Positions 1-32,859 of a stretch of 32,859 bases of DNA are shown here, one piece after another (the stretch's first letter is position 1; every line of letters begins with the position of its first letter). The translations under genes were made by a program, and so were the position numbers. Location of the stretch: assembly GCA_020029535.1 (NCBI GenBank), contig JAIBJM010000024.1, positions 1 to 32,859 of the forward strand, given 5' to 3'. Source of the stretch: Gammaproteobacteria bacterium. GTDB taxonomy: Bacteria > Pseudomonadota > Gammaproteobacteria > Steroidobacterales > Steroidobacteraceae. The notes below the pieces were generated by a model, which was not told where the DNA came from, ran no database searches, and worked only from the letters and a program-made list of their open reading frames with translations.

Positions 1-503
1 CGCGTGTCCTTGTTTGGCCGCGCGTCGGCGGCGATCGGTTCCAGTGTTTCTGCCGAGAGGCTCCCATCCGGCGCAAGTCGATGGACCAGTGCCCTGGGAA
101 AGCATTCCTGGGACGCGGTTTCCGGGCGCGCTGATGCGCCAGGCTCCCCGTTGACGATCAGGCAGAAGATGCGGTGCTCGCGGCCGAGACGCTTGAAGGT
201 CAGGATTTCCTCGTTCACCCAGCGTGAGGTAGCGGCGGTCGTCGAGCAGATGACGATCTGCGCGGCCGACTGCTCCAGCGCCTGCAGCAAGGTCGCGCCA
301 AGATTGGTCGCTGTGGGCAGTTCGTCGCGATCACGGAAAATCGGCGACAGCCGGTCCGGGACCGGACCGGCGCTCGTGACCCTTCCGACCAGATGCTTCG
401 GCACGCGATAGCCTTCGAGTGCGCGATGCAGCCACTTCGCCCAGGCCTCGTCGGCATGGCTGTAGCTGATGAACGCTGGCAACAAGCAATCGGCCGCATT
501 CAA
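1..503 (-). CDS. TIR-domain protein, N-terminal part (runs off the window)
   Basis: An open minus-strand frame continues to the window edge; 167 codons are visible. It reads as a bacterial TIR domain: an opening AFISYSHADE (about residues 10-19), a BB-loop-like SPIFRDRDEL (53-62), a core strand QIVICS (82-87), and RWVNEEI (94-100). By comparison with SARM1 WVHKEI, Glu99 aligns with the catalytic glutamate of TIR NADases. The later EPIAADARPNKD segment is typical of TIR proteins that carry a membrane anchor and TPR or WD40 repeats further on, but that part is not in view. No ATG fits: the frame opens after a TAA at 516-518, with TTG codons at 503, 485 and 482 as possible starts, none with a clear Shine-Dalgarno; 503 is the longest choice. 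The role (NAD-consuming defence effector, signalling or scaffold) cannot be decided from the fragment. Confidence 0.8.
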   Translation of the reverse strand, partial: MNAADCLLPAFISYSHADEAWAKWLHRALEGYRVPKHLVGRVTSAGPVPDRLSPIFRDRDELPTATNLGATLLQALEQSAAQIVICSTTAATSRWVNEEILTFKRLGREHRIFCLIVNGEPGASARPETASQECFPRALVHRLAPDGSLSAETLEPIAADARPNKDT

Positions 504-649
504 TGACTGGATGAATTATGCAAAGCCCGCTTTTTTTTCGGTATTACGCTTTGCTACATTTTCGGGATATTTTCGAGTGCGTCATGCACCAGCAATGATC
601 GTGACAGCGGATCCGATGCCCGATTCTGGAGCCGCGCTCGCGGGCCGCG
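504..649. other. AT-rich intergenic spacer between TIR gene and gspB
   Basis: No gene is seen here. The part from about 515 to 580 is clearly AT-richer than its surroundings. It holds an eight-T run (532-539 region), two ATTTTCG copies at 558-564 and 569-575 (11 bp apart), and on the minus strand a CATAAT box (515-520) that could be the -10 of the TIR gene. There is no convincing -35 hexamer at 16-19 bp. The T run has no stem before it and no plus-strand gene upstream, so I do not call it a terminator. Confidence 0.45.
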
Positions 650-1273
650 TTACTCCCGGCCCAGCAGGAACTCGCTGTCGCGGAAGTCCAGCACCACGCC
701 TTCCGGCGTGATTTCCACCACGCGCATGCCCTCGGGCGTGGTGGACCCTTCGGTCACCTTGCGCATGTTGATGAAGGCGTAACGGTCGACGGGGCGCGGT
801 GCGTAGACATGCAGATCCAGTCGCAGCGGTGGCAGGCTGCCGCTCAGTTCGGCGTAGGTCTGCAGGTCGGCGCCGCGTCGTGCCGTGTCCGGTGGTGCGG
901 CTGGCTCAAGGTCCGCGGGATTGCCATCGTTGCTGCTGGCGGCGGGCGCGATATCGGCCAGCTCTGGTGCATCGGCGGCGCGCGGCTGTGGCGGCGCCAC
1001 CGGCAGGGCGGTTAGCGGAGCGCTGGCCAGCGGCGGAGCGGCGGGTGCGGCGGGAGTTGCCGGAGCGCTGGCCACCGGCGCAGGCGCGGGTTCGCGCAGC
1101 AGCAGCCAGGCCAGCAGGCCGAAGTTGGCCAGTATCAGCGCGCCGCCCAGCACAAAGGCCCACACCGGCCAGCGATTGCGCGGCCGCACCACGCGCATTT
1201 CCAGCAGCGCGGGCCCGGCCTGGCGCTGACGCTCGGCCTCGGATTTCTTCAGCGCGTCGAGAATGAATGACAT
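650..1273 (-). CDS. gspB: GspB-like type II secretion assembly protein
   Basis: This 207-aa protein opens with MSFILDALKKSEAERQR, the hallmark N-terminus of GspB/ExeB. A single membrane segment follows (about residues 35-58, WPVWAFVLGGALILANFGLL), then a long Ala/Pro-rich periplasmic linker (60-140) and a C-terminal T2SSB-type domain (about 145-205, PPLRLDLHVYAPRPVDRYAFIN onward in shorter motifs such as EGMRVVEI). In known systems GspB works with the GspA ATPase to place the GspD secretin through peptidoglycan. A GGAGG lies 7 nt before the ATG and overlaps the end of gspA; the two genes are 3 nt apart, so they are co-translated. No other gsp gene is in the window, so whether a full type II machine exists elsewhere is unknown. 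Confidence 0.9.
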   Translation of the reverse strand: MSFILDALKKSEAERQRQAGPALLEMRVVRPRNRWPVWAFVLGGALILANFGLLAWLLLREPAPAPVASAPATPAAPAAPPLASAPLTALPVAPPQPRAADAPELADIAPAASSNDGNPADLEPAAPPDTARRGADLQTYAELSGSLPPLRLDLHVYAPRPVDRYAFINMRKVTEGSTTPEGMRVVEITPEGVVLDFRDSEFLLGRE

Positions 1274-1276
1274 GGT

Positions 1277-2890
1277 TCAACCTCCGCCCGGACTGCGCAG
1301 CAGCGGCGTGCCGGGTGTAGCCAGTGCCGAATCCAGCAGCAGCTGCGTTTCGATGTTTGCAATGCCATCGGGCGTTTGATGCGCGCTGCGCTGGAAGTCT
1401 TCGACCAGCCGGGCGAGTTCGGTGTCATAGGTGGCGCTGACCGGTGCCGCGACCGCGGCGCCGTTCCAGCGCAGCAGCTGGGTGCGCAGATGTCGCACCG
1501 CCGGCCCGCGCGTGCCGGCGCGCAGTTCGGTGACGGTGGCCACCGCCGGTTTCCACAGCACCACCAGTTCACCGAACCAGTAGCGCGACAGATCGGCAAT
1601 GCCCACGTCTACCTGCTGCGGACCGAGACGCAGTGTGGCGCTGTCCTCACCCAGCGCTGCCAGCACCACCTGGTGCGAACGCCCGGCGCTGTCGGCCAGC
1701 ATCAATATGGCGGGCCGGTTCAACGCGCGCAGCTGCGCCAGCGTGCTGCGCAGATTGATGCATTCCAGTCCCTGCTGGGCGGCCTGCGTGCAGCCATCGG
1801 TGCCGCCGACCACGTACTTGCCGTTCCACAGTTCCAGCAATTGCGCAAAGGCCGCATCGGCGCTGGTTGCGGTATCGGGCTGCTGCAGCAGTTGCGTCAG
1901 CGTGGGCGGAACCGGTGCCGGCGTCGGCGCGGGTGCAGCGATCGGCGGTGCGGTTGCGGCCACTGCCGCCGGCGCGCTCTTGAACCACGGCCCGTAGTGC
2001 CACAGTGCCCAGCCACCGATGGCCACCAGCGTCAATGCTGCAACGGTGGCGGCTGGCGCCAGCCAGCGTGGCGCCAGCGGTTCATCGAATACTTCGCTGC
2101 CGGCGCGGCGCACCAGTCCGGCGCCGATTCCGTGCGACTCCTCGCTGTAGGCGCCGAGCAGCGCGCGATCGCAGATCACGTTGATGACGCGCGGTATCCC
2201 GCCGCTGAGCCGGTACACCTCGCGCAGCGCTGCCGCACTGAAGATCTCGGCGGTGGCGCCGGCGACGCGCAGGCGGTGGCGCACATAGCCGGTAGTTTCC
2301 TCGGCCGACAGCGGATCGAGGTGGTAGCGCGCCGTCACGCGCTGCGCCAGCTGGCGCAGGTCATTGCGTGCCAGCAGCTCGCGCAGCTCGGGCTGGCCGA
2401 TCAGGATGATCTGCAGCAGCTTCTGCGATTCGGTCTCGAGATTGGTCAGCAGCCGCACCTGTTCCAGCACATCCGGCGCCAGGTTCTGCGCCTCGTCGAC
2501 GATCAGCACCACCCGTCGCCCTTCGGCATGCGCGCGCAGCAGGTAGCGATTCAGCTGATCGATCAGTTCCTTGATGTTGCCGGCCTCGGCATCGGACAGA
2601 CCCAGGCCCAGTTCCTCGCAGAGGGTCTGCACGAACTCCACCGGCGACAGCCGCGGATTGATGATCAGCGCAATCTCGGCATTCTTCGGCGCGCGCGCCA
2701 GCAGCGAGCGGATGGTGGTGGTCTTGCCGGTGCCCACTTCGCCGGTGAGCTGGATGAAGCCGCCGGCATGGCTGATGCCGTACACCAGATGCGCCAGCGC
2801 ATCGGCATGCCGGCCGCTGAGATACAGATAGCGTGGATCGGGCGTGATCGCGAAGGGTTTCTCGGCCAGGCCGAAGAAGCTCAGATACAT
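1277..2890 (-). CDS. gspA: GspA/ExeA-like AAA ATPase with peptidoglycan-binding domain
   Basis: This 537-aa protein starts MYLSFFGLAEKPFAITPDP, characteristic of the ExeA/GspA family. The cytoplasmic AAA domain has Walker A GEVGTGKTT (residues 50-58) and Walker B VVLIVDEAQ (127-135), then arginine-rich sensor regions to about 260. One membrane segment spans about 278-297. The periplasmic part holds a C39-like fold region (about 350-445, WNGKYVVGGTDGC and HQVVLAALGE) and a C-terminal PG_binding_1 domain (about 450-525, RAGTRGPAVRHLRTQL). With GspB it is thought to remodel or bind peptidoglycan during secretin assembly. A GAGAG precedes the ATG by a few bases, and the gene sits 6 nt behind fadE, so it is read from the fadE transcript unless an internal promoter exists. 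Confidence 0.92.
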   Translation of the reverse strand: MYLSFFGLAEKPFAITPDPRYLYLSGRHADALAHLVYGISHAGGFIQLTGEVGTGKTTTIRSLLARAPKNAEIALIINPRLSPVEFVQTLCEELGLGLSDAEAGNIKELIDQLNRYLLRAHAEGRRVVLIVDEAQNLAPDVLEQVRLLTNLETESQKLLQIILIGQPELRELLARNDLRQLAQRVTARYHLDPLSAEETTGYVRHRLRVAGATAEIFSAAALREVYRLSGGIPRVINVICDRALLGAYSEESHGIGAGLVRRAGSEVFDEPLAPRWLAPAATVAALTLVAIGGWALWHYGPWFKSAPAAVAATAPPIAAPAPTPAPVPPTLTQLLQQPDTATSADAAFAQLLELWNGKYVVGGTDGCTQAAQQGLECINLRSTLAQLRALNRPAILMLADSAGRSHQVVLAALGEDSATLRLGPQQVDVGIADLSRYWFGELVVLWKPAVATVTELRAGTRGPAVRHLRTQLLRWNGAAVAAPVSATYDTELARLVEDFQRSAHQTPDGIANIETQLLLDSALATPGTPLLRSPGGG

Positions 2891-2896
2891 CGTCTC

Positions 2897-5329
2897 TCAA
2901 CCGTGCCGGGCGAGTTCGTCGGGTGCGAAATCATCAACGTTGACGATGTCCATGACGCGCTGATCGTAATCGCGCAGGAAGGCCGCTTCGGTCCCGCTGA
3001 TCAGCCCCAGCTGCAGTGCGGCCGCGGTCTGGCCCGGCGGATCGAGCGCGGTGATGCGGCCGGTGCGTACCCCTTCGACGCGGATGCGCTTGTCGATCTG
3101 CTCGGCGCGCTCGGCCAGTTCCAGCGCCTGTTGCAGCTGGCGCAACGGATTGCCGTCGTCATTGCAGTAGATCGCACGACCCAACCGGTGCCGGGTTGCG
3201 GTATCGGTCAGCACCAGCGCGGCTACATCGCGACCCAGCCGATCGGCGGGCGCGAAGTAGGTGCGGCCGCGCGGAAAGATACAGATGCGCATCAGCACAG
3301 CGATCCAGCGCACCGGGAAGTTGCGCAGCACGCCATGCAGCTGCTCCTGGGCCTGGTAAAGCAGATCGCGGCAGGCCCACTCGACGATGGGCAGTTCTTC
3401 CGGCGGACTGCCCTCGTCCTCGTACTGTTTCAGCACCATCGAGGCCAGGTACATCGAGGACAGCACATCGCCCAGTCGTGCCGACAGGCTTTCCTTCTTC
3501 TTCAGGTAGCCGCCCAGCGTCAGCATGGCCACATCGGTGAGCAGCGCGAACGAGGCGCTGAAGCGCTCGATATGCTGGTAGTAGCGTCGCACCGGGCCGC
3601 TGCCCGGCACGCGCGTGAAACGCGCGAAGGTCAGCGCCAGCACGAAGGCGCGCGCGGTGTTGGAAATCGCGAAGCCGATGTGCGCGAACAGCGCCCGGTC
3701 GAATTCATCGACGCCGCGTTTGCGATCCGGATTGCGCGCTGCCGCCATCTCCTTCAGCACGAACGGATGGCAGCGGATGGCGCCCTGGCCGAAGATGATC
3801 AGGTTGCGGGTCAGGATGTTGGCGCCTTCCACCGTGATGGCGATCGGTATCGACTGGTAGCAGCGGCCCAGATAGTTGCGTGGCCCCAGCATGATGCCCT
3901 TGCCGCCGTGCACATCCATCGCGTCGTTGGCCACGCGCCGGCCCAGCTCGGTGACATGCGCCTTGAGGATGCCGGCCGGCACTGCCGGGCGCGCGCCGGC
4001 ATCGATGGCCGCCGTGGTGACGCTGCGCGCGGCATTCATGATGAAGGCATGCGCCACCATGCGCGCGATCACCTGCTCGACGCCCTCGAAGCGTCCCACC
4101 GGCATGTTGAACTGGCGACGGATGCGCGCGTAGGCGCCGGTGGCGTAGACGCCGGCCAGCGCACCGCCGGTGGCATTGCCTGGCAGCGAGATGCAGCGGC
4201 CCACCGACAGCTGCTCCACCAGCATGCGCCAGCCCTGCCCGGCCATGGCGACACCGCCGATGATGGAGTCCAGCGGCACGAACACATCGCGGCCCTGGAG
4301 TGGGCCGTTCTGGAATGGAATGTTCAGCGGAAAATGCCGACGACCGATCTCGATGCCCGGCGTATCGCGCGGCAACAGCGCGCAGGTGATGCCGATGTCG
4401 GTGGCACCGCCCAGCAGGCGTTCGGGATCCAGCATGCGGAAGGCCAGGCCCACCACGGTGGCCACCGGCGCCAGCGTGATGTAGCGCTTGGAGAAGTTCA
4501 GCTTCAGGCCGACGATTTCGCGCCCCTGGTAGATGCCGCGACAGACCACGCCGGTGTCGGGCATCGCGCCGGCATCCGAGCCCACGCGCGGGCCGGTGAG
4601 CGCGAAGCAGGGAATTTCCTCGCCGCTGGCCAGACGCGGCAGCCAGAAATTCTTCTGCTCCTCGGTGCCGTAGTGGTTCAGCAGTTCGGCCGGGCCCAAT
4701 GAATTCGGCACCGCGACCGTGGAGGCCAGCGTGACGCTGCGGCTGGCCAGCTTCACCAGCACCGATGAATGCGCATAGGCCGAAAACTCCAGGCCGCCGT
4801 AGCGCTTCGGAATGATCATGGCGAAAAAGCCCTGCGACTTCAGGAATTGCCAGGTCTCCGGCGATAGATCAACGCGCCGGTGCGTGACATCGAAATCGTC
4901 GACCATGCGGCACAGCTGCTCGCAGGGACCGTCGAGAAAGGCCTGCTCTTCCTCAGAGAGTTTCGCTGGCGGGTTGGCGCGCAGCTTGTCCCAGTCGGGG
5001 TTGCCGCTGAACAGCTCGCCGTCCCACCACACGGTACCGGCCTCGAGCCCGGCGCGCTCGGTGTCGGACATGACCGGCAGCAGCCGCAGATAGGTCTTCA
5101 GGAAGCGCCGGCTGATCAGCGCCTTGCGCAGCGGCCGGAGGTTCAGCAGCCACAGCAGTGTCAGCAGCAGCCACAGAATGCCCTGCCAGATGCCGGTGGG
5201 CCGTCCCAGCAGCACATAGGCGCCCAGCAGCACCGTGAAGGTCAGTGTGTAGACCAACAGCGGCAGCCGGCGGTAGGCGAGATATACCGCCGTGATGATG
5301 AACAGAATGGTGATTGCAGCGCCGTACAT
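2897..5329 (-). CDS. fadE: Acyl-CoA dehydrogenase FadE
   Basis: At 810 aa it matches the unusual length of gammaproteobacterial FadE (about 814 aa) rather than the 380-400 aa common acyl-CoA dehydrogenases. Two or three hydrophobic segments occupy residues 1-70 (ITILFIITAVYLAYR, YTLTFTVLLGAYVLLG, ILWLLLTLLWLL), anchoring it to the inner membrane. The flavin domain follows, with SQGFFAMIIPKRYGG, a substrate/FAD-binding ALTGPRVGSDAGAMPDTG and RCHPFVLKEM. It catalyses the first, FAD-dependent step of fatty-acyl-CoA beta-oxidation. The FadE-type C-terminal domain (DUF1974 region) is present through the final FAPDELARHG. The ATG at 5329 has GGAG 5 nt upstream. It heads a fadE-gspA-gspB transcription unit, an odd mix of lipid catabolism and secretion that is probably just genomic neighbourhood. 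Confidence 0.95.
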   Translation of the reverse strand: MYGAAITILFIITAVYLAYRRLPLLVYTLTFTVLLGAYVLLGRPTGIWQGILWLLLTLLWLLNLRPLRKALISRRFLKTYLRLLPVMSDTERAGLEAGTVWWDGELFSGNPDWDKLRANPPAKLSEEEQAFLDGPCEQLCRMVDDFDVTHRRVDLSPETWQFLKSQGFFAMIIPKRYGGLEFSAYAHSSVLVKLASRSVTLASTVAVPNSLGPAELLNHYGTEEQKNFWLPRLASGEEIPCFALTGPRVGSDAGAMPDTGVVCRGIYQGREIVGLKLNFSKRYITLAPVATVVGLAFRMLDPERLLGGATDIGITCALLPRDTPGIEIGRRHFPLNIPFQNGPLQGRDVFVPLDSIIGGVAMAGQGWRMLVEQLSVGRCISLPGNATGGALAGVYATGAYARIRRQFNMPVGRFEGVEQVIARMVAHAFIMNAARSVTTAAIDAGARPAVPAGILKAHVTELGRRVANDAMDVHGGKGIMLGPRNYLGRCYQSIPIAITVEGANILTRNLIIFGQGAIRCHPFVLKEMAAARNPDRKRGVDEFDRALFAHIGFAISNTARAFVLALTFARFTRVPGSGPVRRYYQHIERFSASFALLTDVAMLTLGGYLKKKESLSARLGDVLSSMYLASMVLKQYEDEGSPPEELPIVEWACRDLLYQAQEQLHGVLRNFPVRWIAVLMRICIFPRGRTYFAPADRLGRDVAALVLTDTATRHRLGRAIYCNDDGNPLRQLQQALELAERAEQIDKRIRVEGVRTGRITALDPPGQTAAALQLGLISGTEAAFLRDYDQRVMDIVNVDDFAPDELARHG

Positions 5330-5347
5330 TGCCGCTCCGCCGCGTCT

Positions 5348-5382
5348 CGCAGGCCGCGGACACTATATCCGCGAAGCCTGCG
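5348..5382 (-). promoter_or_regulatory. Inverted repeat around a possible fadE -10 box
   Basis: Between mdh and fadE lies CGCAGGC-CGCGGA, a 7-nt spacer, TCCGCG-AA-GCCTGCG: 13 paired bases interrupted by a 2-nt bulge. On the minus strand the spacer reads TATAGTG, so a TATAGT box (5 of 6 to the -10 consensus) sits in the loop, about 32 nt before the fadE ATG. I see no good -35. It could be an operator over the fadE promoter or the mdh transcript end; there is no T tract, which argues against an intrinsic terminator. Confidence 0.4.
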
Positions 5383-5416
5383 GGGCGCGAGCCAGCGCTG
5401 CGGCTCAGGCCTTGAT

Positions 5417-6397
5417 TCAGCCCAGCAGTTCCTTCACGCCATCGCGCTCTTCGCGCAGTTCCTTCTCGGTGGCCTGCATCCTGGCGCGGCTGAAGTCATC
5501 GACCGCCAGTCCCTGCACGATCTGGTACTCGCCGTTTTTGCAGGTCACCGGATACGAATAGATGATGCCTGCGTCGATGCCGTAGCTGCCGTCGGACGGA
5601 ATGCCCATGCTGGCCCAGTCGCCTTCCGGTGTGCCGAGGAACCAGGTGCGCATGTGATCGATGGCGGCTGAGGCGGCCGAAGCGGCCGATGACGAACCGC
5701 GCGCCTTGATCACCGCCGCGCCGCGCTGCTGCACGGTGGGGATGAAGTGTTCCTCGATCCACTTCTGGTCGACCAGCGATTTGGCCGGCTTGCCCTGCAC
5801 GGTGGCATGGCTGAGATCCGGATATTGCGTCGAGGAGTGATTGCCCCAAACCACCAGCTTGCGGATGTCGTTGACATGCGTACCGGTCTTCTCGGCCAGC
5901 TGCGACAGTGCGCGGTTGTGATCCAGACGCATCATCGCGGTGAAATTGCCGGGCTTGAGCTGCGGCGCGTTGCTGCGCGCGATCAGCGCATTGGTGTTGG
6001 CCGGATTGCCCACCACCAGCACACGCACGTCGCGGCTGGCCGCTTCATTCAGCGCCTTGCCCTGCGCCGAAAAGATCTGCGCATTCGCCAGCAGCAGATC
6101 CTTGCGCTCCATGCCGGGACCGCGCGGTCGCGCGCCGACCAGCAGCGCAGCGTGGCAATCGCGGAACGCGACCTTGGCATCGTCGGTGGCGACCACCTTG
6201 TTCAGCGTCGGGAAGGCGCAGTCATTCAGCTCCATCACCACGCCCTGCAGCGTCGGCAACGCCGGCGTGATTTCCAGCAGATGCAGATTCACCGGCTGAT
6301 CGGCGCCCAGCATCTGTCCAGAGGCCACGCGGAAGGCAAGTGCATAGCCAATCTGGCCGGCGGCGCCGGTAATGGCTACGTTCAGGGGCTGCTTCAT
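5417..6397 (-). CDS. mdh: NAD-dependent malate dehydrogenase
   Basis: This 326-aa protein belongs to the lactate/malate dehydrogenase superfamily, in the group resembling cytosolic-type MDH found in Xanthomonas and Burkholderia (longer than the 312-aa E. coli form). The Rossmann motif GAAGQIG is at residues 11-17; Glu42 at the end of the second strand favours NAD over NADP. Substrate-binding arginines lie in [12 protein letters not shown] (Arg92, Arg98) and RLDHNRA (Arg162), with Asn131 in GNPANTN and the catalytic His187 in WGNHSSTQ. It interconverts malate and oxaloacetate in the TCA cycle. The ATG at 6397 is chosen over one four codons earlier because GGAG lies 8 nt before it and the family normally starts close to the glycine-rich loop. 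A good promoter lies just upstream (6438-6465). Confidence 0.95.
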
Positions 6398-6437
6398 GTC
6401 AGGCTCCAAATGGCGGTTGAGTGCGAAAAGGGCGCTG

Positions 6438-6465
6438 ATTTTACTGGACTTTTCGCTCTCGGCAA
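6438..6465 (-). promoter_or_regulatory. Candidate mdh promoter
   Basis: On the minus strand TTGCCG (6465-6460; 4 of 6) is followed after 16 nt by TAAAAT (6443-6438; 5 of 6). The predicted start leaves a 5' UTR of about 35 nt before the mdh ATG at 6397. Seen by eye only. Confidence 0.5.
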
Positions 6466-6484
6466 TTCTTCACACAGTGCTACC

Positions 6485-6513
6485 TAGACACATTACTAGT
6501 GTTGTAGTTAAAT
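6485..6513 (+). promoter_or_regulatory. Candidate promoter of the small-protein/GntR unit
   Basis: TAGACA (6485-6490; 5 of 6 to -35) and TTAAAT (6508-6513; 4 of 6 to -10) are separated by 17 nt. Transcription would begin near 6520, about 24 nt before the ATG at 6544. The spacer is occupied by an imperfect inverted repeat (see 6493-6510), an arrangement typical of autorepression. Confidence 0.5.
6493..6510. promoter_or_regulatory. Candidate GntR (YtrA-type) operator
   Basis: TTACTA and TAGTTA arms (5 of 6 complementary) flank a 6-nt centre, lying exactly between and into the -35 and -10 boxes of the promoter at 6485-6513. YtrA-subfamily repressors usually bind such TACTA/TAGTA-like palindromes in their own promoters. 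Assignment to the downstream regulator is inferred from position. Confidence 0.4.
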
Positions 6514-6543
6514 AAAACACATGAACTGTCGGGAGAAGCGAAC

Positions 6544-6693
6544 ATGAATACTGCATTCGATTCGGGTTTCAAGGTGCTGGTGTCGGCGGTGCTGGCCGTG
6601 CTGCTGACTCTGGGTGTAGTCAGGAACCTCGACCTGGCGGCGGCCACCAGCCCCAACGGTGTCGGCTACTCCCAGCTGACGCAGAGCCCCTGA
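6544..6693 (+). CDS. Small single-span membrane protein (49 aa), unknown function
   Basis: A short gene with a strong ribosome binding site (GGGAGA about 9 nt before the ATG) encodes 49 residues starting MNTAFDSGFK. Residues about 8-29 form one hydrophobic helix (VLVSAVLAVLLTLGVV), followed by a polar tail ending in LTQSP. There is no cleavable-signal motif or lipobox. It is the first gene behind the candidate regulated promoter and lies 17 nt before the GntR repressor, so the two are almost surely co-transcribed. I recognise no family. It may be a small membrane regulator or stress protein whose expression is controlled by the adjacent repressor. Confidence 0.65.
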   Translation: MNTAFDSGFKVLVSAVLAVLLTLGVVRNLDLAAATSPNGVGYSQLTQSP

Positions 6694-6710
6694 GCGAAGC
6701 ATCTGGTAGT

Positions 6711-7097
6711 TTGCGCGCCGAAGTGGATACGCAATGGAACAACGGCGCACCGATCTATCGCCAGCTGCGGGACCGGATGGTCGCAATGATCCTCGACGGC
6801 ACGCTCAAGGAAGGCGAGGCGCTGCCGTCGGTGCGCAACGCTGCGGCCAGATTCCGCGTCAATCCGCTGACTGTGCTCCGGAGCTATCAGCAGCTGGTTG
6901 ACGAGCGGATGGTCGAGAAGCGCCGCGGCCTCGGCATGTTCATCAGTGCCGGCGCGCGCGCTGCGCTGCTGATCGAAGAGCGCCGCCGCTTCGTCGAGAC
7001 GGAATGGCCGCATATCCTCGCCAGTATCCAGCGCCTCGGCCTGTCGGCTGACGAGCTGCTGCAAGCACCGAAAAACAAGCCTGCCGAACAGGCCTGA
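6711..7097 (+). CDS. GntR-family transcriptional regulator, YtrA subfamily
   Basis: This is a 128-aa regulator with an N-terminal GntR winged helix-turn-helix (about residues 11-80: PIYRQLRDRMVAMILDG, LPSVRNAAARFRVNPLTVLR, GLGMF) and only about 45 further residues, which marks the short YtrA subfamily that lacks a large effector domain and usually represses ABC-transporter or small-membrane-protein operons. The start is uncertain: TTG at 6711 (weak GAAG about 12 nt upstream) or GTG at 6723. It follows the 49-aa membrane protein by 17 nt and precedes the Mla-type ABC operon by 63 nt on the same strand, so it could autoregulate its own unit and perhaps affect the transporter by read-through. 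Confidence 0.85.
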   Translation: MRAEVDTQWNNGAPIYRQLRDRMVAMILDGTLKEGEALPSVRNAAARFRVNPLTVLRSYQQLVDERMVEKRRGLGMFISAGARAALLIEERRRFVETEWPHILASIQRLGLSADELLQAPKNKPAEQA

Positions 7098-7160
7098 CGG
7101 CAGCACCGTGCCAAGCTGGTAGCATCCGGCCGGGCACTGACGACCAGCGGAGAGCACTGG

Positions 7161-8282
7161 GTGTACTGCGAAACGCAGCTGCAAGGCGGACAACTGGTAC
7201 TGACGCTGCAGGGCGAATGGCAGGTGGCCAATGTCACGCAGATTGCTATCGAGCTGCAGGCACTGGATCTGCAGTCAGCCCGGCAACTGCAGATCGATGC
7301 CCGCGCTGCGCGACTGGATCTGTCCGGCGCCTGGCTGCTGCATCGGCTGGTGCAGCGGGCGCGCACGCAAGGCGCGCAGGTGGAATTCGCCGGCGCGGCG
7401 CCTGAATTACTGACGCTGATCGGGAAAACACTGGCCGCCGGTACCCCGGTGGTGACCGCAGCACCGCTCAGCGACGAGCAGAGTCCGGCCACTGCTGTCG
7501 AAGGCCTGGGACGACGCACCGTGCGCCGTATCATGCAGGGGCAGGCCGCGTTGGCCTTCCTCGGACACATCTGCGTCAGTCTGGGCCGCGGCCTGCTGCA
7601 CTGGCGCCGGCTGCATCCGGTCTCGATCGCGCGCCACATCTACGACACCGGCATCACGGCCGTGCCCATCGTGTCGCTGATCGCTTTCCTGATTGCCGTG
7701 ATCCTGGCCTATATCGGTGCGCAGCAGCTGCTGCAGTTCGGCGCCGACATTTTTGTTGTCGATCTGGTGACCATCGGCACGCTGCGCGAACTGGGCGTGC
7801 TGCTGACGGCCATCATCGTCGCCGGCCGTTCCGGCAGCGCCTACGCCGCGGAGATCGGCGCCATGCGTCTCAACGAAGAGGTCGATGCGCTGCATGCCAC
7901 CGGCGTCGATCCGGTCGAAGTGCTGGTATTGCCGCGACTGCTGGGGCTGATCATTGCGTTGCCGCTGCTGACGGTGGTGGCGGATGTGGTGGGTCTGATC
8001 GGCGGTGGACTGCTCTGTTACGGGCTGCTCGACATGTCGCTGGTGCAGTACATGGGACGCGCCGAGGACGCCATCTCCTCAACCACCTTCTGGGTCGGGC
8101 TGGTCAAGGCGCCGGTATTCGCCGTGCTGATCGCCATCGCCGGCACCTGGTGCGGCATGCGCGTGCGCGGCTCCTCGCGCGAACTGGGTCGGCTGACCAC
8201 GCTGGCGGTGGTGCAGGCGATCTTCTTCGTGATCCTGGCCGATGCGCTGTTCGCGGTGCTGTTCATGGAGCTGGACATCTGA
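7161..8282 (+). CDS. mlaE: MlaE-family lipid ABC transporter permease with N-terminal STAS domain
   Basis: This 373-aa fusion has an N-terminal STAS domain (about residues 1-100, QLVLTLQGEWQVANV and RAARLDLSGAWLLHRLV), the role played by separate MlaB in E. coli. The MlaE permease follows (about 115-373), with HPVSIARHIYDTG, the hallmark AGRSGSAYAAEIGAMRLNEE loop containing the EQ-loop-like glutamates, and DALHATGVDP. Several membrane segments are visible (about 170-195, 245-275, 310-330, 345-368). In the Mla/MCE systems this permease couples ATP hydrolysis to phospholipid movement through the MCE protein. GTG at 7161 is chosen for its GGAG about 9 nt upstream. Its stop overlaps the ATPase start (TGATG). 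Confidence 0.92.
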   Translation: MYCETQLQGGQLVLTLQGEWQVANVTQIAIELQALDLQSARQLQIDARAARLDLSGAWLLHRLVQRARTQGAQVEFAGAAPELLTLIGKTLAAGTPVVTAAPLSDEQSPATAVEGLGRRTVRRIMQGQAALAFLGHICVSLGRGLLHWRRLHPVSIARHIYDTGITAVPIVSLIAFLIAVILAYIGAQQLLQFGADIFVVDLVTIGTLRELGVLLTAIIVAGRSGSAYAAEIGAMRLNEEVDALHATGVDPVEVLVLPRLLGLIIALPLLTVVADVVGLIGGGLLCYGLLDMSLVQYMGRAEDAISSTTFWVGLVKAPVFAVLIAIAGTWCGMRVRGSSRELGRLTTLAVVQAIFFVILADALFAVLFMELDI

Positions 8283-9046
8283 TGGCCGCCGTCGTCGAAG
8301 TGCGTGGCATCGTCAATCGCTTCGGCGCGCAGACCGTGCACAACGGTCTCGACATGCAGGTCAACGAAGGCGAGGTGTTCGGCATCGTCGGCGGTTCGGG
8401 CTCCGGCAAGTCAGTGTTGCTGCGGACCATTCTCGGCCTGCGCCAGCCGCAGGCTGGCGTGGTGCTGCTGGAAGACCGCGACATTACGCACATGCGCCAG
8501 GCCGAGCTGCACGCCGTCAAGGCGCGCTACGGCGTCACTTTCCAGCAGGGCGCGCTGTTCAGTTCACTGACGGTGCTGCAGAACATCCAGCTGCCGATGC
8601 TGGAACATCTGCGGCTGCCCGATCCGCTGCGGGATGAACTGGCGCTGCTGAAGCTGCAGGTGGTCGGGTTGCCGGCCGATGCGGCCGGCAAATATCCGTC
8701 GCAGCTGTCTGGCGGCATGGTCAAGCGCGTCGCGCTGGCACGTGCTCTGGCGCTGGATCCCGGGCTGCTGTTTCTCGATGAGCCCACCTCGGGGCTGGAT
8801 CCGATCAGCGCCGCGGCCTTTGATGAGCTGCTGATCGGGCTGCAGCGTGATCTGCATCTGACGGTGGTGATGATCACGCACGACCTGGACACCATCTTCC
8901 GTACCTGCGACCGGGTCGGTGTGATTGTCGAGGGCCGGATGATCACGGACACACTCGACGGTATCGTTCACAATACGCAGCCCTGGATCAGAGCGTACTT
9001 TCAGGGCGAGCGTGCGCGTCTGCGCGGAGGACTCCATGGAGCGTGA
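8282..9046 (+). CDS. mlaF: MlaF-like ABC transporter ATP-binding protein
   Basis: The 254-aa ATPase has Walker A GGSGSGKS (37-44), Q-loop FQQGALFSS (87-95), signature LSGGM (142-146), Walker B LLFLDEPTSGLD (162-173) and switch His200 in ITHDLD. The LSGGM signature and the late-pathway motif TFQQGALF match the MlaF/Ttg2A clade. It energises the MlaE permease for lipid transport across the envelope. The ATG at 8282 overlaps the permease stop by one base, indicating translational coupling; a longer upstream reading frame is only an extension into the permease gene. It overlaps the MCE gene by 11 nt. Confidence 0.93.
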   Translation: MAAVVEVRGIVNRFGAQTVHNGLDMQVNEGEVFGIVGGSGSGKSVLLRTILGLRQPQAGVVLLEDRDITHMRQAELHAVKARYGVTFQQGALFSSLTVLQNIQLPMLEHLRLPDPLRDELALLKLQVVGLPADAAGKYPSQLSGGMVKRVALARALALDPGLLFLDEPTSGLDPISAAAFDELLIGLQRDLHLTVVMITHDLDTIFRTCDRVGVIVEGRMITDTLDGIVHNTQPWIRAYFQGERARLRGGLHGA

Positions 9047-9980
9047 AGCCAATTACGCCGCCGTCGGCGCCTTCGTCCTGCTGGCGATCGGCATGGCGGC
9101 GGCATTCGTCTACTGGTATGCCGATGCGCGCGAAGTGCGCAACTACGTGCGCTATGAGGTGTACTTCGACGGCAGCGTGTCCGGTCTCAGCGAAGGCAGC
9201 GCGGTGCGCTATCTGGGCGTGGACATCGGCCGGGTGCTGCGCATGCGCATCGACAGCCGTGCCTCCGATCGCGTGCAGGTGATCGTCGAGCTGGATTCCA
9301 CCGCCCCGGTGTCGGAGCGCACCGTTGCGCAGCTGTCGCTGCAGGGCGTGACCGGCCTGCTGTATATCGACCTGCTGCAGGAGAAGCTCGACGCGCCCTT
9401 CCCGACCGTGCTGGAAGAGGTACCCAGCGAACAGTATCCGGTGATCCGCTCCCGGCGTTCGAGCTTCGACTCCTTCGTTGCCAGCCTGCCCGAGGTGACC
9501 GCCCGCTTTGGCGAGATTGCGGTGCGTGCCAACACCATGCTCTCGGATGCCAACCTCGCCGCGCTGACGCGGCTGATGGCCAATCTCGATGCCGCAGGCA
9601 GCGCCCTGCCGGCAACGCTGCGCGACGCGAGCTCGCTGATCGGCGAGCTGCGTGCGGCAACCACCGAAGCCACGCACACCTTTGCCGAGCTGCGTCGCGC
9701 CACCGATGCCGCGGCGCCGGAGCTGACCATTGCCATCCAGCGTCTGCGCGTGACGGCCGACAATTTCGCGACGGCCAGCGAGCGGTTCGATGCGATGATT
9801 GTCGAGAACCGCGACGACCTGCGCGGCTTTGTGCGTGACGGGTTGCCGCAGCTGGAGGCACTGATGCGCGATACCCGCGACGCTGCGCAGGAGTTCCGCA
9901 TGTTGTCGCGCAGCCTGCGCGACAACCCCTCGCAGCTTCTTTATCAACCCGCCAGCCGTGGCCTGGAGATCCCGCGATGA
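9036..9980 (+). CDS. MlaD-family MCE protein
   Basis: The protein has 314 aa. One N-terminal membrane anchor (about residues 7-27, AAVGAFVLLAIGMAAAFVYW) is followed by a single MCE domain (about 35-115, YEVYFDGSVSGLSEGSAVRYLGVDIG and LQGVTGLLYIDL) and a long helical, Ala/Leu-rich tail (about 150-300). This layout, an MCE domain plus extended coiled tail, fits proteins that form hexameric rings and periplasmic tunnels rather than the short E. coli MlaD (183 aa). It would bind lipid between the inner-membrane ABC core and its outer-membrane partner. The ATG at 9036 is preceded by GGAGG with ideal spacing; it lies inside the end of the ATPase gene. The lipoprotein gene overlaps its stop by 4 nt. 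Confidence 0.9.
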   Translation: MEREANYAAVGAFVLLAIGMAAAFVYWYADAREVRNYVRYEVYFDGSVSGLSEGSAVRYLGVDIGRVLRMRIDSRASDRVQVIVELDSTAPVSERTVAQLSLQGVTGLLYIDLLQEKLDAPFPTVLEEVPSEQYPVIRSRRSSFDSFVASLPEVTARFGEIAVRANTMLSDANLAALTRLMANLDAAGSALPATLRDASSLIGELRAATTEATHTFAELRRATDAAAPELTIAIQRLRVTADNFATASERFDAMIVENRDDLRGFVRDGLPQLEALMRDTRDAAQEFRMLSRSLRDNPSQLLYQPASRGLEIPR

Positions 9981-10585
9981 ACCCGCAACGCTGTCTGGCT
10001 GTGCTGGCGCTGGTGCTGCTGGCCGGCTGCAGCGGCTTTCGCAGCCGCGAATCCGCCGACGAGATCTACCTGCTGCAGGTTGCACCGGCCGCCGTTGCGG
10101 CGACCGTGCCGGTCGCGGCCACACTGGCCGTGCTGCTGCCCGGCGCCGCCCCTGGTCTGGACGGCGACCGCATCGCGCTGCAGACCGTCGACGGGCGCAT
10201 GGGTTTCTACGGCGCCAGCCGCTGGAGCGGCGAGCTGCCGATGGTGATGCAGACCATGCTGCTCGATTCGTTGCGCAATGCCGGCGCCTGGCGCGCCGTG
10301 CTGGCAGACGGCGCGCCGTTCAGCACCGATCTGCTGCTGCAGACCGAGATCCGTCATTTCCAGGCGGAGTATCCGGCGGCTGGCACACCGACGGCGCATG
10401 TGGTGCTGGAAGCCACGCTCGGACAGCGCGGCAGTCGCGCCATCGTGCGCAGCATCCGCGCCGAAAGCCGCGTCGCGGCCCGGGCCGATCGCATGTCCGA
10501 CGTGGTGACGGCATTCAATGCCGCGCTCAACGAGGCGCTGACGCAGCTGCGGAGCTCGCTGACGGCTGATCCTGCGCCTCGATAA
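9977..10585 (+). CDS. ABC-type transport auxiliary lipoprotein (PqiC-like)
   Basis: This 202-aa lipoprotein has a signal peptide (residues 1-17) ending in the lipobox LLAGC (acylated Cys18, next residue Ser, so outer-membrane sorting is expected). The body matches the ABC_trans_aux family: YLLQVAP near the start, then a region including IALQTVDGRMGFYGASRWS, and DLLLQTEIRHFQAEYP. In PqiABC such lipoproteins form the outer-membrane end of an MCE conduit; here it probably plays that part for the MlaE-F-D genes upstream, with which it is coupled by a 4-nt ATGA overlap. Its 3' end runs 59 nt into the convergent PH-domain gene. Confidence 0.88.
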   Translation: MNPQRCLAVLALVLLAGCSGFRSRESADEIYLLQVAPAAVAATVPVAATLAVLLPGAAPGLDGDRIALQTVDGRMGFYGASRWSGELPMVMQTMLLDSLRNAGAWRAVLADGAPFSTDLLLQTEIRHFQAEYPAAGTPTAHVVLEATLGQRGSRAIVRSIRAESRVAARADRMSDVVTAFNAALNEALTQLRSSLTADPAPR

Positions 10586-10970
10586 AGGCTTTGCGGAACA
10601 GCAGCGGATTTGAAATGCCGGGTATCGGCGCCTGTGGCGCGCCGGCGCCGGAAATCAGCAGCGTGCCGAAATTGAACAGGCGCCCACCGATGCCCTGATC
10701 GACCTGGATGCTTTCCACCTTGCTGATGTTGATCTCGATGGTGCGGCGGCTGATGAAGCCGAACTTCGCGATCACGCGCCGATTGGTGATGGCCAGTTCG
10801 GTGGTCTTGTAGCGGATCCAGGCCCACAGCAGGAAGACCAGGCCGAGACCGAATGCCGGCAACAGCACCACACCCAGTGTGATGTAGCCCCACAGCGACC
10901 ACAGGCTGATGTGGCCGATGTGGATGATGCGCTCGCCACTGACCAGCGCGCCTTCGACGTAACTGCTCAT
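10527..10970 (-). CDS. PH-domain (bPH_2-like) membrane protein
   Basis: This 147-aa protein has one or two hydrophobic segments (about residues 18-50, SLWGYITLGVVLLPAFGLGLVFLLW) followed by a bacterial pleckstrin-homology-like domain (about 55-120): YKTTELAITNRRVIAKFGFISRR in segments such as ITNRRVI, then INISKVESIQVDQGIGGRLFNFGTL. Function is not established for this family; membrane or lipid association is likely. The ATG has GGAG 6 nt upstream. It lies 11 nt behind glutathione reductase and is probably co-transcribed with it. Its 3' end overlaps the convergent lipoprotein gene by 59 nt. Confidence 0.88.
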   Translation of the reverse strand: MSSYVEGALVSGERIIHIGHISLWSLWGYITLGVVLLPAFGLGLVFLLWAWIRYKTTELAITNRRVIAKFGFISRRTIEINISKVESIQVDQGIGGRLFNFGTLLISGAGAPQAPIPGISNPLLFRKAFIEAQDQPSASSAAASAPR

Positions 10971-10981
10971 GATGATCTCCG

Positions 10982-12334
10982 TCAGCGCATCGTCACGAAT
11001 TCTTCAGCGCTGCTGGGATGAATGGCGACGGTGTCGTCGAAGTCGCGCTTGGTGGCGCCCATCTTCACCGCCACGGCAAAGCCCTGCAGCATTTCATCGG
11101 CGCCGGCGCCAATTACATGCAGGCCGACGATGCGCTCTTCGGCCCCTGCGGTGATCAGTTTCATCCCGACGCGTGGTTTGCGTGTGGTCAGCGCGTGATA
11201 CATGGGCACGAAGCCGGATCGGTACACCTTGATCTGATCGCCGAATTTCGCGCGCGCCTGCTCCTCGGTAAGGCCTATCGTGCCGATCGGCGGGTGCGAG
11301 AAGATCACCGTCGGAATGTTGTCGTAATCCAGCCGGCGATCCTTCTGGCCGCCGAACAGGCGGTCTGACAGCCGGCGTCCGGCAGCAATGGCCACCGGTG
11401 TCAGCGGCGCGCGGCCGGTGACATCGCCGATGGCATGAATGCCCGGCACATTGGTCTGCTGATACGCATCCACGAGGATATGGCCGGCCGCGTCCAGCCT
11501 GATGCCCAGGGCTTCGAGCCCGAGATCGCTGATATTGGCGCTGCGTCCGGTGGCCCAGATCACCGCGTCGAAGGGTCCCAGCTCGCGCCGGTCCTGCAGC
11601 GTCAGGCGCAGTGACGAACCGCCCGCCACGCGCGCCAGCGCAGCGGGGTTGGCGCCGGTGACGATCTCGGTGCCCTCGTCGCGCATGATCTTCATCAGAT
11701 CGTCGCCCAGCATGGCATCGAACTGGCGCAGCAGCCGGTCGTGGCGCAGCACCAGCGTCACATGCGTGCCCAGCCCGGAAAAAATGCCGGCCAGCTCGGC
11801 GGCGATGTAACCACCGCCGACAATGGCCACGCCCACCGGGAGCGATTGCAAGGCGAAGAAACCATCCGAGCTCAAACCCAGTTCGGCGCCCGGGAGCGAT
11901 GGAATCTGCGGCTGCCCGCCGGTGGCGATGACGATGTGCTTGCCGGCCACCGTGCGCTCGCCCACCTGCACCTGACCCAGGCCGGTCAGCCGCGCATGGC
12001 CGCGACCGACCTCGATGCGCCTTTTCTCCAGGTTCTGTTCGTAGCTGCCGTTCAGCCGCGCAATGTAGGCTTCGCGGCGCGCCACCAGCTGCGGCAGGTC
12101 GAGTCGTCCCGGCGAGAGGTCGAAGCCATAGTCGCCGGCGTCATGATTGGCATGCGCCAGTGCCGCGGCGTTCCACATGATTTTCTTGGGTACACAACCG
12201 ACGTTGACACAGGTACCGCCCAATCTGCCGGATTCGGCCAGAAATACCCTTGCTCCATGATCGGCCGCGCGCTGGGCACAGGCCAGCCCACCGCTGCCGC
12301 CGCCGATCACAATCAGATCGAATTCCTCGCTCAT
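10982..12334 (-). CDS. gor: Glutathione-disulfide reductase
   Basis: This 450-aa flavoenzyme reduces glutathione disulfide with NADPH. FAD-binding GGGSGG (11-16) is followed by the redox pair in [13 protein letters not shown] (Cys42, Cys47). The pyridine-nucleotide site [11 protein letters not shown] is followed by [10 protein letters not shown], whose arginines occupy the positions that bind the 2'-phosphate of NADPH in E. coli Gor. The C-terminal [10 protein letters not shown] supplies the catalytic His439/Glu444 pair. Length equals E. coli Gor (450). No clear Shine-Dalgarno is visible; TAACAT lies 5 nt before the ATG, suggesting a very short or absent leader. The divergent prlC start is only 40 bp away. 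Confidence 0.94.
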
Positions 12335-12339
12335 GGCTC

Positions 12340-12368
12340 ATGTTACACCGCGCTCAAGCCGCTAGAAT
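12340..12368. promoter_or_regulatory. Overlapping divergent gor/prlC promoter region
   Basis: Only 40 bp separate the two start codons. For prlC, TAGAAT (12363-12368; 5 of 6 to -10) lies exactly 6 nt before the ATG, with a weak GTTACA 15 nt further up. For gor, the minus-strand TAACAT (12345-12340; 4 of 6) lies 5 nt before its ATG. The prlC -35 and the gor -10 use the same bases, so the two polymerases should exclude each other, and both mRNAs would begin at or next to the start codon. Confidence 0.45.
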
Positions 12369-12374
12369 CGTGCA

Positions 12375-14405
12375 ATGAAAGAGAACCCACTGCTGGCCAC
12401 GGATGGTTTGCCGCGCTTCACCGACATCCGTCCCGAACACGTCGAGCCCGCGTTGCGCGAGCTGCTGGACGAGCAGCGGCGGCGCATCGCCGAAATCGAA
12501 GCCATTGCCGAGCCGACCTTCGCCACCGTGGTGGTGCCGCTGGAGGAAATGCGGCACCGGTTGGGCCACGTCTGGTCGCCAGTGGGTCATCTGAACGGCG
12601 TGATGAATTCCGAGGCATTGCGCGCCGCCTACAACGCCTGCCTGCCGCTGCTGTCCGAATATCACACCGATCTGGCGCAGAGCGAGCAGCTGTATCGGGC
12701 CTACGAGACCATTGCCGCGCGCGAGTCCGCGCAGCTCAACGATGTGCAGCGCGAAGTGCTGCAGCACGCGCTGCGCGATTTCCGGCTGGCCGGCGTGGCA
12801 CTGACCGGCGAGCGCAAGGCGCGCTTCAAGGCGGTGATGATGGAGCTGTCGCAGCTGGGCGCGAAGTTCGAAGAGAACGTGCTGGATGCCACCAACGACT
12901 GGAGCCATCACGTCACCGATGCCGCACAGCTGGCCGGTATCAACGCGGCCATCATCGAGCAGGCCGCGCAGCGCGCACGCGACAAGGGAGTGGCGGGCTG
13001 GCTGTTCGGCCTCGATCAGCCCACCTATGTGGCCGTGGTCACCGACTGCGAATCCAGCGCGTTGCGTCGCGCCTTCTACGAGGCATGGAGCACGCGCGCC
13101 TCCGACAGCGGGCCGTCGGCCGGCCGCTGGGACAACACCGCCGTCATCGAGAGCATCCTGAAGCTGCGTCACGAAGCGGCGCAGCTGCTGGATTTCAACA
13201 ACTTTGCCGAGTACGCGCTGGCCGATCGCATGGCGCATACGGTGCCGGAAGTCACCGGCTTCCTGCACCGGCTGGCGGCCGCCGCGCGCGATGCCGCGCA
13301 CGCCGAGTTGCTCGAACTCGAGGAATTCGCCGGGCATAAGCTCGATGCCTGGGACATCACCTTCCATTCGGAACGGCTGCAGCAGCAGCGCTATTCGGTG
13401 TCGCAGGAAGAGCTGCGCGAGTATCTGCCGCTGCCGCGCGTGCTGGACGGGCTGTTCGAGGTGGCATCGAAGCTGTACGGCGTATCGATCCGCGAACGCA
13501 GCGGCGTGCCGCTGTGGCACGCCGACGCGCGTTACTACGAAGTGCTGGGCGCGGGCGACCAGCTGCTGGCGGGCTTCTACCTCGATCCCTATGCGCGTCC
13601 GCACAAGCGCAGCGGCGCCTGGATGGACGACTGCGTGGGCCGCAAGCAGCTCAATGGTTCGCTGACGCTGCCGGTGGCCTATCTGGTCTGCAATTCACTG
13701 CCGCCGCAGGGCGAGCGGCCGGCGCTGCTGACGCACGATGATGTGGTGACGCTGTTCCATGAATTCGGTCATGGCCTGCATCACATGATGACGCGCATCG
13801 GCTATCCCAGCCTGTCGGGCATCAACGGCGTGGCCTGGGATGCCGTCGAGCTGCCCAGCCAGTTCATGGAGAATTTCGCCTGGCTGCCGGAGGTGCTGGT
13901 CAGGGTGTCGGCGCATGTGGGCAGCGGCGAGCCGCTACCGTTGGCCAAGCAGCAGCAATTGATTGCGACACGCGCTTTCCAGGCCGGCCTGCAGACGCTG
14001 CGCCAGGTGGAGTTCGCGCTGTTCGACATGCGGCTGCATGCCGAGTACGACCCGGCGCGTGGCAGCCGCGTCTACCAGATTCTTAACGAGGTGCGGCGCG
14101 AGGTGGCGGTGATCCAGGTGCCGTCGTGGAACCGCTTTCCGCATAATTTCGGGCACATTTTTGCCGGCGGCTACGCGGCCGGCTACTACAGCTACAAATG
14201 GGCCGAGGTGCTGGCGGCCGATGCCTTCGCCGCCTTCGAGGAACAAGGCGTGTTCAACCGCAACGTGGCGCAGCGCTTTCTCGACAGCATCCTGTCGCGC
14301 GGCGGCAGCCGCGATGCGCTGCAGGCCTTCGTCGAATTCCGCGGCCGCGAGCCCGATGTGGGCGCGCTGCTGAAACAGTATGGAATTCAGACCGCCCATG
14401 CCTGA
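12375..14405 (+). CDS. prlC: Oligopeptidase A (M3 zinc metallopeptidase)
   Basis: This 676-aa protein matches E. coli PrlC/OpdA (680 aa) in length and layout. The zinc site HEFGHGLHH starts at His462 (ligands His462, His466, catalytic Glu463), with the third ligand in GVAWDAVELPSQFMENF (Glu492). The C-terminal substrate region has GHIFAGGYAAGYYSYKWAEV. It degrades short peptides, including cleaved signal peptides, in the cytoplasm. No Shine-Dalgarno is present; a -10-like TAGAAT ends 6 nt before the ATG, so translation may start on a leaderless message. Confidence 0.94.
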   Translation: MKENPLLATDGLPRFTDIRPEHVEPALRELLDEQRRRIAEIEAIAEPTFATVVVPLEEMRHRLGHVWSPVGHLNGVMNSEALRAAYNACLPLLSEYHTDLAQSEQLYRAYETIAARESAQLNDVQREVLQHALRDFRLAGVALTGERKARFKAVMMELSQLGAKFEENVLDATNDWSHHVTDAAQLAGINAAIIEQAAQRARDKGVAGWLFGLDQPTYVAVVTDCESSALRRAFYEAWSTRASDSGPSAGRWDNTAVIESILKLRHEAAQLLDFNNFAEYALADRMAHTVPEVTGFLHRLAAAARDAAHAELLELEEFAGHKLDAWDITFHSERLQQQRYSVSQEELREYLPLPRVLDGLFEVASKLYGVSIRERSGVPLWHADARYYEVLGAGDQLLAGFYLDPYARPHKRSGAWMDDCVGRKQLNGSLTLPVAYLVCNSLPPQGERPALLTHDDVVTLFHEFGHGLHHMMTRIGYPSLSGINGVAWDAVELPSQFMENFAWLPEVLVRVSAHVGSGEPLPLAKQQQLIATRAFQAGLQTLRQVEFALFDMRLHAEYDPARGSRVYQILNEVRREVAVIQVPSWNRFPHNFGHIFAGGYAAGYYSYKWAEVLAADAFAAFEEQGVFNRNVAQRFLDSILSRGGSRDALQAFVEFRGREPDVGALLKQYGIQTAHA

Positions 14406-14522
14406 GGTGGCGGTGCAGCTGGCCGATCTCCGCCGCACCGTTTGACATCTGGGCCGGCCGACGGTGGAACTGTGCGGCAGGTCGCTGGTTCAAGGTCTAT
14501 GGCTGGCCTAGACTTTCCCCTC

Positions 14523-15575
14523 ATGGCTGCCACCTCTGATCTCTGGCGCTTCAACCCGGCTGATGGCGGTGCGTCAGCCGGGGGCACCCGCCGCAGCGAC
14601 TTCGACATTACCAATACCGTCCGGGTCAGCTCGCCGCAGGCCGTGCTGCATGCGGCGGGTCAGCTGCTCGATTCCACGTGGCCGGATGTTGCAGCGGCGC
14701 CGCTCAGGCAGGCCTTCCAGGACTGCGAAGAGATGTTCGCCGGCCGGGCGCCCGGCTATCACGGCGTCGACACCGTCTATCACGACCGCCAGCACACGCT
14801 GGATGTGACGCTGACCATGGCGCGGCTGGTGGCCGGCTACGAGCGGCAGGTCGAGCCGCTGTGGCGACTGGGCGCCGAACGCGCCGTCGCCGGCGTGATC
14901 ATGGCGCTGTTCCATGACGTGGGCTATCTGCGCCGTGCGCATGAAACCTCGCAGAACGGCGCCGAGTTCACCCGCACGCACATCAGCCGCGGCATTGAGT
15001 TCCTGAACGACTATCTGCCGCGCATCGGCCTGGCGTCCTGGGCGCCGGTGGCCGCGCAGATCCTGCATTTCACCGGCTACGAGCGTCCTTTCACCGACAT
15101 CGTGGTCGAGGATGCGCGTGACCTGCGACTGGGGCATCTGCTGGGCACCGCCGACATGATCACGCAGATGGCTGATCGCTGTTATCTGGAAAAATGCCGC
15201 GATCGCCTGTATCCGGAATTCGTGCTGGCCGGTGTGGCATTGCCGGTGGGCGACAAGCAGGTGCCGACCGCCCGCTATGCTTCGGGACTGGACCTGCTGC
15301 GCCAGACACCCAAGTTCGTGGCCGATACCCGCAATGGCCGGCTGGATGGCGATTTCAACAAGGCCTACCGCTATCTGGAAGTGCTGTTCGACGGCACCAA
15401 CCCGTACATGACGGCCATCGATCTGAACATGCAGTTCCTCGACCAGGTGCTGCGCAGCGAGAGCTGGCGCATGCTCCGGCGCAATCCGCCGCTGTATGCC
15501 GCCGATCCGAATGTGATGAGCACGGTCCGGGTCAAGATGCTGGGCTATATCAAGAAGGCCTGGATGCGGGATTGA
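14523..15575 (+). CDS. HD-domain phosphohydrolase resembling class I cyclic-nucleotide phosphodiesterases
   Basis: The 350-aa protein carries an HD-type metal site: YHDRQHTLDV (residues 86-95), FHDVGY (130-135), His182 in ILHFTGYE and Asp211 in GTADM. YHxxxHxxDV followed by HD, His and Asp matches the order of the class I cyclic-nucleotide phosphodiesterase signature (YHNxxHxxDV) better than that of HD-GYP proteins, and no GYP motif is seen. Substrate is unknown. Start choice is open: ATG 14523 (TAGACT 8 nt upstream, no Shine-Dalgarno) or in-frame ATG 14499 (AAGG 3 nt upstream, too close). The 3' end overlaps the convergent M15 peptidase gene by 26 nt. Two c-di-GMP enzymes lie just downstream, which invites, but does not prove, a link to nucleotide signalling. 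Confidence 0.8.
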   Translation: MAATSDLWRFNPADGGASAGGTRRSDFDITNTVRVSSPQAVLHAAGQLLDSTWPDVAAAPLRQAFQDCEEMFAGRAPGYHGVDTVYHDRQHTLDVTLTMARLVAGYERQVEPLWRLGAERAVAGVIMALFHDVGYLRRAHETSQNGAEFTRTHISRGIEFLNDYLPRIGLASWAPVAAQILHFTGYERPFTDIVVEDARDLRLGHLLGTADMITQMADRCYLEKCRDRLYPEFVLAGVALPVGDKQVPTARYASGLDLLRQTPKFVADTRNGRLDGDFNKAYRYLEVLFDGTNPYMTAIDLNMQFLDQVLRSESWRMLRRNPPLYAADPNVMSTVRVKMLGYIKKAWMRD

Positions 15576-16305
15576 ATGCGGGCGCGGCCAGCGCCCGCAG
15601 CGGTGGCGGCGCCACCGCCAGCACATAGCGTTGATGCAGTTCCGGCAGACGCGTGAACACCGTGGTACGACCCTGCAATACGCTGTCGGCCAGCGCATTG
15701 GCCAGCACATCCACGGTCAGCTGGTGCAGCGCCGGCAGCGCCAGCGGCGCAAAACTCAGATGCCAGGGTTCGGGCTGCACGCCACCGCGATCGCGGTCGT
15801 AGGGCCAGAAAAACCCGAAGTCCGCGGCGGCATCGGTCAGCCAGGCTGCCAGTCGGGCAAATACTCCATCGCCGGCATATTCCTCCGGCAGCAGACGCGC
15901 CTGCTGTCCGGGCGCCAGCGCCGCGCGATCGATGACGTCGAAATCACTGCCCCAGTGATGGCGGCTGGCGCCCGGCAGCGCCGACCACTGCAGAATGGCG
16001 TCGACGATGTCGCCTTCGCTCATGCCGGCCACATCCAATGGCGCGCCGCTGCGATCCAGCAGCGCGCGTTGGCCGGTGAATTTTTCATTCCAGATCGTCA
16101 GCTGCTGTTCGAAGCTGCGGAAGGCTGAGACCGGCACCAGATCGATGCCGGCTGCAGCGGCCGCTTCCCGCATGGCCTGCATGGCCCGCATGGCTGCCGG
16201 ATGCAGCAGGCAGGGTGGCGCCTGCGATTCTTCGACATGGCTGCGAATCTGTCCGGTCAGCGCGGGGATATCCAAGGGTGTGGCAATGGCGGCTGCAGCG
16301 GGCAT
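15550..16305 (-). CDS. M15-family (LAS) D-Ala-D-Ala carboxypeptidase-like metallopeptidase
   Basis: This 251-aa protein shows the LAS zinc-peptidase pattern: VSAFRSFEQQ (59-68), SRHHWGSDFD (114-123; ligands His116 and Asp123) and EPWHLSF (catalytic Glu179, ligand His182). Such enzymes trim peptidoglycan stem peptides or act as D,D-dipeptidases. No signal peptide is visible, so it either acts in the cytoplasm (for example in wall recycling) or is exported by an unrecognised route. ATG 16305 is preferred: a -10-like TAGAAT (16319-16314) lies 8 nt upstream on the minus strand, though there is no Shine-Dalgarno. An in-frame ATG at 16344 would collide with the start of the divergent EAL gene. Confidence 0.85.
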   Translation of the reverse strand: MPAAAAIATPLDIPALTGQIRSHVEESQAPPCLLHPAAMRAMQAMREAAAAAGIDLVPVSAFRSFEQQLTIWNEKFTGQRALLDRSGAPLDVAGMSEGDIVDAILQWSALPGASRHHWGSDFDVIDRAALAPGQQARLLPEEYAGDGVFARLAAWLTDAAADFGFFWPYDRDRGGVQPEPWHLSFAPLALPALHQLTVDVLANALADSVLQGRTTVFTRLPELHQRYVLAVAPPPLRALAAPAFNPASRPS

Positions 16306-16343
16306 CGGGCATGATTCTACAGCCGTCGTCGCAGGAGATCGCA

Positions 16344-18410
16344 TTGCAGTTGAGGCGCGTACTCAAGAAGCCTGGTCATCTGGTGCTGGTTTCGATGGCG
16401 GCGGGAACCGTCGGCTGGGCGCTGTGCATTGTCGCCACGTTGCCGATGCGGCCGTCACGCCTGATTGTGGGATTGATGGTGGTGGCGGTGGTGACGTTTC
16501 TGCTGGCCGGCTACCGCGCCTGGCGGCATGCGCATGAAGTGCACGAGGATGCGCGCGAGCTGATCGAAGCGGCCGAACGCATCAGCCGCGGCGATTTCAC
16601 GCAGGGACTCAGCGGCCAGCGCAGCGACCAGTACGGCAAGATCCAGCAGGCCTTCGAGCGCATGCGCGTGGCGCTGCGCCAGACCACCTTCAGCCGCAAT
16701 TATCTGCATGGCGTGCTCAACAGCATGAGCGATGCGGTGTTCGTGACCACGCCGGCCGGACAGATCCGCATTGCCAACGACGCGGCGCAGCGGCTGACCG
16801 GCTGCAGCGAGGCCGAGCTGCTGGGCACCACGGTGGATTCACTGCTGGAGCAGAGTGAAGACGCCGACGTGTTGACGCTGGCGCGCGAGGCCGGCGAAGC
16901 CGTGTTGCGCACCCGGTCCGGACAGACCATTCCGGTATCTTTCGTGGCCTCCACCATTGCCACCGACGACGCGCAGTACGCCGGCGAAATCTACGTTGCG
17001 CGCGATATCACCGAACGCAAGCGTGCCGAGCGGCGCATCCGCTATCTGGCGCGCTATGACGCGCTGACCAAGATCCCGAATCGCATGCAGTTCCAGCACC
17101 TGCTGCAGCAGGCCATTGCGCGCGCGCGCCGCAGCGGCATGGGCGTGGTACTGCTGTACATCGACATGGATCGCTTCAAGGAGGTCAACGACACCTTCGG
17201 TCATGCCTCCGGCGACCGCGTGCTGGAAGTGCTGACTGAACGCCTGACGCGCGTGCTGCCCAGCGAAGCAGTGCTGGGCCGGCTGGCCGGCGACGAGTTT
17301 GCGCTGTTCATCGACGGTGTCAGCGCCGACAACGATGAAGCCACGGCGCAGATCTCGCCGTTGGCGCGCACCGTGCTCGATACGGCCGGCGCGGCCTTTC
17401 ACATCAATCAGCATGAAGTGTTCCTCACCGTCAGCATCGGCGTGGCGTTCTGCCCGCGCGATGCCGAGAATGTCATCGACCTGATCCGCAACGCGGACGC
17501 GGCGATGTATCACTCCAAGCAGAACGGTGGCAACACCTTCGCGCTGTACTCGCAGGAGATGAATGCGGCCGCGGTCGAACGTCTGATGCTGAAGAGCAAA
17601 CTGCGCCGCGCGGTGGAGCGCGACGAGTTCGTCGTGCACTACCAGCCCAAGGTGGATCTGCGCGACGGCCGCATCATCGGCGCCGAAGCGCTGCTGCGCT
17701 GGCGACTGCCCGGCCACGGCGACATCCCCCCCGCGCAGTTCATTCCGCTGGCCGAAGAGAACAATCTGATCGATGTCATTGGCGAATGGGTGCTGGAGCG
17801 CGTCTGCATCGACGTCAACATGCTGAAGCGTGCCGCCGGCAATCCGGGCCGCATCGCGCTGAACCTGTCGCTGAAGCAGCTGCGGCAGGCCAGCTTCATA
17901 TTCAAGTGCCGGTCGGTGTTCGAGCGGCACAATGTGCCGGTGCAGAGCCTGGAGCTGGAGATCACCGAGACCACGCTGATGGCCGATCCGCATCGCACCG
18001 TGCAGATGCTGCACCAGCTGGCCGCGATGGGGCTGCATCTGTCCATCGATGATTTCGGCACCGGCTATTCATCGCTGTCTGCGCTGCAGCAGTTTCCGAT
18101 CGGCACGCTGAAGATCGATCGCTCCTTCGTCAGCGACGTATCGGAAGACCCGGCGGATGCGACGCTGGTCTGTACCATCATCGACATGGGTCACGGTCTG
18201 GGCATGGAAGTGGTGGCCGAGGGTATCGAAACCACGGCCCAGATGGCCTTCCTGCGCGCCAATCGCTGCAATCACGGCCAGGGGCGGTTATTCGGTGAGC
18301 CGATGGGCGTCGAATCCCTGCGCAATCAACTGCAAATCCAGCAACAGACCGGAGAACCGGCCTACGCCGCGCTGATTGCGGCCGGCGTCACGCTCAGCGC
18401 TTCAGCCTGA
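16344..18410 (+). CDS. Membrane HAMP-PAS-GGDEF-EAL cyclic-di-GMP enzyme
   Basis: The 688-aa protein has two membrane helices (about 12-34 and 39-59), a HAMP-like linker (60-115), a PAS domain (about 125-240, LNSMSDAVFVTTPAGQI and ARDITERKRAE), GGDEF (about 250-410) and EAL (about 425-675). The GGDEF motif reads AGDEF and has no RxxD inhibitory site, yet the DMDRFKEVND and GHASGD elements are intact. The EAL part keeps EALLRW, NLS, EITE, DDFGTGYSSL, KIDRSFV and VAEGIET, so phosphodiesterase activity is likely; cyclase activity is possible. Start: TTG 16344 with AGGAG 6 nt upstream is far better than the in-frame ATG at 16311, which has none. It is followed by the GGDEF gene after 16 nt. Confidence 0.92.
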   Translation: MQLRRVLKKPGHLVLVSMAAGTVGWALCIVATLPMRPSRLIVGLMVVAVVTFLLAGYRAWRHAHEVHEDARELIEAAERISRGDFTQGLSGQRSDQYGKIQQAFERMRVALRQTTFSRNYLHGVLNSMSDAVFVTTPAGQIRIANDAAQRLTGCSEAELLGTTVDSLLEQSEDADVLTLAREAGEAVLRTRSGQTIPVSFVASTIATDDAQYAGEIYVARDITERKRAERRIRYLARYDALTKIPNRMQFQHLLQQAIARARRSGMGVVLLYIDMDRFKEVNDTFGHASGDRVLEVLTERLTRVLPSEAVLGRLAGDEFALFIDGVSADNDEATAQISPLARTVLDTAGAAFHINQHEVFLTVSIGVAFCPRDAENVIDLIRNADAAMYHSKQNGGNTFALYSQEMNAAAVERLMLKSKLRRAVERDEFVVHYQPKVDLRDGRIIGAEALLRWRLPGHGDIPPAQFIPLAEENNLIDVIGEWVLERVCIDVNMLKRAAGNPGRIALNLSLKQLRQASFIFKCRSVFERHNVPVQSLELEITETTLMADPHRTVQMLHQLAAMGLHLSIDDFGTGYSSLSALQQFPIGTLKIDRSFVSDVSEDPADATLVCTIIDMGHGLGMEVVAEGIETTAQMAFLRANRCNHGQGRLFGEPMGVESLRNQLQIQQQTGEPAYAALIAAGVTLSASA

Positions 18411-18426
18411 CGGGTAAGCTCGGCCC

Positions 18427-19461
18427 ATGCGCTACTACGAGGGCAGGGAGGAGTCAGCGGAGCTGCTGCGCATGCTGTTGCCGCTGATGTCCCGGCACGC
18501 GGCGACCTTCAATCCGCTGAGCTATGCGGTCTGGTACGAGTACGTCTCCGGCGCCAATCTCGCGCTCAAGTCAGCCGTTGACGAAATGACTGCCGGTGAG
18601 CGCCTGCTCAACGATGCCGACATCGAGCAGCTGTTCGACAAGCATGTGGCGCTGCGCGATATCGAGTCCTCGATACGCATGCGCGCGCAGATGCAGCAGG
18701 TCATCGAGCGCGTCAACACAGAGGCCAGCGCGGCGAGCATCGAGGTGACGCAGTACAGCCGCGGTCTCGATGAATACCACAAGCAGTTGTTGCGCGAGGA
18801 TCTGGACCGTAGCGCGATGACCGGCCTGGTGGAATCGCTGCGCGGCGACACCAACCGCATCCGTGGTCGCACCGGCGATATCCGGGAAAACCTGCAGGAC
18901 AGTACCCAGGAAGTGGTGCGGCTGCGTGAGCAGCTGGAGATGGCGCAGGGACTGGCGCTCACCGATCCGCTGACCGGACTGCTGAACCGGCGCGGCTTCG
19001 AGCGGCTGGCGAAGAAGATGCAGAAAGACGGCGCTGAGCGATGCAGCGCCCTGCTTTTCGATATCGATCACTTCAAGGCCATCAACGACCGGCACGGCCA
19101 CCTGCTCGGTGACCGCGTGCTGGCCACGGTGGCGCAGGTGATCCGCGATTGCGTCAGCGACAAGGGCAAGGTGGCGCGCATGGGCGGCGAGGAATTCGCC
19201 GTGGTGCTGCCGGGCGTGACGGCTTCGAACGCCGTGGATCTGGCCGAGCGCATCCGTACGTCGGTGGAGAAGAGCGACGTCCGCCGTCAGGACTGCGACC
19301 GCAACGAACCCATCGGCGGCGTCACGGTATCGGTGGGGGTTGCCGTGCGCGTCGATGGCGAGCAGTTCGTTGCATTGATGGAGCGGGCCGACCGCGCCAT
19401 GTACAAATCCAAGCAGGACGGCCGCAACCGCATCACGGTCTCGACGCGCAGCGACAATTGA
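18427..19461 (+). CDS. Diguanylate cyclase (GGDEF)
   Basis: The 344-aa soluble protein has an N-terminal helical sensor-like region (about residues 10-75, LLRMLLPLMSRHAATFNPLS and AVWYEYVSGAN) and a coiled-coil stretch (about 80-175) leading into a GGDEF domain (about 178-340). The domain has ALTDPLTGLLNRRG, FDIDHFKAIND, GHLLGDR and an intact GGEEF at 253-257, so it should make c-di-GMP from two GTP. No RxxD product-inhibition site precedes the motif. It follows the HAMP-PAS-GGDEF-EAL gene by 16 nt. A TAAGCT box ends 6 nt before its ATG and no Shine-Dalgarno is obvious, so it may also have its own leaderless transcript. The sensory input is unknown. Confidence 0.9.
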   Translation: MRYYEGREESAELLRMLLPLMSRHAATFNPLSYAVWYEYVSGANLALKSAVDEMTAGERLLNDADIEQLFDKHVALRDIESSIRMRAQMQQVIERVNTEASAASIEVTQYSRGLDEYHKQLLREDLDRSAMTGLVESLRGDTNRIRGRTGDIRENLQDSTQEVVRLREQLEMAQGLALTDPLTGLLNRRGFERLAKKMQKDGAERCSALLFDIDHFKAINDRHGHLLGDRVLATVAQVIRDCVSDKGKVARMGGEEFAVVLPGVTASNAVDLAERIRTSVEKSDVRRQDCDRNEPIGGVTVSVGVAVRVDGEQFVALMERADRAMYKSKQDGRNRITVSTRSDN

Positions 19462-19475
19462 GCCACTGCGCGTCG
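19442..19475. terminator. Inverted repeat between convergent GGDEF and SOD genes
   Basis: A perfect 10-bp stem (CGACGCGCAG / CTGCGCGTCG) with a 14-nt loop spans the GGDEF stop codon and the 21-bp gap to the convergent superoxide dismutase gene. A second 7-bp pair (CGACAAT 19452-19458 / ATTGTCG 19492-19498) overlaps it. There is no T tract, so it is at best a Rho-assisted or bidirectional end structure. Confidence 0.4.
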
Positions 19476-19482
19476 CGCCGCA

Positions 19483-20199
19483 TCAGCCGAGATTGTCGGC
19501 TGCGAAACCCCAGTTGATCAGCTTGTCGAGCACCGCATTGACGTAACTGGCGCGCAGATTCTGGTAGTCCAGATAGTAGGCGTGCTCCCAGACGTCGATG
19601 GTCAGCAGTGGTTTCTTGCCTGCGATCAGCGGCGAATCGGCATTGCCGGTCTTCATGACGGCCAGTTTCTGCCCGTCCAGCACCAGCCAGGCCCAGCCGC
19701 TGCCGAACTGCGTGGTCGCGGCCGTGGCCAGTTCCTTCTTGCAGTTGTCGACGCTGCCGAAGCTTTCCTCGATGCGCTGCTTCAGCGCGGCCGGCGGTGC
19801 GCCGCCGCCGTTCGGGCGCAGGCTGCGCCAATAGAAAGTGTGGTTCCAGGTCTGCGCGGCATTGTTGTAGATGCCAACCTGCTCTCCCTTGCCCTGCGTG
19901 CTGCGGATGATCTGCTCCAGCGATTGCGATGCCAGCGCGGAGCCGGCCACCGCCTTGTTCAGGTTGTCCAGATAGGTGCGGTGATGCTTGCCGTAGTGGA
20001 AGCCGATGGTGTTGGCCGAAATCACCGGCGCCAGCGCATTGTCGGCCCAGGGCAGTGACGGTAATGAAAACGGCGCCACTGCCGCAGCGGGCGCACCGGA
20101 CTGGGCACGAGTACCGGACGAGGTGGCCATCATGGCCACCGAGCCCATCAGCATGTCGCGGCGTGAAAAACCATCGTCGGAGTCGCTGTGCTGGCTCAT
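19483..20199 (-). CDS. sodB: Tat-exported iron superoxide dismutase
   Basis: The 238-aa protein belongs to the Fe/Mn superoxide dismutase family with an N-terminal twin-arginine signal ([17 protein letters not shown], residues 12-28, cleavage probably near TRA-QSG). Metal ligands are His68 (FHYGKHH), His120 (WNHTFYW), Asp202 and His206 (DVWEHAYY). [13 protein letters not shown] with Gln116 and the [15 protein letters not shown] stretch match the Fe type. It removes superoxide, here apparently in the periplasm after folding and metal loading in the cytoplasm. ATG 20199 is chosen because AAAGGAGA lies 8 nt upstream; an ATG 13 codons earlier has none. Periplasmic SODs are more often Cu/Zn enzymes, so the export signal is notable. 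Confidence 0.92.
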
Positions 20200-20219
20200 C
20201 TGAAATTCTCCTTTGTCAG

Positions 20220-20237
20220 TGTCGGATATCGCCGACA
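20220..20237. promoter_or_regulatory. Inverted repeat upstream of sodB
   Basis: TGTCGG and CCGACA arms (perfect, 6 bp) flank a 6-nt centre, 21-38 nt before the sodB ATG and just behind its Shine-Dalgarno. It may be an operator or a 5' UTR hairpin. I do not recognise it as a Fur, OxyR or SoxR site. Confidence 0.35.
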
Positions 20238-20248
20238 TGCTGCCGTGC

Positions 20249-20278
20249 TTGACCTGAATGAAGGCTCATGAGTAAAAC
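20249..20278 (+). promoter_or_regulatory. Candidate promoter of the PA2779/PA2778-like pair
   Basis: TTGACC (20249-20254; 5 of 6) and TAAAAC (20273-20278; 4 of 6) are separated by 18 nt. This predicts a 5' UTR of about 45 nt before the ATG at 20330. Confidence 0.5.
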
Positions 20279-20329
20279 ACTGCCGTGGCATCGAGCCGCA
20301 GCTTCTGAAACGAATTCAAGGATACGACA

Positions 20330-20737
20330 ATGCATCATAATCGCGCCTATCGGTTTGCCGTGTATGTTCTCTGCGCAATGAGCCTGACGCCGGCGCTGGC
20401 GCGCAGTGCCAGCGCTGCAATTCTTCCGACCGGCGTCGTGGTTGAGAGTTCGGAGCGCGCCGCGAATCTGGACCGCGTGCAGCAGGCGCTGTCGCGCGAG
20501 CAGGTGCGCGAGTCGCTGCTGAAGATGGGTGTGACGCCGCAGGCGGTGGATGAGCGTCTGGCCGGCCTCGGCAATGCCGAGCTGGCCTCGCTGGCCGATC
20601 GCGTCGAGCAGGCGCCGGCGGGCGGCGATGTGCTGGCCGTGATCGGCGTGGCCTTCATCGTGTTGTTGATACTGGAGCTGGCGGGGGTCATCGACATGTT
20701 CAAGTCCATCGGCCCGGTCAGCACGGGCAGTCGCTGA
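20330..20737 (+). CDS. PA2779-family small membrane protein
   Basis: This 135-aa protein has a signal-peptide-like N-terminus (about residues 8-29, ending ALARSASAA), a central helical part (ANLDRVQQALSREQVRESLLKMGVTPQAVDERLAGL, seen in shorter pieces at about 45-82) and a C-terminal membrane helix (about 103-122, VIGVAFIVLLILELAG). It matches the family named after Pseudomonas aeruginosa PA2779, whose function is undescribed. AAGGA lies 8 nt before the ATG. The gene is followed after 11 nt by a C39-like cysteine peptidase lipoprotein, the same pairing as PA2779-PA2778, so the small protein may be the peptidase's partner or substrate. Confidence 0.8.
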   Translation: MHHNRAYRFAVYVLCAMSLTPALARSASAAILPTGVVVESSERAANLDRVQQALSREQVRESLLKMGVTPQAVDERLAGLGNAELASLADRVEQAPAGGDVLAVIGVAFIVLLILELAGVIDMFKSIGPVSTGSR

Positions 20738-20748
20738 AGCCGGCGGAT

Positions 20749-21684
20749 TTGCGCTGGCATCGGTACAGCGCGGCGGCTCTGGCCGCCGCGCTGCTTTCCG
20801 GCGGTTGTGTTTCCGTTCCGACCGCCGATGTTGCAGCGGTGGCGCCGCTGACGGCGACGCCGTTCTTCCCACAGGAAATCCATCAATGCGGTCCGGCCGC
20901 GCTGGCCACCGTGCTGGTGGCCGATGGCGTCAGCGTCACGCCCGAGCAGCTGGCCGAGCGCGTCTACCTCCCTGATCGCGAAGGCAGTTTGCAGGTGGAA
21001 TTGCTGGCCGCCACGCGCCGCCTGGGTCGTGTGCCCTATCGCGTGGCGCCGCGGCTCGATTCCATTGCCGCGGAGTTGAAGGCCGGCCGGCCGGTGCTGG
21101 TGCTGCAGAATCTGGCGTTGCCACGCTGGCCGCGCTGGCATTACGCCGTGGTGATCGGCATCGACTCGCGCCACGTCACGCTGCGCTCCGGCCGCAATGC
21201 CGAACAGAAGATGAGTCTGAGCCGCTTCGAGCGCAGCTGGCGTTACGCCGATCGCTGGGGATTCGTGGCGCTGTCGCCCGGCAGCTGGCCCGGCGAGCCC
21301 GAGGCGCGGCGCTGGCTGGATACCTTTGCCGCGCTGGAACAGACCGGCGATCTCTCCAGTGCGCGCCGCGGCTATCAGCAGGCCATCGAACGCTGGCCCG
21401 ACGACAGCCGCTTCTGGTTTGCACTGGGCAACGTGCACTATCAATCGCAGGCGCTGGCTTCTGCCACCGCGGCTTACCGGCGCGCCACCGCACTGCAGCC
21501 CACGTTTGCCGCTGCCTGGAACAATCTGGCGCAGGTGCTGGGAGAGCAGGGATGTGGAAGCGAGGCGCGGGAAGCGTTGCGGAATGCCAGAGCGAATTCC
21601 GATGCGGGTCTGTTGCCTGCCATCGTGGAAACCGGCAAGACCCTGCCGGCAGATGACGCCCCCGGCTGTCTCGCGCTGCGATAG
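20749..21684 (+). CDS. PA2778-family C39-like cysteine peptidase lipoprotein with TPR repeats
   Basis: The 311-aa protein has a lipoprotein signal ending in LLSGGC (acylated Cys20). A papain-like C39 domain follows (about 35-175) with the nucleophile in HQCGPAAL (Cys47) and the histidine in RWHYAVVIGID (His131), then LRSG. Residues about 180-290 form TPR-like helices (TFAALEQTGDLSSARRGYQQ, FWFALGNVHYQ, AAWNNLAQVLG). The start is TTG 20749; there is only a weak GGCGGA before it, but no better codon precedes the signal peptide. It probably cuts a double-glycine-like or other target on the periplasmic side, possibly the product of the preceding gene; no substrate is known to me. Confidence 0.83.
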   Translation: MRWHRYSAAALAAALLSGGCVSVPTADVAAVAPLTATPFFPQEIHQCGPAALATVLVADGVSVTPEQLAERVYLPDREGSLQVELLAATRRLGRVPYRVAPRLDSIAAELKAGRPVLVLQNLALPRWPRWHYAVVIGIDSRHVTLRSGRNAEQKMSLSRFERSWRYADRWGFVALSPGSWPGEPEARRWLDTFAALEQTGDLSSARRGYQQAIERWPDDSRFWFALGNVHYQSQALASATAAYRRATALQPTFAAAWNNLAQVLGEQGCGSEAREALRNARANSDAGLLPAIVETGKTLPADDAPGCLALR

Positions 21685-21711
21685 GTCAACGCCCGTGGGC
21701 AGCGTCCTGTT

Positions 21712-23001
21712 TCACAGCGGGCGTCCGACTTCGACTGAATACTGCGGCGGCGCCTGATTGAGCCGGTTCAGATAATTGCGTCGTTCGTCGTGGCTCAGCA
21801 TGCGCCAGTCCACCTTGGTGTTGCAGGTGTTGCGCAGCTCGGCGTCGCTGACGCGCACCAAGCGGTCACCCGATGCCTGCCAGTCGCGCGCGAGACATGA
21901 AGTGCGGCCGGCTTGCAGCAGTTCGACTACGGCTGCGGCGATGGCCTCACTGCGCGGCAGCTCGTTGTGCTCGCAGCTCGCGTAGTAGTTGGTCGCGCCG
22001 CTCAATGTGGCGCACACCGTCGGCACGGTGCCGTCGCCGTCCGAGCTGATGCGGTACTCGAAGCCTTCCGGTCTGCTGGCCAGTCCGGTGACGGTGCGCT
22101 GGCCGGTGCCGGCAATGCAGTGAAAGCGCGCATCGGCGTCCGCCAGTGCGCGCTGCAAACCGCTGGCCGCCTGCAGCTGCTGCGCATCGGGGCGCGGTTC
22201 GGTGGCCGGCCATGCCGCGGCATCGAACAGGTCGATGTCGCCGAGCACACCAGTCGCGGGCAGCATCTCGTAAATGCTTGGAAATCCATTGAATATCTGT
22301 TGCGCCAGCAGCTCGGCGCTGTGCAGCGGGTCGATGGCGGCGAGCCGTCGCACGGTGGGGTAGGTGCCACGCAGCGCCTGCACCACGCCCAGCGTGCCGT
22401 GATGCGGAGCGCCCAGCGTGATCAGCCGCTGCAGCGGCAGCGAGGCATCGGCCGCCAGTGCCGCACGCGCCAGCAATCCGCCCATGCTGTGTGCCACCAC
22501 GGCCACCGGCGTGTTGAATTCGCGGATACGCTGCGCCAGCGCCGCGCCCGAGTCGCGCAGGCTGTGCCGCCAGTCGTAATCCCACAGCGTCACGGCGAAG
22601 CCGGCGACACGCAGCCGCAGCTGCAACGCGAGATATGAATAGCTGATGCCACCCAGTGTGCGGAGCCGGACCGGCGCATCCAGCCGCAGCTCCAGCAGCC
22701 GGCCGTGACTGATGTCCACGGCGTCCACCCACAGCAGGTCGTGTGGCCACGGCGCGTCGCGCGCAATGCCCAGCTGTGTGCCCATGATGCCGGGGATCAC
22801 CAGCACCTGACCACGCGGCGCGCTGTTCGGCATCGCGGCGGCTGCGCGTGCCAGCGGCGCCAGCAGCCGGTATTCGTCTTCACCGAGATACAGCGCCAGC
22901 TCGCGTTGATGCGCGCCGCTGGCCAGTCCGGCGATCAGCTCGTCATCGCTCCGTCGTGCGCGGTCGTAGCCCGAGAGATTGGCCGGCTCATCGCCGCTCA
23001 T
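21712..23001 (-). CDS. LCAT/lipase-like alpha/beta hydrolase
   Basis: The 429-aa hydrolase shows a lecithin:cholesterol-acyltransferase-like layout: VIPGIMGTQLG (68-78), a WDYDWRHS segment (140-147), the nucleophile elbow AHSMGG (Ser172), then SSDGDGTVP with the likely catalytic Asp and SCEHNELP with the likely His. Such enzymes are lipases, phospholipases or acyltransferases. No export signal is visible at the chosen start, which suggests a cytoplasmic enzyme. The ATG at 23001 overlaps the oxyR stop by 4 nt (ATGA); the longer open frame upstream is only oxyR read in another frame. Expression therefore depends on oxyR transcription. The substrate is unknown. Confidence 0.82.
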   Translation of the reverse strand: MSGDEPANLSGYDRARRSDDELIAGLASGAHQRELALYLGEDEYRLLAPLARAAAAMPNSAPRGQVLVIPGIMGTQLGIARDAPWPHDLLWVDAVDISHGRLLELRLDAPVRLRTLGGISYSYLALQLRLRVAGFAVTLWDYDWRHSLRDSGAALAQRIREFNTPVAVVAHSMGGLLARAALAADASLPLQRLITLGAPHHGTLGVVQALRGTYPTVRRLAAIDPLHSAELLAQQIFNGFPSIYEMLPATGVLGDIDLFDAAAWPATEPRPDAQQLQAASGLQRALADADARFHCIAGTGQRTVTGLASRPEGFEYRISSDGDGTVPTVCATLSGATNYYASCEHNELPRSEAIAAAVVELLQAGRTSCLARDWQASGDRLVRVSDAELRNTCNTKVDWRMLSHDERRNYLNRLNQAPPQYSVEVGRPL

Positions 23002-23909
23002 GCGCGTTCGCCGGGGCCGGCATGCCTGATCAGCAACTCGCACACGGCTTCGATGGCCGGCACGCGCGCGCTGCTCTTGCGCCACACGGCGCCGATCTGC
23101 CGTGTCGGCGTCGGTCGCACCAGCGGCACCAGCTTCACGCCGCGCGCATTGCCATAGGCGCCCTGTGTGGCCAGCAATGGCAGCAGCGTGATGCCGGCGC
23201 CGGTGGCCACCATTTGCCGCAGCGTCTCGATGCTGGTGGCGCGGAAGTCCTGCCGTTCCTGCACATCGCTGCGCGAACACACGGCCAGCGCCTGATCGCG
23301 CAGGCAGTGACCATCTTCCAGCAGCAGCAGCGTTTCTCCATCGAGATCGGCAATGCGCGCCTGTTCCTGCGCCGCCAGACGATGCGATTCGGGCACCGCC
23401 AGCACGAAGGCCTCGGCAAACAGCTTGCGCGTCACCAGCCCTTCCTCATCGATGGGCAGCGCGAGGATGCCCACATCGACATCGCCGTTGTGCAGCTTCT
23501 CCAGCATCGGGCCGGTCTGGTATTCGTACAGCATCAGATCCAGCCGCGGCAGCGCCTTGCGGATCTTCATCGCCACCTGCGGCAGCAGGTAGGGACCGAT
23601 GGTAGGCAGCAGGGCCACGCGCAGCCGCCCGGCCAGCGGATCGCGCCAGGCGTGCGACAGCGAGACGATTTCATCGCCGGCCTCCAGCATGCGCCGCGCG
23701 CGTGCCACGATGGCCTCGCCAGCCTCGGTGAGCGCAATGTGCCTGGGCTGCCGCTCGATCAGCTGCACGCCGAGATATTCCTCCAGCTTGCGCAGCTGCG
23801 CCGACAGCGTCGGCTGGCTGACGAAGCAGGCCGCCGCGGCACGGCCGAAGTGACGCGTGTCGGCCAGTGTCACCAGATAGCGCAGGTCCTTGAGCTTGAG
23901 GTCCGCCAT
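22998..23909 (-). CDS. oxyR: OxyR peroxide-sensing LysR-type regulator
   Basis: The 303-aa protein has an N-terminal LysR helix-turn-helix (about residues 5-65, LRYLVTLADTRHFGRAA and SQPTLSAQLRKLEE) and an effector domain with LLLEDGHCLRDQALAVC. Cys202 and Cys211 are nine residues apart, matching the Cys199/Cys208 pair of E. coli OxyR, so peroxide sensing by disulfide formation is expected. RATSIETLRQMVATGAGITLLP is also conserved. The ATG at 23909 lies 2 nt past the stop of the ATPase gene. oxyR usually sits beside ahpC, katG or recG; here it lies between an ATPase and a lipase gene, and no catalase or peroxiredoxin gene is in view. Confidence 0.92.
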   Translation of the reverse strand: MADLKLKDLRYLVTLADTRHFGRAAAACFVSQPTLSAQLRKLEEYLGVQLIERQPRHIALTEAGEAIVARARRMLEAGDEIVSLSHAWRDPLAGRLRVALLPTIGPYLLPQVAMKIRKALPRLDLMLYEYQTGPMLEKLHNGDVDVGILALPIDEEGLVTRKLFAEAFVLAVPESHRLAAQEQARIADLDGETLLLLEDGHCLRDQALAVCSRSDVQERQDFRATSIETLRQMVATGAGITLLPLLATQGAYGNARGVKLVPLVRPTPTRQIGAVWRKSSARVPAIEAVCELLIRHAGPGERA

Positions 23910-23911
23910 CG

Positions 23912-26332
23912 TCAGGCTGCCGGCGCCGCGAAGCCGTCGGCGCCCATGCGCCAGGGCAGCCAGGCCAGCGCCACTTCGCCGATGGCCAGGTCCGACTTGC
24001 GCGGCGCGAGCTGCACGCTGCGCAGTGTGATCCCGGCCGGGTCCAGCGAGGTGCCGAGTGCGGCGATCTCGACCTCGCATTGCCTCTGCAGTTCGGCGCT
24101 GCGTTGCTCCACTGCTGCGACGCTCTCGTCGGCGTGCTCCACATCCTGTTGCTGCTGGCCGATGCGGCCTGCAGTACGCACCGCAGTCGCGGCGCGGCCC
24201 ATGCTGGTGGCTGAGAGGGCGCGCTTGCCGAGAAAGGCGCCCAGGATCGTGGCGCCGATCGACACCGCGGTCTGCAGTTTCTGCTGCGACAGCTGCGAGC
24301 GCTCGCGTTCACCGCGCGCCTGCGCACGCGCCAATCGGTCCTGCAGCGTCGCAAACCGGGGTGCATAAGAAGCGCGCAGCTTTTCGATCTGCGCATCGCG
24401 CGACTCGCGCAGCGACTGTCCCAGTCGTGTGCGGAACTCGCCCTCGCTCTCACCGGGATTCGAGCACTGCTTCAGCGCATCGCACACCAGCAGCGAATTG
24501 CGGGCGGTTTCATACAGATGCGCAGCCAGCGCCTTGCCCCAGTCGGCGTAGCTGTCGGCGCGCGAGGCCACACCGGGCAGTGCGCTGAAGCTGCTGCCAT
24601 CGGCGGGCGTGGCCGTGGCCTGCGAGCGCAGCGCGCCGGCATCGCGTGTCTCGGCCCACAGTACTTCGTGCCCATCATCGGACAGCGGCGCCAGCAAGTG
24701 CAGCGTCTGCCAGGCATCGACGCCGAGTCTGGCGTCGATGTAGTGCAGCCTGGCGGCGCCGAGAATCATCGGCCGGTATTCGATGGCGCCGCTCCCGTTG
24801 ATGGGCGGCAGGAAGTATTCGCGGATCGATGGTGCCAGTGGCGGACGGGAGGCCGGCACGCTATCCATTATTGTCGGCGCGGCACTGGCCGTTGCCGCGC
24901 TGGCCGCGGCTGATGCGTGTTTGCGTGGCGCCATCAGCTTCGCGATCTCCGGCGCCGTCAGCGGCCCGCGCAGATAGGACAGCGTCCAGCGCGTCTTCAT
25001 CAGCCGCGGCGCATCTTCCTTCGCATTGCGTAACAGGAATACCCGCGGCGTCAGCGAGGACATCAGCTGCGCCAGTTCACTGCGATCCAGCGTGTTGTCG
25101 CCACCGAGCGCGCTGGTCAAGCCCTCGATGACGCGCAGCCTGTCGCGTTCGGTCTGCAGACGGCCGATCAGCCAGGTGCCGGCATTGCCGAGGCCGCGAT
25201 AGTCCAGGTCCACCGGGTTCTGCGTGGCCAGCACGCAGCCCAGACCGAAGGCGCGCGCCTGCTTCAGCAGCGTCAGCATGGGCTGCTTGGAGGGCGGATT
25301 AGCCGTCGGCGGGAAGTAGCCGAAGATCTCGTCCATGTAGAACAGCGCGCGCAGGCTTCCGGTGCCGCTCTGTCGGCGCATCCATGCCACCAGCTCGTTC
25401 AGCACCAGCGTGACGATGAACATGCGCTCGGCATCCGGCAGATGCGCAATCGAAATCACCGCGATACGGGGTTTCCCCTCCGGCGTATACAGCAATCGCT
25501 GTGCATCCAGCGGCTCGCCTTCCATCCAGGCCGCGAAGCCCGGCGAGGCCAGCAGCGCGTTCACCGCCATCGCCAGCTGCAGCCTGTCCTTGGCGGGGTG
25601 GAAAGTTTCCAGATCGAAGGCGCCCACTTTGTCGAAGGGTGGCTTCTGGATGGCATTGATGAGCCCGGCCAGATCCAGCGCCACGCCGGCGCTCCAGCTC
25701 TGTTCGATGATGCGCGCCAACAGGATGTAGTCACGGCTGTTCACTGGATCGGCATCGCGATCGAGCAGCGCCAGCAATGCGGCCACCGTGCTGCCGATCT
25801 GTTCGCGCAGCGCGGCCGGATCGGCCAGCGCTTCGGCACCGGGACTGGCCAGCGAGCGCAACACCGACAGTCCCAGCCCGCTGCTGGCGCCGGGCGTGTA
25901 GATGGCCACGTCCACCGCGTCGCGCAGGCGCGCGATACGGGAGGGTTCCTGGTCCCATTCCGCGAGACCCTTGCGCCAGGTGTCGGCGGTCTGCGCCGCG
26001 AACTGGTCCACGCTCAGTCCGCGTCGTTCGGCCTCGGCCGGATCCACCCAGGGTTTGAATTCATCGGCCGACAGCGCCGGAAAGTTCAGCAGCAGATTGC
26101 CGATATCGCCCTTGGGATCGATGCAGATGGCCGGGATGCCATCGATGGCCGCTTCCTCGAGCATGGCCAGACAAAGTCCGGTCTTGCCGCTGCCGGTCAT
26201 GCCCACGCAGACCGCATGCGTGGTCAGGTCCTTCGAGTCATAGAGAATCGGCGTGTCGGTGGTGGCGGTGCCGGCGGGGTCGTATTCGCGACCCAGATAG
26301 AACATGCCGAGTTTTTCGTAGTCGCTGTGCAT
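23912..26332 (-). CDS. HerA/FtsK-superfamily ATPase with coiled-coil, Gly-rich C-terminus (unknown function)
   Basis: In this 806-aa protein the ATPase core has Walker A GMTGSGKT (44-51), IDPKGD (71-76), Walker B LRALFYMDE (327-335), sensor LATQNP (368-373) and a likely arginine finger in IGRLQTERD (389-397), the HerA/VirB4 pattern. An Ala-rich linker (about 470-500) leads to a C-terminal module with a charged coil (about 640-685), a Gly-rich hydrophobic stretch SIGATILGAFLG (691-702) and a second coil (725-760). The last 45 residues are conserved-looking and end in FAAPAA. It is not YjgR, which is much shorter. No nuclease partner is next to it, so a DNA-processing role is unproven. A weak promoter (TTGCAC, 17 nt, TAGTTT) ends 8 nt before the ATG, and no Shine-Dalgarno is seen. 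It leads an operon with oxyR and the lipase. Confidence 0.85.
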   Translation of the reverse strand: MHSDYEKLGMFYLGREYDPAGTATTDTPILYDSKDLTTHAVCVGMTGSGKTGLCLAMLEEAAIDGIPAICIDPKGDIGNLLLNFPALSADEFKPWVDPAEAERRGLSVDQFAAQTADTWRKGLAEWDQEPSRIARLRDAVDVAIYTPGASSGLGLSVLRSLASPGAEALADPAALREQIGSTVAALLALLDRDADPVNSRDYILLARIIEQSWSAGVALDLAGLINAIQKPPFDKVGAFDLETFHPAKDRLQLAMAVNALLASPGFAAWMEGEPLDAQRLLYTPEGKPRIAVISIAHLPDAERMFIVTLVLNELVAWMRRQSGTGSLRALFYMDEIFGYFPPTANPPSKQPMLTLLKQARAFGLGCVLATQNPVDLDYRGLGNAGTWLIGRLQTERDRLRVIEGLTSALGGDNTLDRSELAQLMSSLTPRVFLLRNAKEDAPRLMKTRWTLSYLRGPLTAPEIAKLMAPRKHASAAASAATASAAPTIMDSVPASRPPLAPSIREYFLPPINGSGAIEYRPMILGAARLHYIDARLGVDAWQTLHLLAPLSDDGHEVLWAETRDAGALRSQATATPADGSSFSALPGVASRADSYADWGKALAAHLYETARNSLLVCDALKQCSNPGESEGEFRTRLGQSLRESRDAQIEKLRASYAPRFATLQDRLARAQARGERERSQLSQQKLQTAVSIGATILGAFLGKRALSATSMGRAATAVRTAGRIGQQQQDVEHADESVAAVEQRSAELQRQCEVEIAALGTSLDPAGITLRSVQLAPRKSDLAIGEVALAWLPWRMGADGFAAPAA

Positions 26333-26340
26333 GGAAGGGC

Positions 26341-26369
26341 AAACTAGCCATCCCTTCCTCCCCGTGCAA
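26341..26369 (-). promoter_or_regulatory. Candidate promoter of the ATPase-oxyR-lipase operon
   Basis: On the minus strand TTGCAC (26369-26364) and TAGTTT (26346-26341) are 17 nt apart, and the -10 ends 8 nt before the ATG at 26332. The match to consensus is weak (3 of 6 each). No four-part ATAG-type OxyR site is visible. Confidence 0.3.
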
Positions 26370-26398
26370 GCAGCCCTTTATCGGGTTGATTCAATGAC

Positions 26399-26428
26399 TT
26401 GACGGCCCCGGCGAGGCCTCGCCATACT
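26399..26428 (+). promoter_or_regulatory. Candidate trp operon promoter
   Basis: TTGACG (26399-26404; 5 of 6) and CATACT (26423-26428; 4 of 6) are separated by 18 nt. The predicted start falls at the A of the trpL ATG (26435), six bases after the -10. A small palindrome TTGATTCAA (26386-26394) lies just upstream of the -35 and could be an operator; it does not resemble the E. coli TrpR site. Confidence 0.5.
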
Positions 26429-26434
26429 GCCCGC

Positions 26435-26488
26435 ATGCCTGAATCAGCTCCATTTGCCGCGATTTCCCGCTGGTGGCGCCACTCCTGA
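26435..26488 (+). CDS. trpL: trp leader peptide (17 aa, tandem Trp codons)
   Basis: A short reading frame encodes MPESAPFAAISRWWRHS. The two adjacent TGG codons (26471-26476) placed shortly before mutually exclusive hairpins, and directly upstream of trpE, identify it as the attenuation leader. No Shine-Dalgarno precedes it, and the predicted transcription start coincides with its ATG, so it may be translated as a leaderless message. Ribosome stalling at the Trp codons when charged tRNA-Trp is scarce would let the operon be read. Confidence 0.85.
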   Translation: MPESAPFAAISRWWRHS

Positions 26489-26554
26489 TCGGAGAGGGCG
26501 CAGGGCTATTCAATACCGACCCATCTCCGGACTGCCTCCGGGATGGGTTTTTTT
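26482..26554 (+). terminator. trp attenuator (1:2, antiterminator and terminator stems)
   Basis: Terminator: ACCCATC (26519-26525) pairs with GATGGGT (26542-26548) and, after a one-base bulge, CCGGA (26527-26531) pairs with TCCGG (26537-26541); the loop is CTGCC and a seven-T run follows (26548-26554). Antiterminator: CGGAGA (26490-26495) pairs with TCTCCG (26524-26529), which destroys the terminator. Early stem: CTCC (26482-26485) pairs with GGAG (26491-26494) and blocks the antiterminator. A ribosome stalled at 26471-26476 would cover the 26482-26485 arm, favouring antitermination. Confidence 0.85.
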
Positions 26555-27955
26555 ATGGGATCCATGAAGCCACCATTCGACATTGCAGGTGACCTTGATA
26601 CGCCGGTTTCGGCCTTCGCCAAACTGTCGGCGTTCAATCCCCGCTTCCTGCTCGAAAGCGTCGAAGGCGGTGAGCGCCAGGGGCGCTATTCCTTCATCGG
26701 TTTTGGCGACGCGCTGGAAGTAAAGCTCGACGCGCAGCAATTCATTGTCGGTGGCAAGGCGCAGCCGGTACCGCGCGATGCTGCCGAGCTGCTGGCAGGC
26801 CTGCGTGCCGCGCTGGCGCAGGCGCCGCGCCCTTTACCTGCGATTGCGCAGGTGCCGCTGGCCGGCGGACTGGTGGGCTACGCCAGCTACGACATCGTGC
26901 GTTACTTCGAGCGGCTGCCCTCGCATGCCGCGCCGCTCCCCAATGCGCCGCCGCTGCTGCACTACGCTGCGCCACGCTCGCTGCTGGTGTTCGATCATTC
27001 CACGCGCGCCATTGCGCTGCTGCATGCCGGGAGCGAGATCGATCGCGCCGCGCTGCGTCGCGCCGTCATCGATGCGCTGCGCGGTCCGGCACCCGGCACG
27101 CTGGCGCATGGGGGCAGCTACTCGGCGCCGACGGCCGCGCTGTCGCGCGAGGCCTACATGGCCGGCGTGCGCCGCACGCAGGAATACATCGCCGCCGGTG
27201 ATGTATACCAGCTGGTGCTGTCATCGCGCTTTTCGGGCCGGCATCAGCTCGATCCCTTCCAGGTGTATCGCGCGCTGCGGCTGATCAATCCTTCGCCGTA
27301 CATGTTCTATTGCAAGCTGGGCGAACTCACGGTGGTGGGCTCCTCGCCGGAAGCGCTGGTGAAGCTGCATGGGGGGCAGGCCGAATTGCGACCCATTGCC
27401 GGCACGCGACCGCGCTCGGACGATGCCGCCGTCGATGCGGCGCGCGAGACCGAGCTGCTGGCCGATCCGAAGGAGAACGCGGAACACGTGATGCTGGTGG
27501 ATCTGGCGCGTAACGACCTCGGGCGCGTCGCCGCACCGGGCAGCGTGTATGTGAAGCCCTATCGCGCCATCGAGCGATACAGCCATGTGATGCACATCGT
27601 CAGCGGTGTGCGCGGCCAGCTGGCCGCCGGTCGCGATGCCTTCGATCTGTTTGCGGCGGCCTTTCCCGCCGGCACGCTGGTGGGTGCGCCCAAGGTGCGC
27701 GCCATGGAAATCATCGAAGAGCTGGAGCCGGTGCGGCGCGGCCTGTATGGCGGCACCGTGGGTTACTTCGGCGCGCAGGGCGACATGGACCAGGCCATCA
27801 CCATCCGTTCGCTGGTGTTCCATGGCGATGAATACAGCTACCAGGCCGGCGCCGGCATCGTCGCCGACAGCAGGCCCGAAGCCGAACACGATGAAATCCT
27901 CGCCAAGAGCGCGTCCGCAGTGCGCGCGCTGGCGCTGGCCGGAGAGGGGCTGTGA
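26555..27955 (+). CDS. trpE: Anthranilate synthase component I
   Basis: The protein is about 466 aa. N-terminal regulatory elements include [19 protein letters not shown] in the region expected for tryptophan feedback binding (LLES). The catalytic chorismate-binding domain has [79 protein letters not shown] and GGTVGYFG, each standard for TrpE. It makes anthranilate from chorismate with ammonia from TrpG. Start is uncertain: ATG 26555 directly follows the attenuator T run and has a GGG about 7 nt upstream; ATG 26564 has GGGA too close; ATG 26543 lies in the terminator stem and is unlikely. It overlaps trpG by 4 nt. Confidence 0.95.
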
Positions 27956-28539
27956 CGCCACGTCTGCTGCTGATCGACAACTACGATTCCTTCACCTACA
28001 ACCTGGTGCAGGCCTGCATGGTGCTGGGCGCCGATGTGCGCGTGTACCGCAACGATGCCATCACCGTGGCCGAGGCCGATGAGCTGGCGCCCACGCATCT
28101 GTGCATTTCGCCCGGTCCCGGCACGCCGCAGCAGGCCGGCGTGTCGATCGAGATGATCCGCCATTTCGCCGGCGACATTCCGGTGTTCGGCGTGTGCCTC
28201 GGGCATCAATCGATCACCGAAGCCTTCGGCGGCAAGGTGGTGCGCGCGCCGCGGCTGATGCATGGCAAGACCTCGCTGATCGAGCACGATGGCCGCGGCG
28301 TGTTTGCCGGCGTGCCCAGTCCCTGCGAGGTCGGCCGCTATCACTCGCTGATTGCAGAGCCCGCCAGCCTTCCACCGGAACTTGAAGTGACGGCGCGCAC
28401 CGATGAGGGTGAAGTGATGGGGCTGCGTCATCGGGAGCTGTGCGTCGAAGGCGTGCAATTCCATCCGGAAAGCGTACTGACGCCGGATGGTCCGGCGATG
28501 ATGCAGAACTTCCTGCGCTTCACTGCAGGTCGCCGATGA
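27952..28539 (+). CDS. trpG: Anthranilate synthase component II (glutamine amidotransferase)
   Basis: The 195-aa class I glutamine amidotransferase starts [14 protein letters not shown]. The catalytic triad is Cys82 (FGVCLGHQ) with His171 and Glu173 (VQFHPES); the oxyanion region SPGPGTP is present. It supplies ammonia to TrpE, and such proteins often also serve PabB in folate synthesis. GTG 27952 overlaps the trpE stop (GTGA) and has GGAGAGGG upstream, so the two subunits are translationally coupled. It is unfused to trpD, unlike enterobacteria. Confidence 0.95.
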
Positions 28540-29555
28540 AGCAGATCCTCGATCAATTGCTGGATGGGAAATCGCTGGGCGAGCGGCAGGCCCGCGAGCT
28601 GCTGGTTGGGCTCACCGCGCCGGATCTGGCGCCGGCGCTGGCCGGCGCCGTGCTGGCAGCACTGCGCGCCAAGGGCGTCACCGCTGAGGAGCTGCGCGGT
28701 TTTGCCGGCGCCATGCGCGCGCAGGCGCGCCGGCCGCAGCTGCCGCCCGGCGGACCCACCGTCGACATCGTCGGCACCGGTGGCGACAAGTCCGGCAGTC
28801 TCAATCTTTCAACCGGCGCGGCGCTGCTGACCGCGGCCTGCGGCCAGCGCGTGGTCAAGCATGGCAATCGTTCGGTATCCAGCCGTGCCGGCAGCGCCGA
28901 TGTACTGGAATGCCTTGGCATCAAACTGCCGCTCGACGAAGTGCGCGCCGGTGAATGTCTGGCTGCCACCGGCTTCACCTTCCTGTTCGCACCGCATTAC
29001 CACCCGGCGATGAAGAACATCGGACCGGTGCGCCAGGCGCTGGGTGTGCGCACGGTATTCAACATCCTGGGTCCGCTGTCGAATCCGGCCGAGCCGGATT
29101 TCCATGTGATCGGCGCCTTCAATCTGGCCACCGCCGAACTGATGGCGGAGGCGCTGTCGGGCATGCCAATCAAACGCGCCTTCGTCGTGCACGGCGCCGG
29201 CGGCTGGGATGAGCCCACGCCCATCGGTGAGTTCCAGCTGTTCGATGTGACGCCGCGCACGGTCACCCGCAGCAAACGCGATCCGGCGCACTTCGGTCTG
29301 CCACGTTGCAGTGCCGATGCATTGGCCGGCGGCGATGCCGCCTTCAATGCGCGCGCGCTGCAAGCGGCCCTGCGCGGTGAAGATCGCGGTGCGCATCGCG
29401 ATGCGCTGCTGCTGGGTGCCGCGCTGGCGCTGGAAGTAATGGGCGTGGCCGCGGCGCCGCGCGAGGCCGTGGCGCAGGCTGCCCACGCCATCGACTCCGG
29501 CGCAGCAGCGCAGCTGCTGACGAAGCTGGCGGCCTTCGGCGGAGCTGCATCGTGA
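28536..29555 (+). CDS. trpD: Anthranilate phosphoribosyltransferase
   Basis: The 339-aa enzyme joins anthranilate with PRPP. The PRPP site reads [17 protein letters not shown] (80-96), where most relatives have GTGGD followed by a threonine or phenylalanine; [18 protein letters not shown] (108-125) supplies the anthranilate/PRPP region, and [21 protein letters not shown] is conserved. The ATG overlaps the trpG stop by 4 nt (ATGA). Length is ordinary for a stand-alone TrpD. It is the third structural gene of the operon. Confidence 0.94.
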
Positions 29556-30385
29556 GCGAGGATTTTCTCGCCGGCATGGCAGCTTCCAGCAGTGCTCGCG
29601 TGGCCGCAGCACGCGCGACGCTGCCGGATGGCGAACTGCTGGCGCGCGCGCTTGAGACGCCATTGCCGCCGCGGCTGACGCTGTCGCCGCAGGGTTTCGA
29701 CCTGATCGCCGAGGTCAAACTGCGTTCGCCGGCCATGGGCCTGCTGCGTGCCGCTGAGGAGAACCTGGCCGCGCGCGTGGTGGATTACGCCTCGGCCGGC
29801 GCGGCTGCGGTGTCGGTGCTCACCGAACCGGACCGCTTCGATGGTTCGCTCGAGGATCTGCAGCTGGCCACGCGCGCGCTGCGCGATCGCGTGCCGACCA
29901 TGCGCAAGGACTTCCTGGTCGATCCCTACCAGGTGATGGAAGCGCGGCTGGCCGGCGCCGGCGGCGTGCTGGTGATCCTGCGCATGCTGTCGCTGGAGCA
30001 GAATGCCGCACTGATCGAATGCGCGACGAAGCTGGGTCTGTTCGTGCTGCTGGAGGCGTTCGACGAGGCCGATATTGCGCAGGCCGAACGGCTGCTGCGC
30101 ACGCATGCCGCCGCGGCCACACGTGCGCAGGCACCGCTGCTGGTGGGCGTCAACTGCCGCGATCTGGTGACGCTGCAGGTGATGCCGGGACGGCTGGAGC
30201 AGATGGCGCCGCTGCTGCCGCGTGATGCGCCGCACGTGGCCGAGAGCGGCGTTGTATCCGCCACCGATGCCGGGCGCCTGTCAGCCGCCGGCTATGACCT
30301 GGCGCTGGTGGGTGGTGCGCTGATGCGCGCCGTCGACGCATTGCAGCTGGTGCGCGCCATGCTGGCTGCGGGACGCACGGCGTGA
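29552..30385 (+). CDS. trpC: Indole-3-glycerol phosphate synthase
   Basis: The 277-aa TIM-barrel enzyme converts carboxyphenylaminodeoxyribulose phosphate to indole-glycerol phosphate. Conserved motifs are LIAEVKLRSPAMG (catalytic Glu and Lys; most relatives read ASPSKG here), VLTEPDRFDGSLEDL, MRKDFLVDPYQV (catalytic Lys), VGVNCRDL and AESGV. It is a single-function enzyme, not the TrpC-TrpF fusion of E. coli. GTG 29552 overlaps the trpD stop (GTGA), with GGAG about 9 nt upstream. Confidence 0.94.
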   Translation: MSEDFLAGMAASSSARVAAARATLPDGELLARALETPLPPRLTLSPQGFDLIAEVKLRSPAMGLLRAAEENLAARVVDYASAGAAAVSVLTEPDRFDGSLEDLQLATRALRDRVPTMRKDFLVDPYQVMEARLAGAGGVLVILRMLSLEQNAALIECATKLGLFVLLEAFDEADIAQAERLLRTHAAAATRAQAPLLVGVNCRDLVTLQVMPGRLEQMAPLLPRDAPHVAESGVVSATDAGRLSAAGYDLALVGGALMRAVDALQLVRAMLAAGRTA

Positions 30386-30984
30386 GCGGCTGGATCAAGA
30401 TCTGCGGCATGACCAGCGAGGCGGCGGTGGCAGCCGCGCTGGCCGCCGGCGTTGATGCCATCGGCTTCGTGTTCGCGCCGTCGGTGCGCCAGGTGTCTGC
30501 GGCCCGCGCGCGCCAACTCGCCGCGCCGGCGCGTGACCGCGCCACCTGCATCGCCGTGACCCAGCATCCGTCGCAGTCGCAGGTGGATGAAATTATTGAT
30601 GTATTCGGGCCGGACGTATTGCAGAGCGACGCCGATGATCTCGCCGCGCTGCGTCTGCCCGCTACGCTGCCGCGATTGCCGGTGCTGCGCTCGGGCGCGG
30701 CCACTGCGTTCCGTGGTGCGATGCCGGCGCGACTGTTGTTTGAAGGACCGCGCAGCGGCACCGGCGAGACCAGCGACTGGCAGACGGCGGCACAACTCGC
30801 GCCGCAGACGCAGCTGATCCTGGCCGGCGGACTGAATGCCGGCAATGTGTCGCGCGCCATCGCCGAGGTGCGGCCCTTCGGCGTGGATACATCCAGCGGC
30901 GTCGAGTCGCAGCCGGGCGTCAAGGATGCGGCGCTGATTGCTGAATTTGTGCAGGCGGCGCGTGCCGCCTTTCGGGCGGGGTAA
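30382..30984 (+). CDS. trpF: Phosphoribosylanthranilate isomerase
   Basis: The 200-aa TIM-barrel enzyme carries the N-terminal KICGM motif with the catalytic cysteine and, near the C-terminus, GVDTSSGVESQPGVKD with the catalytic aspartate. AIGFVFAPSVRQVS and LILAGGLNAGNV are also family motifs. It performs the Amadori rearrangement of phosphoribosylanthranilate. GTG 30382 overlaps the trpC stop (GTGA). It is followed by trpB after 3 nt. Confidence 0.94.
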   Translation: MSGWIKICGMTSEAAVAAALAAGVDAIGFVFAPSVRQVSAARARQLAAPARDRATCIAVTQHPSQSQVDEIIDVFGPDVLQSDADDLAALRLPATLPRLPVLRSGAATAFRGAMPARLLFEGPRSGTGETSDWQTAAQLAPQTQLILAGGLNAGNVSRAIAEVRPFGVDTSSGVESQPGVKDAALIAEFVQAARAAFRAG

Positions 30985-30987
30985 GTC

Positions 30988-32250
30988 ATGAGTGAATCGA
31001 CAACGCAGTCGCAGGCTGAACTGCTGGCCGCACTGCTGGCGGGCCGCTATCCGGACGAGCAGGGCCGCTACGGTCCGTTCGGCGGACGTTATGTGCCTGA
31101 AACATTGATCCCGGCGCATCAGCGTCTCGAAGCCGGCGTGCGTCGCTGGCTGCAGGATGCCGGGTTCCAGGCCGAGCTCACGCATGAGTTGCGCACCTGG
31201 GTGGGCCGTCCCACCGCGCTGACCTTCGCACCGCATCTGTCGCAGCGCTGGGGCGTCGAGGTGTGGTTGAAGCGCGAAGATCTTGCGCACACCGGCGCGC
31301 ACAAGATCAACAATGCGCTGGGCCAGGCGCTGCTGGCGCGCAGGCTGGGTGCGAAGCGGGTGGTCGCGGAGACCGGCGCCGGTCAGCATGGCGTGGCCAG
31401 CGCCGCGGCCTGCGCACGCGTGGGTCTGCCCTGCACCGTGTACATGGGCGCGGTGGACATGGAGCGTCAGGCGCCCAATGTGGGTCGCATGAAATTGCTG
31501 GGCGCCACCGTGGTCGGCGTCACCAGTGGCGATGCCACGCTGCGCGCCGCCATCGACGAGGCCATGCGCGACTGGGTCGGCGATCCGGATGGCACCTTCT
31601 ACATTCTCGGCTCGGCGGTGGGCGCGCATCCCTATCCGTACCTGGTGCGCGAGCTGCAGGCGGTGATCGGCCGTGAAGCGCGCGAACAGATGCTGCAGCA
31701 GGCCGGCGCCTTGCCCGATGCATTGATTGCCTGCGTGGGCGGTGGCTCCAATGCCATCGGCCTCTTCCATGCCTTCATCACGGATCAATCGGTGCGCATC
31801 ATCGGTGTCGAGGCGGGCGGCACCGGCAGGGGTCTGGGCGAAAACGCTGCGACGCTGAGCTATGGCCGGCCCGGCGTGCTGCACGGCAGCCACTCCATGC
31901 TGCTGCAGGATGACAATGGCCAGATCCAGGAAACGCATTCGGTATCGGCCGGTCTCGACTATCCCGGCGTGGGTCCCGAGCATTCGCTGCTGCGAGCGGC
32001 GGGCCGGGTGTCTTATGAGTCGGCCAGCGACGAGGAAGCGCTGGCCGCAGTGCAGGAGCTCTGCCAGAGCGAAGGCATTCTGCCGGCGCTGGAGAGCGCG
32101 CATGCGCTGGCCGGCGCGAAGCGCTGGGCCGCGGCCAATCGCGGCACGCGGACGCTGCGCGTGCTGATCGGTCTTTCCGGTCGCGGCGACAAGGACATGC
32201 CCACGTTGTCGAAGACCCTGATCGCGCGGCTCGAGGGGCAGGATAAATGA
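30988..32250 (+). CDS. trpB: Tryptophan synthase beta chain
   Basis: The 420-aa protein belongs to the common TrpB1 type. The pyridoxal phosphate lysine is Lys106 in HTGAHKINNALGQ. Other landmarks are YGPFGGRYVPETL near the start, ETGAGQHGVA, the phosphate-binding GGGSNAIG and HSVSAGLDYPGVGPEH. It condenses indole with serine to give tryptophan in a complex with TrpA. It overlaps trpA by 4 nt. The N-terminal 20 residues before the first conserved motif are slightly longer than usual. Confidence 0.96.
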   Translation: MSESTTQSQAELLAALLAGRYPDEQGRYGPFGGRYVPETLIPAHQRLEAGVRRWLQDAGFQAELTHELRTWVGRPTALTFAPHLSQRWGVEVWLKREDLAHTGAHKINNALGQALLARRLGAKRVVAETGAGQHGVASAAACARVGLPCTVYMGAVDMERQAPNVGRMKLLGATVVGVTSGDATLRAAIDEAMRDWVGDPDGTFYILGSAVGAHPYPYLVRELQAVIGREAREQMLQQAGALPDALIACVGGGSNAIGLFHAFITDQSVRIIGVEAGGTGRGLGENAATLSYGRPGVLHGSHSMLLQDDNGQIQETHSVSAGLDYPGVGPEHSLLRAAGRVSYESASDEEALAAVQELCQSEGILPALESAHALAGAKRWAAANRGTRTLRVLIGLSGRGDKDMPTLSKTLIARLEGQDK

Positions 32251-32859
32251 GCGTCCTGCCTCGCGATCGCATCAGCACCGTCTTGCGCGCGCGCAGCGCG
32301 ACGGGCGACGTCGCGCTGGTGGCCTTCATGACGGCCGGCTACCCCCGCAAGGAAAAATTCCGCGAACATCTGGCGGCTGTTGCGGCCGGTGCGGACGTGG
32401 TTGAAATCGGCGTGCCCTTCACCGACCCGATGGCCGATGGCGTCACCATCCAGCGTTCCAGCCGCGAAGCTCTGGCGCAGGGGGTCAGCCTGCGCTGGAT
32501 TCTCCAGGAACTGGCGAAGTCACCACTTGCGACGCCCTTGCTGTTGATGAGCTATCTGAACCCGCTGCTGTCGTACGGGTTTGATGCGCTGGCTACCGAT
32601 GCGCTGCGCGCCGGTGTCTGTGGTTTCATCGTGCCGGATCTGCCTTTGGAGGAGAGCGCTGCGCTGCGCGCTGCGCTCGACAAGCATGGCCTGGCGCTGG
32701 TGCAGATGGTGACACCGGTGACGCCGGCCGATCGCATCAGGCAGCTGTGTGCCATCAGCCAGGGTTTTGTCTACGCCGTGACCATGACCGGCACCACCGG
32801 CAAGAGCGTGGCGGTGCCCGCTGAAATGCTGGCTTATCTGCAGGGTGTGCGTGCGGCCG
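32247..32859 (+). CDS. trpA: Tryptophan synthase alpha chain (3' end beyond window)
   Basis: The first 204 codons are visible; the usual length is about 265-270. Catalytic Glu53 lies in VVEIGVPFTDP and Asp64 in MADG; FMTAGYP near the start, LMSYLNPLLSYG, FIVPDLPLEE and the loop FVYAVTMTGTTGKS are all conserved. It cleaves indole-glycerol phosphate to indole, which passes to TrpB. The ATG at 32247 overlaps the trpB stop (ATGA). It closes the trpLEGDCFBA series within view; whether more genes follow is unseen. Confidence 0.95.
   Translation, partial: MSVLPRDRISTVLRARSATGDVALVAFMTAGYPRKEKFREHLAAVAAGADVVEIGVPFTDPMADGVTIQRSSREALAQGVSLRWILQELAKSPLATPLLLMSYLNPLLSYGFDALATDALRAGVCGFIVPDLPLEESAALRAALDKHGLALVQMVTPVTPADRIRQLCAISQGFVYAVTMTGTTGKSVAVPAEMLAYLQGVRAA

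Follow-up and report, generated by a model that had tools for sequence, protein, structure and literature searches.

The question raised by this locus is whether its trp operon is controlled by an attenuator whose leader peptide is translated from a message that begins at, or almost at, its own start codon. Having compared the sequence with that of its relatives, we consider it very likely that a ribosome-mediated trp attenuator works here on a leaderless or near-leaderless message. The window (the whole stretch of 32,859 nucleotides that was analysed) closes with trpE, trpG, trpD, trpC, trpF, trpB and the start of trpA, all of which lie on the forward strand from position 26564 onward in the list of open reading frames (Table 1). 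In a family scan covering trpE to trpB, the curated cut-offs were passed by trpG, trpD and trpB, with the best matches of trpE (471 versus 518 bits), trpC and trpF falling below theirs; trpA, which is cut by the window end, was named from its position and translation. The ATG at 26564 aligns with that of the closest relatives and was taken as the start of trpE, the other in-frame ATGs being those at 26543 and 26555. Overlaps of 4 nt (GTGA or ATGA) at five of the six operon junctions (trpE/G, G/D, D/C, C/F and B/A; window positions 27952-32250) suggest translational coupling along the operon. TrpE and TrpG are unfused here, and TIGR01815 had no match in the genome at E<=1e-150. On the other side of the leader, position 26332 is the start of a divergently oriented gene that weakly matches DUF87/HerA.

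Table 1. Positions of the leader and operon features within the window.
Feature	Position	Strand	Basis and remarks
-35 element TTGACG	26399..26404	+	sigma-70-like promoter scan
-10 element CATACT	26423..26428	+	sigma-70-like promoter scan; 18-nt spacer from the -35 element
trpL leader ORF, 17 codons, MPESAPFAAISRWWRHS	26435..26488	+	ORF; ATG 6 nt past the -10 element; predicted leaderless
Trp codon pair TGGTGG (regulatory)	26471..26476	+	read in the ORF
1:2 stem, early pause-type hairpin	26476..26501	+	folding; weakly above shuffles
Antiterminator 2:3	26490..26529	+	folding; CGGAGAGGG (26490-26498) pairs with CCCATCTCCG (26520-26529), one bulged A
Terminator hairpin 3:4	26518..26547	+	folding; outermost predicted pairs take T residues 26548-26549
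T7 tract of the intrinsic terminator	26548..26554	+	read in the sequence
trpE	26564..27955	+	ORF and family scan; start at ATG 26564
trpG, trpD, trpC, trpF, trpB, trpA	27952..32858	+	ORFs; families for trpE to trpB

We looked for promoters by scanning for matches to the sigma-70 consensus, the only consensus on which these predictions rest. TTGACG/CATACT was the sole promoter-like match on either strand of 26250-26650, compared with a mean of 0.2 in 50 shuffles, and just 6 nt (GCCCGC) separate its -10 element from the trpL ATG. Judging from this layout, transcription very probably starts at the trpL ATG or within a few bases of it; a start exactly on the A of that ATG is a prediction from the spacing. 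Across the 81 related genomes in which a Trp-codon leader was found (see below), each of the five TTGAC positions is conserved in 78-81, and the commonest form of the -10 element is (C/G/A)ATACT. The pattern TTGAC-N18-20-ATACT-N6-10-ATG has a single match in the 2.87-Mb genome, namely trpL, but since a control pattern read backwards also gave one match genome-wide, this carries no statistical weight and shows rarity only. A 14-bp perfect palindrome in the -35/-10 spacer (GGCGAGGCCTCGCC, 26411-26424) was considered as an operator and rejected, as relatives do not keep it.

Leaderless mRNAs are recognised in part by the absence of a Shine-Dalgarno sequence, and this is also what we found before trpL. 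The standard anti-Shine-Dalgarno was assumed in all scoring, because a search of the draft genome for the 3' end of the organism's own 16S rRNA did not find it. Against it, the 20 nt before the trpL ATG scored -1.5 kcal/mol, the weakest match among the window starts scored, although some ordinary genes are weak too: trpG, trpB, trpA and trpC scored -7.4, -7.6, -7.4 and -5.8 kcal/mol, and trpF, trpE (26564), trpD and the HerA-like gene -4.0, -4.0, -3.2 and -1.8 kcal/mol.

We asked how widely this arrangement is kept within the order. TrpE was searched for in 98 genomes (host genome included), which yielded 86 usable trpE upstream regions, again including the host. The 12 genomes left out had no match (G012, G076), a partial match only (G077), or only a much weaker match that is probably PabB (G013, G015, G040, G043, G066, G068, G072, G085, G096), and their removal cost the sample two of its 16 families (f8, f14). 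A leader ORF with Trp codons (TGGTGG or TGGNNNTGG) lies upstream of trpE in 81 of the 86 genomes. To these we applied a blind rule, in which the best-scoring promoter in about 290 nt was taken while the ORF was ignored, and the distance N was then counted from the -10 element to the nearest ORF start downstream. N fell between 6 and 10 in 76 of the 81 genomes (host included), as against 1.8% of 1620 shuffles, with values of 6, 7, 8, 9 and 10 in 17, 11, 23, 15 and 10 genomes, respectively. This layout is distributed over 40 of the 43 genera and 12 of the 14 families represented, relatives not being independent of one another. The leader starts with ATG in 73 of the 76 genomes and with GTG in three, and Shine-Dalgarno cores (GGAG, GAGG, AGGA) precede only 2 of 81 leader starts versus 32 of 86 trpE starts, the latter being approximate.

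If +1 is placed on the seventh base past the -10 element, the predicted 5' UTR amounts to 0-4 nt. As 48 of the 76 genomes have N values of 8-10, a UTR of 2-4 nt is allowed; in Streptomyces lividans, according to the excerpted report, the distance from -10 element to start is 4-9 nt with a mean of 6.3 (PMC8079986), and an exact-zero UTR is for that reason possible in most genomes. A preliminary description of this DNA had placed the transcription start on the A of the leader ATG. The close promoter-to-ATG spacing recurs in most sampled members of the order; in many relatives a UTR of 1-4 nt would be as likely as one of exactly zero. The same description had noted the lack of a Shine-Dalgarno sequence, which both the score at trpL and the scarcity of cores in relatives bear out.

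The exceptions are few. By the blind rule, five of the 81 genomes fall outside N 5-10 (G031, G063, G067, G090, G093); in G031, G067 and G090 an ATG lies 6-8 nt past a promoter match if ATG is preferred over an earlier GTG, and in G063 and G093 an ATG at such spacing is found only with weaker promoter matches. The best promoter differs in G031, G050, L036, L038 and L040 (TTGTAT-N17/18-TAGGCT), with the ATG still 6-7 nt after it. Of the five genomes lacking the Trp ORF, G054 (L127) still has the promoter, followed 7 nt later by an ATG, but misses the Trp codons, so that the attenuator has apparently been lost, and no such leader was found in the trpE upstream regions of G064, G070, G083 and G094. 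The same leader layout was also seen in L046, a Woeseia MAG that turned up as a TrpE relative.

These results bear on the possibility that the attenuator is of the ordinary leadered kind, transcribed from another promoter upstream with a normal 5' UTR, and that TTGACG/CATACT is secondary or a chance match. Such a reading draws on the fact that the promoters are predicted, and predicted from one consensus, but it has to account for the single promoter-like site around the leader, for a spacing that recurs in nearly all leaders sampled in the order, and for an ATG that would have no Shine-Dalgarno sequence even given a longer UTR. We consider it quite improbable.

The preliminary description had further read a 17-residue leader with two adjacent Trp codons, an early stem, an antiterminator and a strong terminator with seven T residues, the folds being mutually exclusive. 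The ORF and its TGGTGG were confirmed (Table 1). Folding energies were compared with those of 500 dinucleotide shuffles per stretch. The terminator stretch (26516-26554) reached -21.2 kcal/mol (z -4.7), with 0/500 shuffles as stable; the antiterminator stretch (26488-26532) reached -16.0 kcal/mol (z -2.3, 14/500 shuffles); and the 1:2 stretch (26470-26505), at -16.3 kcal/mol (z -1.6, 36/500 shuffles), is unremarkable alone. Folding of the whole leader (26435-26554) gave -52.1 kcal/mol (z -3.2, 3/500 shuffles). The 1:2 and 2:3 folds share bases at 26491-26494 and 26497-26498, and the 2:3 and 3:4 folds share most of 26520-26529, which makes the three mutually exclusive. In other words, the computation returned the series of exclusive folds ending in a T tract that is expected of an attenuator, with 1:2 weak, and the short leader ORF with adjacent Trp codons upstream of trp genes, which is equally expected, is present as well. 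When the RNA was folded as a growing chain, 1:2 was formed from 26500-26504 onward, ahead of the synthesis of arm 3. In the complete RNA the terminator was thermodynamically favoured in every stalled-ribosome fold made; in the textbook view, the antiterminated state relies on the order of synthesis.

The structures recur in the relatives, and their arms change together. The scan accepted a terminator with T tract in 76 of the 81 genomes; the misses (G001, G041, G058, G069, G082) have weak or absent T tracts, with the hairpin kept in G058 and in G041, where the promoter is also present with N=9 and the T tract is weak. Arm 3 contains CCCATCTCC in 59 of the 76, and among the 24 chosen loci that we displayed, divergent versions of arm 3 are matched by arms 2 and 4 (e.g., G087, G074, G063, G093). 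Pairing of 2:3 was stronger within than between genomes, with the observed value reached by 0/5000 permutations for 76 genomes, 1/5000 for 40 genomes (one per genus) and 64/5000 for 12 genomes (one per family); for 3:4, within-genome pairing likewise exceeded between-genome pairing, with 0/5000 permutations at each of 76, 40 and 12 genomes. In single sequences, 2:3 pairing was above shuffles (p<=0.05) in 53 of 76.

A second alternative holds that the terminator is real while the leader ORF plays no part in sensing, the element being an RNA- or protein-binding switch or a constitutive attenuator. The modest energies of the 1:2 and 2:3 folds at this locus, not far above those of shuffles, speak for it. 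Against this stand the co-evolution of the arms, the run of at least two consecutive Trp residues in 79 of 81 leaders, and the position of the first Trp codon, which is preceded by 12 codons here and comes 7-18 codons after the start across the 76 genomes. In addition, when 26000-27000 was searched with the 4227 models of Rfam, which include a trp leader family, the leader had no match at E<=5, and the two matches in that region lie on the opposite strand, inside trpE and below cut-offs. We regard a non-sensing leader as highly improbable.

From the computed promoter match, ORF, structures, conservation of spacing and co-variation, we infer where transcription starts, that ribosomes initiate on a bare AUG and that the operon responds to Trp, and regulation by the leaderless or near-leaderless attenuator would run as follows. 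RNA polymerase would start at the trpL ATG or a few bases off, and a ribosome would load on the nearly bare 5' AUG and translate 12 codons up to the Trp pair. With charged tRNA-Trp scarce, it would stall at nt 37-42 of the predicted message, where the two UGG codons lie, and cover arm 1, so that arm 2 would pair with arm 3, no terminator would form, and trpE onwards would be transcribed. With Trp plentiful, the ribosome would reach the stop codon and cover arm 2, arm 3 would pair with arm 4, and RNA polymerase would stop in the T7 tract, so that the message would end after about 120 nt. Given a leaderless start and a first Trp codon after 12 codons, the stall site would lie some 37 nt downstream of the 5' end; our guess is that this short distance may be the reason for the leaderless design, and, equally a guess, that the design lets ribosomes load quickly and uniformly just behind RNA polymerase. 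The fact that the promoter spacing is kept in so many genera suggests that leaderless initiation in attenuators is under selection, an idea for which these relatives form a test set.

In E. coli, the textbook case of trp attenuation, trpL is leadered and the scheme of 1:2, 2:3 and 3:4 folds is the same as seen here. The two systems share a WW leader of similar length and a multi-gene operon, but in E. coli K-12 our scan placed the trpL ATG 34 nt past the -10 element, with -4.5 kcal/mol against the anti-Shine-Dalgarno. TrpR represses trp in E. coli, as stated in the excerpted source (PMC5343134), whereas no such repression was seen for trp here.

Closer parallels have been published for leaderless leaders. 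In Sinorhizobium meliloti, as described in excerpts of two reports, the message begins at the AUG of trpL (rnTrpL, peTrpL), a short leader with Trp codons and mutually exclusive antiterminator and terminator (PMC7298713, PMC10117765). The preliminary description had pointed to this rhizobial case, which is indeed published, and the locus studied here resembles it in leader, structures and predicted start. The same excerpts report no transcription repression of rhizobial trpLE(G) (PMC7298713, PMC10117765). Rhizobia differ in being Alphaproteobacteria with fused trpE-trpG and the other trp genes in separate operons, unlike the trpE-G-D-C-F-B-A operon here. As a yardstick, the same scan found N 6-8 in 16 of 26 fused-TrpE(G) (rhizobial-type) loci, several of the 16 resting on low-scoring promoters (5-8 of 12) with no null computed, and no promoter match at N 6-8 in the remaining 10; several leaders of the fused-TrpE(G) loci resemble the published Bradyrhizobium peptide. 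Streptomyces lividans, in the excerpted account, has a leaderless Trp leader before trpE, TrpL1 MFAHSTRNWWWTAHPAAH (PMC8079986), as is predicted here, but it is an actinobacterium with a monocistronic trpE. We found no report of a leaderless trpL in Gammaproteobacteria in open-licence PubMed Central. Considering the Sinorhizobium and Streptomyces precedents, the present case would be a new clade for a kind already known, and it seems to be the form employed by most of the members sampled in this order, a gammaproteobacterial order other than that of E. coli. With the spacing kept, cores scarce and arms co-varying, the leaderless attenuator first proposed from the single sequence gains support from relatives.

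The likeness to rnTrpL/peTrpL also raises the idea that the attenuated message of about 120 nt acts in trans, which would be compatible with attenuation. The architecture is the same, and the small transcript is predicted to begin with the trpL AUG, as in the excerpted rhizobial report (PMC7298713). However, the rhizobial sRNA acts on trpDC mRNA, whereas trpD and trpC are in the same operon here, and the peptides of relatives look different by eye outside the Trp run, an argument tempered by rhizobial peptides with a shared role, which in the excerpted report differ there too (PMC7298713). We rate trans-action as unlikely, if less so than the other two alternatives. For the order as a whole, we think it likely that nearly all members attenuate trp on leaderless messages, in a stable and possibly ancient arrangement that arose separately from, or is shared with, that of rhizobia, in which Trp control depends on ribosomes starting at a bare AUG; the attenuated RNA of about 120 nt would in that case be a small leaderless mRNA that may act in trans.

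We also looked for a TrpR-like regulator. One match to the Trp_repressor superfamily (PF01371) occurs in 33 of 40 genomes. In the host, the match (G000:C59:27002-27238) is directly upstream of hisG (26392-26961), and the same holds, for example, in G016, G017 and G023. Owing to this position, we think it more likely that the PF01371 protein is a HisR-like his regulator, by analogy with the HisR-type his regulators that the excerpted source describes in Gram-positive bacteria (PMC9413887), than a repressor of trp; these data lend no support to control of trpL by TrpR. Beside hisG itself, for which 30 loci were fetched from 35 genomes and 21 examined, no leader with three consecutive His codons was found. 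For ilvB, with 30 loci fetched from 35 genomes and 25 examined, there were two weak GTG candidates without a T run. Among the trp, his and ilv operons examined, the leaderless leader design was thus seen for trp only.

For contrast, we sampled the rest of the class. Of 140 genomes searched, 107 matched, 105 of them outside the order, and 104 were used (G165, a partial match, was left out). Since the 33 unmatched genomes may include enteric-type TrpE, leadered E. coli-like attenuators are under-sampled. The scan, run with TGGTGG required and then relaxed, found a W-rich leader ORF of some kind, accompanied by a T run, at 8 of 104 TrpE loci, several of them doubtful as leaders, and leaderless spacing at 0 of these 8. 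The same rule gave leaderless spacing in 64 of 72 inside the order (Fisher p 4e-7 versus the class, with relatives not independent). The distance from -10 element to ATG suggests a route to leaderless leaders without RNA data. Farther afield, L061, a MAG labelled Deltaproteobacteria, has TTGACA-N17-TAAGAT followed after 7 nt by the ATG of MNHEQRYHYISLGNWWWLNSDLS upstream of trpE, and is from its sequence a probable further leaderless trpL.

Finally, the 3' arm of the terminator, GGGATGGG, lies just 5' of trpE, and no other stretch there resembles a Shine-Dalgarno sequence as well (window 26540-26564). The 20 nt before ATG 26555 score -7.0 kcal/mol against the anti-Shine-Dalgarno, compared with -4.0 before ATG 26564. 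Antitermination might additionally release GGGATGGG for the translation of trpE. The gap to trpE is similarly short in G007, G004, G008 and G011, and reaches up to 99 nt in others.
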